Under the pieces are notes generated by a model. It was given only the letters and a program-made list of their open reading frames with translations, had not been told where the DNA came from and did no database searches. Below, in pieces: positions 1 to 58,014 of a stretch of DNA of 58,014 bases (within the stretch, counting starts at the first letter, position 1; each line of letters starts with the position of its first letter). The translations under genes and the position numbers were made by a program. This stretch comes from Gammaproteobacteria bacterium (GTDB lineage Bacteria > Pseudomonadota > Gammaproteobacteria > Steroidobacterales > Steroidobacteraceae). Location: assembly GCA_028870355.1 (NCBI GenBank), contig JAGWPU010000115.1, forward strand, positions 1 through 58,014. The letters run 5' to 3'.

Positions 1-3000
1 ACCCGGGTCGTCGCGCGTGCGAGCGGTGGAGCGCTCGCGCGATTCGACCGGATCGCCGGCCACCTGCAATTGACCCATGCGGGGAACCGGTGGACGCTCG
101 CCGGCCAGCGCGTGCAGGCGCAACGCGATGGTCGAACCGATCCTCCATCGCGCTTCGAGGTCACCTGGCGCGGGATCCACGGCGGCGGCCTCGACCTGCG
201 CGCGCACGCGAGCTATCTGCGCGCCGACAATTTGTTGCCCCTGGCCGCACTGCTCCCGCAAAACTCCACGCGGGCGCGATTGATCGCGCTGGCGCCGACC
301 GGGGAATGGCGCGACGCGAGCTTGTCGCTCGAGCGGGCGAACTCGCGGGCGCCCTGGCACTTCCGGGTGCGCGCCCGCTTCCACAATGCGGGTTTCGCGG
401 CGTTCGGTCGCTCCCCGGGCGTCCATGGTCTGAGCGGCGTGCTCGAGGGAGACCAGAACGCCGGCCACGTCGCGTTCGCGTCGCGGTCGCTGATCGTCGA
501 CTGGCCCGCCGAGTGGCCGCGACCGGTCGGCTTCGACTCGCTCGACGGAACCGTGTACTGGAGCCGCACGCCGACGGGGCTGCTGATCGCGACGCCGCGC
601 GTCGAGATCGACAATGCCGATGGCCGGCTCGCGGTGCTCGCCGCGGTCCGGGTGCCCGGTGCCGGGCGCTCGCCGCGTCTCGATCTCGTGGCCCGGCTGC
701 GCGACGGCAAGCTCGCCGATGCGTCCGTGTACCTGCCCCGGGCGACCCTGCATCCGAAGCCGCTCGCATGGCTCGATCAGGCGTTCCTCGCCGGACGGGT
801 GCCGTCGGGCGAGATCGTCTTTCGCGGCCCGGTGCGGCATTTCCCGTTCCGCGACGGCAGCGGCGCGTTCCTCGCGCGGTTGCAGGTCGCGGGGGCGGCG
901 TTGCGATTCGCGCGGGGCTGGCCCGCGCTGCGGGACGTCGCAGCCGAGGTCCGGTTCCGCGACCAGGGACTGCGGGTTCACGTCGAGCACGCGACGGTCG
1001 ATCATCTGGCGGTTTCCGGTGCGCGGGTGCGGATCGCGGATTTTCGCGATGCGGTGTTGACCGCGCGCGCCGGGACCTCGAGCGACGCCGCGACGGTGCT
1101 GCAGTTCCTGCGCGACAGCCCGATCAACGTGCTCGCGCATGGCGGCTTCACCGCCTGGCGTGCCACCGGTCCGATCGAGGCTCGCGTGCACTTGCGGTTT
1201 CCATTCAAGGATTTCGCGCATCGCCGCGTCGTCGTGAAGGCGCGGCTGCGGCGGGTGACGCTCGGCCGGCGGGGCGTGCCGGACACGGCCAGCGGCCTCA
1301 GCGGGGATCTCACCGTGAACGGGTCCCGGGTTCCCCAGGCGCACCTCGCGGGGCGCCTGCTCGGCGGGCCCGTGACGATCGTCGCGCGTCCCCCGCGTGC
1401 CCGGGCGCACGGGACGTGGCTCGACTTCGCCGGCGTCGCGCAGGGTGCAGCCCTCGCGGCCGCGATCGGCCTGCCGCCGGCAGGACACCTCATCGGCTCG
1501 GCGGCGTGGCACGCGAGGCTCACGATCCTCGATGCGCCGGCCCGCGAGCGCCGACTGCGAGTCTCGTCCGATCTCGATGGGCTCGGGATCGAGCTGCCGG
1601 CGCCGCTCGACAAGCCCGCGGACCGGTCGCTGCCGTCCTGGATCGAGGTTCGTTGGCCACGCGCGTCCGCGCCCCGGATCGATTTCGCGCTCGGATCGAT
1701 CGCTCGCGGCGCGCTCGAGTGGCATGCGAGTGCGGCCGGCGAACAGTTCGCGCGCGCCGCGATCGGGTTCGGCGGCGAGCCCGCGCGGTTCGGCCCGGAC
1801 GAAGCGCTCGATCTCGGCGGTCGAATCGATCGCGTGGACCTGCGCGGATGGAGCCGCTTCCTGCCGCGAGGCCGGCGAGGGGCTGCGCTGCCGCCCGTAC
1901 GGATCGGGGCGCATTTGCGGATCGGCGAGGCGGATTACGCGGCGCTCGCGGTCCGTGACCTCGACCTCGGTCTCGCCGCGAGCGGCGAGGGCTGGCGCGT
2001 CACGTTCGGCGGTCCGGGCACGGACGGCCGATTGCGGATTCCGGCCGGCGGTGCGCGCACGCCACCGTGGGAATTCGATTTCTCGAAGATCGACGTGATC
2101 GAACCGACGGCCGGGCGGGGAGCGCCGGGCTCGCACGCCGCGCCGCCGCACGTCGACCCGGCGAGCTTGCCGGCGGCGCGGGTCCGCGTCGGCCGGCTCA
2201 CCTGGGCCGGGCGCCGGCTCGGCGCCGTGCAGGCGCGCGTCTCCGCGGTCGCCGATGGCCTGATCCTCGACGATCTGACGTTCGCCGGGCGCAGCTTCAC
2301 CGCGCATCTGCGCGGCGACTGGCGCGGGGCCGGCACCGGCTCGGGGCACCTCGTCGGCACCCTGGCGAGCGGCAACGTCGAGGAGACGATGGCGGACCTC
2401 GGGTATGCGCGCGTGATCGCCGGCAAGACCGGCCGGGTCGACGTCGATCTGCGCTGGACCGGCGTGCCGACGGTCGACGCGTTCCGGGAGGCCACGGGTC
2501 GCGTGAAGATCGCGCTCGTGAACGGACAGGTCTTCGGCATCAAGCCGGGCGCGGGGCGGGTACTCGGTCTCGCGAGCGTCGCGGCGCTGCCGCGCCGGCT
2601 CGCGCTCGACTTCAGCGACGTGACCGACAAGGGACTCGCGTTCGACCGCGTGGACGGAACGTTCGCCTTGCGCGGCGGCAACGCCTATACCAACGACGTG
2701 CTGCTCAAGGGACCTGCGGCGCAGATCGGGGTCGTCGGGCGAATCGGCCTGAAGGCACAGGACTACGACCAGATCGCGGTCGTCACCAACCGGGTCGGCA
2801 GCACCCTGCCGCTCGCCGGTGCGCTCGCCGGCGGGCCGGTCGTCGGTGCCGCGGTGCTGCTGTTCACGGAGGTGTTCAAGCAGCCGCTCCAGGGCTTGGA
2901 GAGAGGTTATTATCGGATCAGCGGCAGTTGGGAAAATCCGAAGGTGCAACGCATCGATCACGCGGCCGCCGCGGCCGCGATCGCGAAGGACGGGAAGCCA

Positions 3001-3003
3001 TAG
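1..3003 (+). CDS. yhdP: YhdP-family AsmA-like protein (3' part; start outside window)
   Basis: The frame is open from the first base, so the N-terminus lies upstream; about 1000 codons are visible, while family members are usually about 1270 residues. The visible part has the long beta-rich, low-complexity character of AsmA-like proteins and ends with the typical C-terminal block [12 protein letters not shown]. Family knowledge: YhdP is an inner-membrane-anchored, periplasm-spanning protein that works with TamB and YdbH in moving phospholipids to the outer membrane. The nitrilase gene begins at the base after its stop and tldD follows, which is the standard gammaproteobacterial order yhdP-nit-tldD. 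I infer one operon. Family assignment is firm from context and the C-terminal motif. Confidence 0.9.
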
Positions 3004-3843
3004 ATGGGACGGATCGCGGCCATTCAAATGACCTCGGGTCATCGCGTCGAGGAGAACCTGGCGGTCGCCCGCGAGTTGCTGCGCGCCGCGAAGGACGCGG
3101 GCGCTGCGGTCGCCTGCCTGCCGGAGAACTTCGCGTTCCTCGGATTGCAGGACAAGGACAAGCTTGCGGTCGCCGAGTCCGACGGCGACGGTCCCGTGCA
3201 AGCGTTCCTCGGCGCGACCGCGCGCGAACTCGGCCTGTGGATACTCGCCGGGTCCGTGAACCTGCGCGTCGATGCGACGGACCGGGTCGCGAACGCCGCG
3301 CTCCTCGTCGATGCACAGGGTCGACGCGTCGCACGCTACGACAAGATCCATCTGTTCGACGTCGCGATCCCCGGTCGCGACGAGCAGTACCGGGAATCGC
3401 GGACCGTGATGCCGGGTCGGCGGATCGTGGTCGTCGACACGCCGGTCGGTCGCGCCGGACTGTCGGTGTGCTACGACGTCCGATTTCCCGAACTCTACCG
3501 CGAACTCGTCGCCCAGGGCGCCGAATGGCTCGCGGTGCCGTCCGCGTTCACGGTGCCGACCGGACGTGCGCATTGGGAGGTGCTGATGCGCGCGCGCGCG
3601 ATCGAGAATCTGTGTTACGTCGTTGCGCCGGCGCAGTCGGGGACGCACAGCAACGGCCGGGAAACCTACGGCGACACCCTGATCGTCGATTATTGGGGGC
3701 AGGTGCTCGCGCGCCGCGATCGGGGCGCCGGGGTCGTCGTCGCCGACCTCGATCTCGACCAACTCGCGCAGACGCGAGCCCGATTCCCCGTCCTGCAGAA
3801 CCGGCGACTCGAGACCCCTCGAGTCGCGATGGAGCCCGTATGA
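3004..3843 (+). CDS. carbon-nitrogen hydrolase, NIT1-type (deaminated glutathione amidase-like)
   Basis: This 279-residue nitrilase-superfamily protein starts at the ATG directly after the yhdP stop. The Glu-Lys-Cys catalytic triad is visible: E41 in LPENF, K114 in [10 protein letters not shown] and C156 in [15 protein letters not shown]. The RFPELYR and [11 protein letters not shown] blocks are typical of the NIT1/YbeM branch, whose known members hydrolyse deaminated glutathione as a metabolite-repair reaction. It overlaps tldD by four bases (ATGA), indicating translational coupling. The nitrilase-tldD pairing is conserved in many gammaproteobacteria, but I know of no demonstrated functional link. 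Family is certain; the exact substrate is inferred from motif similarity. Confidence 0.9.
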
Positions 3844-5282
3844 CCGAATCCAAGCTCGCGATCGCCGAACGCGCGATCCTCTCGCCGGCGGGCCTCGACG
3901 AGCACCGGATCGAGACCGCGCTCGGCAGCCTGATGAGCCGCGGGATCGATTACGCCGACCTGTATTTCCAGTCGTCGCGCGAAGAATCCTGGTCGCTCGA
4001 CGACGGCATCGTCAAGGAGGGCGCGCACAGCATCGAACAGGGCGTCGGGGTGCGCGCCGTCAGCGGTGAACGCACCGGCTTCGCGTACACCGACGAACTG
4101 GCGCCGCCGGCGCTCGAAGAAGCGGCGCGCGCGGCGCGCGCGATCGCCCGCAGCGGCGGCCCGCAGGCGCTGAAGGCGTGGTCGCGCGCGGCCGACCGGC
4201 AACTCTATGCGCCGATCGATCCGCTGGAGACGGTCCGTGACGAGGACAAGGTGGCGTGGCTCCTGCGGGTCGATGCGGAGGCGCGGCGGATCGATCCGCG
4301 CGTGAAGCAGGTGATGGCCTCGCTCGCCGCGGTCCACGAGGTCGTATTGATCGCCGCGAGCGACGGCACCTTCGTCGCGGACGTCCGTCCGTTGGTGCGC
4401 GTGAACGTTTCGGTGATCGCGGAGCACGGCGGCCGGCGCGAGCAAGGGTACAGCGGGGGCGGCGGGCGATTCGGGATCGACGAACTGCTGCGCGAGGACC
4501 TGCCGCTCGTCCACGCGCGCGAAGCCGTGCGACAAGCGCTCGTGAACCTCGAGGCGATCGCGGCGCCCGCGGGGACGATGCCGGTCGTGCTCGGCCCCGG
4601 CTGGCCCGGAATCCTGCTGCACGAGGCGATCGGCCACGGGCTCGAGGGGGATTTCAACCGCAAGGGCACCTCGGCGTTCTCGAACCGGATCGGCGAACGC
4701 GTGGCCGCCGAGTCGATCACGGTCGTCGACGACGGCACGCTCGAGCGACGGCGAGGCTCGCTCAACGTCGACGACGAGGGCACGCCGACCCAGTGCACCG
4801 TGCTGATCGAGGACGGGGTCCTCCGGGGTTACCTGCAGGACAAACTGAACGCCCGCTTGATGAAGCTGCCGGCGACCGGGAACGGCCGCCGGGAGTCGTT
4901 CGCCCACATGACCTTGCCGCGGATGACGAACACCTACATGCGTGCCGGCCGGCACGCGCCCGAGGACATCGTCGCGTCGGTCGAGCGGGGCCTGTACGCG
5001 GTCAACTTCGGGGGCGGGCAAGTCGACATCACCTCGGGGAAATTCGTGTTCTCGGCGAGTGAGGCGTACCTGATCGAGCACGGCCGGATCGGCGCGCCGG
5101 TCAAGGGCGCGACCTTGATCGGCAACGGTCCCGACGTGCTCACCCGGGTGAGCATGCTCGGCAATGACCTGAAGCTCGATGCGGGCGTCGGCACCTGCGG
5201 CAAGGAAGGCCAATCGGTGCCGGTCGGCGTCGGCCAGCCGACCCTGCGCATCGACGCGCTCACGGTCGGCGGCACCGGGTGA
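3840..5282 (+). CDS. tldD: metalloprotease subunit TldD
   Basis: This 480-residue protein matches the usual length of TldD. The metalloprotease motif HEXXXH is present as H261-E262-AIG-H265 in the sequence [18 protein letters not shown]. TldD forms a heterodimer with TldE (PmbA), and the complex degrades unfolded peptides and matures some RiPP precursors. The partner gene pmbA is in this window at 13434 instead of close by, so the usual neighbourhood has been split. The start ATG overlaps the nitrilase stop, and its own stop overlaps the GTG start of the next gene (GTGA). Confidence 0.96.
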
Positions 5283-6502
5283 CGGGAGCGACCGCCGCCG
5301 CGCCCGGCGGCGCCGGGCGCCTCGGCCGCGACGCGTATCTGCTGTGCTATTCCGCGTTCTTCGCGGACCTCGGCTATCAAGGCGTCGCCGCCTGTTTTCC
5401 GTTGCTGCTGGTGATGCGCCTGCACGCGACGGTCGCGGCGTACGGGCTCGCGACCGCCGTGGCGTTCGGCGGTGGCGCGTTGTTTTCCTACCTCGGCGGC
5501 CTCGCCGGCGACCGCTTCGACAAGCGACGCGTGGCGATCGCCGGCAATGCACTGATCCCGCTGATGGCGCTGTCCGGTCTCGCGCGCACGCCGCCCGCGG
5601 CCGCGCTACTGTTCGTGCTCGGCTGGTGGGCGCGCTACTTCCGTAGCCCCGCACGCCGCGCGATGCTCGTCGAAGTCACGCCGCCCGAGAGCCGCGCGCG
5701 GGCGTTCGGGACGCTGCACGCACTCGACATCGCGGGCGGCATGCTGTCCGCGCTCGCGGTGCTGCTGTTCCTCGCGGCGAGGATGCCCATCGGCACCATC
5801 CTGCTGTTCGCGATCGCACCCCTCGTGGTTTCGACCGCGCTGCTGCTGTTCGTACGGCGCGAGACGGTGTACGCGGCGCCGACGCCGCGCACGGGGGCGG
5901 CCGGCGCGACCCGCGGAGGCCGTCCCTTGCTCACGGCGCTGCTCGCCGCGGCGACGCTGTACGGCTTCAGCTTCTACAATCTCGGATTCCCGATCCTGAC
6001 CGCGACCGGCGGCCAGGCGACGCGCCCGGGGTTCGAGGCGGGCGTGCTCGCGTTCATGATCTACCTCGGCGTCTCGGCGCTCAGCGGCTATCTGCTCGGA
6101 CGGCGGCGCGGCGCCGGGGTGCGGGCGCTGTGGTCGTTCGGCTATCTCCCGTCGGCGCTCGGTTCGTGCCTGATCGGCCTGTGTGTGTCGTGGCACGCCC
6201 CGACGCCCGCATTCGATCTCGCGGTCGCCGTGCTCGGATTCGGCATGGGTGCCGTCGAGACCTTCGAGCCGACCGTGGTGTCGTCGTTGGTCGAGCACCG
6301 GCGGCTGACCCGCGGGATGGGATTCCTGTCGGTCTCGCGCGGTCTCGGGCAATTCCTGTCGAATCTCGCGATGGGCGCGCTGTTCACCATTGGCCCGGCC
6401 GTGCCGTATTTCTATGCGTTCGCGTCGGCCGCGCTCGCGACGAGCGTGCTCGGCATCGCGGCGCAGCGACGCGCCTCAGATCCCGGCGATTCCAGCGAAT
6501 AG
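5279..6502 (+). CDS. major facilitator superfamily transporter
   Basis: This 407-residue polytopic protein has about 12 hydrophobic segments. The MFS loop 2-3 signature is recognisable as [13 protein letters not shown] near residues 75-87, and a second region, [16 protein letters not shown], follows TM4 as in drug/H+ antiporter-type members. The GTG start overlaps the tldD stop by four bases, so it is probably translated with tldD. Its last 27 bases overlap the end of the convergent Nramp-type gene. Substrate is unknown; an efflux role is the likeliest reading, but nothing in the sequence identifies the compound. Confidence 0.85.
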
Positions 6503-7732
6503 CCCGAGCCCGGCGATCAACACGGAGACGCCGATCACGATCCACGCATAGACGCCGCGCGGACGGTGTGCGGCCGGCAGGCCGCGGAACGCGATCATCA
6601 CCAGGAACCCCAGGACCACCGGCAGCATCAACGCGTTCATCACCTCGACGCCGATGTTCAGCGCGACCAGGTCGGGCGCGAGCGCGACGCCGACGGCGCC
6701 GCCAATCACCGCGACGGCATAGACACCGTAGAACCACGGAGCCTCGAGCGGATGATGCTCGAGGGAATGGCGGTAGCCGGTCACTTCGCCGAATCCCCAG
6801 GCGGCCGCGAGCGACACCACGATCGCCGCGACCATCGCCGCCCCGAGGGTGCCGAGTGCGAACACCATTCGTCCGGCGCTCGACCCGAGGATCGGCGACA
6901 GCGCGGCGGTGATGTCGCCGATGCTCTCCAGGCTCGACTTCGCCCCGGTGCGGCCGATCGTCGCGGCCGCCGCGACCAGGATCGCGGCCATCACCGCCTG
7001 GGTGATCACCGAGCCGATCGCCGTGTCCCAGCGCGCGTAGGCGTAGTGCTCGGGACCGAGCTTCTTGTCGGCGACCGCGGACTGCTGGTAGAAGATCATC
7101 CAGGGCATGATCACCGCACCGATGTTCGCGGCGACGAGGTAGAGGTAGCTCCGATCGCCGAGCGGCATCTGCGTGAGGCCGCGAGCGAGCGCGCCCGGGT
7201 CCGGATGGGCCTGGTATGCGACGAGGAAGAACGCGAATTCGAACAGTCCGAGCGCGATCGCGACGCGCTCGACCCGCCGATAGGTGCCGGTCAGGACGAC
7301 GAGCAGCAGGAACGCCGCGGCGACGCCGAGGCTCGCGAACCTCGGGATCCCATAGAGCTGGCCGACCGCGGCCACACCGGAGAACTCGGTCAGCAACGCG
7401 CCGATTGCGGCGATGCCGAGGCTCGCGACCGAGAGCCATGCCCAGCCGCGCCCGAAGGTTTCACGGATGAGTTCGCCGTGGCCCTTGCCGGTGAACAGGC
7501 CTAGCCGCACCGTGAGCTCCTGGACGACGAACAGCACCGGGATCAGCAGGGCTTGCAGCAGCAGGAGCCGGTAGCCCCACTGCACGCCGCTTTGCGCCGC
7601 CGTGATGATGCTGCCGACGTCGGTATCGGCGAGCATCACGACGAGGCCCGGACCCATCACGGCCAGGAACGTGCGCCATCCCGGGGTCGGATGCCGGTGC
7701 GGCCGTGGTGTTTGCGTTGTGCCTTGGTTCAT
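6476..7732 (-). CDS. Nramp-family transporter with non-canonical metal-binding motifs
   Basis: This 418-residue protein has 11 predicted membrane segments in the Nramp (SLC11) pattern. In canonical Nramps TM1 carries DPGN and TM6 carries AxxMPH, which together bind Mn2+ or Fe2+. Here TM1 reads D38-V39-G40-S41 (context LADTDVGS), so the metal-binding Asn is Ser and the helix-breaking Pro is Val. TM6 reads A206-V-I-M209-P210-W211, keeping Ala and Met but replacing His with Trp. It is therefore an Nramp-related outlier whose ion may not be Mn2+. It lies 49 bases downstream of the S10 peptidase gene on the same strand and converges on the MFS gene with a 27-base overlap. Confidence 0.88.
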   Translation of the reverse strand: MNQGTTQTPRPHRHPTPGWRTFLAVMGPGLVVMLADTDVGSIITAAQSGVQWGYRLLLLQALLIPVLFVVQELTVRLGLFTGKGHGELIRETFGRGWAWLSVASLGIAAIGALLTEFSGVAAVGQLYGIPRFASLGVAAAFLLLVVLTGTYRRVERVAIALGLFEFAFFLVAYQAHPDPGALARGLTQMPLGDRSYLYLVAANIGAVIMPWMIFYQQSAVADKKLGPEHYAYARWDTAIGSVITQAVMAAILVAAAATIGRTGAKSSLESIGDITAALSPILGSSAGRMVFALGTLGAAMVAAIVVSLAAAWGFGEVTGYRHSLEHHPLEAPWFYGVYAVAVIGGAVGVALAPDLVALNIGVEVMNALMLPVVLGFLVMIAFRGLPAAHRPRGVYAWIVIGVSVLIAGLGLFAGIAGI

Positions 7733-7781
7733 CGTCGCGTCCCGGACACCGGGCGCGAAAACGCGATGCGTCGGTCCGGCG

Positions 7782-9425
7782 CTAGCGTCGGCTGTTGCGT
7801 TCGATGAACGCCGCGACGTTCGCGTGCAGCGCCTTCAGCGCCGGCTCGTTGACGTACACCATGTGTCCCGACGGATAGAAATGCATTTCGATGTTCTTCT
7901 CCAGAGACGCTTCCATCGGCAGGTGCTGCATCTCGAACATCGCCGCGAAGAAGGGCGTCGCGAGATCGTAGTAGCCGCCGTTCAGTTGAACCTTGAGGTT
8001 CGGGTCCTGCTGCATCGCCGCCGCCAGATCCGGCATCACGTTCGTCGGCCCGGGGAGCTTCGCCGGCGCCCCCGGCGGTCGATGGCCGTAGTCCCAGGTC
8101 TTCCACAGGTCGATCTCGGGCTTGTAGGTCATCCCGATCCCGAATTTCAGCCGGGTACGAACGTAGTCGTTGAACGCGGCCACGTACGCGGACGCGATCG
8201 CCGAGGACTGCGGGTCGTAGCCCGCTTCCTGGCTCATCGGGTCGAGCGTCGGTCCGGTGAAACGCGCGTCGAGGCGGCCGGTGGTCGTGTCGGGGCCTAG
8301 CAGGTTCTTCTCGAACTCGCCGCCGTTGATCCGCAGGTCCGCCCGCTCGATGGTCGCGACCGGGAGACCGGTGAACGCGTGCAACTGCTGCGCGATCGCG
8401 GCCTTGCGGTCCGCGCCGAGCGCGTTGCCCGCATCGAGCGCCTGGGCGTAGGGTCCGAGCGCGAATTTTTCCACCGCCGGCAGCAGCGCGTCGAGCGTCG
8501 CTGGCGCGTTGGGCAGCTTGTGGTGGTACCAGGCGGTCGCCGCGTACGAGGGCAGGGCGAGTTCGTACGGCAGATCCACGCCGGGGTTGAACTGCGGCGC
8601 ATCGATGCTGTCGTCGAAGTTCAGGATCTGTGAGAGCAGGATCACGCCGTTGAAGTCGATCGACTTGTCGTTCTCCAGCACGTTGATCAGCGCGGCCGAG
8701 CGCGTGGTCCCGTAACTCTCGCCGAACAGGAACTTCGGCGAATTCCAGCGATCGTGGGCCGACAGGAACTGCACGATGAAGTTCGCGAACGCGTGCGCGT
8801 CCTGATCCACGCCCCAGAACGCCTTGTCCTTGTCCTTGCCGCGCAGGTGGCCGAAGCCCGTCCCGGGCGCATCGATGAACACGAGGTCGCTCGCATCGAG
8901 CAGGCTGTACTCGTTGTTCACCACCGCGTACGGCGCGGGCGGCACGTGCCGATCGCCCGGGACCACGACGCGCACCGGGCCGAACGCCCCCATGTGCAGC
9001 CAGATCGTCGACGAGCCGGGGCCGCCGTTGTAGAGGAACGTGATCGGTCGGTGCGGATCCTCGCGATCGCCCTTGAAATACGCGACGTACGACATGCTCG
9101 CGGCGGGCGGCTGCGCGGCGGCGTCCGCCGCGGAACCCGGCGGGGGGGCGTCCTGATCCATCGGATCGGCGAGGTGCACGACCATCACGCCAGCCTCGGC
9201 CTCGTAGCGAATCGGACGTCCGCCGACCGTCACGGTGCCGTGGGTGATGCTGTGCGCATCGCGCAGGTACCGCTGCATCCCCGGCGGCAACGCCGTCGCC
9301 GGCGCGGCGTCCTGTGCGGCGCTCTTCGGGGCGCCGGGCGGGGCCTTCGCCGCGATCGCGCCCGGGGCGCACAGCGCGGCGAAGAGCACCGGCAGGCCGG
9401 CGATACAGGATGGCTTCATTCGCAT
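7782..9425 (-). CDS. secreted serine carboxypeptidase-like protein (peptidase family S10)
   Basis: This 547-residue protein has an N-terminal signal peptide ending near ALCAPGAIA-A. The S10 hallmarks are clear: NGGPGSS at 133-139 for the oxyanion site, nucleophile S237 in GESYG, D487 in GGYYDL and H521 in YPSGHM. Family members are alpha/beta-hydrolase exopeptidases that cleave C-terminal residues at acidic pH. A second in-frame ATG two codons downstream is an equally good start. It probably acts in the periplasm or outside the cell. It is read from a sigma70-like promoter about 85 bases upstream and may be co-transcribed with the Nramp-type gene. Confidence 0.92.
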   Translation of the reverse strand: MRMKPSCIAGLPVLFAALCAPGAIAAKAPPGAPKSAAQDAAPATALPPGMQRYLRDAHSITHGTVTVGGRPIRYEAEAGVMVVHLADPMDQDAPPPGSAADAAAQPPAASMSYVAYFKGDREDPHRPITFLYNGGPGSSTIWLHMGAFGPVRVVVPGDRHVPPAPYAVVNNEYSLLDASDLVFIDAPGTGFGHLRGKDKDKAFWGVDQDAHAFANFIVQFLSAHDRWNSPKFLFGESYGTTRSAALINVLENDKSIDFNGVILLSQILNFDDSIDAPQFNPGVDLPYELALPSYAATAWYHHKLPNAPATLDALLPAVEKFALGPYAQALDAGNALGADRKAAIAQQLHAFTGLPVATIERADLRINGGEFEKNLLGPDTTTGRLDARFTGPTLDPMSQEAGYDPQSSAIASAYVAAFNDYVRTRLKFGIGMTYKPEIDLWKTWDYGHRPPGAPAKLPGPTNVMPDLAAAMQQDPNLKVQLNGGYYDLATPFFAAMFEMQHLPMEASLEKNIEMHFYPSGHMVYVNEPALKALHANVAAFIERNSRR

Positions 9426-9508
9426 GGACGACTCCGTCCGGTGTCCGGGGCGCGAACACCGATCGCGTTTGCCAGGGGTGCGGCGCCCGGGGCCGCGTCA
9501 AACGCGAA

Positions 9509-9537
9509 AGCATAAGAGCCGCGCCCGACTGCGTCTA
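9509..9537 (-). promoter_or_regulatory. predicted promoter for the S10 peptidase gene
   Basis: On the minus strand TAGACG is followed after 17 bases by TATGCT, an acceptable sigma70 pair. It would start transcription near 9502 and leave a leader of about 80 bases. The rest of 9426-9660 shows no other gene. Confidence 0.45.
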
Positions 9538-9660
9538 CCCCGGGGCGGCTTCCTCGTCCGGCGCGGGCGAGGTCCCGGGTTTAGTCAAATGGGCCCCGCC
9601 GCAGGCCGGCCGCGCGCTAGGATCGGAGCCGGCGTCATGCGACGGTCAGCGGAGGCGCAC

Positions 9661-9906
9661 GTGCGACTGCCAGGCCCCATCTACGAGTCCCTGCCGAGCG
9701 CCTATGCGGTCATCGGTGCGGCCGCGCTCGGCCTGTCCGCCATCGACACGCGGAACTGGCGCGCCGCCTCGACGTTCTCGATCGGGTTCGCGGCGCTGGT
9801 CGCCGCGCTGACGATCCACCTGCGCCGCCGGGATTTCCGCGACAGGCGACGCCGCTACAGCGGCGGGCCGATTCCGCCGGCCACGCCGCGACCGCCCCGG
9901 CACTAG
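9661..9906 (+). CDS. small two-TM membrane protein of unknown function
   Basis: This 81-residue protein starts at GTG 9661, chosen because a perfect GGAGG lies five bases upstream; an ATG at 9637 has no such site. Residues of about 13-30 (AYAVIGAAALGLSAI) and 38-55 (FSIGFAALVAALTIHL) form two hydrophobic helices. A strongly basic stretch (HLRRRDFRDRRRRYSGG) and a proline-rich tail follow, suggesting an N-in/C-in hairpin. I do not recognise the family. Its stop shares the palindrome CTAG with the stop of the convergent AAA-FHA gene. Reality rests on the ribosome binding site, the hydrophobic pattern and the good packing. Confidence 0.6.
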   Translation: MRLPGPIYESLPSAYAVIGAAALGLSAIDTRNWRAASTFSIGFAALVAALTIHLRRRDFRDRRRRYSGGPIPPATPRPPRH

Positions 9907-11144
9907 CCCTTGTCGAGCACCACGGTATCGGTGCCGTCGGCGTCGGCCCGCTGTCGCGCGCGCGTCGACCGCTCGTCGATGTAGGTGATCTCGTGCTCGC
10001 CGATGACCACGACGTCGCCGTCGTTCAGGTTGTGCCGCCGGATGCGCTTGGAGCGCAGGTAGATCCCGTTGGTGCTGTTCAGGTCCTCGATCAGGCACGA
10101 GTCGGCCCGAGTGAGGATCTGGCAGTGATGCCGGCTCACGAACTTGCTGTCGATCTGCAGGTCGTTGTCGGGCGTGCGCCCGATCACCAGCCGTCCCGGC
10201 CGCAATTCCCGTTCGATCGTGGTCTCGCCGCGGTGTGCGACCAGGATCCGCCCGACCGCGGGACCGGCGGCCGTCGCGTCGAGCGCGGCGGCCTTCGCGA
10301 GGTTCGGCGCGTGCATCCGGTTCGTTCGAGAGGCGTACTCGACCCATTGCAGCTCGTGGATCGCCGCGTCGAGATCCTCCGGCAGCACGCGGTCGGATTC
10401 CCGCGCGAACGCGGCCATCATCGCGGTGTCGCACAGCGTGTTGACCAGGCGCGGCACGCCGCCGCTGTAACGGAAGATCGCCGGGTAGGTCTCCTCCGCG
10501 AAGATCCGGCGTCCCTCGGCGCCCGCGACCTCGAGGCGGTGATCGATGTACGCGGTGGTCTCCTCCGGCGTCAGCGCCGTCAGGTGGAACCGCAACCGCA
10601 CTCGTTGCGCGAGCTGCACGAATTCCCGCGCGTTCAGCTTGTCGTTGAGCTCCGGCTGCCCGGCGAGGATGATGCGCATCGCCTTGTCCTTGGTCGTCTC
10701 GATGCCGGACAGCATCCGCACTTCCTCGAGCACCTTGTTGTTCAGGTTCTGCGCCTCGTCGACGATCAACAGCACGCGGCGGCCCGCGGCGTGCTGCTCT
10801 ATCAGGAAATCGTTCAGCGTCGCGAGAACCTCGGCCTTCTTCATGCTGAACGGCGAGAAGCCGAACTGCACCAGCACCGACTGCAGGAATGCGGTCGGCG
10901 AGAGCTGGGTCTGATTGATCTGTGCGACGACCGTATCCGGCTGCAGTTCGCGCAGGAAGGTCTCGATCAACGTGGTCTTGCCCGCGCCGATTTCACCGGT
11001 GATCACGACGAAACCGTCCGTGAACCAGATCGTCGACTCCATGTACGCCTTCGCCCGGGCGTGCTGCTTGCTCAGGTAGAGAAACTGCGGGTCCGGGCTC
11101 AGCCGGAACGGAAGTTCACGAAGCCGGAAGAGTTCTAGATACAT
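9903..11144 (-). CDS. ExeA-type AAA ATPase fused to a C-terminal FHA domain
   Basis: The first ~270 of 413 residues match the ExeA/MshM-type AAA ATPase: N-terminal signature LRELPFRLSPDPQFLYLS, Walker A GEIGAGKT at 50-57, Walker B LLIVDEAQ with D129/E130, and sensor-like RIILAGQPEL near 157-166. Residues ~298-388 form an FHA domain with its key phosphothreonine-pocket residues: R323 in IGRTPDND, S337 and H340 in VSRHH, and N359 in LNSTNG. Classical ExeA instead carries a membrane helix and a peptidoglycan-binding domain; neither is visible here. I infer a cytoplasmic ATPase that docks on a phosphorylated partner. No exeB/gspB-like gene is adjacent. It sits downstream of purEK on the same strand. 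Confidence 0.9.
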   Translation of the reverse strand: MYLELFRLRELPFRLSPDPQFLYLSKQHARAKAYMESTIWFTDGFVVITGEIGAGKTTLIETFLRELQPDTVVAQINQTQLSPTAFLQSVLVQFGFSPFSMKKAEVLATLNDFLIEQHAAGRRVLLIVDEAQNLNNKVLEEVRMLSGIETTKDKAMRIILAGQPELNDKLNAREFVQLAQRVRLRFHLTALTPEETTAYIDHRLEVAGAEGRRIFAEETYPAIFRYSGGVPRLVNTLCDTAMMAAFARESDRVLPEDLDAAIHELQWVEYASRTNRMHAPNLAKAAALDATAAGPAVGRILVAHRGETTIERELRPGRLVIGRTPDNDLQIDSKFVSRHHCQILTRADSCLIEDLNSTNGIYLRSKRIRRHNLNDGDVVVIGEHEITYIDERSTRARQRADADGTDTVVLDKG

Positions 11145-11197
11145 CGCGCCAACCGTTTGGGTCCCGGGTCCTTGTCGAACGACATCGTCCGTTCCGC

Positions 11198-12304
11198 TTA
11201 CGTCCAGCGAATCGATTTTAGGGCATTTTGCATCGCGACATCGCGGTCCTTCGCTCGTGCGCTCACGATCGTGCAGTGGCCGAGCTTGCGTCCCGGGCGC
11301 GGTTCCTTGCCATAGTCGTGATACGCGAGTCCCTCGATCCGCAGCAGCGATTCCCGGTCCGGCATCGAGCCGAGGAAGTTGATCATCGCGGTGTGCCCGA
11401 GCGGGCGGGTGCTACCGAGCGGCAGCCCGCAGATCGCCCGCAGGTGATTCTCGAACTGGCTCGTCACGCAGCCATCGATGGTCCAGTGCCCGGAGTTGTG
11501 CACCCGAGGCGCCATTTCGTTGGCCAGCAGTCGTCCGTTCACCACGAAGAACTCGATCGCCAGCACGCCGACGTAATCGAGGCTGCGCATCACCCGCCGG
11601 ATGTACGACGCCGCGAGACGCTCGAGCGCCTCGTCGTGGTACGGCGCGATCCCGTACCGCAGGATCCCGTCGCGATGCGTATTCGCGGACAGCGGATAGA
11701 GTGCGATCTCGCCGTCGATCCCACGCGCCCCGACGACCGAGACCTCGGCGGAAAACCGCTGGTGCTTCTCGTAGATGAGGTCGCGCCCACCGAGCGTTTC
11801 GAGTGCGCGATCGAACTCGGCAGGCTCGCGCAGCAGCACCTGCCCCTTGCCGTCGTAGCCGAGGCGGCGGGTCTTCAGAACGCCGGGCAGACCCAGCCGT
11901 CGCGCCGCGCGCTCGAGATCCGCGCGTCCCTCGACCGCCGCGTGCGGCGTGACCGGGATTCGCAACCGGGTGAACAGCGACTTCTCCGCCAGCCGATCCT
12001 GGGACACTTCGAGAGCGGCCGGGCCGGGCCGGATCGGGATCGTGTGCGCGAGCGGCGCGAGCGCGCCAGCGGGTACGTTCTCCCAGTCGAAGGTCAGGAC
12101 GTCGCAGCGCTTCGCGAGGTCCGCGAGCAATGCCGGATCGGTGAGCTCGCCGACGAGCATCGGCGCGAATTGCGCCGCGGGCGCGGTGGCGCTGCGGTCG
12201 AGGAACAGGCAGCGCAGTCCGAGCGGGGCCGCCGCGAGCGCGAGCATGCGACCAAGCTGCCCGGCGCCGACGATCCCGACTCGGCTGGGAATCGATCCGG
12301 TCAC
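11198..12304 (-). CDS. purK: 5-(carboxyamino)imidazole ribonucleotide synthase PurK
   Basis: This ATP-grasp enzyme of 368 residues makes N5-CAIR from AIR, bicarbonate and ATP in purine synthesis. The N-terminal Rossmann-like motif [12 protein letters not shown], the ATP-grasp segment [13 protein letters not shown] and the late block [17 protein letters not shown] are diagnostic. The GTG start overlaps the purE stop (GTGA), and translation in this frame from that point gives the expected N-terminus directly before the Rossmann motif. Gene order purE-purK is as in most proteobacteria. Confidence 0.96.
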
Positions 12305-12792
12305 GGAGTCCGGGGGTCGGGCCGCGACAGCACGGCAGCGGTTTGCGATTCCCGGAACGCATCGAGCGCGATCCGAATCGCGGGGGACTCGTTCGCGACG
12401 ATCGCGGCCGCGAACAACGCCGCATTCTTCGCGCCGGCACTGCCGATCGCGAAGGTCGCGACCGGTATTCCGGCCGGCATCTGCACGATCGACAGCAGGG
12501 AGTCCATGCCGTTCAACGCCTTCGACTGCACCGGGACGCCGAGCACCGGAACCGAGGTCTTTGCCGCCGTCATGCCGGGCAGATGCGCCGCGCCACCGGC
12601 GCCGGCGATGATCGCCTTCAGACCCCGCTCGCGCGCGCTGGCCGCGTACTCGAACAACAGGTCCGGCGTCCGGTGAGCGGAGACGACCCGGACCTCGTGC
12701 GGTATCCCGAGAGAGGCGAGCATCTGCGCGGCGGGCTGCATCGTCTCCCAGTCGGACGAGGAACCCATGATGATCCCGATCAGCGCGTTCAT
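12301..12792 (-). CDS. purE: N5-carboxyaminoimidazole ribonucleotide mutase PurE
   Basis: PurE is 163 residues from the ATG at 12792, preferred over an upstream ATG because it begins the family N-terminus ([15 protein letters not shown]) and has GGAG nearby. PurE converts N5-CAIR to CAIR. The phosphate/substrate-binding motifs SSSDW, SAHRTP and [11 protein letters not shown] are present. It is translationally coupled to purK. A TACACT hexamer at 12802-12807 lies only nine bases before the start codon. Confidence 0.96.
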
Positions 12793-12801
12793 GAGCGCTC
12801 C

Positions 12802-12807
12802 AGTGTA
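12802..12807 (-). promoter_or_regulatory. possible -10 element just before purE
   Basis: TACACT on the minus strand ends nine bases before the purE ATG, which would leave only a one- to three-base leader. No good -35 is visible. Confidence 0.35.
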
Positions 12808-12815
12808 CCAAACGC

Positions 12816-13343
12816 TCAACGGATCCACTGTTTCAGTTGGGCGAACAGCTCGCGGGCCGCCGCCGGCGGTCGGCCCGCGGCGCGCTCGCCGCGCGCCGCC
12901 TCGACCAGGCGCAGGAGCGTCGCGCGGTCCGCGGTCGGACAGGCCGCGAGGAACGCGTCGGCCGCCGCGGACTCGGTGCCGAGCAGCCGGTCGCGCCAGC
13001 GCTCGATCTGCTGGAACGCGCGCACCTGCCGGTCGTGCTCGCGTTTGCGCGCGTCGATCCTTGCGAGCACCGGTTGCGGATCGATGCGGCGCATCAGCTT
13101 GCCGATGTACTGCCGCTGGCGCAGTCGGGCGCCGCGCGCGCGCAGACGGCGCAGCTCGCGAATCGCTACGACCAATCCCTCCGGCAAGCCGAGCGCGTCG
13201 AGCTCCGCGTCCGGCCAGTCGGCGAGTTCGACCCCGAGATCCTGGACCGACGCGGCGGCGCGCTTGCGTGCGCTCTTGCTCGGACGCTCGCCGCCGGGTT
13301 CGGTCGAGTCCGCCGGTTCCTCGCTGCTCGTCATGCGCACCAT
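12816..13343 (-). CDS. yjgA: YjgA/DUF615 ribosome-associated protein
   Basis: This protein is 175 residues from ATG 13343; a second ATG at 13334 is almost as likely. The sequence is typical of YjgA: a serine/basic N-terminus ([16 protein letters not shown]), the block [15 protein letters not shown], and [14 protein letters not shown]. Family knowledge: YjgA binds late 50S assembly intermediates. It is divergent from pmbA, the arrangement found in Pseudomonas and relatives, which supports the assignment. Confidence 0.92.
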
Positions 13344-13362
13344 GCTATCACCCGGACATCCG

Positions 13363-13393
13363 TTCAGCCGGCGCAATCCCGTCCCGGTACAAT
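13363..13393 (+). promoter_or_regulatory. weak candidate promoter for pmbA
   Basis: A good -10 hexamer TACAAT lies at 13388-13393. The only -35 candidate, TTCAGC, has a 19-base spacer. It would give a leader of about 35 bases containing the AGGAG ribosome binding site. Confidence 0.35.
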
Positions 13394-13433
13394 GGCCACA
13401 GCGCCCGCAGACCCGGGTGAGCAGGAGACCGCG

Positions 13434-14786
13434 ATGGCGATCGCAACCCACGAGCCCACCCCCATGAACGAGAAGGACCTCGAATCGATCATCGCGCACG
13501 CGCTATCGGAAGCCGCGAAGCACGGGGCGTCGCAGGCCGAAGCCGCGGTGGGTCAAAACACCGGGCTGTCGGTCGGTGTGCGGCTCGGCGAGGTAGAGAC
13601 GCTCGAGTATCAGCGCGACCGCAGTCTCGGCGTCACGGTGTACTTCGGGGGCCGCAAGGGCTCGGCGAGCACCGCCGACTTCACGGCCGATGCGGTTCGC
13701 GCGACGGTGGCGAAGGCCTGCAGCATCGCCCGGTTCACCGCCGAGGACGCCTGTGCCGGCCTCGCCGACGACGCGCTGATGGCGACGGCGATTCCGGACC
13801 TCGATCTCGCGCATCCCTGGGACCTCCCGGCCGAAGAGGCGATCGAGCTCGCGCGCGCGTGCGAGGCGGCTGCGCTGAACTACGATCCGCGGATCAACAA
13901 TTCCGAGGGCGCCTCGCTCGGGACCCACCGCGCGCTGCACGTCTACGGCAACTCGCACGGATTCATCGGCGGCTATCCAACGACGCTGCACAGCCTGAGC
14001 TGCGTGGTCCTCGCCGGGACGGGCGAGCAGATGCAGCGCGACTACTGGTACACCTCCGCGCGGGACTGGCGCGACCTGCAGGACGGCGCCGAGGTCGGCC
14101 GCGAGAGCGCGCGCCGGACGATCGCGCGCCTCGGTCCGCGCAAACTCACGACGCGGCGTGCGCCCGTTCTCTTCGCCGCGGAGATCGCCCGGGGGCTGAT
14201 CGGCCACTTCGCCGCGGCGATCAGCGGCACGAGTCAGTATCGCCGCGCGTCGTTCCTGCTCGAAGCGGTCGGCCGGCGCGTGTTCCCGCCGAGCTTCTCG
14301 ATCGCCGAGCGTCCGCACATCCGCAAGGGTGTTGCGAGCGCACCGTTCGACGACGAGGGGGTGGCCACGAGGGATCGCGAACTCGTCGACGACGGCGTCC
14401 TGACGGGGTATCTGCTGTCGAGTTACTCGGCGCGAAAGCTCGGCCTCGTGTCGACCGGCAATGCCGGCGGCGCGCACAACCTGGTCGTCGCGCCGACGAT
14501 CGACGGCGGCCTCGAAGCGCTCCTGCGTTCGCTCGACCGCGGACTCTACGTCACGGAACTGATGGGCCAGGGCGTGAATACCGTGACCGGCGATTATTCG
14601 CGCGGCGCGGCCGGCTTCTGGGTCGAGAACGGGCAGATCCAGTACCCGGTCGCCGAGATCACGATCGCGGGTCAGCTGTCGACGATGCTCGCGGGCATCG
14701 CCGCGGCCGGTGACGACGTCGACGACCGGGGCGGGGTGCGCGTCGGCTCGTTGCTGATCGCGGAAATGACGATCGCGGGCGACTGA
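13434..14786 (+). CDS. pmbA: metalloprotease subunit TldE (PmbA)
   Basis: PmbA is 450 residues, the same as the E. coli protein. The ATG at 13434 has AGGAG six bases upstream. TldE is the non-catalytic partner of TldD; it lacks the HEXXXH motif, as expected, and none is seen here. Recognisable blocks include NNSEGASLGTH, GTSQYRRASFLL and STGNAGGAHNL. Its partner tldD is at 3840, about 8 kb away in the same orientation. The 3' end carries a small GC hairpin before the convergent yihY gene. Confidence 0.95.
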   Translation: MAIATHEPTPMNEKDLESIIAHALSEAAKHGASQAEAAVGQNTGLSVGVRLGEVETLEYQRDRSLGVTVYFGGRKGSASTADFTADAVRATVAKACSIARFTAEDACAGLADDALMATAIPDLDLAHPWDLPAEEAIELARACEAAALNYDPRINNSEGASLGTHRALHVYGNSHGFIGGYPTTLHSLSCVVLAGTGEQMQRDYWYTSARDWRDLQDGAEVGRESARRTIARLGPRKLTTRRAPVLFAAEIARGLIGHFAAAISGTSQYRRASFLLEAVGRRVFPPSFSIAERPHIRKGVASAPFDDEGVATRDRELVDDGVLTGYLLSSYSARKLGLVSTGNAGGAHNLVVAPTIDGGLEALLRSLDRGLYVTELMGQGVNTVTGDYSRGAAGFWVENGQIQYPVAEITIAGQLSTMLAGIAAAGDDVDDRGGVRVGSLLIAEMTIAGD

Positions 14787-14801
14787 GCCCCGGCAGGGCT
14801 C
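14785..14801. terminator. possible bidirectional hairpin between pmbA and yihY
   Basis: GAGCCC and GGGCTC can form a six-base-pair stem with a five-base loop, starting in the pmbA stop codon. No T-tract follows in either direction, so this is weak as an intrinsic terminator. Confidence 0.3.
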
Positions 14802-14808
14802 GTCCGGC

Positions 14809-16098
14809 TCAGGACGACGCGACCCAGTCCGCGAGGCTGCGCGCGGCGAGGACGTCGCTCGCCGCACGCTCGAGCGCCCGCACCAGCGCGTCGGCCGGCT
14901 CGGCGACGCCAGCGGCCGCGGGCTGGGCGGGCCGCGGCGCACGGACCGCCGCGAGGACGTCGGCCAGTCGAATCGCGCGTGGATCACGCCCGAGCCGCAC
15001 CTCGTCGTCCCCTGTCGCGATCAACCCGGCGTGCTCGAGATCCTCGATCAGTGGGTCGAGCGCGGCCCCCCCGATGTCGAGCGCGTCGGCGAGCCGCGCC
15101 GGCGACCACCCGCCGCCCCCGTCGCGATGGTCCTGGCCGAGGCGGTACATGATCGAGAATGCGGCGCGCTCGCGCGAGCCCGCCGCGAGCGCGAGCCGGC
15201 CGTCGCGCAGGTATTGCGGGTTCTGCACGTAGAACGCGAGCTGGGCGCCGACCAGCAGGATCAGCCAGCTGAGATAAAGCCAGATCAGCGTCGTGAGCAC
15301 GACCGCGAAACTCGTGTAGATCGCGACCATTCCGGACGATCCGACGATCAGGGCCGTATAGATCCGTCCGATCAGCGCCCACAGCACGCCCGCGCCCACG
15401 CCGCCCGCGATCGCCGCGACCGGCTTCACGCGCGTGCTCGGGATCAGCACGTACATCGTCGTGAACACGGCCATCACGACCACGTAGGGCACGGTCTTGC
15501 CGATCATGGAGAAGGTCCACTGCAGCGGCAGGGTCGCGTGCAGCCAGCGGGCGAACGGGCTGTCGTGCGCGGCCGCGAGCAGTCCGAGCGCAGCCGCGAG
15601 CAGCACGGGACTGACGATCACGACGCCGAGGTACTCGGCGAGGCGACGCAGCGCGCCGCGAGGCTTCGTGACCCGCCAGATCGCGTTGAACCCCGCCTCG
15701 ACCTTGTGCATCGTCGAGACGACCGCGATCGCGAGGAACGCGAGGCCGATCGTGCCGAGCACGTCGCCGCGCAGATTGCCGACGAATCGCATCACGTGGC
15801 GCGCGAGCTCCGGCGCCGCCCGTCCTACGGGGCGGAAGAATTCGTAGAGGAACGCGGCGACGTTCGGGTGGGCGCCGAGGCCCTTCAGGATCGCGATGCT
15901 GAACGCGATCAGCGGCACGAGCGACAGCAGCGTCGAGTACGCGAGACTCATCGCCCGCAGGTTGAGTTCGGTGGCGAGCCAGTCCCGGAGCACCGCCGCC
16001 GGGAATCGCAGTGCGCGCAGCACCGGCCCCCAGGGCGGCGGGAGCGTTCGCGAGCGAACGAACAATCCGTGCTCGATGCGCTTCAGCACAGACGCCAT
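14809..16098 (-). CDS. YihY/BrkB-family inner-membrane protein
   Basis: This protein is 429 residues from ATG 16098 (an upstream in-frame ATG adds 12 residues). About six membrane segments fill residues 40-300, with the family blocks LAYSTLLSLVPLIAFS and YTSFAVVLTTLIWLYLSWLILLVGAQ. The last ~120 residues are soluble and look like a winged-helix-type domain (WSPARLADALDIGGAALDPLIEDLEHAGLI), a feature of longer members. The family is named after Bordetella BrkB; its molecular role is not settled. It converges on pmbA with a 22-base gap. Confidence 0.88.
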   Translation of the reverse strand: MASVLKRIEHGLFVRSRTLPPPWGPVLRALRFPAAVLRDWLATELNLRAMSLAYSTLLSLVPLIAFSIAILKGLGAHPNVAAFLYEFFRPVGRAAPELARHVMRFVGNLRGDVLGTIGLAFLAIAVVSTMHKVEAGFNAIWRVTKPRGALRRLAEYLGVVIVSPVLLAAALGLLAAAHDSPFARWLHATLPLQWTFSMIGKTVPYVVVMAVFTTMYVLIPSTRVKPVAAIAGGVGAGVLWALIGRIYTALIVGSSGMVAIYTSFAVVLTTLIWLYLSWLILLVGAQLAFYVQNPQYLRDGRLALAAGSRERAAFSIMYRLGQDHRDGGGGWSPARLADALDIGGAALDPLIEDLEHAGLIATGDDEVRLGRDPRAIRLADVLAAVRAPRPAQPAAAGVAEPADALVRALERAASDVLAARSLADWVASS

Positions 16099-16168
16099 GC
16101 GCCGAGCGTTACACGGGGGTTGCGCGGTTGGCAAGACTCGGCGCGCGCCGGGGCCGCGCCGGCGATCA

Positions 16169-17041
16169 TCAGGCGGTGAGCATCGCGAGCGCCCGGCGGT
16201 AATTGTCGCTGGTGCGCGCGATGATCTCGGCCGGCAGGCGCGGGGCCGGCGGCTTCTTGTTCCACGGCAGCGACTCGAGATAGTCGCGGACCAGCTGCTT
16301 GTCGAAGCTCGGCGGATTCACGCCCGGACGATAGGACTCGACCGGCCAGAATCGCGAGGAATCGGGGGTGAGTACCTCGTCGATCAGCGTCAGCCGCCCG
16401 CCGGCATCGACGCCGAACTCGAACTTCGTGTCCGCGACGATGATCCGGCGCTCGCGCGCATGCGCGGCGGCGAAACGGTAGATCTCGAGCGCGATTCGCC
16501 GGATCTCGTCGGCGAGCTCGCGTCCGACCCGTCGTGCGATCGTCTCGAAATCGACGTTCTCGTCGTGTTCGCCCGCCGGCGCCTTCGCCGCGGGCGTGAA
16601 GATCGGCTCCGGCAATGCGTCGGCGATCCGCAATCCCGGCGGCAGTGCGACCCCGCAGACCTCACCGGTCGCGACGTAGTCGCGATACCCCGAGCCGATC
16701 AGATAACCGCGGACGACCGCCTCCACGGGCAGCGCGGTCAACCGCTTCACCACCACCGCGCGGCCCGCAAGCTGGCGCCGCTCCTGCGGATCGTCGACGA
16801 CGTCCTCGACCGCGAGGTTCGACAGATGATTCGGTACGAGGTGCCGGGTCTTGTCGAACCAGAACATCGAGATGCCGTTCAACACCCGGCCCTTGTCCGG
16901 GATCGGATCGGGCAACACGACGTCGAACGCGGAGAGTCGATCGGTCGTCACGATCAACCAGTGCTCCGCGTCGACCTCGTAGATGTCGCGGACCTTGCCC
17001 TGATGGACCTTCTTCAGGCCCTGCAGGCGGGATTCGAACAT
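16169..17041 (-). CDS. purC: phosphoribosylaminoimidazole-succinocarboxamide synthase
   Basis: This 290-residue SAICAR synthetase belongs to the longer class found in many proteobacteria and yeast. Motifs: HQGKVRDIYEV at the N-terminus, TDRLSAFDVVLPDPIPDKG, EAVVRGYLIGSG, and IVADTKFEFG for the ATP/metal site. It joins CAIR with aspartate in purine synthesis. The start ATG at 17041 has no clear Shine-Dalgarno, but it matches the family N-terminus and the reading frame further upstream is not conserved-looking. Divergent from djlA. Confidence 0.95.
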   Translation of the reverse strand: MFESRLQGLKKVHQGKVRDIYEVDAEHWLIVTTDRLSAFDVVLPDPIPDKGRVLNGISMFWFDKTRHLVPNHLSNLAVEDVVDDPQERRQLAGRAVVVKRLTALPVEAVVRGYLIGSGYRDYVATGEVCGVALPPGLRIADALPEPIFTPAAKAPAGEHDENVDFETIARRVGRELADEIRRIALEIYRFAAAHARERRIIVADTKFEFGVDAGGRLTLIDEVLTPDSSRFWPVESYRPGVNPPSFDKQLVRDYLESLPWNKKPPAPRLPAEIIARTSDNYRRALAMLTA

Positions 17042-17116
17042 CGGCGGTAGTTCGGATTTCGGTTCCAAGTGCGTGGCGTCCGGCTGCTGATACCATGGAC
17101 TGATCGCGGAGCGAAC

Positions 17117-17145
17117 ATTCTGGCGGCGGCGAATCGGCAGGTCAA
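17117..17145 (-). promoter_or_regulatory. predicted purC promoter
   Basis: On the minus strand TTGACC, a 17-base spacer and CAGAAT form a good sigma70 pair, giving a leader of roughly 70 bases before purC. I see no PurR-like operator I would call with confidence. Confidence 0.5.
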
Positions 17146-17150
17146 CGCAG

Positions 17151-17930
17151 ATGGGATGGGAGGGCAAGTTCTTCGGGGCGTTGATCGGCCTGCTGGTCAC
17201 GCGCAGCGTCTGGGGCGCGGTGATCGGCGCGTTCATCGGCCAGGTCTTCGACCAGGAGCGCCGGGCCGCCGCGCGACCGCAGCCGTCGCTGCCGGCGGTG
17301 TTCTTCCGGACCATGTTCGAAGTGATGGGGCACGTCGCGAAGTCCGACGGCCGCGTCTCGGAGGCGGAGATCGAGGCGGCGCGCCGCACGATGCGCGAGC
17401 TGGGTCTCGGTCCGGATCAGGTGTCGGCCGCGATCGCGAGCTTCGGGGTCGGCAAGGCGCCGGGATACGACGTCGACGCGGCGGTCGCGCGCTTTCGCGC
17501 GGCCTGCGGGCCGCGGCGCGACCTGCTCGCGGCCTTCATGGAATTGCAGCTGCGCGCGGCGCTCGCCGGCAACGATCTATCGCCGCCGGCGCGCGCGATC
17601 CTCACGCGCGTCGCCGAGCAGATCGGGATCTCCGGCCTCGAGTTCGTGCGGATGGAAGCCTCGCTGCGCGGCCGCAGCGGCGGTGGTGCGCGCCCGCCGG
17701 GTGCGAAGCCGTCCCGGTCGCTCGCGACCTGCTACGCGGAACTCGGCATCGACGCGAGCGCGAGCGATCGCGAGGTCACGAAAGCCTATCGACGCCAGAT
17801 GAGCCGGCACCACCCGGACAAACTGGTCGCCCGCGGCCTGCCGGAATCGATGGCGCAGGCGGCCAAGGAAAAGACGCAGCGGATCCAGGAGGCCTACGAG
17901 CAGATCCGCGCGGCACGCGGGATGCGATGA
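17151..17930 (+). CDS. djlA: DjlA-like membrane-anchored DnaJ co-chaperone
   Basis: This 259-residue protein has three visible parts. The N-terminal segment (residues 4-32) is hydrophobic with glycine spacing, as in the DjlA transmembrane domain. Residues ~48-165 form a TerB-like helical domain ([22 protein letters not shown]). Residues ~190-259 form a J domain with the HPD motif in SRHHPDKL. J-domain proteins stimulate DnaK ATPase. The rpe gene begins 13 bases after the stop on the same strand, so the two may be co-transcribed. Confidence 0.92.
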
Positions 17931-17943
17931 TAGACTGATCGGC

Positions 17944-18642
17944 GTGGACCCGATCATCGCGCCATCGATCCTGTCGGCGGATTTCGCCCGTCTCGGCGAC
18001 GAGGTCCGGGCGGTGCTGGCTGGCGGCGCCGACTGGATCCACTTCGACGTGATGGACAATCACTACGTGCCGAACCTGACCGTCGGGCCGGTGGTGTGCG
18101 CGGCTCTGCGCAAGGCGGGCATCGCCGCGCCGATCGACGTGCACTTGATGGTGTCTCCGGTCGATGCGCTCGCCGCGGAATTCGCGAAGGCCGGCGCGAC
18201 CTCCATCAGCTTCCACCCGGAGGCTTCGCTGCACCCGGATCGGACGATCCAGCTGATCCGCGACGCCGGCTGCAAGCCGGGTCTCGCGTTCAATCCGGCG
18301 ACACCGCTCGACTGGCTCCGCTACCTGATGGATCGGATCGATCTGATCCTGGTGATGTCGGTGAATCCCGGCTTCGGCGGGCAGCGGTTCCTGCCGTCGG
18401 CGCTCACGAAGCTCGCGGACGCCCGACGACTCATCCGGGAGAGCGGGCGGCCGATCCGGCTCGAGATCGATGGTGGCGTGAAGATCGACAACGTCGCCGA
18501 GATCGCGCGAGCCGGGGCCGATGCGTTCGTCGCCGGGACCGCGATCTTCGGGAGCGGGGACTACTCGACGACGATTGCCGCGATGCGCCTCGAGATCGAG
18601 CACGCCGCCGACGCGTCGGCGGCGTGCTCGACGGGCGTCTAG
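17944..18642 (+). CDS. rpe: ribulose-phosphate 3-epimerase
   Basis: This 232-residue TIM-barrel epimerase interconverts ribulose-5-phosphate and xylulose-5-phosphate. Motifs are classic: [38 protein letters not shown] and EIDGGV. Start is GTG 17944 without a Shine-Dalgarno; a TAGACT hexamer lies seven bases upstream, just behind the djlA stop. The last residues after TTIAAMR are longer than usual and the stop shares the palindrome CTAG with the convergent crp gene. Together with rpiA at 23233 it covers the isomerase and epimerase steps of the pentose phosphate pathway. Confidence 0.96.
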
Positions 18643-19403
18643 TCCTCGTCGTCCTCGTCATCCTCGTCGTCGTCATCCGCGACGATCCGGGCCGCTGACG
18701 CGCCCTTCGGCATCGTGGCGGCGCCCTTGTTGACCGGGACGACCAGCGGACGCGTCTTGACCTTGGGCCGCGCGTTGAACACGACGATCGTCTTGCCGGT
18801 CGCGCGCAGCAACCCCTGATCCTCGAGGACCTTGAGTACCCGGCCGGCCATCTCCCGGGAGCAGCCGACGAGCCGCGAGAGCTCCTGCCGGCTCACCTTG
18901 ATCTGCATCCCTTCCGGGTGGGTCATCGCATCCGGTTCGCCACACAGATCCATGATCGCGTGTGCGACGCGACCGGTGACGTCGACGAACGCGAGGTCGC
19001 CGAGCTTGCGGTTGGTCCGATCCAGCCGGGTCGCGAGCTGCGTCGCGAGCTCGAAGATCAATCCCGGGCTCTCCGCGGCGATCTGGCGAAAGCGCGGATA
19101 GGTCATTTCCGCGAGCTCGGACTGTTGCCGCGTGCGCACCCAGGCGCTGCGGGTCGGCTGCTCGTAGAACAGGCCCATCTCGCCGAAGAATTGCCCCTTG
19201 TTGAGGTAGGCGAGGACCATCTCGTTGCCGTCCTCGTCCTCGATCATCACTTCGACCGAGCCGCTGATGATGTAGTAGAGGATGTCGGGCAGGTCGCCGG
19301 CGTGGATGATCACGGTCTTCGATGGGACCGTTCGAATCCGGCAATAGCTCAGGAAACGATTGATCGCCGGAATGTCGCTCAAGGTTTTCGCGCCGTCTTC
19401 CAT
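18639..19403 (-). CDS. crp: CRP-family transcription regulator (Vfr/Clp type) with acidic C-terminal tail
   Basis: This 254-residue protein has the cyclic-nucleotide-binding fold at ~15-130, with ligand-contacting residues G74-E75 (FFGEMGLF) and R85-S86 (PTRSAWVR). Those match cAMP-binding CRP/Vfr more closely than Xanthomonas Clp; T130 is kept but the CRP Ser at the next position is N131. The helix-turn-helix at ~180-205 includes [19 protein letters not shown]. After the usual CRP end ([10 protein letters not shown]) there is an extra ~45-residue extension that finishes in a run of 12 Asp/Glu residues. Its stop overlaps rpe. An AT-rich stretch at 19467-19485 may be its promoter. Confidence 0.92.
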
Positions 19404-19511
19404 ATCGTCTCCCTATGCTCTCCCTCGATTGACCCGACGCGCCGGGTTGCGGCGGTGCCCGCCGAAGTTTTATTACATAAGTCCCGGGATCGCAAGCCGA
19501 TCCGGCGCGCT

Positions 19512-20156
19512 TCAGGTGAAATAGGCGGTGCGCGTCATCACCCGCGAGACGAGGTGCATCGCGGCTCGCACGGGCAACGGCAGGTCGATCCCGCCCAGCG
19601 CCTCCGCGGTCCTCCCATGGCGCGACTCCTCGTCGCGCATCCTCTCGAGGATCGCGCGGCTGCGCTGGTCCGCGGTCGGCAGGCGCTCCAGGTGGCCGCC
19701 GAGATGGGTCTCGACCTGGCGCTCGGTCTCGCGAATGAATCCGAGACCGGCTCGATCGCCGAAGGCGCCCGCGAGCGCGCCGATCGCAAGAGAGCCCAGG
19801 TACCACAGCGGATTGAAGCGGCTCGGCTCGCCGCCGAGCTCGGCCAGGCGTTGTTCGCACCACCCCAGATGGTCATTTTCCTCGATTGCCGCCTGGCGCA
19901 TCGCCGCGGCAACCTGCGGGTCGCGGGCGACCAGCGCCTGGCCTTGATACAGGGCCTGGGCGGCGACCTCGCCGGCGTGATTCACCCGCATCAACCGGGC
20001 CGATTCGCGACGCTCGGGTTCGCTCAGCGGCGAGTCGGCGTCACCCGCGGGCGCGGCGCGTTGGCCACGGGTGTGGGTAGGAGCCGCTAACACCTTGATT
20101 GCTTTGTCTATTTCACCGATCAGGCGGTCGAGCGGACGGTAGTCGCGTGGTTCCAT
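19512..20156 (-). CDS. coq7: Coq7-type 2-polyprenyl-3-methyl-6-methoxy-1,4-benzoquinone monooxygenase
   Basis: This 214-residue di-iron carboxylate hydroxylase acts in ubiquinone synthesis. Ligands appear in the expected order: E63 in [10 protein letters not shown]93 and H96 in EENDHLGW, a later Glu pair in [10 protein letters not shown], and E/H in RDEESRHG. This enzyme replaces UbiF of E. coli in many gammaproteobacteria. ATG 20156 was chosen as the family N-terminus ([12 protein letters not shown]); it has no Shine-Dalgarno, but a perfect TATAAT ends seven bases upstream, so the mRNA may be leaderless. Confidence 0.93.
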
Positions 20157-20163
20157 GCGAGCG

Positions 20164-20173
20164 ATTATATAAT
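20164..20173. promoter_or_regulatory. palindromic -10 element between coq7 and rplM
   Basis: The ten-base palindrome ATTATATAAT contains TATAAT on both strands. On the minus strand it ends seven bases before the coq7 ATG. No clear -35 is seen on either side. Confidence 0.5.
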
Positions 20174-20225
20174 GAGTGATCGGGGACGCGCCGGCCTCGC
20201 GTCGGCGAACGCGCACCGACGGGGG

Positions 20226-20255
20226 CTGGCAACCGCGCGCGGCCTTCTGTACACT
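20226..20255 (+). promoter_or_regulatory. predicted rplM-rpsI promoter
   Basis: CTGGCA, an 18-base spacer and TACACT with an upstream TG form an extended -10 type promoter. Transcription from about 20262 would give a leader of about 44 bases. Confidence 0.5.
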
Positions 20256-20270
20256 CTCGCGCCTTTCGAC

Positions 20271-20286
20271 GCGCTCCTCGGAGCGC
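20271..20286 (+). other. hairpin in the rplM mRNA leader
   Basis: GCGCTC-CTCG-GAGCGC forms a perfect six-base-pair stem with a four-base loop, 20 bases before the rplM start. Ribosomal protein L13 is known to autoregulate in other bacteria, but whether this hairpin is a binding site is a guess. Confidence 0.35.
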
Positions 20287-20305
20287 CCTGCAACAGAGTG
20301 GGTCC

Positions 20306-20737
20306 ATGTACACGGAATTCGCGAAACCCGAAGAAACCCGCGGCGACTGGTTCGTCGTCGACGCCGCCGGCAAGACCCTCGGCCGGCTGGCCTCGCAGCT
20401 TGCGCTGCGTCTGAAAGGCAAGCACAAGCCGACTTACGCGCCGCACCAGGATCTTGGCGACCACATCATCGTGATCAACGCGGGCGCGGTCCGCGTGACC
20501 GGGGCCAAGTTGAAGGACAAGTTCTACCACCGGCATACGGGCTACGTCGGCAACTTGAAGAGCATCGCGCTCGGGAAGCTCCTTCAGGAGCACCCCGAGC
20601 GCGCGATCGAGTTCGCGGTCAAGGGGATGCTGCCGAAGGGTCCGCTGGGCCGTCGCATGTACCGCAAGCTGCACGTCTTCGGAGGCAGCGAGCATCCGCA
20701 CCAGGCGCAGCAGCCCAAGGCGCTGGAGCTCAATTAG
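20306..20737 (+). CDS. rplM: 50S ribosomal protein L13
   Basis: This 143-residue protein is unmistakable L13: [16 protein letters not shown] at the N-terminus, the block [19 protein letters not shown], and [23 protein letters not shown] near the C-terminus. It is an early-assembly 23S rRNA-binding protein. It is followed after 29 bases by rpsI in the standard rplM-rpsI operon. Confidence 0.99.
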
Positions 20738-20766
20738 TCGGTCAAGGATCTCAGGAACCTCAATTC

Positions 20767-21171
20767 ATGGCACAGAACGCAGCCTCCCAGTCCTTTTACG
20801 GCACCGGACGACGCAAGACCTCGAGCGCGCGGGTGTATCTCACGCCGGGCACCGGCCAGGTCGAGATCAACGGCCGGTCGCTCGACGAGTTCTTCGGTCG
20901 CGAGACCGGACGCATGATCGTCCGTCAGCCGTTTCAAGCGGTGGACATGGACGGCAAGTTCGACATCGACGTGCACGTGACCGGCGGCGGCATCACCGGC
21001 CAGGCCGGCGCGATCCGTCTCGGCATCACCCGCGCGCTGATGGCCTACGACGAGACCCTGCGTTCGGGCCTGCGCAAGGCCGGGTTCGTCACGCGCGACG
21101 CGCGCGAGGTCGAACGCAAGAAAGTCGGGCGGCGCAAGGCGCGGCGCGGAACCCAGTTCTCCAAGCGCTGA
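20767..21171 (+). CDS. rpsI: 30S ribosomal protein S9
   Basis: This 134-residue S9 starts at ATG 20767, which gives the family N-terminus followed by [15 protein letters not shown]. The end has the canonical [18 protein letters not shown], whose last Arg contacts P-site tRNA in the ribosome. A short N-terminal extension (MAQNAASQS) precedes the conserved core. A tRNA-Gln gene follows 32 bases downstream on the same strand. Confidence 0.99.
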
Positions 21172-21203
21172 GCGTGCGCACGGCGCCGGTATGCGATTCT
21201 TCT

Positions 21204-21277
21204 TGGGGGATCGTCTAGCGGTAGGACAACGGACTCTGACTCCGTTTACCTAGGTTCGAATCCTAGTCCCCCAGCCA
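21204..21277 (+). tRNA. tRNA-Gln (anticodon CTG)
   Basis: The 74-base cloverleaf includes an encoded CCA end. Acceptor TGGGGGA pairs with TCCCCCA. The anticodon stem ACGGA/TCCGT encloses the loop CTCTGAC with anticodon CTG at 21236-21238, reading CAG. The T arm is CTAGG-TTCGAAT-CCTAG. Confidence 0.97.
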
Positions 21278-21283
21278 ATTGTC

Positions 21284-21309
21284 AGGGGGCCCGCGTTCGC
21301 AGGCCCCCT
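21284..21309 (+). terminator. hairpin after tRNA-Gln
   Basis: AGGGGGCC and GGCCCCCT form an eight-base-pair stem with a ten-base loop, seven bases after the tRNA. The sequence after it is CT-rich but not a T-run, so termination may be partial. Confidence 0.5.
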
Positions 21310-21332
21310 CTCCCTCCGGAGCGCGACTCGGC

Positions 21333-23207
21333 ATGTCGGTTGAACGCAATTCGGGTGGCCAAGCGGCGTTGCTGGCGCTCGGTGCACTCGGCGTCGTGTT
21401 CGGCGACATCGGCACGAGCCCGTTGTACGCGCTGGCCGGTTGTTTCACCGGCGCGCATCTCGCCGTTTCCCCCGACAACGTCTTCGGCGTGCTGTCGCTG
21501 ATCTTCTGGGCGCTCACGCTCGTCGTTCTGGTGAAATACGTCTCGGTCGTCCTGAACGCGGACAACAAGGGCGAGGGCGGCGTGCTCGCACTGACCGCGC
21601 TCGTCGTGAATACCGATCGGGAGAGTCCGCGGAAAAAGCTGTACGCGATGCTCGGCATCCTCGGCGCCGCGCTCTTCTTCGCCGACGGCGCGATCACGCC
21701 GGCGATTTCGGTGCTGAGCGCGGTCGAAGGCCTGCAGGTCGCCGCACCGGCGTCGCAGATCCCGGTGCTGCCGATCACCCTGCTGGTGATGGTCGGCCTG
21801 TTCATGATCCAGAAGCACGGCACCGGGTCGGTCGGCACCGTGTTCGGTCCGGTGATGCTCGGGTGGTTCGCGGTGATCGGGACGCTCGGCGCCTCCTGGA
21901 TCGTGCGCGATCCGCGCGTGCTGCTCGCGATCAATCCGGTCGACGCGTTGTGGCTGCTCCGCCAGCATCGGCTCGAGTCGCTCGCGGTGATCGCGGGCGT
22001 GTTCCTGACCGTGACCGGTGGCGAGGCGCTGTACGCGGACATGGGCCATTTCGGGAAGACCCCGATCCGCTACGCCTGGGTCACCGTGGTGATGCCCGCG
22101 TTGCTGCTGAACTACTTCGGGCAGGGTGCGATGCTGATCGAGCACCCGCAGGCGATCAGCAATCCGTTCTATCTGATGGCGCCCTCCTGGGCGCTGCTCC
22201 CCCTCGTGCTGCTCGCGACCGCGGCCACCGTGATCGCGTCGCAGGCGGTGATCTCGGGCGTGTTCTCGGTGACCAGCACCGCGGTGAGCCTCGGATTGCT
22301 CCCGCGCCTGCACATCGAGCACTCCTCCGCCGAGAACGTCGGGCAGATCTACGTGCCGACGATGAACTGGGTGCTGATGGTCGCAGCGCTCGCGCTGATC
22401 GTCGGCTTCGGAAGCTCCGCGGCGCTCGCCGGCGCGTACGGGCTCGCGGTCTCCGGTGCGATGACGATCGTCACGCCACTCACGCTCAGCTTGATCAAGT
22501 CGCGCTACGGTCGCGAGAGCCTGCCGTTGCGCGCGGGCATTGCCCTGCTGTTCATCGTCGATCTGGCGTTCCTGCTCGCGAACCTCACGAAGCTCGGGGA
22601 AGGCGGCTGGCTGCCGCTGTCCGCGGGACTGACGATCTACTGGTTGATGCAGACCTGGCAGCGGGGGCGCTCGAGTGTGCTGACCCGGCTGCTCCGCGAA
22701 CAGAAGCCGGTCCAGGATTTCCTCGACGACCTCAAGCGAGACCCGCCGGTCCGCGTCCCGGGAACCGCGATCTTTCTCGATGCCAAGGCGTCGGGCATCC
22801 CGCGTGCCCTGCTCAACAACATCAAGTTCAACCGGGTGATGCACGAGCGGGTCGTGCTGCTCACGATCGTCACGCGCGAGGAACCCCGGATCCCGACCGC
22901 GAAGCGGCTCAACGTGACCGAGGTCGGCGCCGGGATCCTGCGGTTCGTCGCGCATTTCGGCTTCATGGAATCACCGAACATCGCCGAGATCCTGCGGCTC
23001 GCGGAGAGCCACGGCGTGCCGTACGAACCGGAGAAGACCACGTTCTTCCTCAGTCGCGAGGAACTGATTCCGGGGCGCCGGTCGGACCTGCCGCCGCTGC
23101 GGCGCCGCGCGTTCATTCAAATGGCGCGCAACGCCCAGGTGGTCGCCGATTTCTACGGGTTGCCGCCCGGACGGGTGGTCGAGATCGGGACCCGCGTCGA
23201 GATCTGA
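21333..23207 (+). CDS. kup: low-affinity K+ uptake transporter Kup
   Basis: This protein is 624 residues from ATG 21333, close to E. coli Kup (622). The N-terminal signature GVVFGDIGTSPLYAL marks the KUP family, which imports K+ with protons. About 12 membrane segments span residues ~15-440, and a soluble C-terminal domain follows (RVPGTAIFLDAKASGIPRAL). A TTG further upstream in the same frame would put the start at the tRNA end and is unlikely. It converges on rpiA with a 25-base gap holding a small GGCGT/ACGCC hairpin. Confidence 0.96.
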   Translation: MSVERNSGGQAALLALGALGVVFGDIGTSPLYALAGCFTGAHLAVSPDNVFGVLSLIFWALTLVVLVKYVSVVLNADNKGEGGVLALTALVVNTDRESPRKKLYAMLGILGAALFFADGAITPAISVLSAVEGLQVAAPASQIPVLPITLLVMVGLFMIQKHGTGSVGTVFGPVMLGWFAVIGTLGASWIVRDPRVLLAINPVDALWLLRQHRLESLAVIAGVFLTVTGGEALYADMGHFGKTPIRYAWVTVVMPALLLNYFGQGAMLIEHPQAISNPFYLMAPSWALLPLVLLATAATVIASQAVISGVFSVTSTAVSLGLLPRLHIEHSSAENVGQIYVPTMNWVLMVAALALIVGFGSSAALAGAYGLAVSGAMTIVTPLTLSLIKSRYGRESLPLRAGIALLFIVDLAFLLANLTKLGEGGWLPLSAGLTIYWLMQTWQRGRSSVLTRLLREQKPVQDFLDDLKRDPPVRVPGTAIFLDAKASGIPRALLNNIKFNRVMHERVVLLTIVTREEPRIPTAKRLNVTEVGAGILRFVAHFGFMESPNIAEILRLAESHGVPYEPEKTTFFLSREELIPGRRSDLPPLRRRAFIQMARNAQVVADFYGLPPGRVVEIGTRVEI

Positions 23208-23232
23208 GCGGCGTTCGGGACGCCCGGAGGCG

Positions 23233-23892
23233 TCAGATCGAGATCCGCCGGACCCCGCCGTCCCCGGCGACCACGAGTTCGTCGGCGCCCCGCCGGGCGA
23301 ACAGGCCCACGGTGACGACGCCTGCGATCGCGTCGATGCCGGCTTCCAGCGCCAGCGGATCCTCGATGCGCAGATTGTGCACGTCGAGGATCACGTTGCC
23401 GTTGTCGGTCACGAAGCCCTGTCGCCATACCGGCTCGCCGCCGAGCGCGGCCACGCGCCGCGCGACGTAGGAGCGCGCCATCGGGATCACTTCGACCGGC
23501 AGCGGGAACGCGCCGAGCACATCGACCAGCTTCGCGTCGTCGATGATGCAGACGAACCGTGCCGATGCGGCCGCGACGATCTTCTCGCGGGTCAGCGCGC
23601 CGCCGCCGCCCTTGATCAGGGCGCCGTGCGGCGTCGCCTGATCGGCGCCGTCGACGTAGAGCGGGAGGTCGCCGGCGCTGTTCAGATCGAGTTCCGGAAT
23701 TCCGGTCTCTCGCAGGCGTGAGGAGGTTGCACTCGAGCTGGAGACCGCGCCGCGTACTCGCAGCCGGCTCGATCCGAGTGCCTGGATGAATTCGTCGACC
23801 GTCGAGCCGGTGCCGATCCCGAGGACCATGTCGTCCTCGACGTAACGCAGCGCCGCTTCGGCTGCCGCTCGCTTCTTCGCGCGTGTGTCCAC
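23233..23892 (-). CDS. rpiA: ribose-5-phosphate isomerase A
   Basis: This 219-residue RpiA interconverts ribose-5-phosphate and ribulose-5-phosphate. Substrate loops are present: [12 protein letters not shown] near residue 25, DGADQ near 80, [11 protein letters not shown] near 95-105 with the catalytic Glu, and [12 protein letters not shown]. The usual DGADE reads DGADQ here. Start is GTG 23892. A strong hairpin terminator belonging to the upstream micropeptide gene ends only 21 bases before this start, so read-through from that gene may supply some rpiA mRNA. Confidence 0.96.
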
Positions 23893-23913
23893 GAGTTTTC
23901 CGATCCTCAGAAA

Positions 23914-23943
23914 CGACTGTGCCCGCTTTCGCGGGCACAGTCG
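23914..23943 (-). terminator. strong intrinsic-type terminator after the micropeptide gene
   Basis: A perfect 13-base-pair stem (CGACTGTGCCCGC with its complement) closes a four-base loop, GAAA on the minus strand. It is followed by TTT. It sits 15 bases after the micropeptide stop and 21 bases before the rpiA start. Confidence 0.8.
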
Positions 23944-23958
23944 GTTTGATTCGAAGGC

Positions 23959-24024
23959 TTACTTCTTCTTGGCGGCCTTCTTCTTGGCTACCTTTTTCTT
24001 GGCCTTCTTCGCTTTCGCTGCCAT
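23959..24024 (-). CDS. 21-residue lysine/alanine-rich micropeptide (histone-H1-tail-like)
   Basis: The complete peptide begins MAAKAKKAKKKVAKKK and ends AAKKK; 12 of 21 residues are Lys, and the only other residue types are Ala, one Val and the initiating Met. It is far too short for usual gene calling, but its signals are unusually complete. There is a GGAG eight bases before ATG 24024, a promoter (TTGTAA-16-TATACT) ending 36 bases upstream of the ATG, and a perfect 13-bp terminator behind it. It resembles the repetitive tails of bacterial histone-H1-like proteins. A nucleic-acid or polyanion-binding role is inferred from charge alone. It is unrelated to its neighbours, the EVE gene and rpiA. 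Confidence 0.75.
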   Translation of the reverse strand: MAAKAKKAKKKVAKKKAAKKK

Positions 24025-24060
24025 GTTGAAAACTCCGTTGTCGGGTTAGTCCGGGGACCG

Positions 24061-24088
24061 AGTATATACACGAATCATCAAATTACAA
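24061..24088 (-). promoter_or_regulatory. promoter of the lysine-rich micropeptide gene
   Basis: On the minus strand TTGTAA, a 16-base spacer and TATACT lie in a conspicuously AT-rich patch (about 24060-24100), unlike the GC-rich surroundings. A start near 24054 gives a leader of about 30 bases with a GGAG site. Confidence 0.65.
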
Positions 24089-24136
24089 GCAATACGTCAC
24101 CTCGATCCCTCACGGATGTGGTAGCCGTGCTGGTGT

Positions 24137-24601
24137 TCATTCGAGCGAGAGGATGAAGTCCCACTGCGTCTTCGTCACCGGCGTCACCGACAATCGGTTG
24201 CCGCGTCTCAGGATCATGAGCTCCCGGAGTTCGCCGCGCGCGTGCGAACGCAGCTCCTGCAGCGTGATCACCCGATCGAGCTTGCGCACGAGGCGCACGT
24301 CGACGACGTACCAGCGCGGCGCGTCCGGCGTGCCGATCGGATCGTAGTGGGCGTTCTGCGGATCGAACGCGGTCGGGTCGGGGTACGCCTCGCGGGCCAC
24401 CTCGACGATGCCGACGATGCCGGGCTCGGCGCAGCCGGAGTGATAGAAGAACGCCCGGTCGCCCTTGCGAAACTCGTCGCGCAGCATGTTGCGCGCCTGG
24501 AAGTTGCGCACGCCGTCCCAGGCAGTGACCTTGCGGGGCTGAACGGCGAGGTCGTCGATCCCGAAGGTCTCGGGCTCGGATTTCATCAGCCAGTGATTCA
24601 T
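24137..24601 (-). CDS. EVE-domain protein (THYN1-like)
   Basis: This 154-residue single-domain EVE protein, related to human thymocyte nuclear protein 1, has the diagnostic N-terminus HWLMKSEP, then WDGVRNFQARNMLRDEFRKGDRAFFYHS and the basic C-terminal block LRRGNRLSVTPVT. The EVE fold belongs to the PUA/YTH group and is thought to bind modified bases. The start ATG 24601 overlaps the fau stop (ATGA), so the 6S-fau-EVE order forms one transcription unit, an arrangement common in gammaproteobacteria. Confidence 0.93.
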   Translation of the reverse strand: MNHWLMKSEPETFGIDDLAVQPRKVTAWDGVRNFQARNMLRDEFRKGDRAFFYHSGCAEPGIVGIVEVAREAYPDPTAFDPQNAHYDPIGTPDAPRWYVVDVRLVRKLDRVITLQELRSHARGELRELMILRRGNRLSVTPVTKTQWDFILSLE

Positions 24602-25194
24602 CGACGCGCCTCCGCGAACGTGGTCAAGCCGCTCTCGGTCGCGAGTGCATCGAGCCGCAGATCCCAGCGTTCGGCCGGGATCGCCTCGACGCGCTGGCAA
24701 TCGAAGGCAATGCCGATCAATCGCGGCCCGTGCCAGGCGCACCGCCGTGCGCGGAACGCGAACGCGCGGTCGTAGTACCCTCCGCCCATTCCGAGCCGGT
24801 GCCCGTGACGGTCGATCCCGACCAGGGGAACGACGACGAGATCCAGCCACCGTGCGCCGATCGGTCGACCGGAGCGGTGCGGTTCGGGAATCCCGTACGC
24901 GCCCGGGCGCATCCGCCCGACGAGCGGATAGAAGCGCAACGCCCGCCGACGCTGGTTCGCGACGACCGGCAGGACCAGCCGGACGCCGCGCCGGCGCGCG
25001 CTCGCGATCAGCAGTGAGGTGTCGAGCTCGCTGTGCATCGGAACGTAGATGGCGACCGTCGCACCCGCCGCGAACCGATGCAGCCGGGTGATGGCGAGCG
25101 CCGCGGCGCGAGAGCGCGCCGCGCGTTCCTCGGGAGACAGCGCGCGCCGCCGCGCGCGCAAGTCGGTGCGCAAGGCCGTTTTGCCGGTCTTCAT
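24598..25194 (-). CDS. fau: 5-formyltetrahydrofolate cyclo-ligase
   Basis: This protein is 198 residues from ATG 25194, which lies 28 bases after the 6S RNA end. Conserved features are LRTDLRARRRALSPEER at the N-terminus, the ATP-binding signature GMGGGYYDRAFAF, and IGIAFDCQRV. The enzyme converts 5-formyl-THF to 5,10-methenyl-THF. The gene, also called ygfA, is classically co-transcribed with ssrS, as here. Confidence 0.95.
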   Translation of the reverse strand: MKTGKTALRTDLRARRRALSPEERAARSRAAALAITRLHRFAAGATVAIYVPMHSELDTSLLIASARRRGVRLVLPVVANQRRRALRFYPLVGRMRPGAYGIPEPHRSGRPIGARWLDLVVVPLVGIDRHGHRLGMGGGYYDRAFAFRARRCAWHGPRLIGIAFDCQRVEAIPAERWDLRLDALATESGLTTFAEARR

Positions 25195-25221
25195 CGTCTC
25201 GTGGTCGTGGAATGGATGGCG

Positions 25222-25408
25222 CCACCCGCCTGTGCCGTCTTGGACCGTTGCTCCCGACCTGAGCAACAGGTGGGACCGACTGCGGCAATTAAGGCTTTCC
25301 GCTCGGGGCGGACTTGCACAATGTTGCCAGCAAGACTCAAGTCCCTGGGGTTTACAAATTAGGGTCGAGAGGTAACCCGATCCGCATCGAACACCGCAGG
25401 CGGCGCCA
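25222..25408 (-). ncRNA. ssrS: 6S RNA
   Basis: It lies on the minus strand between zapA and fau, the conserved position. The ends pair (CCGCCTG near 25403-25397 with CAGGCGG near 25232-25226), forming the closing stem. The internal 3' part contains the conserved sequence AAGCCTTAA found in enterobacterial 6S RNA, preceded by a stem like the E. coli one. Length is about 187 bases. 6S RNA mimics an open promoter and sequesters sigma70 RNA polymerase in stationary phase. Ends are estimated to within about ten bases. Confidence 0.88.
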
Positions 25409-25435
25409 AACCTGAAACTATCGCAGAAGGGCGTC

Positions 25436-25750
25436 TCAAAGCTCGAGCTGCTGGCCCTTCTCCAATGCCGACTCTACCCGCTCGCGCAGGATACGCAAGC
25501 GTCCGCCGACCTCGGTCTCCAGGTGCGAGTCGCTTTGCCGCACCCGCAGCAGTTCGTTCGCCATGTTCAAGGCCGCGATCACGGCGATCCGGTCGAGACC
25601 GACCACCTTGCCGCCATCGCGGATCTCGCGCATCCGTGCATTCAGGAATTCCGCAGAATCCAGCAGCGCCGAGCGCTCCTCGGGCGGGCAGCTGATCTGA
25701 TATTCCTTCTCCAGGATACGAACCGTGACCCGGGCCGGCGCGTCGTTCAT
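25436..25750 (-). CDS. zapA: cell division protein ZapA
   Basis: This protein is 104 residues from ATG 25750. The N-terminal globular part (VTVRILEKEYQISCPPEE) and the following coiled coil (RIAVIAALNMANELL) match ZapA, which binds and cross-links FtsZ filaments. The start overlaps the stop of the ZapB-like gene (ATGA). The 6S RNA gene follows directly downstream. Confidence 0.94.
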   Translation of the reverse strand: MNDAPARVTVRILEKEYQISCPPEERSALLDSAEFLNARMREIRDGGKVVGLDRIAVIAALNMANELLRVRQSDSHLETEVGGRLRILRERVESALEKGQQLEL

Positions 25751-25977
25751 TGCTGTTCCATCGATTTCAGCCGTCCGATCATCGCTTCCACCCGGGCGCG
25801 TACCTGCTCGTTCTTCTGCAGCAGGTTCGCGCGCTCGCTGGTGAGCGCTTCCTGACGCTGGCGCAACGCACGGTTCTCCTCCTTGATCTGGCCGACGGTC
25901 GTGATCAAGTCGTCCAAGCGCTTCTCGAGCCGCTTGAGCTCGAGTTCGACGGCGGATTTCGCTGCGGGATCGCCCAT
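25747..25977 (-). CDS. ZapB-like coiled-coil protein (TIGR02449-type)
   Basis: This 76-residue protein is almost entirely heptad-patterned coiled coil (ELKRLEKRLDDLITTVGQIKEENRALRQRQEAL). Small proteins of this type always sit immediately before zapA in Pseudomonas and Xanthomonas relatives and are regarded as ZapB counterparts that link ZapA to the divisome. The ATG at 25977 lies eight bases after a consensus -10 element, has no Shine-Dalgarno and is probably leaderless. Confidence 0.88.
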   Translation of the reverse strand: MGDPAAKSAVELELKRLEKRLDDLITTVGQIKEENRALRQRQEALTSERANLLQKNEQVRARVEAMIGRLKSMEQQ

Positions 25978-25985
25978 GGGACGGG

Positions 25986-26014
25986 AATATAGAGCCCAGC
26001 CCACCGCATTGCAA
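25986..26014 (-). promoter_or_regulatory. zapB-like/zapA promoter, leaderless type
   Basis: On the minus strand TTGCAA, an exact 17-base spacer and TATATT form a near-consensus sigma70 promoter. The -10 ends eight bases before the ATG, so the predicted transcription start is at or next to the A of the start codon. Confidence 0.7.
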
Positions 26015-26038
26015 AGGGCGCCGCGCGGGCCATGGGGT

Positions 26039-26044
26039 ATCATG
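26039..26044 (+). promoter_or_regulatory. possible -10 element just before ygfB
   Basis: TATCAT ends six positions before the ygfB ATG (five intervening bases). There is no clear -35 at normal spacing. It fits the leaderless pattern seen at several other genes here. Confidence 0.35.
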
Positions 26045-26049
26045 CCGGC

Positions 26050-26613
26050 ATGATCTCGGACATCCGGTTCAAAGACTTCGAGGACGTTCTCGCGGCCGCC
26101 GGCAGTCACGCGGACGCCGCCGAGGCCCACGGGTCCTTGTGCGGCGCATTGTGCGCGACCTCGCCGTACCGGATCGAGGACTGGGTCAACGAGATCCTGC
26201 CGGACCGCTCGTCCCTGTCGCCGGAGGACGTCGCGATGATCGAGCGGGTATTCAGCGCGACCGCGGCGGCGTTCGGCGACCAGGGGATGGCGTTCGCGCC
26301 CCTGCTGCCCGACGACGAGCAGCCGTTGACGGGCCGGACGAACGCCCTGGCGCTGTGGTGCACCGGCTTCCTGTATGGGCTCGGCGCCGGCCGGATCGCC
26401 GACCTCGATGCCTTGTCCGGCCACGTCGGCGAAATCGTCCGCGACTTCAGCGAGATCGCCCGCGCGAGCGGTGAGGATGCCGACGGCGACGAGGCGAACG
26501 AGCAGGCATACGCGGAACTGGTCGAATTCATTCGCGTGGCGGCGCAGGTGGTGTTCGAGGAGTTGCATCCGCTGCGGGCGCAGGTGTTCTCGCCGAGCCG
26601 GAAGTTGCACTGA
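26050..26613 (+). CDS. ygfB: UPF0149/YgfB-family protein
   Basis: This 187-residue all-helical protein has the family blocks EAHGSLCGALCA near the N-terminus, ALWCTGFLYGLG in the middle and ANEQAYAELVEFIRVAAQVV late. In Pseudomonas aeruginosa a YgfB homologue represses the ampDh3 amidase operon through AlpA; whether that holds here is unknown. It heads the conserved ygfB-pepP-ubiH-visC unit, with pepP 17 bases downstream. Start ATG 26050 fits the family N-terminus. Confidence 0.92.
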   Translation: MISDIRFKDFEDVLAAAGSHADAAEAHGSLCGALCATSPYRIEDWVNEILPDRSSLSPEDVAMIERVFSATAAAFGDQGMAFAPLLPDDEQPLTGRTNALALWCTGFLYGLGAGRIADLDALSGHVGEIVRDFSEIARASGEDADGDEANEQAYAELVEFIRVAAQVVFEELHPLRAQVFSPSRKLH

Positions 26614-26630
26614 GCACGGCGGTTTCAGGC

Positions 26631-27932
26631 GTGGACCGTAAGGAATTCGGCCGCCGACGCGCGCACTTGATGCGGTCGCTCGGCCGCGACGCGATCGCGA
26701 TCCTGCCGGCCGCGCCGGTGCGAACCCGCAACGGCGACATCGAGTATGCCTACCGGCAGGACAGCTATTTCCATTACCTCACGGGCTTTCCGGAACCCGA
26801 CGCGGTCGCGGTGTTCGCGCCGGGTCGAGCGCAGGGCGAGTACCTGCTGTTCGTGCGCGAGCGCGACCGTGAACGCGAGGACTGGGATGGGCCGCGCGCC
26901 GGCCCGGAAGGCGCGGTCGAGCGTTACGGTGCGGACGACGCGTTTCCGATCGCCGACATCGACGAGATCCTCTTCGGCCTGATGGAAGGGCGGCCGAAGA
27001 TCCACTACACGATGGGCATCAACGAAGAATTCGATCCGCGCGTCCTCGGCTGGGTCAACGCGCTGCGGGTCGAAGCGCGCCATGGGACCTGCGCGCCGCA
27101 GGAGATCGCCGCGCTGTCGCATCTGATCGACGACCTGCGCCTGGTCAAGAGTCGCGCGGAACTCGCCACGCTGCGCCGGGCGGCCGAGATCACGGTCGGT
27201 GCGCACCGGCGCGCGATGCGCTTCGCGCGCCCGGGCGTCACCGAGTACGAGGTTGCCGCGGAACTCGCGCACGAATTCCAGCGACACAACGCCCAACATG
27301 CCTACCACCCCGTGATCGGCGGCGGCGCGAACGCCTGTATCCTGCACTACCGGAGCAACGACCAGGTGCTGCGCGACGGGGATCTGCTGCTGATCGACGC
27401 CGGTTGCGAATTCGACTGCTACGCGTCCGACGTCACGCGCACGTTTCCGGTCGGCGGGCGATTCACGGCGGCGCAGCGCGCGGTGTACGAGGTCGTGCTG
27501 CGCGCGCAGGCGGCGGCGATCGACAAGGCGCGTCCCGGAAACGACTGGAACGACCCCCACGAGGCCGCGGTTCGCTCGATCACGCACGGCCTCGTCGAGA
27601 TCGGTTTGCTGAAGGGGCGTCCGGCCCGGCTGATCAAGGAAGGCGCGTATCGGGAGTTCTTCGGGCACCGCACCGGGCATTGGCTCGGCCTCGACGTTCA
27701 CGACGTCGGGGACTACAAGGTTGACGGCGAATGGCGCCAGCTGGAACCTGGGATGGTCATCACGGTCGAACCGGGAATCTACGTGCGCCCGTCCCCGCGG
27801 GTCCCGAAGGAATTCTGGAACGTCGGGGTGCGCATCGAGGACGACCTGTGGATCGGCGCGGAGGGCCCCGAGGTGCTGACGGGGGCCCTCGAGAAGGACC
27901 CCGACGCCGTGGAGCGCTTGGTGCAATCGTGA
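26631..27932 (+). CDS. pepP: Xaa-Pro aminopeptidase P
   Basis: This 433-residue M24 pita-bread metallopeptidase removes N-terminal residues preceding proline. Dinuclear metal ligands are found in LLLIDAGCEFDCYASDVTRTFP (two Asp), HRTGHWLGLDVHD (His), ITVEPGIY (Glu) and GVRIEDD (Glu). Start GTG 26631 begins the standard N-terminus DRKEFGRRRAHLM. It overlaps ubiH by four bases (GTGA). The pepP-ubiH pairing is conserved throughout gammaproteobacteria. Confidence 0.96.
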   Translation: MDRKEFGRRRAHLMRSLGRDAIAILPAAPVRTRNGDIEYAYRQDSYFHYLTGFPEPDAVAVFAPGRAQGEYLLFVRERDREREDWDGPRAGPEGAVERYGADDAFPIADIDEILFGLMEGRPKIHYTMGINEEFDPRVLGWVNALRVEARHGTCAPQEIAALSHLIDDLRLVKSRAELATLRRAAEITVGAHRRAMRFARPGVTEYEVAAELAHEFQRHNAQHAYHPVIGGGANACILHYRSNDQVLRDGDLLLIDAGCEFDCYASDVTRTFPVGGRFTAAQRAVYEVVLRAQAAAIDKARPGNDWNDPHEAAVRSITHGLVEIGLLKGRPARLIKEGAYREFFGHRTGHWLGLDVHDVGDYKVDGEWRQLEPGMVITVEPGIYVRPSPRVPKEFWNVGVRIEDDLWIGAEGPEVLTGALEKDPDAVERLVQS

Positions 27933-29158
27933 CCCGCAAAGTCGATATCGCGATCGTCGGCGGAGGCATGGTCGGCGCGAGTCTCGCGGCCGCGCTGCGG
28001 CCGCTCGAGCTGTCCGTCGCCGTGATCGAGGCGGTGCCGTACGACGGCGCCGCACAGCCGAGCTTCGACGAGCGCACGACCGCGCTGTCGAACGGCAGCC
28101 GGCGGATCCTCGAGGCGATCGGCGTCTGGGCCGACGTCGAGGCGGCGGCGATGCCGATTCGCAAGATCCACGTCTCGGATCGGGGCCGGTTCGGTTTCGC
28201 GCGCATCGACTCCGGCGAACTCGGTCTCGCCGCGCTCGGCTACGTCGTGCCGAACCGTGCGCTCGGCGCGGCCTTGTGGCAAGCGATCCAGCGGGAACCG
28301 TCCCCGCAGGTGTATTGCCCCGCGCGACTCGACACCGTGGTCTGCGAGCCCGATGCGGTCGCGTTGCGGGTCGAGACCGCCGACGGCACACCGACATCGC
28401 TCGAGGCGCAGCTCGTGGTCGCGGCCGACGGCGCGCACTCGGTCGTGCGGCAGGCGGCCGGTATCGGCATGGAGACTCGCGACTACGATCAGAGCGCGAT
28501 CATCACCACCGTGCTGCCGCAGCGCTACCATGAGCAGGTCGCGTACGAACGCTTCACCGAGTCGGGCCCACTCGCGCTGTTGCCGCTCGCCGACGGGCGC
28601 TGCACGCTGGTGCTGACCGTGCGACGCGCCGACGTCGACTCGATGCTCGGCGCGTCCGACGCCGAGTTCCTCCGGGAGGTCCAGGATCGGTTCGGATTCC
28701 GTCTCGGCCGCTTCCTCCAGGTGGGTCGTCGCGTCGTCTATCCGCTCGCGCTCACGCAGGCGCGTGCGACCAGCGGCCTGCGCTGCGCGATCGTCGGCAA
28801 CGCCGCGCAGAGCCTGCATCCGGTCGCCGGCATGGGATTCAACCTCGGTCTGCGCGACGTCGCCACCCTCGCCGAACTCGTCGCGCAACGGCGAGGCGTG
28901 GACCGCCGCGACGTCGGCGCGGCCGATCTCCTCGCGAGCTACGATGCGTGGCGGCGCAGCGACCGCCGCGCGATCACCTGGTTCACCGACGGCCTCGTGC
29001 GGGTATTCGCGAACCCCTCGCCATTCGTTCGCCAGGGGCGCAATCTCGGTCTGCTGGCCTTCGACCTGCTGCCGCCGGCGAAGCGCGCGCTGTCCGCGCT
29101 CAGTACCGGCGCGCTCGGCCGGGTACCGAAGCTCGCGCGCGGGGTCGGGCTGCGATGA
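27929..29158 (+). CDS. ubiH: FAD-dependent ubiquinone-pathway monooxygenase UbiH
   Basis: This 409-residue flavoprotein hydroxylase starts at GTG 27929. FAD motifs are GGGMVGASLAAAL at ~10-22, the DG motif VVAADGAHSVVR near 165 and the late motif GNAAQSLHPVAGMGFNLGLRD near 285. UbiH-type enzymes hydroxylate the quinone ring during ubiquinone synthesis. Position between pepP and the visC paralogue fits ubiH. The late GD motif reads GNAAQ, a substitution typical of UbiH. It overlaps the next gene by ATGA. Confidence 0.94.
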   Translation: MTRKVDIAIVGGGMVGASLAAALRPLELSVAVIEAVPYDGAAQPSFDERTTALSNGSRRILEAIGVWADVEAAAMPIRKIHVSDRGRFGFARIDSGELGLAALGYVVPNRALGAALWQAIQREPSPQVYCPARLDTVVCEPDAVALRVETADGTPTSLEAQLVVAADGAHSVVRQAAGIGMETRDYDQSAIITTVLPQRYHEQVAYERFTESGPLALLPLADGRCTLVLTVRRADVDSMLGASDAEFLREVQDRFGFRLGRFLQVGRRVVYPLALTQARATSGLRCAIVGNAAQSLHPVAGMGFNLGLRDVATLAELVAQRRGVDRRDVGAADLLASYDAWRRSDRRAITWFTDGLVRVFANPSPFVRQGRNLGLLAFDLLPPAKRALSALSTGALGRVPKLARGVGLR

Positions 29159-30414
29159 GGCTCGAGTTCGACGTTGCGATCGTCGGCGCGGGACCGGTCG
29201 GATCGGTGCTCGCGGCGCTGCTCGTCACGAGGCGCGTGTGCGCGCCCGGACGGATCGCGCTGATCGATCCGCAGCTCGCCCGCGATGGCGACGGCGCCGA
29301 CTGGGACCTGCGGGTCTTCGCGATCAACCGCGCCTCGCAACGGCTGCTCGCGGCGAGCGGCGTCTGGGCACGGCTGCCGCGCTCGCGGATCAACCCCTAC
29401 GAGCGTCTGTGCGTCTGGGACGCGACCGGGTCGGCCGCAGGCGCGGGATCGCTGACGTTCGATTGTGCGGAGATCGGCGAACCGGACCTCGGCAGCATCG
29501 TCGACGGACGCTCCCTGAAGTGGCACGCGCTGCAGGCCGCGCGAGCGCTCGGCGTCGTCGTCGTCGAGGCCGACGTGCGCGCGGTGTCGATCGAGGAGAC
29601 CGCGGCGCGCATTCGGCTCGGCGACGGACGCGACCTGTCGGCCGGGCTCGTCGCGGTCGCCGACGGATCGGAGTCGCCGACACGGCAACGCCTCGGGATC
29701 GGCACCGCCGGGCACAGTTACGCGTCGGACGCGCTGATCGCGCACGTCACGACCTCGGTCGCCCACCAGGACTCGGCGTGGCAGCGGTTCCTGCCGACCG
29801 GACCGCTCGCGTTCCTGCCGCTCAGCGACGGACGTTCCTCGATCGTCTGGAGCCTGGTCCGCGACGAAGCCGACCGACTGTGCGGGCTCGATCCGACGTC
29901 GTTCGGCGAAGCGCTGGAGGTGGCGAGTGCGGGCGTGCTCGGCAAGACGCGGCTCGACACCGGCCTCGGCCGCTATCCGCTGCGGCTGCGCACCGCCGAG
30001 CAGTTCGTTCGCGAGCGCGTCGCGCTGGTCGGTGATGCCGCGCACGCGGTGCATCCGCTCGCCGGGCAGGGATTGAACCTCGGGCTGCTCGATTGCGGGG
30101 CGCTGGTCGCCGTGCTGGAGGCCGCCGCGGATCCGCGCACGTTCGGCGATCGGCGCGTGCTGCGGCGCTACGAACGCTGGCGCAAGAGCGAGGTACTGCC
30201 CGCGGCCGCCGGGTTCGATGCGTTCGACCGGTTGTTCTCGAACGCCGATCCGGTGCTCGCGGCGCTACGCTCCACCGGGCTCGGGCTGGTCGCGCGGGCA
30301 CCGTTCGCGAAACGCTGGTTCGCCGCGCAGGCGCTCGGCACGGCCGGCGATCTTCCGCCGTTCATCGCCGCCCGAGACGACATCACAGGCGATCGATCTT
30401 CGCCGCGCAGATGA
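29155..30414 (+). CDS. second UbiH/VisC-family FAD monooxygenase (UbiI/UbiF-like)
   Basis: This 419-residue paralogue of ubiH has GAGPVGSVLAALL near the N-terminus, VAVADGSESPTRQRLG in the middle and GDAAHAVHPLAGQGLNLGLLD late. In E. coli this position is visC (ubiI), the C5 hydroxylase. With coq7 for C6 and ubiH in the set, C5 is the likeliest step here, but regioselectivity cannot be read from sequence alone. The 3' end overlaps the convergent phhB gene by 32 bases. Confidence 0.92.
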   Translation: MRLEFDVAIVGAGPVGSVLAALLVTRRVCAPGRIALIDPQLARDGDGADWDLRVFAINRASQRLLAASGVWARLPRSRINPYERLCVWDATGSAAGAGSLTFDCAEIGEPDLGSIVDGRSLKWHALQAARALGVVVVEADVRAVSIEETAARIRLGDGRDLSAGLVAVADGSESPTRQRLGIGTAGHSYASDALIAHVTTSVAHQDSAWQRFLPTGPLAFLPLSDGRSSIVWSLVRDEADRLCGLDPTSFGEALEVASAGVLGKTRLDTGLGRYPLRLRTAEQFVRERVALVGDAAHAVHPLAGQGLNLGLLDCGALVAVLEAAADPRTFGDRRVLRRYERWRKSEVLPAAAGFDAFDRLFSNADPVLAALRSTGLGLVARAPFAKRWFAAQALGTAGDLPPFIAARDDITGDRSSPRR

Positions 30415-30730
30415 AATCGTTCACGGACAGGCCGCGGATCGAGTGGGTCCGGTAGCGGACCCTGCACCGATCGTAGCCGACCTCGAGATCCGGGTGGTGA
30501 TCCTCGGTGTTCGCGACGTGCGCGATCGCGTTCACGAAGCTCATCGTCCGGTAGAAGTCGCGAAACCGGAACGAGCGGACGATGCCCTTCGCCTCGTCGT
30601 CGAGGGTCCAGTCGCGATGCAGGCGGGCGAGCAGCGCCTCGGCATGCGCGCGCGACAAGGGTTCGACACCGCCTTCGCAGGGCGCGCACCGGCGATCGGA
30701 CAGTTCGACGGCGTCGTCGCGCTCGCTCAT
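30383..30730 (-). CDS. phhB: pterin-4a-carbinolamine dehydratase
   Basis: This 115-residue protein has the PCD signature [19 protein letters not shown], with the active-site histidines, and the earlier block [20 protein letters not shown] dehydrates 4a-hydroxytetrahydropterin in pterin recycling and often accompanies phenylalanine hydroxylase. No phhA is present here, so the cofactor user is elsewhere. An N-terminal CAPCEGG segment is typical. It overlaps the ispG stop (ATGA). Confidence 0.95.
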
Positions 30731-31947
30731 CCGGTCTTCCGGGCGAAACGCCGCTCGACGTAGCGCTCGACGAGGTCCTGGAACTCCTCGGCGATCCGTT
30801 GTCCTTTCAACGTCACGGTCTTCTCGCCATCTTCGTACACCGGCGCGACCGGTACCTCGCCCGTGCCGGGGAGGCTGATGCCGATGTTCGCGTGCTTGCT
30901 CTCGCCCGGGCCGTTGACGACGCAGCCCATCACCGCGACCGTCATGTCCTCGACCCCGACGCGCTCCTTGCGCCATTGCGGCATCCGATGCCGCAGGTGG
31001 CTCTGGATCTTCTGCGCGAGCTCCTGGAAATAGGTGCTCGTCGTGCGTCCGCAGCCGGGACACGCGACGACCATCGGCGTGAACGCGCGCAAACCCATCG
31101 TCTGCAAGATCTCCTGCGCGACGATCACTTCCTGGGATCGATCGCCGCCGGGTTCCGGGGTCAGCGACACACGGATCGTGTCGCCGATGCCGTCCTGCAG
31201 CAAGACGCCGATCCCGGCGGTCGACGCGACGATGCCCTTGCTGCCCATTCCCGCCTCGGTCAGTCCGAGGTGCAGTGGATAATCGCAGCGCTTCGCGAGC
31301 ATCCGATACACGACGATCAGATCCTGCACGCCGCTGACCTTCGCGCTGATCACGATCCGGTCGCCGGGCAATCCCAGCGCTTCGGCCCGCTCGGCACTCG
31401 TGAGCGCCGATACGACGATCGCCTCGCGCATCACGTCGAGCGCTGCGCGCGGCGTTGCCTGCCGCGAGTTCTCGTCCATCATCCGCGTGAGCAGATCCTG
31501 ATCGAGGCTCCCCCAGTTCACGCCGATCCGCACCGGCTTCCCGTACCGGCACGCGACCTCGATCATCTCGGCGAACTGCGGATCGCGCTTGCTGCCCCGG
31601 CCGACGTTGCCCGGATTGATCCGCAGCTTCGAGAGCGCCTCGGCGCAGGCGGGGTGCGCCTTGAGCAATCGATGGCCGTTGAAGTGGAAGTCGCCGACCA
31701 GCGGCACCGCGATTCCCTGCGCGTCCAGCCGCTCACGGATCCGCGGTACGGCCGCGGCGGCCGCTTCGTTGTTCACCGTGACGCGGACGATCTCCGAGCC
31801 GGCGCGGGCGAGCAGGGCCACCTGCGCGACGGTCGCCTCGACATCGGCGGTATCGGTATTGGTCATCGACTGTACGACGATCGGGGCGCTGCTGCCGATG
31901 GTCACGGAGCCGACTTTGACGCTGCGGGAGTGTCTGCGCGCGATCAT
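30727..31947 (-). CDS. ispG: 4-hydroxy-3-methylbut-2-en-1-yl diphosphate synthase (GcpE)
   Basis: This 406-residue enzyme of the MEP isoprenoid pathway has TIM-barrel motifs such as [26 protein letters not shown] and GVNWGSLD. Cysteines for the 4Fe-4S cluster are in [11 protein letters not shown] and [11 protein letters not shown]. It supplies isoprenoid units, including the ubiquinone tail made with the neighbouring ubi genes. It is translationally coupled to phhB. Confidence 0.97.
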
Positions 31948-32033
31948 GTCCGAGTGGTTCGATCCAGGGCGAGCTTGCCCCGCCGCCTATTCTAGCGCGC
32001 CGCGTTTCGGTATGACGGCGAACCGTTACGCGG

Positions 32034-32039
32034 CATAAT
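32034..32039 (+). promoter_or_regulatory. possible -10 element just before yciH
   Basis: CATAAT ends seven bases before ATG 32047. It overlaps an alternative upstream ATG (32038), which argues for the downstream start. Confidence 0.35.
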
Positions 32040-32046
32040 GCGCCCG

Positions 32047-32394
32047 ATGAACGCCAGACCCCTTCAGTCCAGCGTGGGTGGCGCACGGTGTTCGAACTGT
32101 CGCCGGCCCGCTCGGGATTGCGTGTGCCCACGCGGCGTCCCGGGTGCCGCCGGACCGCCCCGGCCGCGGGTCGGGCGAGCGACCCAGGGCCGCGCCGGGA
32201 AGGGCGTGACCACCGTCAGCGGCCTGCCGTTGTCGCCAGCGGAGCTCGATGCGCTCGCCGCGCAGCTTAAGAAGCTGTGCGGCTCCGGCGGGACCGTGCG
32301 CGACGGAGTGATCGAGATCCAGGGCGAGCATCGGGAACGCATCGTCGCGGAACTCGTGAAGCTCGGCTGGCCGGCGAAACGGTCCGGCGGGTGA
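32047..32394 (+). CDS. yciH: SUI1/eIF1-like translation factor YciH
   Basis: This protein is 115 residues from ATG 32047 (an alternative ATG is nine bases upstream). The C-terminal half is the SUI1 fold (TTVSGLPLSPAELDALAAQLKKL, then GTVRDGVIEIQGEHRERIVAEL). The N-terminus carries a cysteine cluster CSNCRRPARDCVCP that could bind zinc. YciH resembles eukaryotic eIF1 and influences start-codon discrimination in E. coli assays. It is followed five bases later by the HtrA-like gene. Confidence 0.9.
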   Translation: MNARPLQSSVGGARCSNCRRPARDCVCPRGVPGAAGPPRPRVGRATQGRAGKGVTTVSGLPLSPAELDALAAQLKKLCGSGGTVRDGVIEIQGEHRERIVAELVKLGWPAKRSGG

Positions 32395-32398
32395 ACGC

Positions 32399-35269
32399 GT
32401 GAGGCGCCGCGCAGGGATGCTCGCGATCGCCGCCTCGGCCGCGATCGCGGTCGCCGCGCATGCCGCGCCGCGCTGCGGGTGCGCTGCGCCGACCGGCGAT
32501 GCCGAGGATCGGTGGGCGCGGACGCTCGCGCGGATCTCCTCGGGCGTCGTGTCGATCCAGATCGACGTGCCGCGTGCGTTCGACACCGAATGGAACGAGA
32601 CCGCGCAGGCCACCGGCTTCGTGATCGACGCGAAGCGCGGCCTGATCCTCACCAACCGGCACGTCGTGACGCCGGGACCGGTCGTCGCCCAGGCGATCTT
32701 CGAAAATCGCGAGGAAGTGCCGCTGTATCCGGTCTACCGCGATCCCGTGCACGACTTCGGCATCTTCCGCTACGACCCGAAGAAGCTGCACTACATCACA
32801 CCGGCGCAATTGCCGCTCGACCCGGCCGGCGCGGTGATCGGGCGCGAGATCCGGGTCGTCGGCAACGATGCGGGCGAACAGCTGTCGATCCTCGCCGGCA
32901 CGCTCGCGCGGCTCGACCGCGCGGCGCCGGACTACGGGTACGGTAAGTACAACGATTTCAACACGTTCTACTATCAGGCGGCGTCGAGCACGTCGGGCGG
33001 CTCCTCCGGCTCTCCGGTGATCGACATCCACGGACGCGTCGTCGCGCTGAATGCGGGCGGCGCGACCGGCACCGCGGCCAGCTTCTATTTCCCGTTGCCG
33101 GCGGTGGTGCGCGCGCTGAAGTACATCGACGCGGGCGAACCCGTGCCGCGCGGCACCCTCGAGACCGTGTTCCAGTACACGCCGTACGACGAGCTGAACC
33201 GACTCGGCCTCGACGCGACGACGGAAGCGCGCATCCGCCGCGAATTCCCGCAACTGACCGGAATGCTGGTCGTCCACGACGTGCAGCCGGGTTCGCAGGC
33301 GGCGCAGTTCCTGCAACCGGGCGACATCCTGCTGTCGATCGACGGCAAGCCGATCCCCGAGTTCTTCTCGCTGGAAAGGAGGCTCGACGATCACGTCGGC
33401 CGGCCGGTCCGCGTCGAGGTGGAGCGCGGCGGCGCGCGTCTCGCGCGCACGCTCACGGTCGTCGACCTGAATTCGATCACACCGGACGAGTACGTGGAGT
33501 TCGGCGACGCGGTCGTGAACCCGTTGTCCTATCAGGAAGCCCGCAGCTTCCATCTGCCGATCCGGGGCATCTTCGTCGCGGATCCTGGCTACGTGTTCGC
33601 GAGCGCAGGCATTCCGCGAGCGGCCCTGATCACCCGTTTCGACGGGCGTCGGGTCGACGATCTCGCGCAATTCACCGCCGTGCTCGCGACGCTCGCCGAC
33701 GGGCAGCGGGCGACGGTGCGCTACGTGACCCTGCAAAACCCGCGTGCGTCCGAACTCAAGGCGATCCGGATGGACCGGCGATGGTTCCCGGCGCGCGACT
33801 GTACCCGCGACGACCGATTGGGAACCTGGGTGTGCCGGCGGCTCGCGCCGGGTCCGGCGCCGCAGCCGCTGCGTCCGGCGTCCACGCGGTTCGTGCGCAC
33901 CGGGAATCCGTTGATCGATCGGCTGGCGCCGTCGCTGGTCGCGGTGAACTTCGACATGCCGTACTCGGTGTCGGGCGTCACCGAGCGCCACTATCACGGG
34001 ACCGGCGTGATCGTCGACGCGAAGCGTGGATTGATCGTCACCGACCGCAACACCGTGCCGGTCGCGCTCGGCGACGTGCGCATCACGTTCGCGAACACCG
34101 TCGAAGTGCCCGGCAAGGTCGTGTTCATCCATCCGCTGCACGATCTTGCGGTGATTTCCTACGATCCGAAGCTGATCGGCGATACGCCGGTGCGGGCGGC
34201 GCGCTTCGATCGCCGACCGCTGAAGGCGGGCGACAACGTCTGGGTCGTCGGCCAGCGCGGCGATTCGCGGATCCTGTCGCAGGAGACCGAGGTGTCGGGT
34301 CTCGACGTCCTCTCGTTCCCGCTGTCCCGGACCCTGCGTTTCCGTGACAGCGACATCGAAGTCGTGAACCTCGTGAATCCGCCGAGCGATTACGACGGCG
34401 TGATCGCCGATCGACGCGGCGACGTCCGGGCGCTGTGGTCGAGTTTCGCGTACGACACCCCGCAGGGCATCGCGCAGGCGAATCACGGGATCCCGGCCGG
34501 AATCGTCGAGGAGATGATCCACGACATCGAGCAGCATCGACCGATCCATTCGCTGGACACGGAATTCGGGGTCGATTCGCTCGCCGACGCCCGCAGACTC
34601 GGCCTCACGGACGCGTGGGTACGACGGTTCGAGGCGCATGCGCAGCAGCGGCGCCAGGTCCTCGTCGTCCAGCGGGTCGCCGCGGGATCCCCCGAGGCGA
34701 ACCAGTTGCAGCCCGGCGACCTGCTGCTCGCGATCGACGGGCGCGTCGTGAATCGGTTCCGGGAGGTCGAGCGCGCGGTACAGAAGACCCAAGTCCAGGT
34801 CACGATCTGGCGCGACGGCGCGGCGAGAACGCTGTCGATGGCCCCGGTCGCGCTCTGGGGCCGCGGGATCGATCGGGTGCTGTTGTGGGCGGGCGCGACG
34901 CTGCAGGCGCCGTATCGGGCGCTCGCGATACAACGTGGCATTGCGCACCGCGGCGTCTTCGTGTCGTTTTTCTATTTCGGATCGCCGGCCGCGCACTACG
35001 GCCTGTTCCCGGGACGGCGGATCACCGAGGTCGACGGCCACCCGGTCGCGAACCTCGACGCCTTCATCCACGCGGTCGTCGGCCAGCCGGACCGGTCGTC
35101 GGTGCGCCTGAAGACCGTCTCCTGGAACGGCGAGGTCGCCGTGATCACCCTGAAGCGCGACGATCACTACTGGCCGGCCTACGAACTGATCCGCCAGGCC
35201 GACGGAAACTGGCGTCGGATCGATCTCGATGCGCTCGGTGCCCGCGCGTCGCAGCGGCCGCCCGGGTGA
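32399..35269 (+). CDS. tandem HtrA-like serine protease of the Nma111/DEG7 type
   Basis: This 956-residue exported protein has a signal peptide ending AAHA-A. The first trypsin-like domain has an intact triad: H88 in LTNRHVV, D119 in DPVHDFG and S205 in GGSSGSPV. A PDZ-like region follows (GMLVVHDVQPGSQAAQFLQPGDILLSIDG), then a second PDZ-like segment. From about residue 525 a second protease-like domain begins (HGTGVIVDAKRGLIVTDRNTV), where the His position is N551; D582 remains, and no GxSG motif can be found. Two more PDZ-like segments end the protein. This doubled layout, active plus degenerate domain with four PDZs, is that of yeast Nma111 and plant DEG7 and not of ordinary DegP. Start GTG 32399 has GGTGA upstream. 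Confidence 0.9.
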   Translation: MRRRAGMLAIAASAAIAVAAHAAPRCGCAAPTGDAEDRWARTLARISSGVVSIQIDVPRAFDTEWNETAQATGFVIDAKRGLILTNRHVVTPGPVVAQAIFENREEVPLYPVYRDPVHDFGIFRYDPKKLHYITPAQLPLDPAGAVIGREIRVVGNDAGEQLSILAGTLARLDRAAPDYGYGKYNDFNTFYYQAASSTSGGSSGSPVIDIHGRVVALNAGGATGTAASFYFPLPAVVRALKYIDAGEPVPRGTLETVFQYTPYDELNRLGLDATTEARIRREFPQLTGMLVVHDVQPGSQAAQFLQPGDILLSIDGKPIPEFFSLERRLDDHVGRPVRVEVERGGARLARTLTVVDLNSITPDEYVEFGDAVVNPLSYQEARSFHLPIRGIFVADPGYVFASAGIPRAALITRFDGRRVDDLAQFTAVLATLADGQRATVRYVTLQNPRASELKAIRMDRRWFPARDCTRDDRLGTWVCRRLAPGPAPQPLRPASTRFVRTGNPLIDRLAPSLVAVNFDMPYSVSGVTERHYHGTGVIVDAKRGLIVTDRNTVPVALGDVRITFANTVEVPGKVVFIHPLHDLAVISYDPKLIGDTPVRAARFDRRPLKAGDNVWVVGQRGDSRILSQETEVSGLDVLSFPLSRTLRFRDSDIEVVNLVNPPSDYDGVIADRRGDVRALWSSFAYDTPQGIAQANHGIPAGIVEEMIHDIEQHRPIHSLDTEFGVDSLADARRLGLTDAWVRRFEAHAQQRRQVLVVQRVAAGSPEANQLQPGDLLLAIDGRVVNRFREVERAVQKTQVQVTIWRDGAARTLSMAPVALWGRGIDRVLLWAGATLQAPYRALAIQRGIAHRGVFVSFFYFGSPAAHYGLFPGRRITEVDGHPVANLDAFIHAVVGQPDRSSVRLKTVSWNGEVAVITLKRDDHYWPAYELIRQADGNWRRIDLDALGARASQRPPG

Positions 35270-35279
35270 TCCCCGCGCG

Positions 35280-36272
35280 GTGAACACGGCGATGCCCGAG
35301 AACATCGACGCCGCCGTTGAAACGCTGCGCGCGGGCGGCCTCGTCGCGTTCCCGACCGAGACCGTGTACGGCCTCGGCGCGAATGCCGCGGATCGTGCCG
35401 CGGTTGCGAAGATCTTCGCATTGAAAGGGCGTCCGTCCGATCACCCGGTGATCGTGCACATCGACGATCCGCGGCGGCTGTCGCGATGGACGCGCGAGGT
35501 GCCGGAGCCCGCGCGAGCGCTCGCGGCGCGATTCTGGCCGGGACCGCTCACGTTGATCCTGCCGAAGTCGGACGAGGTCGACGAGGTCGTCACCGGCGGC
35601 CAGGACAGCGTCGGCATCCGCGTGCCGTCGCATCCGGTCGCGCAGCGCCTGCTGCGTGCGTTCGGCGGCGGCATCGCCGCGCCGTCGGCGAACCGTTACG
35701 GACACCTGAGTCCGACGCGAGCGGCGCACGTGCGCGAGGAGTTCGGCGACGCGGTCCCGATCGTGCTCGACGGCGGCGAATCCCAGATCGGCCTCGAGTC
35801 GACGATCGTCGCGTGTCTCGGCGACGGCGTGCGGCTGCTGCGCCCGGGGCACATCACCCGCTCGCAGATCGCGGCGGTCGCGGGCGAACTCGTCGACAGC
35901 GGGGAGGTGCCGCGCGCGCCGGGCGATCGCAGTCTGCACTACGCGCCACGCACGCCGCTCGAGCTCGTTCCCGCTGCGCAGCTCGCCTCCCGCCTCGCGG
36001 CGACCGCGGCGCGCGGCGAGCGCGTCGGAGTCCTCGCGCGCACGCCGGCGCCGCCGGATCGCCCCTCGGGGGTCGTCTGGCTCGAGATCGCCGCCGACGC
36101 GCGGGCCTATGCCCACGATCTCTACGACCGCTTGCGCACGCTCGATCATGCCGGCTGCGCGCGGATCCTGGTCGAGACACCGCCGCGGGAGGAATCCTGG
36201 AGCGCGGTCAACGACCGCCTGCGGCGCGCCTGTGGTCTCGGCGGGCGCGCGATCGAACCCGGAGCCGACTGA
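35280..36272 (+). CDS. threonylcarbamoyl-AMP synthase, Sua5 type
   Basis: This 330-residue protein has an N-terminal YrdC fold (GGLVAFPTETVYGLGANA, FALKGRPSDHPVIVHI, PSANRYGHLSPT) and a C-terminal Sua5 domain, linked by PGDRSLHYAPRTPLELV. It makes threonylcarbamoyl-AMP for the t6A37 modification of ANN-decoding tRNAs. This is the long Sua5 form, unlike the short TsaC of E. coli. GTG 35280 and ATG 35292 are both possible starts; neither has a strong Shine-Dalgarno. The next gene starts inside its stop codon (TGATG). Confidence 0.94.
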   Translation: MNTAMPENIDAAVETLRAGGLVAFPTETVYGLGANAADRAAVAKIFALKGRPSDHPVIVHIDDPRRLSRWTREVPEPARALAARFWPGPLTLILPKSDEVDEVVTGGQDSVGIRVPSHPVAQRLLRAFGGGIAAPSANRYGHLSPTRAAHVREEFGDAVPIVLDGGESQIGLESTIVACLGDGVRLLRPGHITRSQIAAVAGELVDSGEVPRAPGDRSLHYAPRTPLELVPAAQLASRLAATAARGERVGVLARTPAPPDRPSGVVWLEIAADARAYAHDLYDRLRTLDHAGCARILVETPPREESWSAVNDRLRRACGLGGRAIEPGAD

Positions 36273-37453
36273 TGCTGGAGAACTCGCCGACGGTGTTCGA
36301 CCCGTCCTGGGATCCGTTCGCGCCGGATGCGATCCATCGGCTGGCGCAGCTGTACGGCTCGCCGCTGCTCATCGTCGATGCCGAGCGCTTGCGCGAACGC
36401 TATCGACGCCTCGCGGACGCGCTGCCCGGCGTGCAGCTGCATTTCGCGCTGAAGCCGCTCCCGCACCGCGCGGTCGTCGAGGTGCTGAGGGACGAAGGCG
36501 CGTCGTTCGACCTCGCGACCAACGGCGAAGTCGACCTGGTGCGCCGCGCGAAAGTCGCGCCCGAGCGCTGCATCCACACGCATCCGATCAAGCGGGACGG
36601 TGACATCCGCACCGCCCTCGCGGCCGGGGTCGACACGTTCGTCGTCGACAATCCGGACGAGGTGCGCAAGTTCGCGAAGTACCGCGGGCAGGCCGGCCTG
36701 CTGATCCGGGTCGCGTTCCGCAACCCCGGCGCGGTCTGCGATCTCTCGCGCAAGTTCGGTTGCGATCCGGGCGAGGTCGAGGACCTGATCGGGCTCGCCG
36801 CGTCGCTCGACGTGCGCGTCCGCGGACTGTCGTTCCACGTCGGCTCCCAGGCGCCGGATCCGGCGATGCACGTCGAGGCGATCGAGGCGTGCGCCGGACT
36901 GATCGCCCGTTCGGCGGCGAACGACCTCGCGCTCGAGATCCTCGACATCGGCGGCGGGTTTCCCGCGGATTACCGCGAGCCGATGATGCCGATCGAGCGG
37001 TTCTGCGCGCCGATCCGCGCGGCGCTCGCGGCGCTGCCGTACGGGGTGCGGGCGATCGCGGAGCCCGGCCGGACGATCGTCGCGCCGTCCGCGATCGGGG
37101 TGTCGACCGTGATGGGCCGCGCGAAGCGCGGCGACCGGTGGTGGTATTACCTGGACGACGGGCTGTACGGTTCCTACAGCGGCCGGCTGTACGATCACGC
37201 GAACTATCCGATCGAGGCGCTGAACGGCGGCACCCAGCGGGTGCCGTCGGTGCTCGCGGGGCCGACCTGCGACAGCATCGACGTGATCGAGGAGGACATC
37301 GCGCTGCCCTTGCTCGCGATCGGCGATCGGGTCGTCGGGCGATCGATGGGTGCCTATACCTGGGCGTCGGCGTCGGATTTCAACTTCTTCCCGAAGGCGA
37401 CCGTGCTCGTCGTCGACCGGGGCCGGTTGCTCGACGGGAGCGACGAGGCGTGA
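36272..37453 (+). CDS. fold-type III PLP decarboxylase (ornithine/lysine decarboxylase family)
   Basis: This 393-residue alanine-racemase-fold enzyme has PLP lysine K61 in LHFALKPLP, the pyridine/phosphate region HVGSQ and GGGFP, and the decarboxylase signature GPTCDSID with C333 and D334. It also has SRKFGC near the middle, as in eukaryotic-type ODCs. Members produce putrescine or cadaverine. Specificity between ornithine and lysine cannot be decided here. It overlaps the Sua5 stop by one base and the HIT gene start by GTGA. Confidence 0.88.
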   Translation: MLENSPTVFDPSWDPFAPDAIHRLAQLYGSPLLIVDAERLRERYRRLADALPGVQLHFALKPLPHRAVVEVLRDEGASFDLATNGEVDLVRRAKVAPERCIHTHPIKRDGDIRTALAAGVDTFVVDNPDEVRKFAKYRGQAGLLIRVAFRNPGAVCDLSRKFGCDPGEVEDLIGLAASLDVRVRGLSFHVGSQAPDPAMHVEAIEACAGLIARSAANDLALEILDIGGGFPADYREPMMPIERFCAPIRAALAALPYGVRAIAEPGRTIVAPSAIGVSTVMGRAKRGDRWWYYLDDGLYGSYSGRLYDHANYPIEALNGGTQRVPSVLAGPTCDSIDVIEEDIALPLLAIGDRVVGRSMGAYTWASASDFNFFPKATVLVVDRGRLLDGSDEA

Positions 37454-37902
37454 CGACCGCGATCCACCGGCTCGTCGATCGATGCCGCGCGGCCGATCAT
37501 CCGGCGATCGTCGCCCGGCTGCGGTCGGGCTGGGCGGTCCTCGGCGAGCGGCAGGTGTTCGCCGGCTATTGCCTGTTGTTGCCGGATCCGGTCGTGCCTC
37601 ACTTGAATGCGCTCGCGAACGATGCGCGGGCGACGTTCCTCGACGACATGGCAACGCTCGGCGATGCGCTGATCGCGGCGACCGGCGCGATTCGCATCAA
37701 CTATGCGATGTTCGGGAATGCCGAACCCGCGCTGCACGCCCACCTGTTTCCCCGGTTCGGCACCGAAGCGGCGAGCACGCGCGAGCTGCAGCCCTGGGCG
37801 CTCGACTGGAATGCGGCGCCACCGTTCAGCGACGCCGAGCACGGCGAGGTCCGGCGTCGCCTGCGCGCGCTGTTGTCGGGCGGTTCGACGCCACCGGGCT
37901 AG
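37450..37902 (+). CDS. HIT-family nucleotide-binding hydrolase
   Basis: This 150-residue protein has the HIT-type histidine motif ALHAHLFPRF near residue 97, where a His attacks the alpha phosphate in relatives. The motif is shortened relative to classic HxHxHxx. Other family-like features are the FAGYCLLLPDPVVPHLNALANDAR region and NYAMFGNA. HIT enzymes cleave dinucleoside polyphosphates or nucleoside phosphoramidates; the substrate is unknown. GTG start is coupled to the decarboxylase stop. Confidence 0.82.
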   Translation: MTTAIHRLVDRCRAADHPAIVARLRSGWAVLGERQVFAGYCLLLPDPVVPHLNALANDARATFLDDMATLGDALIAATGAIRINYAMFGNAEPALHAHLFPRFGTEAASTRELQPWALDWNAAPPFSDAEHGEVRRRLRALLSGGSTPPG

Positions 37903-37926
37903 ACGATCCACGAGGAGAGGACTGCG

Positions 37927-39387
37927 ATGCACCACCCCACAGCGATCGCTCGAACGTTCCTCGTTGCCACCCTCGCGAGCCTCGCGGCGCTGTCGGCCCC
38001 GGTCGTTGCGTCCGACACCGCTGGCGCCGCGGCCGCGAACGCCCACGACGATCAGGTCCTCGCGGCGATCGCCGCTCAGGTCGATCCGCAGCGCGAGCGG
38101 CGGTCCCTCGAGCGGCTCGTCGGCTTCGGCACGCGCCAGAGCGCCTCCGCGACCGGCTCGGCGACCCGCGGCATCGGCGCGGCACGGCGCTGGGTGCGGG
38201 CCCGATTCGCGCACATCGCGGCTGCCTGCGGCGGCTGTCTCGAGGTCGCGAGCGTGCCACAGGTGGTCACCGGCCCGCGCTTCGCGCGCCCGACCCGCAT
38301 CGTCGACGAGCTCGGGATCCAGCGCGGCCGCAGCGACCCGGACCGCGTCGTCGTGATCTCCGCGCACCTCGATTCGCGTGTGACCGACGTGATGAACGCG
38401 ACCGCCGACGCGCCCGGCGCGGACGACGACGGTTCGGGCGTCGCCGCGGTGCTCGAAGCGGCCCGCGTGCTGTCGCACTACCGGTTCCCCGCGACGATCG
38501 TCTACGCGGTGCTGTCGGGCGAAGAGCAGGGCCTGTATGGCGGGAAGCTCCTCGCGGCGACCGCGATCGCGCGCGGCTGGCGCGTCGAGGCGCAGCTCAA
38601 CAACGACATCATCGGCAACGTCCACGGCCAGAACGGCGTCGTCGACGATACGCACGTGCGCGTGTTCTCCGAAGGGATGAAGAATGGCCTCGGTGCGCAC
38701 GGCATCCGCGAGGTGCGCTCCAATGGCGGGGAGGTGGACAGCCCCTCGCGCAATCTTGCCCGCTACATCGCCCGGCTCGCGCCCCGTGTGCTATGGAACT
38801 TCCACGTCCGGATGATCTACCGGACGGACCGCTTCGATCGCGGTGGCGATCAGATCCCGATGCTCGCGGCGGGATTCCCGGCGGTGCGTTTCACGGAGGC
38901 GGTCGAGAACTACCATCGTCAGCATCAGGACGTGCGCGTCGCGGACGGAATTGCGTACGGCGACGTGCTCGCGGGCGTCGACTTCCCGTATCTTGCGCAG
39001 GTCACCCGCCTCAATGCGATCACGCTCGCGAGTCTCGCGTGGGCGCCACCCCCGCCGACCATGGTGCGGATCTCGGGCGCGGTGACGCCGAACACGCTCG
39101 TGCAGTGGTCGGCCGTGCCGTCGGCCGTCGGCTACCGCGTCTGGTGGCGCGACACGACCGATCCGCAATGGCGGTATCGCCGCTCGGCGGGCAATCAGAC
39201 CCGGCTGCTCCTGCCCGGGATCGTGATCGACGACTACTTCTTCGGCGTCGCGTCGGTCGGAGCCGACGGATTCGCGAGCCCGGTCGAGTTCCCGGGATCG
39301 GCGGGGGCGTTCTGGACGCCGAGCGCGGCCAGCAGCGCGCCGAAGTCGCGAAACGGCGCCAGGCAGGTGGCACCGATGCACAGGTAG
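37927..39387 (+). CDS. exported M28 zinc aminopeptidase with C-terminal FN3-like domain
   Basis: This 486-residue protein has a signal peptide ([15 protein letters not shown]) and ATG start with AGAGGA upstream. Zinc ligands of family M28 appear in order: SAHLDSR (His), PGADDDGSG (Asp), [10 protein letters not shown] (Glu pair), NNDIIGN (Asp) and [10 protein letters not shown] (His). Residues ~375-455 look like a fibronectin type III module ([20 protein letters not shown], then AVGYRVWWR). The final ~30 residues are low-complexity and lie in a 154-base overlap with the convergent yyaL-like gene. Confidence 0.92.
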
Positions 39388-41369
39388 GCGATCGTCCCCT
39401 GATCGGCGCGCTTGTCGGCGAACGGCGCCGGTAGCGCGGGCTCCTCCGCCGCAATCCGGAATACGCTGCGCTCCGGAGCGTAGATGCGCTGCAGTTCGCG
39501 TGCCCAGCGTGCGGCTTCTTCGCCGCTGCCGCGGATCACGACGGCCTTCGGAACGAGTTGCTCGCATTCCAATGCGTTCACCATGCCCATGTGCATCGCG
39601 GGATCCGCCCGCATCGACGGCATCGCCGCGGCGATCGCGCGGCGCGCCGCCCGCAGGTAGCGGGGCTCGGCGGCGAGGTAGCCCACCCGCAGCAGCGTCT
39701 CGGCGGCGACCGCGTTGCCGGACGGGGTCGCGTCGTCGCCAAAGGACTTCAGCCGGCCGAGCGGCGCTTCCGCGTCGTCCGCGGTGTAGAAGAACCCGCC
39801 ATTCGGCGCATCCTCGAAGCGCTCGAGCAGGATCTCGGCGAGTCCGATCAGTCGCTCGTAATCGCGGGTGCGCCAGCGCGTCTGCAGCAGTTCGAGGAGC
39901 GCCTCGGCGAGGAATGCGTGATCGTCGAGATTCGCGGGGAATCGCGTGCGACCGCCGGCATGGACGGCGTGCAGGCGCCCCTCGATCCAGAGTCGATCCT
40001 CGAGGAAATCCGCCGCGTGCGCCGCCGCCTGCGCGAGATCGGGCCGTTCCAGCACGCGCGCGGCGATCGCGAGGCCCTTGATCATCAGCGCGTTCCACGC
40101 GGTCACGATCTTGTCGTCGCGTGCCGGTCGCGTCCGGTGTGCACGTTCGGCCGCGAGGGTTCGGCAGGCCCGCGCGAGCGTCGCTTCGATGTCGGCCTCG
40201 GTCCGCCCCAGGCGCTCCGCGATCCGCGTCACGGACTCGGTTGCGACCAGGTGCCAGCGACCATCGACGTTCGGCTCGCGGTCCAGGCCGAAACGTGCGG
40301 CAAACACCACGAAATCCCCGGGCTCGAGCGCCGCGCAGACCGCCGCGCGATCCCACAGGTAGTACGCGCCCTCGTGGCCGTCGGAATCCGCGTCGAGGCT
40401 CGCATGGAACGCGCCGCCGGGCGCCCGCATCTCGCGCAACGCCCATTCGGCGGTCTGCGCGGCGACCTGCGCGTAGAGCGCGTCCCCGGTCGCGGCATGG
40501 GCCTCGGCGTACCGCGCGAGCAGCGCGGCATTGTCGTAGAGCATCTTCTCGAAGTGCGGGATCCGCCACGCGCGATCCACCGAATAACGGTGGAAGCCCC
40601 CGCCGATCGCGTCGCGGATGCCGCCTTCGGCGATTCGCGTGAGGCTGAGCGCGGCCATGAACAGCGCGTGCAGGTCGGGCGCGTCCGACGGCGAGGTCGT
40701 CCGCCAGTGCCGCAGCGCGCGCTCGATCATCGCCGGATGCGGAAATTTCGGGGCCGTGCCGAATCCGCCATGGTCGGGGTCGAACGTCTCGGCGAGCGCG
40801 GCCCGCGCGGCCGCGATCGGTGCGGCGTCGAGGTCCGCGTCGGGCGGGCGCCCCGCGGGCCGTACCGCGGCGAGCGCCGCGTCGAGTACGTCGCGCTGTG
40901 CGCGGATCTCGGCGCGATTCATCGCGAAGTAGTCGGCGACGCGGTTCAGCAGGTCGAAAAAGCCCGGAACGCCGCGACCGGGCTCGCGCGGGAAATACGT
41001 GCCGCCGAAGAACGGTCGCCGATCGTCGGGCGCGAGGAACATCGTCAGGGGCCACCCGCCCGGGGCGCGCGTGATCAACTGCAGCGCGAGCTGGTACGCT
41101 CGGTCGATGTCCGGCCGCTCCTCCCGATCGACCTTCACGCTCACGAACCGCGCGTTCATCACCGCGGCGATGGCGGGGTCCGCGAACGACTCGTGTGCCA
41201 TCACGTGGCACCAGTGGCAGGCCGAATACCCGACCGACAGGAGCACCGGCCTGTCCTCGGCGAGCGCCTTCGCGAACGCCTCGTCGCTCCACGCGAACCA
41301 GTCGACCGGTTGGTCGGCGTGCTGCAGCAGATAGGGGCTGGTTTCCGTCTGCAGCCGGTTGCGGCGCAT
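39234..41369 (-). CDS. thioredoxin-domain protein of the YyaL/DUF255 (SPATA20-like) family
   Basis: This 711-residue protein starts at ATG 41369, the family N-terminus ([22 protein letters not shown]). The thioredoxin-like domain has the active-site pair C51-C54 in SACHWCHVM, followed by [10 protein letters not shown] and [24 protein letters not shown]. The rest is a six-hairpin-like helical domain ([27 protein letters not shown]-like blocks). The molecular function of the family is not settled. The last 50 codons overlap the M28 gene. The start region is divergent from rlmI. Confidence 0.93.
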
Positions 41370-41424
41370 CGCGCGGGGTTCCGTGTCGGTTAGAATGCTC
41401 GCCACTATAGCCGAATCGTCCTGG

Positions 41425-42636
41425 ATGCCCACGATCGAACACCTTGCGCCACTGCCCGTCCTGCGCTTGAAGCGCAACGAGGATCGACGCCTGCACGCCG
41501 GTCACCTGTGGGTGTTCAGCAACGAAGTCGATACCGGGCAGACGCCGCTGTCGCATTTCGCGCCCGGCGACCTGGTGCGCGTCCTCGCGCACAACGATCG
41601 GCCGCTCGGACTCGCCTACGTGAATCCTCGCTCCCTGATCTGCGCGCGGCTCCTCGAGACCGCGAACGTGCCGGACGCGGACTGGTTCTCGCGGCGCTTG
41701 CGTCGCGCACTCGCGTTGCGCGAGCGCCTGTACGAGGGGCCGTACTATCGCTGGGTGCACGGTGAGGCCGACGGCCTGCCCGGGCTCGTGGTCGACCGAT
41801 TCGGCTCCGCCTGCGTCGTGCAGATCGGCACCGCGGGGATGGAGCGACTGCGTCCCGCGCTGCAAGCCGCGCTGCTCGAAGCGCCCGGCGTCGACACGCT
41901 GCTCTACCGGAACGACGGCGCGACGCGCGAACTCGAAGGCTTGCCGCTCTACGTCGAGTCGGCCGGCGCGGCGTTCCCTGAGGTGGCGCGCGTGATCGAG
42001 GCCGGACTCGAGTTCCGGGTGCCGTTGCGCACCGGGCAGAAGACCGGCTGGTTCTACGACCAGACGGCGAACCGCGCCGCGCTGCTGAAATACGTGCGCC
42101 CGGGCGCGCGCGTTCTCGACGTGTTCAGCTACGTCGGGGCGTGGGGCGCGCGGGCCGCACGCGCGGGCGCCACGGAGGTGCTGTGCGTCGACGCGTCGGC
42201 GAGCGCGCTGCAGTTCGCCGCGGAGAACGCCGAGCGCAACGGCCATGCGGTGCGCACCCTCAAAGGGGATGCCTTCGAGGCGCTCGCGGCGCTCGCCGCC
42301 GACCGCGAGCGGTTCGATCTGGTCATCGTCGACCCGCCGGCGTTCGCGAAGCGCAAGAAGGATCTCCCGAAGGCCCAGGCCGCCTACCGCCGACTGAACC
42401 AGGCCGCGATCGGCGTGCTCGCGCCCGACGGCATTCTGGTGTCGTGCTCCTGCTCGCATCACCTCGGTGCCGCCGAACTGCAGGAGGCGATCGCGAAGGC
42501 GGCCCGGGGATGCGGCCGACGCCTGCAGGTGCTCGAGTCGGGCGAGCAGGGGCCCGATCATCCGGTGCACCCGGCGATCCCGGAGACCCGCTATCTGAAG
42601 GCGTTCTTCTGTCGAGTCGACGAGCCGCTCGACTGA
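41425..42636 (+). CDS. rlmI: 23S rRNA (cytosine-1962-C5) methyltransferase RlmI
   Basis: This 403-residue protein has an N-terminal PUA domain ([21 protein letters not shown]), a central beta domain and a Rossmann SAM domain with [20 protein letters not shown] and the active-site block [24 protein letters not shown]. Family members methylate C1962 of 23S rRNA. ATG 41425 was chosen as it directly precedes the conserved N-terminus; an ATG 30 bases upstream overlaps a TAGAAT -10-like sequence. Confidence 0.93.
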
Positions 42637-42668
42637 AGCCCCGGTTCTCCGGAGCGCTCCCCGTGGGG

Positions 42669-42674
42669 TACACT
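42669..42674 (+). promoter_or_regulatory. possible leaderless-type -10 element for lgt
   Basis: TACACT ends eight bases before the lgt ATG; there is no Shine-Dalgarno between. The -35 (TTCTCC at 18 bases) is weak. Confidence 0.45.
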
Positions 42675-42682
42675 GCCGCCCC

Positions 42683-43540
42683 ATGATCATCTATCCGCAC
42701 ATCGATCCGATCGCATTCTCGATCGGACCCATCGACGGCATCGGGCCGCTCCAGGTGCACTGGTACGGCATCATGTACCTCGTCGGCTTCGCCGCCGCGT
42801 GGGGTCTCGCGCGGTATCGAGCGAGCCGCCCGGGCTCGACCTGGAAGCCGATCGACATCGACGACCTGATCTTCTATTGCGCGATCGGCGTGATCGTCGG
42901 CGGCCGTCTCGGCTGGTGCATCTTCTACGGCAATGAAGTGATCTATGGACACGGCACGACGCCCCGGGACTGGATCAACGTGTTCCGGATCTGGGACGGC
43001 GGCATGTCGTTCCACGGCGGCCTCACCGGCGTGATGGTCGCGGCGATCCTGTTCGCTCGCGCAAAGGCGAAAAGGGCCGTCGACGTGTTCGATTTCCTCG
43101 CACCGCTCCCCGGGATCGGGCTGATGGCCGGCCGTCTCGGCAACTTCATCAACGGCGAGCTGTGGGGCAAACCGACCAATCTGCCCTGGGCGTTCGGCGT
43201 GCCGAATGCCCAGGGCGTGCTGATCGGCCGGCACCCCTCGCAGCTGTACGAGGCGGCGCTCGAAGGGCTCGCGCTGTTCCTGATCCTGTGGAATTACACG
43301 AAAAAGCCCCGCCCGCGCCTCGCGCCGAGCGCGCTGTTCCTGATCGTCTATGGCATTGCGCGGTTCTCGGTCGAATGGGTGCGGCTGCCCGATCCGCAAC
43401 TCGGGTACCTGTACGGCGGCTGGCTCACGATGGGGATGGTGTTGACGTTCCCGATGTTCGTGATCGGCGCGCTGCTGATGATCTACGCGTATCGGCGCAA
43501 CGCGCCGACCGGCAATCTCGTCCCGGTCGACGGCCGATAG
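42683..43540 (+). CDS. lgt: prolipoprotein diacylglyceryl transferase
   Basis: This 285-residue polytopic protein transfers diacylglycerol from phosphatidylglycerol to the lipobox cysteine of prolipoproteins. Signature blocks: [39 protein letters not shown], and [16 protein letters not shown] with the essential Arg/Asn. Seven membrane segments fit. It begins the lgt-thyA pair common in gammaproteobacteria. Confidence 0.97.
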
Positions 43541-43553
43541 CCGCCGTCGGTCG

Positions 43554-44348
43554 ATGCGGCAGTATCTCGAGTTCCTGCGACACATCCGGCAGGCGGGCGC
43601 CCGCAAATCCGACCGGACCGGCACCGGCACGCTGAGCGTGTTCGGATACCAGCTGCGGTTCGACCTCGACGCGGGCTTTCCGCTGGTGACCACCAAGCGG
43701 CTGCACCTGCGCTCGATCATCCACGAGCTGCTGTGGTTCCTGCGCGGCGACACGAACGTGCAATACCTCCACGACCATGGCGTCACCATCTGGGACGAGT
43801 GGGCCGATGCGCAAGGCAATCTCGGGCCGGTCTACGGGCGCCAGTGGCGCAGCTGGCCGACCGCGGACGGTCGCCACGTGGACCAGATCGCGCGCGTGGT
43901 GGACCTGCTGCGCACCGACCCGGACTCCCGGCGGATCCTCGTGAGCGCGTGGAACGTCGGCGAGCTGGATGCGATGGCGCTCGCGCCGTGTCACGCGTTG
44001 TTCCAGTTCTACGTCGCGAACGGACGGCTGTCCTGCCAGCTCTATCAGCGCAGCGCCGATGCGTTCCTCGGCGTGCCCTTCAACATCGCCTCCTACGCGT
44101 TGCTCACGCACCTGGTCGCGGCGCAGTGCGGCTTCGAGCCCGGCGAGTTCATCTGGACGGGCGGCGATTGCCACCTGTACCTGAACCACATCGCCGGCGT
44201 CGAGGAGCAGTTGCGCCGGGAACCGTATCCGCTGCCGCGCCTGCGGCTGAACCGCAAGCCGGCGACGCTGTTCGATTACCAATACGAGGACTTTTCCGTG
44301 CTGGATTACCAATGCCACCCCGCGATCCCAGCGCCGATCGCCGTCTGA
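43554..44348 (+). CDS. thyA: thymidylate synthase
   Basis: This protein is 264 residues, identical in length to E. coli ThyA, with catalytic C146 in [11 protein letters not shown]. Other landmarks are [46 protein letters not shown] and DYQYEDF. It methylates dUMP using methylene-THF, producing dihydrofolate that the FolA encoded downstream recycles. It lies 13 bases after lgt and 14 before the SET gene. Confidence 0.98.
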
Positions 44349-44362
44349 CGCGGCGCGCGCCG

Positions 44363-44941
44363 ATGATCACCGTACGCCACTCGCGGATCCACGGACGCGG
44401 CGTGTTCGCGCTGCGCCGGATCCGCAAGGGAACCCAGGTCATCGAATACGTCGGCGAACGCGTCTCGCACGCCGAGGCGGATGCGCGCTACGCTGACAAG
44501 GCCGAGGACGACAACCATACGTTCCTGTTCACGGTCGACTCGCGCACGGTGATCGACGGTGGCGTCGGTGGCAACGAGGCGCGGTACATCAATCACGGTT
44601 GCGAGCCGAACTGCGAGAGCTCCGTCGAACGCGGCCGCATCTTCATCGAGGCGATCCGGACGATCGAGGCCGGCGAGGAGCTCAGCTACGATTACCAGAT
44701 CGAGCGCGATCCGGACGACGCGCCGAACGTCGACGAGATCTTCGCGTGCCGCTGTGGGGCACCCGGCTGCCGAGGCACGATGCTGGTGCCGCCGCCGGCG
44801 CCGCGCGCGCGCAAGCGTCCGGCGCGGCGGCCGCTCAAGGCGGCGGCGAAGCGGGTCCGGCGCGAGTCGGCCACCCGCGAGCTCAGCCGCCCCGGTCGCG
44901 GCAAGCGGCCGCGCAAGTCGGCCAAGACGCGGCGGCGCTGA
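44363..44941 (+). CDS. SET-domain protein lysine methyltransferase with basic tail
   Basis: This 192-residue protein has all core SET motifs: HGRGVFAL at 10-17, YINHGCEPNCE at 75-85 (the NHxCxPN pseudoknot) and catalytic-type Y109 in LSYDYQIE. A post-SET cysteine cluster C129-x-C131-x4-C136 (ACRCGAPGC), with one SET cysteine, would bind zinc as in eukaryotic enzymes. Residues 142-192 form a Lys/Arg/Ala/Pro-rich tail (KAAAKRVRR, KRPRKSAKTRRR). Such short SET proteins occur in Xanthomonas relatives. The protein substrate is unknown. It sits between thyA and the LysR-folA pair. Confidence 0.92.
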   Translation: MITVRHSRIHGRGVFALRRIRKGTQVIEYVGERVSHAEADARYADKAEDDNHTFLFTVDSRTVIDGGVGGNEARYINHGCEPNCESSVERGRIFIEAIRTIEAGEELSYDYQIERDPDDAPNVDEIFACRCGAPGCRGTMLVPPPAPRARKRPARRPLKAAAKRVRRESATRELSRPGRGKRPRKSAKTRRR

Positions 44942-44969
44942 GCCGCGCATCTGCGCGCCGAGGGATCGG

Positions 44970-45863
44970 ATGATGCGCCTGCCGTCACTGAAGTTCCTGA
45001 AGACCTTCCAGGTCGCCGCGAAGCTCAAGAGCTTCAAGGCCGCGGCCGAGGAGCTCTTCGTGACGCCGTCCGCGGTCAGCCACCAGATCAAGGCCCTCGA
45101 GGAGCAGCTCGGGGTGACGTTGTTCGAGCGCGGCGCGCGCGGCGTTCGAACCCTGGAGCTCACCGACGCCGGCGCCCACTATCTCGAGTACCTGAACGAG
45201 ATCTTCGCGAAGCTCGAGTCGGTCACCGAGCAGCTGCAGATGCGTTACGGGCGGACCATCATTCGCCTGAACGTGCCGCCGTTCTTCGCGAATGAAATGC
45301 TTTTGCCGCGGCTCGCGTCGTTCTCGCAGGCGCACGAACACACCGACATCCGCATCGAGACCAGCCTGTCGGCGGCGAGGACCCACCCGGCAGAGGCCGA
45401 TCTGTCGATCGTCGTCGGCGCCGGGCCGTGGGAGGGGCTCACGGTGCACGAACTGTTCGCGCAGAGCTTCATCGTCGCCTGCTCGCCCGCGTTCCTGATC
45501 GACAATCCGATCACCCGATACGCCGATCTGAACGGCAAGACCCTGCTGGTCCACGAGGAACGGCGCGAGGCCTGGGAGCGCTGGGCGCACGGGCTGCGGA
45601 TCGACCCGATCCAGCCGAATCGACTGGTTCGGCTCGACACCATGTCGGCGGTCGTGCTCGCCGCCGAGCAGGGGATCGGCGTCGGCCTCGTCCCCGCGCG
45701 GCTCAGCGCCGACCGGTTCTCCGCCGGCGGTCTGATCAAACTGTTCGACGCCGAGCTCGAGACCAACGAGAGCTACGTGATCCTGCAGCGGCCCGAGGAT
45801 GGCGACCGGGAAGATCTGCGAGAGCTGACCGAATGGATCGTCGCCCAGTGCCGGGACGCATGA
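44970..45863 (+). CDS. LysR-family regulator, GcvA-like
   Basis: This 297-residue regulator has an N-terminal winged helix (LKFLKTFQVAAKLKSFKAAAEELFVTPSAVSHQIKALEEQLGVTLFER). The end of that domain, with ARGVRTLELTDAGAHYL, resembles GcvA-type regulators. The effector domain follows. ATG 44970 (a second ATG follows at once) has AGGGA upstream. Its stop overlaps folA (ATGA), so regulator and dihydrofolate reductase are co-translated. Target genes are unknown; no glycine-cleavage genes are in the window. Confidence 0.9.
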   Translation: MMRLPSLKFLKTFQVAAKLKSFKAAAEELFVTPSAVSHQIKALEEQLGVTLFERGARGVRTLELTDAGAHYLEYLNEIFAKLESVTEQLQMRYGRTIIRLNVPPFFANEMLLPRLASFSQAHEHTDIRIETSLSAARTHPAEADLSIVVGAGPWEGLTVHELFAQSFIVACSPAFLIDNPITRYADLNGKTLLVHEERREAWERWAHGLRIDPIQPNRLVRLDTMSAVVLAAEQGIGVGLVPARLSADRFSAGGLIKLFDAELETNESYVILQRPEDGDREDLRELTEWIVAQCRDA

Positions 45864-46363
45864 TCACCGGCGCGCCACCGATCGAGTTCGTCGTCGCGGT
45901 GTCCGAAAACGACGTGATCGGGCGCGACAACGCGTTGCCGTGGCGCCTGCCCGAGGATCTGCGCCGGTTCAAGGCGCTCACCGTCGGCGGCACCGTGCTG
46001 ATGGGCCGGAAGACCTACGAATCGATCGGACGCCCGCTCGTGGATCGCCGTAACCTGATTCTGTCGCGCCGCCCGGACTTCGCCGTCGCGGGCGCTACCG
46101 TGGTTCGCGACCTCGAGGAGGCGAGCCGCCTTGCGCTGCCGACGCGCCCGCTGATGGTGATCGGCGGTGGGGAGATCTTCCGCTTGTGCGTCGCGCAGGC
46201 GACGCGCATCCACCTGACGATCGTGCATGCGCACATCGCCGACGGGGACGCGACCTTCGACGCGTGGCGCAGCGCCGAGTGGCGGGAGTCTTTCCGGGAG
46301 GCGCGGCGCCGCGACCAACGGCACACGTTCGACTACACCTTCGTGACGCTCGAGAGGTCCTGA
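45860..46363 (+). CDS. folA: dihydrofolate reductase
   Basis: This 167-residue DHFR carries VVAVSENDVIGRDNALPWRLPEDLRRFKALTVG (active-site Asp replaced by the common Glu in PED), GRKTYESIGRPL and VIGGGEIF. It reduces the dihydrofolate made by ThyA. Start ATG overlaps the LysR gene stop. Its final 31 bases overlap the convergent kmo gene. Confidence 0.97.
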   Translation: MITGAPPIEFVVAVSENDVIGRDNALPWRLPEDLRRFKALTVGGTVLMGRKTYESIGRPLVDRRNLILSRRPDFAVAGATVVRDLEEASRLALPTRPLMVIGGGEIFRLCVAQATRIHLTIVHAHIADGDATFDAWRSAEWRESFREARRRDQRHTFDYTFVTLERS

Positions 46364-47718
46364 GCGATCGGCGCAAGCTGTGCTTCGACGACGCGTTGCG
46401 CGGCGTCGAGATCGACGTCCGCGAGGCTCGATGCGTCGGCCGTGAGCGCGGCCAGCAACCCCGCCTGGATCCGACCGCGGCGTTCGGCCAGCTGGTACGG
46501 GATCTCCGGATGGAACATCACCATCGAATAGCGTGGGATGAAGCGATCCGGCAGCCGGCGCTCGAGCTCGTGCGCGAGCGCGCTCTGCACCTGGAACCGC
46601 GGATCGACGACCTTCGCGCGCATCTCTTCGTAGTTCTCGAGCGACATCGCGGCAATCGCGTCGGCGTTCGGCTTGCGCAGCGCGTAGAACGCTGCGAACC
46701 GGGATTCCCAATCCCCGTACGCCGCAACGCAGGCGTCGAGCGCGAGGCAGTCCTCGAAACAACAGTTCATCCCCTGGCCGTGGAACGGGACCACCGCGTG
46801 GGCGGCGTCGCCCACCAGGACGACCTGATCGCGGTGATACCAGGGGGCTGCCCGGACGGTACCGAGGAACCCCACCGGGCGATCGCACCAGTCGGCGATG
46901 CGCTGCGGCATCCGTGGCGCGATGTCGGGGAAGTCTTCGTCGAAGAACGTCGCGATCGCGCGCCGGTCGGCGAGGCTCTCGAAGCTCGGCGAGCCGCGAC
47001 GCCGGAGGAACAGCGTCGCGGTGAAGCTGCCGTCGTCGTTCGGCAGTGCGATCAGCATGTGATCGCCCCGCGGCCAGACGTGCAGCGCTTCGCGCGGCAG
47101 CGCCGCGGTGCCGTCGGTCATCGCGGGAATCGACAGTTCCTTGTACCCGTGCTCGAGCGCCTCCTCGTACACCTCGATCCGGCGCGTGTCGGCGAGGCTT
47201 CGACGGACGCGCGACCCCGCGCCGTCGCACGCGATCAGGGGGCGGATCGGCACCTCGATCGGGTGGTCGTGCGGATCGCGCAGCACGGCGTGACCGGCAT
47301 GCCAGTCGATCGCGTCCAGCCGATGCTCGAAGCGCACGTCGACCCCGTACTCGCCGACCGCGACGTCGAGGAGGAGCCGTCCGAGCGTCGCGCGGGAGAT
47401 CGAATGGATCGTCTCGTCCGCGCGCGTCCCATACGGCTGCAGTGCCGTGCGGCCATCGCGCGGGTGAACGAAGCGTCCTCGCATCGGCACGAGCTTGCCG
47501 CGCAGCCGCTCCAGGAGCCCGACCTGCTCCAGCGCCCGGATCCCGCGCGCGGCGAGCGCGAGGTTGATCGAACGGCCGGATTCCTCGGGATGCCGGCGCG
47601 GGTCGGGCCGCGCTTCGTAGACGACGACGTGAGATCCCCGGCGCTTCAGCAGGATTGCGAGCAGCGCACCGGTCGGTCCGGCGCCGACGAGCGCAACCGG
47701 CGGGGGTGCCTTGCTCAC
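46333..47718 (-). CDS. kmo: kynurenine 3-monooxygenase
   Basis: This 461-residue FAD hydroxylase has VALVGAGPTGALLAILL at the N-terminus, GRSINLALAARG (typical KMO substrate-side motif), ACDGAGSRVRR, and VLVGDAAHAVVPFHGQGMNCCFEDC. The C-terminus is hydrophobic-poor and shorter than eukaryotic KMO, as in bacteria. It converts kynurenine to 3-hydroxykynurenine. GTG start overlaps the kynU stop. Confidence 0.96.
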   Translation of the reverse strand: MSKAPPPVALVGAGPTGALLAILLKRRGSHVVVYEARPDPRRHPEESGRSINLALAARGIRALEQVGLLERLRGKLVPMRGRFVHPRDGRTALQPYGTRADETIHSISRATLGRLLLDVAVGEYGVDVRFEHRLDAIDWHAGHAVLRDPHDHPIEVPIRPLIACDGAGSRVRRSLADTRRIEVYEEALEHGYKELSIPAMTDGTAALPREALHVWPRGDHMLIALPNDDGSFTATLFLRRRGSPSFESLADRRAIATFFDEDFPDIAPRMPQRIADWCDRPVGFLGTVRAAPWYHRDQVVLVGDAAHAVVPFHGQGMNCCFEDCLALDACVAAYGDWESRFAAFYALRKPNADAIAAMSLENYEEMRAKVVDPRFQVQSALAHELERRLPDRFIPRYSMVMFHPEIPYQLAERRGRIQAGLLAALTADASSLADVDLDAAQRVVEAQLAPIAQDLSSVTKV

Positions 47719-48974
47719 GAGCGGACCGCGTCGGCGAGCGCGATCACGGCCTGGCGGACGTCGCGGAACGAGTTGTATGCCGGCGTCGGCGCGAGCCGCA
47801 GCACGTCGGGTTCACGCCAATCGGCGACGACGCCTGCGGTGAGAAGCCGCTCGAACGCGCGGCGGCCGCCCGAGCGCAGGCGCAGGCTGATCTGGCAGCC
47901 GTGCGCGGCCGGCTCGCGCGGCGTCAGGATCTCGAACCGCTCCAGCGGCAGCGTGTCGTCGAGCGAGCGGCGCAGGAACGCGGTCAACGCGAGCGACTTC
48001 TCCCGCAGCCGTTGGAACCCCGCGCGCTGGAACAGCTCGAGCGAGGCGAGAAGCGGTGCCGCCGCGAGCACCGGGGGATTGCTGAGCTGCCAGCCCTGGG
48101 CGCCGGGGATCGGCACGAATTTCGCTGGCATCGCGAAGCGGGTTTCCGGGTCGTGGCCCCACCAGCCGGCGAAGCGCGGCAGGTCGACGCGGTGGGCGTG
48201 CCGTTCGTGCACGAAGCAGCCGCCGATCGCGCCCGGTCCGCCGTTCAGGTACTTGTAACTGCACCAGACCGCGAAATCCACGTTCCAGTCGTGCAGCCGC
48301 AGCGGCGTATTGCCGATCGCGTGCGCGAGGTCGAGGCCGATGCGCGCACCGGCCGCGTGCGCGGCCGCGACGATCGGTGCGACCTCGAGGCACTGGCCCG
48401 TGAGGTATTGCACGCCGGGCAGCAGCACGAGCGCGAGGCGCTCTCGGTTCCGTTCGATCGCTGCGACCAGATCCTCGGTGCGCAGACAGCCTTCGCCCGG
48501 GCGGGGAGCGACCTCGACCAGGTGAGCCTGCGTCTCGAGTCCGTGGAACGCGAGCTGGGACGCGACCGCGTACCGGTCGGAGGGGAACGCCGGCTGCTCG
48601 ATCAGGATGCGGTTCCTGGTCGGGGTCGGCCGGAAGAAGCTCACGAGCATCAGGTGCAGGTTCACGGTCAGCGAATTCATCGCGACGACTTCGGTCGGCA
48701 TCGCGCCGCACAGATCGGCGAGCGGTCCCGCGAATCGTTCGTGATACCGGATCCAGGGCCGAGTTCCTTCGTGGTGACCGAGGACCCCCCGGTCACGCCA
48801 CGCGGCGAGTTCCTGCTCGACGCAGGCGGTCGCCGCCCGCGGCTGCAGGCCGAGCGAGTGACCGCACAGATAGATCGCCCGGCGCCCGGCCGGATCGAGC
48901 GGGTGATGGAACTCCTCCGCGAGCGGCGCGAGCGGATCGTGCTCGTCCAGCGCCGCGGCGTCCTCCCGCGTCAT
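47715..48974 (-). CDS. kynU: kynureninase
   Basis: This 419-residue fold-type I PLP enzyme has its PLP lysine K241 in CSYKYLNGGPG, with the aspartate block GLDLAHAIGN upstream. N-terminal ALDEHDPLAPL and YLCGHSLGLQP are typical. It cleaves 3-hydroxykynurenine to 3-hydroxyanthranilate and alanine. Start ATG 48974 overlaps the haoA stop (ATGA), so haoA-kynU-kmo are tightly coupled. Confidence 0.97.
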   Translation of the reverse strand: MTREDAAALDEHDPLAPLAEEFHHPLDPAGRRAIYLCGHSLGLQPRAATACVEQELAAWRDRGVLGHHEGTRPWIRYHERFAGPLADLCGAMPTEVVAMNSLTVNLHLMLVSFFRPTPTRNRILIEQPAFPSDRYAVASQLAFHGLETQAHLVEVAPRPGEGCLRTEDLVAAIERNRERLALVLLPGVQYLTGQCLEVAPIVAAAHAAGARIGLDLAHAIGNTPLRLHDWNVDFAVWCSYKYLNGGPGAIGGCFVHERHAHRVDLPRFAGWWGHDPETRFAMPAKFVPIPGAQGWQLSNPPVLAAAPLLASLELFQRAGFQRLREKSLALTAFLRRSLDDTLPLERFEILTPREPAAHGCQISLRLRSGGRRAFERLLTAGVVADWREPDVLRLAPTPAYNSFRDVRQAVIALADAVRS

Positions 48975-49489
48975 CCCGCCGGCGCTTGCAGCACGGCGCC
49001 GCAGGCTCGGCAGGTGCGCTGTTGAATGTTGGAATAGAATCGCGAGAAGATCGCCGGAAGCTCGGCCTCGATGTCCCGGACCGGGACGCGCTCCATATGC
49101 AAGCGATGACCGCAGTGTTCGCAGTACCAGGAGAAGCCGTCGAGCTCGTCGGGCCGGCGGCGACGTTCGACCACGACGCCGATCGTATCCGCAGGCCGCT
49201 GCGGCGAATGAGGAACCTCCGCCGGCAGGAGGAAGATCTCGCCCTCGCGAATCGGAACGTCGACGAATCGGCCGTCCTGGATCGTGCGCAGCAGGATGTC
49301 TCCCTGGACCTGGTAGAAGATCTCCTCGCCCGGGTCGTGGTGGAAGTCCTTGCGCCGGTTCGGGCCGCCGACCGCCATCACGATGAACTCGCTGTGCTCG
49401 AACAGGAGGCGGTTGCCGACCGGCGGCCGCAGCAGCCCACGGTTGCGCTCGATCCACCGGGCGACGTCGAAGGGCGGGGCGATGGCCAT
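48971..49489 (-). CDS. 3-hydroxyanthranilate 3,4-dioxygenase
   Basis: This 172-residue cupin has iron ligands H51 and E57 (FHHDPGEEIFYQ) and H94 (VPHSPQRP). The C-terminal rubredoxin-like site C123xxC126...C160xxC163 is the second iron site of bacterial enzymes (HaoA/NbaC). It opens 3-hydroxyanthranilate to the precursor of quinolinate. It leads the three-gene unit and has TATAAT six bases before its ATG with no Shine-Dalgarno. Confidence 0.96.
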   Translation of the reverse strand: MAIAPPFDVARWIERNRGLLRPPVGNRLLFEHSEFIVMAVGGPNRRKDFHHDPGEEIFYQVQGDILLRTIQDGRFVDVPIREGEIFLLPAEVPHSPQRPADTIGVVVERRRRPDELDGFSWYCEHCGHRLHMERVPVRDIEAELPAIFSRFYSNIQQRTCRACGAVLQAPAG

Positions 49490-49495
49490 GCCGGA

Positions 49496-49501
49496 ATTAT
49501 A
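49496..49501 (-). promoter_or_regulatory. consensus -10 element before the dioxygenase gene (leaderless type)
   Basis: A perfect TATAAT on the minus strand is separated by six bases from the ATG. The -35 region is poor, so an activator may be needed. Confidence 0.55.
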
Positions 49502-49584
49502 CCGGCGGCGGGAAACTTCGGAGCGCGCGCGAGGGTCAGAGAGTGCATTCGGGTCGATCGGTTCGGGTATCGAACGGAGTTCGT

Positions 49585-50190
49585 ATGCGGTCCTTGAAAG
49601 CGAGCTCGGTCCTCGTGTTGCTGCTGGCGCTCGTCGGCGGGCGTGCCTTCGCCGATTCCGGCGTGCCGATTCGGGCCGTCTGGAAGGAACACCGGGTCGA
49701 ATTCACCTATCTCGGACGCACCTCGAGCTACTCCTGCGACGGGCTGATCGACAAGGTCCGGGCCCTGATGACCACCCTCGGCGCGCGGTCGCGACTGCAC
49801 ATCGTCGGGATCGGCTGCCCGGAATACGGCCGCCCGGGGGGGCCGGACTCGATCGGACCGAGCTTGAGCATCCGCTTCTTCGCACCGGCCCTGCCGGATG
49901 CAGCGCAAAAGTCGGACCGCGGCGACAAGCTCGCACCGGTCGACGCGGCCTTCGTGCCGTTCAAGATCGTGCCCGATGCGTTCCGCAACATGAGCGTCGG
50001 TGACTGCGAACTCGTCGAGGAATTCGCGGATCGGATCCTGCCCCTGTTCACGACCCGGTCGGTGGAAAAGGACATCACCTGCGTGCCGTACCAACTGAGC
50101 GGCAGCGATTACTCGCTACGCGGCGACGTACTGCAGGCGTTGCCCGCGAACGAGGCCCGGGCAGCGCGCGCGGCCGGATCGATGCGCTGA
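49585..50190 (+). CDS. exported cysteine-containing protein of unknown function
   Basis: This protein is 201 residues from ATG 49585, with GGAG five bases upstream. A clear signal peptide (LKASSVLVLLLALVGGRAFA) precedes a soluble domain. Four cysteines remain after cleavage (YSCDG, GIGCPEYG, VGDCELVEEF, ITCVPYQ), enough for two disulfides in the periplasm. The block CDGLIDKVRALMTTLGAR is amphipathic and looks conserved in character. I do not recognise the family. It ends 20 bases from the convergent apaH gene and is divergent from the kynurenine genes. Confidence 0.85.
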   Translation: MRSLKASSVLVLLLALVGGRAFADSGVPIRAVWKEHRVEFTYLGRTSSYSCDGLIDKVRALMTTLGARSRLHIVGIGCPEYGRPGGPDSIGPSLSIRFFAPALPDAAQKSDRGDKLAPVDAAFVPFKIVPDAFRNMSVGDCELVEEFADRILPLFTTRSVEKDITCVPYQLSGSDYSLRGDVLQALPANEARAARAAGSMR

Positions 50191-50210
50191 GCCCACGGCG
50201 GGCAGCGCGG

Positions 50211-51041
50211 TCAGTCGAATTCCGCCGCCTTCGGGCACGCGACCGACACCGGGTCGGCGTCCTCGACGTCGAGGCGCAGCGCGCTCAGCCGGCCCCCCCA
50301 CACACAGCCGGTGTCGAGCCCGACCACCTCGTCGGTGCGATGGAAGCCGAGCGTCGACCAATGGCCGAACACGATCCGTGGTCCTCGCCAAGCGCGTGCG
50401 GGCGCCTCGAACCAGGGAATCCAACCGCGACCTCGGGACTTCTCCGGCGCGTCCTTCGCGCGCAACACGAGCCGACCCTCGGCGTCGACGTATCGCAGGC
50501 GGGTCAGGCAATTCACGATGAAACGCCGGCGTGCGGCTCCCTCGAGACGCTCGTCCCAGCGGTCCGGACCGTCGCCGTACATCCCGGCGAACACCCGTTC
50601 CGGCGTGTGCTGCAAGGTCTGTTCGATCTCGCGCGCGCACGCGACCGCGGCCGGGATCGTCCACTGGGGTGCGAGTCCCGCATGCAGCAGGATCCAGCCG
50701 AGGGCCGGGTCCGAGTGGATCAGCGGGCGCGCGAGCAGCCAGTCGAGCAGGGCCCGGCGGTCGCGCGCCTCGAGCAGCGCCGAGAGCGTGTCGCCCGGGC
50801 GTTCACGCGACTCGCCGAAAGCGACCGCCAGACAGTGCAGGTCGTGGTTGCCGAGCACCACGATCGCGGAATCGCCAAGCGCGCGGATGCGCCGCAGCAC
50901 GCCGAGGGAATCCGGGCCGCGATTCACCAGATCGCCGACGAACCAGAGCCGATCACGCCGGCTCGAGAAATCCAGGCGTTCGAGCAGTTCGGCGAGCGCT
51001 CGGTCGCAGCCCTGGACGTCACCGATCGCGTACAGTGCCAT
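50211..51041 (-). CDS. apaH: bis(5'-nucleosyl)-tetraphosphatase (symmetrical) ApaH
   Basis: This 276-residue PPP-family phosphatase has GDVQG at 7-11, GDLVNRGPDS at 36-45 and GNHDLH at 64-69. Later blocks LLHAGLAPQW and FGHWSTLG complete the metal site. ApaH hydrolyses Ap4A to ADP and removes Np4 caps from RNA in E. coli. It follows apaG by 22 bases. Confidence 0.97.
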   Translation of the reverse strand: MALYAIGDVQGCDRALAELLERLDFSSRRDRLWFVGDLVNRGPDSLGVLRRIRALGDSAIVVLGNHDLHCLAVAFGESRERPGDTLSALLEARDRRALLDWLLARPLIHSDPALGWILLHAGLAPQWTIPAAVACAREIEQTLQHTPERVFAGMYGDGPDRWDERLEGAARRRFIVNCLTRLRYVDAEGRLVLRAKDAPEKSRGRGWIPWFEAPARAWRGPRIVFGHWSTLGFHRTDEVVGLDTGCVWGGRLSALRLDVEDADPVSVACPKAAEFD

Positions 51042-51063
51042 CGTCTAGCCCGCGACCGCGAGG

Positions 51064-51450
51064 TTAATGCAGCACCCCGGGCATCGCCAGCCGGAAAGGC
51101 GCGATCGGCGCGTCGAAGCGCCGGCCGTCGTCGTCGAGCATCTGGTAGCTGCCCTGCATCGTGCCGACCGGCGTTTCGATCACGGCGCCGCTGGAATAGC
51201 GAAATCCCTGGCCGGGCTTGAGGTAGGGCTGCTCGCCGACGACACCGTCGCCGCGAGTCTCCTTCGTGTTGCCGTTCGCGTCGGTGATGATCCAGTGCCG
51301 GGTGAGGAGTCGCGCCGGGATCGGCCCCTCGTTGCGGATCGTGATCGTGTAGGAGAACACGAAGCGCTTGTCGCCCGGGTCGGACTGCTCCTCGAGATAC
51401 GCGGTCTCGACCTCGACGCGGATTTGGGGCGTCTGCGACTCGGCGCTCAT
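51064..51450 (-). CDS. apaG: ApaG-domain protein
   Basis: This 128-residue FN3-like protein matches ApaG throughout: [22 protein letters not shown], the GDGVVGEQP glycine motif, and [26 protein letters not shown]. Function is unsettled; it is nearly always encoded next to apaH and rsmA. It starts 19 bases after the uspA stop, suggesting co-transcription. Confidence 0.96.
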
Positions 51451-51469
51451 CCGTCCGTCTCCGGTGCCG

Positions 51470-51901
51470 TCACTTCACGCGAACGGCGAGAACGTCACAG
51501 TGCGCCGCATGCAGCACCGTGTCCTCGGTGAGGTTCACCAGGATCGCGAGCCCGTGGCGCTCGCGGCTGCCGAGCACGATCAAATCCGCGCCTTCCTGCT
51601 CGGCGACGCGCAGGATCTCGGCCTTCGTGTTGCCGGCTTCGACCCGACAGGTCACGCGTTCGAGACCGGCGGTGCGGACGAGTTCCTCGAGCCTCTGGCG
51701 TGCCCGCTGGACCAGAGCGTCCTCGATCTTCACCGGCGGCATCAGCGACTCGCCCATCGCCTCGACGGGCACGTACTCGACGACGTGCAGCGCGACGATC
51801 GCGGCAGTCGACCAGGTCGCGATCCGGCGACCGGCCGCCGCGACCTCGGCGCTGCGCTCGGAGAGGTCGAGCAGCAGCAGGATCTTCCGGTATTCGGTCA
51901 T
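51470..51901 (-). CDS. UspA-family universal stress protein
   Basis: This 143-residue single Usp domain has [16 protein letters not shown] at the N-terminus, ALHVVEYVP and the C-terminal block [39 protein letters not shown], close to E. coli UspA. The strict ATP-binding G-2x-G-9x-G(S/T) motif is not seen, so a UspA-like non-ATP-binding form is likely. It is inserted between rsmA and apaG, a place normally without it, and has TATACT seven bases before its ATG. Confidence 0.9.
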
Positions 51902-51908
51902 GCGGCAG

Positions 51909-51914
51909 AGTATA
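51909..51914 (-). promoter_or_regulatory. leaderless-type -10 element for uspA
   Basis: TATACT on the minus strand is followed after seven bases by the uspA ATG, with no Shine-Dalgarno. The -35 position is GC-only. It lies in the 47-base gap after rsmA. Confidence 0.5.
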
Positions 51915-51948
51915 ACGGAGCCGCGGCGGATCGGCGGAGCGGGCCCGG

Positions 51949-52761
51949 TCAGCCCCGGCGCGTCGTCCCGCCGGCCGCGGCGTGCTCGCGTGCGCAGAGC
52001 CGCTCGGCGAGCCGCCCGAAGCGTTCCGGCGCGAGCGTCGCGGGGCGGGCGCCGGGGTCGATTCCGCAGCCCTCGATCTCGGCCGGCTCGAGAAGCCCCC
52101 GGAGCGCGTTGCGCAAGGTCTTGCGGCGATGGGAGAACGCCGCGGCGACCACGCGGCCGTACGCGGAGGGATTGCCGATCTCGAAGCGCGGCGAATCGCT
52201 CGTGCGTAGACGCAGCACCGAGGACCAGACCTGCGGCGGCGGCTGGAACGCGCCGGGGCCGACGTCGAACAGCCGCTCGGCCGCGGCGAACGCGGCGAGC
52301 ATCACCGTGAGGCGACCGTATTCCCGGCTGTCCGCCGTCGCGGTGATCCGGTCGACGACCTCTTTCTGCAGCATCGCATGCACGTCGAGGATCGAGCGGC
52401 GCTGGTCGATCAGGCGGAACAGCATCGGCGTCGAGATGTTGTAGGGAAGATTGCCGACGACGCGCAGTGCGGCACCGTCGCCGCGAATCGCGCCGAAGTC
52501 GGTGCGCAGGGCATCGCCGACGTGCAGCGTGAGCTTGCCCGCGGTGCGCGGATCGCGCGCGAGCTGCGCCGCGAGATCGCGGTCGATCTCGATCGCTTCC
52601 AGGCGCGGCAGCTTCGCGAGCAGCGCGAACGTGAGCGCGCCGCGCCCGGGCCCGATCTCGATCACGCGATCGCCGGGACGCGGGTCGATCGCCCCGACGA
52701 TCCGGTCGACGACCGCGCGATCGTGCAGGAAATGCTGTCCGAAGCGCTTACGAACCGGCAT
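51949..52761 (-). CDS. rsmA: 16S rRNA adenine dimethyltransferase RsmA (KsgA)
   Basis: This 270-residue methyltransferase has the N-terminus KRFGQHFLHD, SAM motif VIEIGPGRGALT at 33-44, acidic EIDRDL, and catalytic NLPYNIS at 104-110. FSHRRKTLRNAL is the C-terminal landmark. It dimethylates A1518 and A1519 of 16S rRNA late in 30S assembly. ATG 52761 lies inside pdxA, giving a 14-base overlap. Confidence 0.97.
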   Translation of the reverse strand: MPVRKRFGQHFLHDRAVVDRIVGAIDPRPGDRVIEIGPGRGALTFALLAKLPRLEAIEIDRDLAAQLARDPRTAGKLTLHVGDALRTDFGAIRGDGAALRVVGNLPYNISTPMLFRLIDQRRSILDVHAMLQKEVVDRITATADSREYGRLTVMLAAFAAAERLFDVGPGAFQPPPQVWSSVLRLRTSDSPRFEIGNPSAYGRVVAAAFSHRRKTLRNALRGLLEPAEIEGCGIDPGARPATLAPERFGRLAERLCAREHAAAGGTTRRG

Positions 52762-53749
52762 CGGCGGCACCGTCGCCGGCGAGTTCGATCGCGAGCGCGA
52801 CCGCGGCGTGCAGACTGCCGGCGTCCGCCTGGCCGCTGCGCGCAAGTGCGAGCGCGGTGCCGTGATCGACGCTGGTGCGCACGATCGGCAGTCCGAGCGT
52901 CACGTTGACCGCATCGCCGAAGCTCGCCGCTTTGAGCACCGGCAAGCCTTGATCGTGATACATCGCGAGCACCACGTCGACGCCCGCCAGCGCGTGCGGC
53001 GTGAACGCGGTATCGGCTGGAACCGGGCCGCGTGCATCGATGCCCTCGGCGCGCGCGACGCGCAGCGCCGGGTCGATCACGTCGATCTCCTCGCGCCCGA
53101 GGTGACCGGCTTCGCCGGCGTGGGGATTGAGTCCGAGCACTGCGATTCGCGGATTCGGCACCCGGAAGCGACGGCGCAGATCGGCGTCGACGATGCGCAA
53201 GGTCGCGAGCAAGCGGTCGGCGGTGATCGCCGCCGGCACCGCCGCGAGCGGCAGGTGGGTCGTCACCAGCGCGACCCGCATCCGCTCGCAGACCAGCAGC
53301 ATCACCGGCAACGCGGCCTGGGTCCTTGCGGCGAGATATTCGGTATGGCCGGTGAAAGCGACGCCGGCGTCACTCAACACGCTCTTCTGAACCGGCGCGG
53401 TCACCATCGCCGCGAATTCCCCGCGCACGCATCCGTCGCAGGCGCGATCGAGCAGCCCGAGGACGTAGCGCGCGTTCGCCGGGTCGAGCATGCCGGGCAC
53501 CGGGGCGTGCACGCACCGGGACGCGAGGAGGGTCATCCGGCCAGCCCGGCTCGGCGCCGGGGCCGCGGCCGGGTCGTACGCGGTGATCGCGAGGGGCAAC
53601 GCGAGCGCACGCGCCGTGGATTCGATCAGATCGGGGTCCGCGGCGACGATCAGATCCGCGTCCCAGTCCTCCTGCGCGATCATCACGCAGGTGTCCGGTC
53701 CGATCCCGGACGGCTCGCCGGACGTGATGACGATTCGCGGAACGCGCAC
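52748..53749 (-). CDS. pdxA: 4-hydroxythreonine-4-phosphate dehydrogenase PdxA
   Basis: This 333-residue enzyme has ITSGEPSGIGPD at the start, FTGHTEYLA, TTHLPL (H165), LNPHAGEAGHLG and AMYHDQGLPVLK; the last three motifs hold the metal-binding histidines. It oxidises 4-phosphohydroxythreonine in pyridoxal phosphate synthesis. GTG start overlaps the surA stop by one base (TAGTG). PLP made here serves KynU and the decarboxylase in the window among others. Confidence 0.97.
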   Translation of the reverse strand: MRVPRIVITSGEPSGIGPDTCVMIAQEDWDADLIVAADPDLIESTARALALPLAITAYDPAAAPAPSRAGRMTLLASRCVHAPVPGMLDPANARYVLGLLDRACDGCVRGEFAAMVTAPVQKSVLSDAGVAFTGHTEYLAARTQAALPVMLLVCERMRVALVTTHLPLAAVPAAITADRLLATLRIVDADLRRRFRVPNPRIAVLGLNPHAGEAGHLGREEIDVIDPALRVARAEGIDARGPVPADTAFTPHALAGVDVVLAMYHDQGLPVLKAASFGDAVNVTLGLPIVRTSVDHGTALALARSGQADAGSLHAAVALAIELAGDGAADAGS

Positions 53750-55056
53750 TACATTCGTTTTTCGACGTACGCGTTGTCGCGCAAGCGCTGCAGCCAGAGC
53801 TCCGTGTCTTCTTCGGCCTTGCTCTCCCGGATCGCTTCGAAGGCCTGCTGGCGCTGGATGTCCTTCGACGTGTCGTAGGTGCGGCGACCGAGCAATTGCA
53901 CGATGTGCCAGCCATAGCGCGTCTTGAACGGCATGCTGATCTCGCCGACCTTGAGCTTCGCGATCTCGGCCTGGAACTCGGGCACGAATATCTTCGGATT
54001 CACCCACCCGAGGTCGCCGCCGTCCGGCGCGGAGCCCGGATCCTCCGACGTCGTCTCCGCGATCCCCGCGAAATTCTCCCCGTGCAGGATCCGTGAGCGA
54101 ATCTTCAGCAGCCGCTGCCGGATCGTCTGGTCGTCGTCGAGCTCGTTCGGCTTCAGCAGGATGTGGCGCACGTGGACCTGCTGGACGTAGACGGGCTTCG
54201 CGCCGCTGCGCCGGCCGTTCAGGCGGACGATGTGGAAGCCGCTCGCGGTGCGCACCGGCCCCCCGATCTGGCCCGGCTTCATCCGCGTCACCAATCGCAG
54301 GATGAAGTCGGGCAGTTGGTTGCCCTTGCGCCAGCCGAGGTCCCCGCCTTCGAGCGCCTTCTCGCTGTCGGAGTTCGCGATCGCGAGCTTCGCGAAATTC
54401 TCGCCGGCGCGTGCGCGGGCGGCGATCTCGTCCGCCTTGCGCGTCAGGGCCTCGATCTGCGCCGGCGTCGCCGCCGGCGGCACCGCGATCAGGATGTGCG
54501 AGATGTCGAACTCTTCGTTCGCGGCGGCGCTGCTCTGGTGCGCGAGATACTGGTCGATCTCCCGCGGCGTCACCACGATCCGGGAGATCACGTCCCGCTC
54601 GCGCAGCGCCTGCAGCGTGAGCTGCATCCGCATGTCCTCGCGGTACTGCTTGTAGTCGACGCCCTGCGAAGCGAGCGCATTCGGCAGCTGGTCGAACGGG
54701 ATCTTGTTGCGGGTCGCGATCTCCTGCAGCGCGGCATTGAGCTGCTCGTCGGTGATCGTCAGGCCGATCTGCTTCGCGCGCTGTTCCTCGATCTTCTGCA
54801 GGATCAAGCGGTCGAGCACCTGCTTCTCGAGCACGCTGCGCGGCGGCAGCGACACGTTCTGCGCTTCCAGCCGCTGGGTCACCGCGGCCACCTGCTCCTC
54901 GACCTGGCTCCTCATCACGACGCCGTCGTTCACGACCGCGGCGATCCGATCGAGCAGTACCCCCTGCGTGCCGATGTCGCGGGTCTGAGCGAACGCGACC
55001 GACGCGAACAGCATCGCGGCGAGCGGTATCCAAATCGATCGAAACATCATGCGCAT
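53749..55056 (-). CDS. surA: periplasmic chaperone/peptidyl-prolyl isomerase SurA
   Basis: This protein is 435 residues from ATG 55056 (two more ATGs follow within nine bases). A signal peptide (IWIPLAAMLFASVAFA) precedes the chaperone N-domain (LDRIAAVVNDGVVMRSQVEEQ) and two parvulin domains, the first around EFDISHILIAVPP...SGFHIVRL and the second around VHVRHILLKPNEL...RYGWHIVQLLGRR. SurA delivers outer-membrane proteins, including LptD, to the Bam complex; lptD is the gene directly upstream, 34 bases away. Confidence 0.97.
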   Translation of the reverse strand: MRMMFRSIWIPLAAMLFASVAFAQTRDIGTQGVLLDRIAAVVNDGVVMRSQVEEQVAAVTQRLEAQNVSLPPRSVLEKQVLDRLILQKIEEQRAKQIGLTITDEQLNAALQEIATRNKIPFDQLPNALASQGVDYKQYREDMRMQLTLQALRERDVISRIVVTPREIDQYLAHQSSAAANEEFDISHILIAVPPAATPAQIEALTRKADEIAARARAGENFAKLAIANSDSEKALEGGDLGWRKGNQLPDFILRLVTRMKPGQIGGPVRTASGFHIVRLNGRRSGAKPVYVQQVHVRHILLKPNELDDDQTIRQRLLKIRSRILHGENFAGIAETTSEDPGSAPDGGDLGWVNPKIFVPEFQAEIAKLKVGEISMPFKTRYGWHIVQLLGRRTYDTSKDIQRQQAFEAIRESKAEEDTELWLQRLRDNAYVEKRM

Positions 55057-55090
55057 GGTTTGGTCACTAAGGGTCCAGGACGTGTGAGTT

Positions 55091-57352
55091 TCAGGGCGCC
55101 GGGCCGACCGGCATCGGGCCAACCGCGGAGTATCCGCCAATCGCGCGACGCAGGAAAGTGTCGGCGGCATTTCGGACCGAACTCAAGCCGAGGAGTTCCA
55201 ATTGCATCGCGATCGAGGTCGTCAGCTTGCCGGTCCGGTTGACCACGTAGCGGCGCTGCACGATCTGCAGCGCCCAGCAGCAACTGCGGTACTCGAAGCC
55301 CGCGACCTGCTCGATCGTCTGATGGTCCATCACCGAATAGACCAGGCGCGCGACCGCGTTCCAGCGGTGCGTGATCGGCCATGCGAACGAGCCGTCCCAC
55401 TGGTCGAGAACGTCGTGCTGGAAACGGTAGCCGAGATTCACCATCCGCGAGTCGTCGGGTCGATATTGAACGGAGACCTCCGATTTCTCGGTGGTCGCCG
55501 AGTACGGATCCCATTGGTAGTCGAGCTTCAGGTTCACGTTCCGGTAGGCGGTGAGCTCGACGTCGCCGACGAGGTTCGAGGCGCTGTTCGGCGTCGGCGG
55601 GACCCCCGGCAGGGTCACGCGCGGCGCGGTGAAATAGCGCGTCTGGCCGAGCGTCGCGGACAGGTACTGGCGGCCGGTCGTCGAGTCGAACCAGCGCGTG
55701 GTCATGCCCAGACTGAGCTGGTTCGCGTCGCCGAAGCGGTCGCCGCCGACGAACCGGTTCGTCTGATAGAGCTCCGTCAGGTTCAGATCCGGCAGCGCGG
55801 TGTCGAAGACCGGCAAGCCGTCCTGATTCCGGTAGGGCACGTAGCTGTAGACCATCCGTGGCTCGAGGGTCTGTTCGGGGCGACCGCTCGCCGGGTCGTC
55901 GCGCTCGAAGATCAGGCCGGTGTCGAGGCGCGCGAACGGCAGCGACAGCGAGGGGCTGGACGGGTCCCCCTGCGCGGCGTGCTTCAGGTCGTACTGCGTC
56001 AGGTGCCACCCGACCGCCGGCACGAAGAAATAGCCCGCCGTGCGCCGCTCCCAGCGCAGCTCCGGCGAGAGGTTCAGCCGCATCCCGGTGGTGCCGACGT
56101 TGCGCAGGAAGTCGACCGCCTCGCTGTGCAAGGCGAGTTCCCAGCCGGTGTCCGCGATCGGCCAGAGCGCGCGGGCGGTGACGTCCGGGACGCGTGAGTA
56201 GGGGCGCAGCGACGGATCCAGGGAGATGTCGATCGTCTGGAAATTCTGGAACTCGGCGTCGACGCGCCACACCGAGTCGCGATACTGATAGCTCGCGCGA
56301 CGCTCGAGGAAGGTCACGCTGGTCGCGGCCGACCCGACCGCGAAGTCCTGGAAGTAGTTGCTGTCGCTCACGCCCGCGACGTCGAAACGGACGCGCTGGT
56401 GCGCGCCGAGGTCGGTGAGGTCGTCGAAGTGCAGGTAGTCGCGCGCGCCGTGCGTCTGCTGGTCGACGGGCAGGTAGGTCGCGTCGAGCTCTCCGTGCGA
56501 GGATTCGGTGAGGAAACGGTACTGTCCGGCGACGTCGAAGCCCCGCGCGGTCATGAACCCCGGCGTCAGCGTCAGATCGTAATTCGGCGCCAGATTGAAG
56601 TAGTACGGGATCGCGATCGAGTAGCCGTTGTTGCCCGTGTGGCCGAAGCTCGGGTAGAGCAGGCCGCTCTGGCGTTCCGGACCGAGTGGGAACGACAGGA
56701 ACGGCGTGTAGAACAGCGGAACGTGCTTGAACACGAGGTAGGCGTTGCGCGCCGTGCCTTGCTGCCGGGCGCTGTTCAGGTCGATGCTCGAGGCATGCAG
56801 CATCCAGTCCTCGGCTCCGGCGGGGCACGTGGTGTAGCGCACGCGGTCGAGGCGGATCCGTCCACCCGGCGTCAGGGCGATCGACTTCGCGAACCCCCGT
56901 CCGGGTCTCCCGTACAGCTGGAACGCCGCGTTCGAGAAATCCGCTCGGCCCGTTTGATCGTAGCTGCCGGTGTCGCTGTCGATCTGCAGCTTCGGATCGG
57001 TGAATCGGACCGCGCCCTCGACCGCGATGTGGCCGGTGTGCTGGTCGTAGGTGAGCGCGTCCGCGGCGATTCGCCGGCCGTTCTGGCTCACGACGACCTT
57101 GCCCGAGACGCGCGCGTCCCCGTCCGCCCCGAGGATCGCCGAATCGCTCTCGATCCGGATCCGGTGATCCGGCAGCGAGGCGATCGCCGGCGCGGCCGGC
57201 GGGACCGGACACTCGTCCGCGGCGCGCGCGGCGGCGGTGGCTCCCAGTACGGCGAGCACGGCGATGGCGCGGGCGGCGAGCGAATTTGGCAACTGGATCG
57301 ACCGGGGTTGTGACGAAGATCGCGGCGCTTCCGGGACGCGCCCGCGCCGCAT
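55091..57352 (-). CDS. lptD: LPS-assembly outer-membrane protein LptD
   Basis: This protein is 753 residues from ATG 57352. A hydrophobic signal (AVLAVLGATAAARA) is followed by DECP, an OstA-like jellyroll (ALTYDQHTGHIAVEGAVRF) and a long beta-barrel. The cysteine pattern C...C...CC (DECPVP, TTCPAG, RSCCWALQ) is that of the disulfide-switched LptD. The true start is uncertain: the ATG overlaps a perfect TATAAT on its own strand, so either TATACC seven bases upstream is the -10 and the mRNA is leaderless, or translation begins at TTG 57292 with a shorter signal peptide. Confidence 0.94.
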   Translation of the reverse strand: MRRGRVPEAPRSSSQPRSIQLPNSLAARAIAVLAVLGATAAARAADECPVPPAAPAIASLPDHRIRIESDSAILGADGDARVSGKVVVSQNGRRIAADALTYDQHTGHIAVEGAVRFTDPKLQIDSDTGSYDQTGRADFSNAAFQLYGRPGRGFAKSIALTPGGRIRLDRVRYTTCPAGAEDWMLHASSIDLNSARQQGTARNAYLVFKHVPLFYTPFLSFPLGPERQSGLLYPSFGHTGNNGYSIAIPYYFNLAPNYDLTLTPGFMTARGFDVAGQYRFLTESSHGELDATYLPVDQQTHGARDYLHFDDLTDLGAHQRVRFDVAGVSDSNYFQDFAVGSAATSVTFLERRASYQYRDSVWRVDAEFQNFQTIDISLDPSLRPYSRVPDVTARALWPIADTGWELALHSEAVDFLRNVGTTGMRLNLSPELRWERRTAGYFFVPAVGWHLTQYDLKHAAQGDPSSPSLSLPFARLDTGLIFERDDPASGRPEQTLEPRMVYSYVPYRNQDGLPVFDTALPDLNLTELYQTNRFVGGDRFGDANQLSLGMTTRWFDSTTGRQYLSATLGQTRYFTAPRVTLPGVPPTPNSASNLVGDVELTAYRNVNLKLDYQWDPYSATTEKSEVSVQYRPDDSRMVNLGYRFQHDVLDQWDGSFAWPITHRWNAVARLVYSVMDHQTIEQVAGFEYRSCCWALQIVQRRYVVNRTGKLTTSIAMQLELLGLSSVRNAADTFLRRAIGGYSAVGPMPVGPAP

Positions 57353-57367
57353 TATAGTCGGTATAAT
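57351..57367. promoter_or_regulatory. symmetric divergent -10 pair for lptD and amgK
   Basis: ATTATA-GTCGG-TATAAT places a TATAAT on each strand in one inverted repeat. The plus-strand hexamer (57362-57367) would give amgK a leader of about 36 bases. The minus-strand elements serve lptD. Confidence 0.55.
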
Positions 57368-57409
57368 CCGATCCCCGCATTCGCGCACCCTTCCGAACGA
57401 TTCGCCCGG

Positions 57410-58014
57410 ATGAACGAGCGTACTGCCCAGGACCCGCGGTTGGCCGAGATCGAACGATGGATCGAACGGGATCTGGGGTTCGGATCGGCCGTGCTCGCCC
57501 CGGCGTCGTCGGACGCGAGCTTCCGGCGCTATTTCCGGTTCCGGCACGTCGACGAGAGCTTCATCGTGATGGATGCGCCGCCCGCGAAGGAGGACGTCCG
57601 GCCCTTCCTGCGGGTCGCCGCGCTGCTCGCCGACTGGGGGTTGAACGTCCCCCGGGTGCTCGCCTGCGACGTCGACCAGGGGTGGGTGCTGCTCACCGAT
57701 CTCGGTTCGCGCCAGTACCTGCCGGAGCTCGTCGACCCGGGGCGGGCATCGGCGCTGTACGCGGACGCACTCGAGGCGCTGCTGAGGATGCAGGTCGCGG
57801 GCCGCGCGGCCGCGGCCGAGCATTTGCCCGGCTACGATCGCGACGCGCTGCTGCGGGAGATGGGCCTGTTCCCGCAGTGGTTCCTCGGCACGCATCTCGG
57901 CCTCGAGGTCGATGCACCGATGCGCGCGATGATCGACCGGCTGTTCGATGCGCTCGTCGACAGTGCGCTCGAGCAGCCGACGACGTTCGTCCATCGCGAT
58001 TACCACTCGCGCAA
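57410..58014 (+). CDS. amgK: AmgK-type cell-wall sugar kinase (5' part; end outside window)
   Basis: The first 201 codons of an aminoglycoside-phosphotransferase-like kinase are visible. Recognisable are RRYFRF, DAPPAKEDVRPFLRVAALLADWGLNVPRVLA, GWVLLTDLGSRQYL and the catalytic-loop start FVHRDYHSR at the window edge. AmgK phosphorylates N-acetylmuramate and N-acetylglucosamine at C1 in the peptidoglycan recycling route of Pseudomonas; its usual partner murU would lie just downstream. Divergence from lptD is the standard arrangement. Confidence 0.92.
   Translation, partial: MNERTAQDPRLAEIERWIERDLGFGSAVLAPASSDASFRRYFRFRHVDESFIVMDAPPAKEDVRPFLRVAALLADWGLNVPRVLACDVDQGWVLLTDLGSRQYLPELVDPGRASALYADALEALLRMQVAGRAAAAEHLPGYDRDALLREMGLFPQWFLGTHLGLEVDAPMRAMIDRLFDALVDSALEQPTTFVHRDYHSR

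Follow-up and report, generated by a model that had tools for sequence, protein, structure and literature searches.

Layout of the rpiA Locus and its Promoter and Leader Signals

The window, that is, the whole stretch of 58,014 nucleotides analyzed from a member of the Steroidobacteraceae (contig JAGWPU010000115.1), carries a very short gene for a lysine-rich peptide, named here micro-H1, immediately upstream of rpiA. The locus comprises the following features:

24137..24601, minus strand: gene for an EVE-domain protein, the upstream neighbor (PF01878, 182.5 bits)
24080..24092, minus strand: -35 region TTGCTTGTAATTT, conserved in the family and including TTGTAA
24061..24070, minus strand: -10 region TGTATATACT, with TATACT at 24061-24066 (promoter scan and family pattern)
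24045..24053, minus strand: conserved leader motif CGGACTAAC, located 5-7 nt 3' of the -10 region (family pattern)
24033..24036, minus strand: ribosome binding site GGAG, eight bases 5' of ATG (sequence; aligned in relatives)
23959..24024, minus strand: micro-H1 frame MAAKAKKAKKKVAKKKAAKKK, 21 aa plus TAA (sequence and family conservation)
23914..23943, minus strand: perfect 13-bp hairpin with a 4-nt GAAA loop, terminator-like with a T-poor tail (stem scan and alignment)
23233..23892, minus strand: rpiA, encoding ribose-5-phosphate isomerase A (PF06026, 189.2 bits)

The start of rpiA lies 21 nt past the hairpin. The EVE-domain gene is retained next to the micro-H1 slot in most loci of the order that are long enough to reach there, and a gene for 5-formyltetrahydrofolate cyclo-ligase (PF01812) is found farther upstream. 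A 6S RNA gene (25219-25405, minus strand; RF00013, 67.7 bits) overlaps the upstream edge of the cyclo-ligase frame.

The first-pass annotation of this DNA had described a promoter TTGTAA-16-TATACT and, further on, GGAG eight bases before an ATG that opens a Lys/Ala frame closed by TAA, and all of these are in place. The sigma-70-like promoter occurs at 24088-24061 of the minus strand (1 site vs. 0.2 expected in shuffled sequences) and is conserved in the family: in the 13-nt TTGCTTGTAATTT block 5' of the -10 region, conservation across 114 distinct family sequences is 82-98% at 11 positions and 60-74% at the other two. The -10 region and the CGGAYTAAC element were set by the search pattern, and the 100% conservation of the former is therefore by construction; in genomes without the exact motif, slightly altered versions of both elements occupy the corresponding positions of the locus. 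A G+C-rich stretch, CGGTCCCCGG, is present 3' of the -10 region, and CGGACTAAC probably lies at the transcription start or just past it.

A Micro-gene Under Selection as a Protein

The 21 residues encoded by MAAKAKKAKKKVAKKKAAKKK are 12 Lys, 7 Ala, 1 Val, and 1 Met; since none is acidic, the charge of the peptide is about +12. An rpiA match was obtained in 59 of 60 genomes (own genome included), and 30 loci were then read upstream. Among the 23 loci of the same genus (own included), 22 extend upstream, and 21 of these have an intact 21-aa frame, the remaining one (L011) having a gap of N within the frame. Of the 20 sites per codon position compared in the 21 same-genus frames, 3 first, 4 second, and 14 third positions are variable, that is, 14/20 third positions against 7/40 first and second positions (Fisher p = 1.1e-4). 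A single locus (L029) supplies all seven first- and second-position sites, and its removal leaves 0, 0, and 13 in 20 loci. Compared with the window, synonymous and non-synonymous differences in the same-genus set amount to 108 and 5, in comparisons that are not independent of one another; a count of 63 to 0 was dropped as circular, the frames having been picked for an identical protein. As changes fall mostly at third codon positions, selection acts on the protein, and the micro-H1 frame is a conserved, real gene. Its signals and frame exceed chance, being conserved in the family with changes of the coding type.

Distribution in the Steroidobacteraceae

Of the 150 family genomes searched, 119 contain the pattern GTATATACT-N3-7-CGGAYTAAC, a count of the motif and not of the peptide, and none (0) contains its reversed control. 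Extended by one more base, the pattern occurs in 36 of 196 genomes of the order, namely in 36 of the 39 belonging to the same family and in 0 of the 157 others. A scan of named contigs gave at least 119 stretches with the motif; among the matches listed are Steroidobacter agaridevorans, two Peristeroidobacter species, and bins titled Steroidobacteraceae. Genome loci and named contigs, which derive partly from the same assemblies, make up 127 distinct places, and at 122 of these a Lys-rich frame lies within 60 nt of the promoter/leader motif. The 122 frames measure 14-30 aa, plus one of 61 aa, after correction of three that had first been read from an internal GTG and have an upstream ATG in each case; one frame of 19 residues (L047) is cut by the contig end. 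Asp and Glu are absent from 122/122 frames, Lys accounts for 49-64% of frame residues, and Pro occurs in only two of the 122, as well as in some frames from genomes without the exact motif. The synteny with rpiA is maintained: the gene follows within 1.5 kb downstream in 115 of the 122, and the remaining seven lie within 360 nt of a sequence or contig end. Five motif places are without a Lys-rich frame, owing to the N gap in L011 and to contig ends in L111 and L136; the other two, L132 (Desulfosediminicola) and L138 (Bacillus), were taken as chance matches.

The exact motif is absent from 31 of the 150 family genomes, of which 20 have the peptide, 11 are not judgeable, and none (0) was shown to be without it. 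Four of them (G007, G008, G031, and G034) carry the peptide in spite of the missing motif. Among the other 27, the peptide is found in 16 genomes, at 17/17 rpiA loci with about 1.5 kb of upstream sequence; five have less than 100 nt upstream of rpiA and six have no rpiA match. Conserved Lys/Ala frames had been looked for upstream of rpiA in relatives, and both the peptide and its signals proved to be conserved, so that the stand-alone gene for an H1-tail-like peptide with signals of its own, put forward by the first-pass annotation, is supported by family comparison. A strict codon pattern matched only the own genome among 185 genomes of the class and is too strict to show distribution. Phage records contained no DNA similar to the locus.

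Several individual loci deserve mention. The 61-residue member (L181) has KAKAK/KVKTK repeats and the same promoter motif, and its length falls between those of the micro and long forms (see below). One genome (G141) has two rpiA matches (L302 and L316), each after its own, different Lys-rich short frame, which could be due to bin contamination. Two contigs titled Candidatus Planktophila lacus (L067) and Janthinobacterium lividum (L110) contain the motif, the same 22-aa peptide, and rpiA; these bin titles are probably wrong. Eight metagenome contigs (L013, L015, L017, L020, L038, L039, L300, and L312) end within roughly 200 nt of the micro-H1 element, and L015 and L017 start at the identical leader base. 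Assembly may fork where co-occurring species have near-identical copies of the element, and the gene would then be hidden as well.

Long H1-Like Proteins in the Same Slot of Other Families

Other families of the order were sampled through 20 loci (18 of 20 fetched stretches plus L028 and L031). In 14 of these 20 the slot 5' of rpiA is occupied by a complete H1-like open reading frame of K/R/A repeats, 75-201 aa long, a finding new relative to the first-pass annotation. Two further loci (L028 and L215) show a Lys/Arg-rich frame in the slot that is cut by the contig end, in L216 the sequence stops before the slot can be judged, and three of the 20 (L219, L220, and L224) have neither the short nor the long form. 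The long Lys-repeat frame of L227 changes its make-up near the C-terminus, as after a frameshift in the repeat.

A comparable frame was found at 0 of 60 rpiA loci outside the order, which are mostly best-scoring rpiA matches and no random draw, the count being limited to frames that start with ATG, span 12 aa or more, and exceed 30% Lys. The sole Lys-rich frame outside the order (12 residues, 33% Lys, 709 nt from rpiA) was taken as chance. Within this sample, an H1-like gene paired with rpiA is a trait of the order, the family of the window having the tail-only form, and the micro-H1 peptide is by its position a minimal counterpart of bacterial H1-like proteins. The case for kinship of the short with the long forms is one of position and composition, since Lys/Ala repeats can arise independently and give no meaningful alignment. 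In an rpiA tree of 50 rows neither the family nor the outgroup forms one clade, and the tree gives no direction for the length change.

In database searches, the peptide had no hits among Pfam and NCBIfam models (E 0.01) or PDB sequences (E 1). Four long counterparts were tested: the one from family f2 stays below the cut-offs of HC2 (37.4 of 40 bits) and NF038053 (20.1 of 80 bits), and the other three match neither Pfam nor NCBIfam. A second H1-like gene was sought in the own genome (92% complete) with PF07382, with no match at E 1, using a model that discriminates poorly (sub-cut-off signal in 4 of 14 control genomes); in the same genome the codon pattern Lys3-x2-Lys3 occurs at the micro-H1 gene only. 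No report of the peptide or its gene was found in the literature searched, which leaves subscription journals mostly outside its coverage.

The Hairpin between Micro-H1 and rpiA

The perfect 13-bp terminator of the first-pass annotation stands as a structure, with its 13-bp stem and 4-nt loop, and is less secure as a terminator of this strand: the minus-strand tail TTTCTGAGGA is T-poor, and the terminator scan listed the hairpin as a plus-strand site only (1 vs. 0.6 expected). A perfect stem of at least 7 bp is present in 115/115 intervals between the stop codon and rpiA. Measured from the best hairpin, the stop is 5-77 nt and rpiA 10-244 nt away; this spread mixes hairpin types, as the stop is closely followed in some loci by another, dissimilar hairpin. 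The window's own type occurs in 71 of the 115 loci, at 18-79 nt from the stop and 12-246 nt from rpiA. In the 115 relatives, the 10 nt past the best hairpin include 4-5 T in most (68), fewer (1-3 T) in 38, and more (6-8 T) in 9. The hairpin was also considered as a dispersed repeat and rejected as such, its core pattern occurring at only two places in the own genome (the locus and one other).

Sixteen loci, 15 of them from the same genus and with the window's own sequence entered twice, were aligned and folded, which gave 23 predicted pairs. Thirteen of them form the hairpin, including one changed on both sides (GC in eight, AU in eight); the remaining ten are weak, with a two-sided change at a single pair, in 2 sequences. 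The transcript folds more stably than shuffled sequences (z = -5.74), chiefly through the hairpin, and has no Rfam match at the gathering threshold.

Proposed Role and Alternative Explanations

The reading that we favor, and hold to be moderately probable, is that this conserved micro-gene encodes a minimal, tail-only counterpart of H1, has its own promoter and partial termination, and yields a disordered polycation whose target is nucleic acid, foremost the DNA of the nucleoid. The gene would be transcribed from its own promoter, its expression and expression level being inferred. The hairpin would probably stop part of this transcription and let the remainder read through into rpiA, a view taken because rpiA has almost no promoter room after the hairpin; rpiA thus probably depends on read-through. 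The peptide itself would most likely be a small disordered polycation that neutralizes and loosely compacts nucleic acid. DNA is the leading candidate ligand because the slot of the peptide is that of long H1-like repeat proteins, and the tail of AlgP (see below) is a precedent. If bulk positive charge is what counts, relatives would be expected to vary the length of the peptide and retain its composition, and they do.

As an alternative, the frame could be a leader peptide regulating rpiA by transcription attenuation, as might be suggested by a short frame rich in one amino acid, by the little promoter room before rpiA, and by a hairpin between the two genes at every locus compared. This is quite improbable: the close coupling of leader, antiterminator, and terminator is lacking, given how far the distance from stop to hairpin varies even for the window's own type; no helix that would compete with the hairpin is predicted from the folded alignment; long proteins occupy the slot in sister families; and Lys is not known to be linked to ribose-5-phosphate isomerase. 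That the transcript is a small RNA with an incidental frame is the remotest of the explanations considered. Strong conservation of leader and hairpin and the stability of the fold would suit it, but changes are mainly at third positions with the protein kept, the 10 of 23 pairs outside the hairpin are weak, and no Rfam family was matched at the gathering threshold.

The other two alternatives accept the peptide and assign it a different partner. A micro-protein associated with the ribosome or rRNA, like bTHX or eL41, would agree in size and charge, in the presence of the peptide in the family wherever this is judgeable, and in the G+C-rich CGGTCCCCGG, since a G+C-rich stretch after the -10 region is a feature of growth-rate controlled promoters. 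A drift in length from 14 to 61 residues is unlike a peptide fitted in an rRNA pocket, and repeat proteins of 75-201 aa fill the slot in sister families; together with the lack of a PDB match, which alone is not decisive on ribosome binding, these points make the ribosomal role rather unlikely. Binding to polyphosphate or another non-nucleic-acid polyanion, by which the peptide would help to condense or place granules as AlgP does, is also unlikely. In its favor, the H1-like AlgP is found on polyphosphate granules and polycationic peptides condense with polyphosphate, as far as the part of that report consulted goes (PMC9239181); against it, the N-terminal helical domain that the same part describes for AlgP is absent from the peptide, and the micro-H1 neighborhood gives no pointer to polyphosphate.

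Returning to the tail-only H1 counterpart, a bolder and more tentative proposal is that the only H1-like chromatin protein of the family is a free histone-tail peptide, mostly of 15-26 residues, where sister families have 75-201, its sole status having been checked in the own genome alone (92% complete). If true, nothing but bulk positive charge would matter, leaving the peptide free to vary in length, and it would be, to our knowledge, the smallest chromosomal architectural protein.

Genes so short and repetitive tend to be missed by gene finders and masked in similarity searches; the micro-H1 gene was nonetheless found in the Steroidobacteraceae wherever the locus could be judged. Its product appears to be a chromatin-type protein at its smallest. 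Lengths at this one genomic slot run naturally from 14 to about 200 residues, a series in which to ask what amount of positive charge is required of a chromatin-type protein and whether a tail by itself is sufficient.

Comparison with Known Systems

The very small ribosomal proteins bTHX and eL41 have about 25 residues and are strongly basic. Micro-H1 is of comparable size and charge and differs from them in its Lys/Ala make-up, its variable length, and the absence of a PDB match at E 1.

The C-terminal tails of AlgP and PhaF of Pseudomonas are closer in composition, being Lys/Ala-rich, predicted to be disordered, and similar to H1 tails. According to the part of the report consulted, peptides derived from AlgP's Lys/Ala-rich, H1-like tail are said to bind DNA, polycationic peptides and polyphosphate form condensates, and AlgP associates with polyphosphate granules, is needed for their even spacing, and has in addition an N-terminal helical domain (PMC9239181). 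Those tails consist of KPAA repeats and are attached to an N-terminal domain, whereas micro-H1 is a free peptide in which Pro is rare.

The HC2-type H1-like proteins (PF07382, chlamydial Hc2; NF038053, hist_H1_lk_Burk) are Lys-rich and vary in size by repeat number; chlamydial Hc2 ranges from 165 to 237 aa through Lys-rich pentamers, as stated in the part of the source consulted (PMC2848022). Micro-H1 differs from this type in that it scores above no family-model cut-off, is about ten times shorter, without the length and the many tandem repeats of Hc2, and has an rpiA neighborhood that, among the loci examined, is restricted to its order. It shares with the HC2 type a Lys/Ala-rich, low-complexity composition without acidic residues, and its slot is that of recognizable long H1-like repeat proteins.
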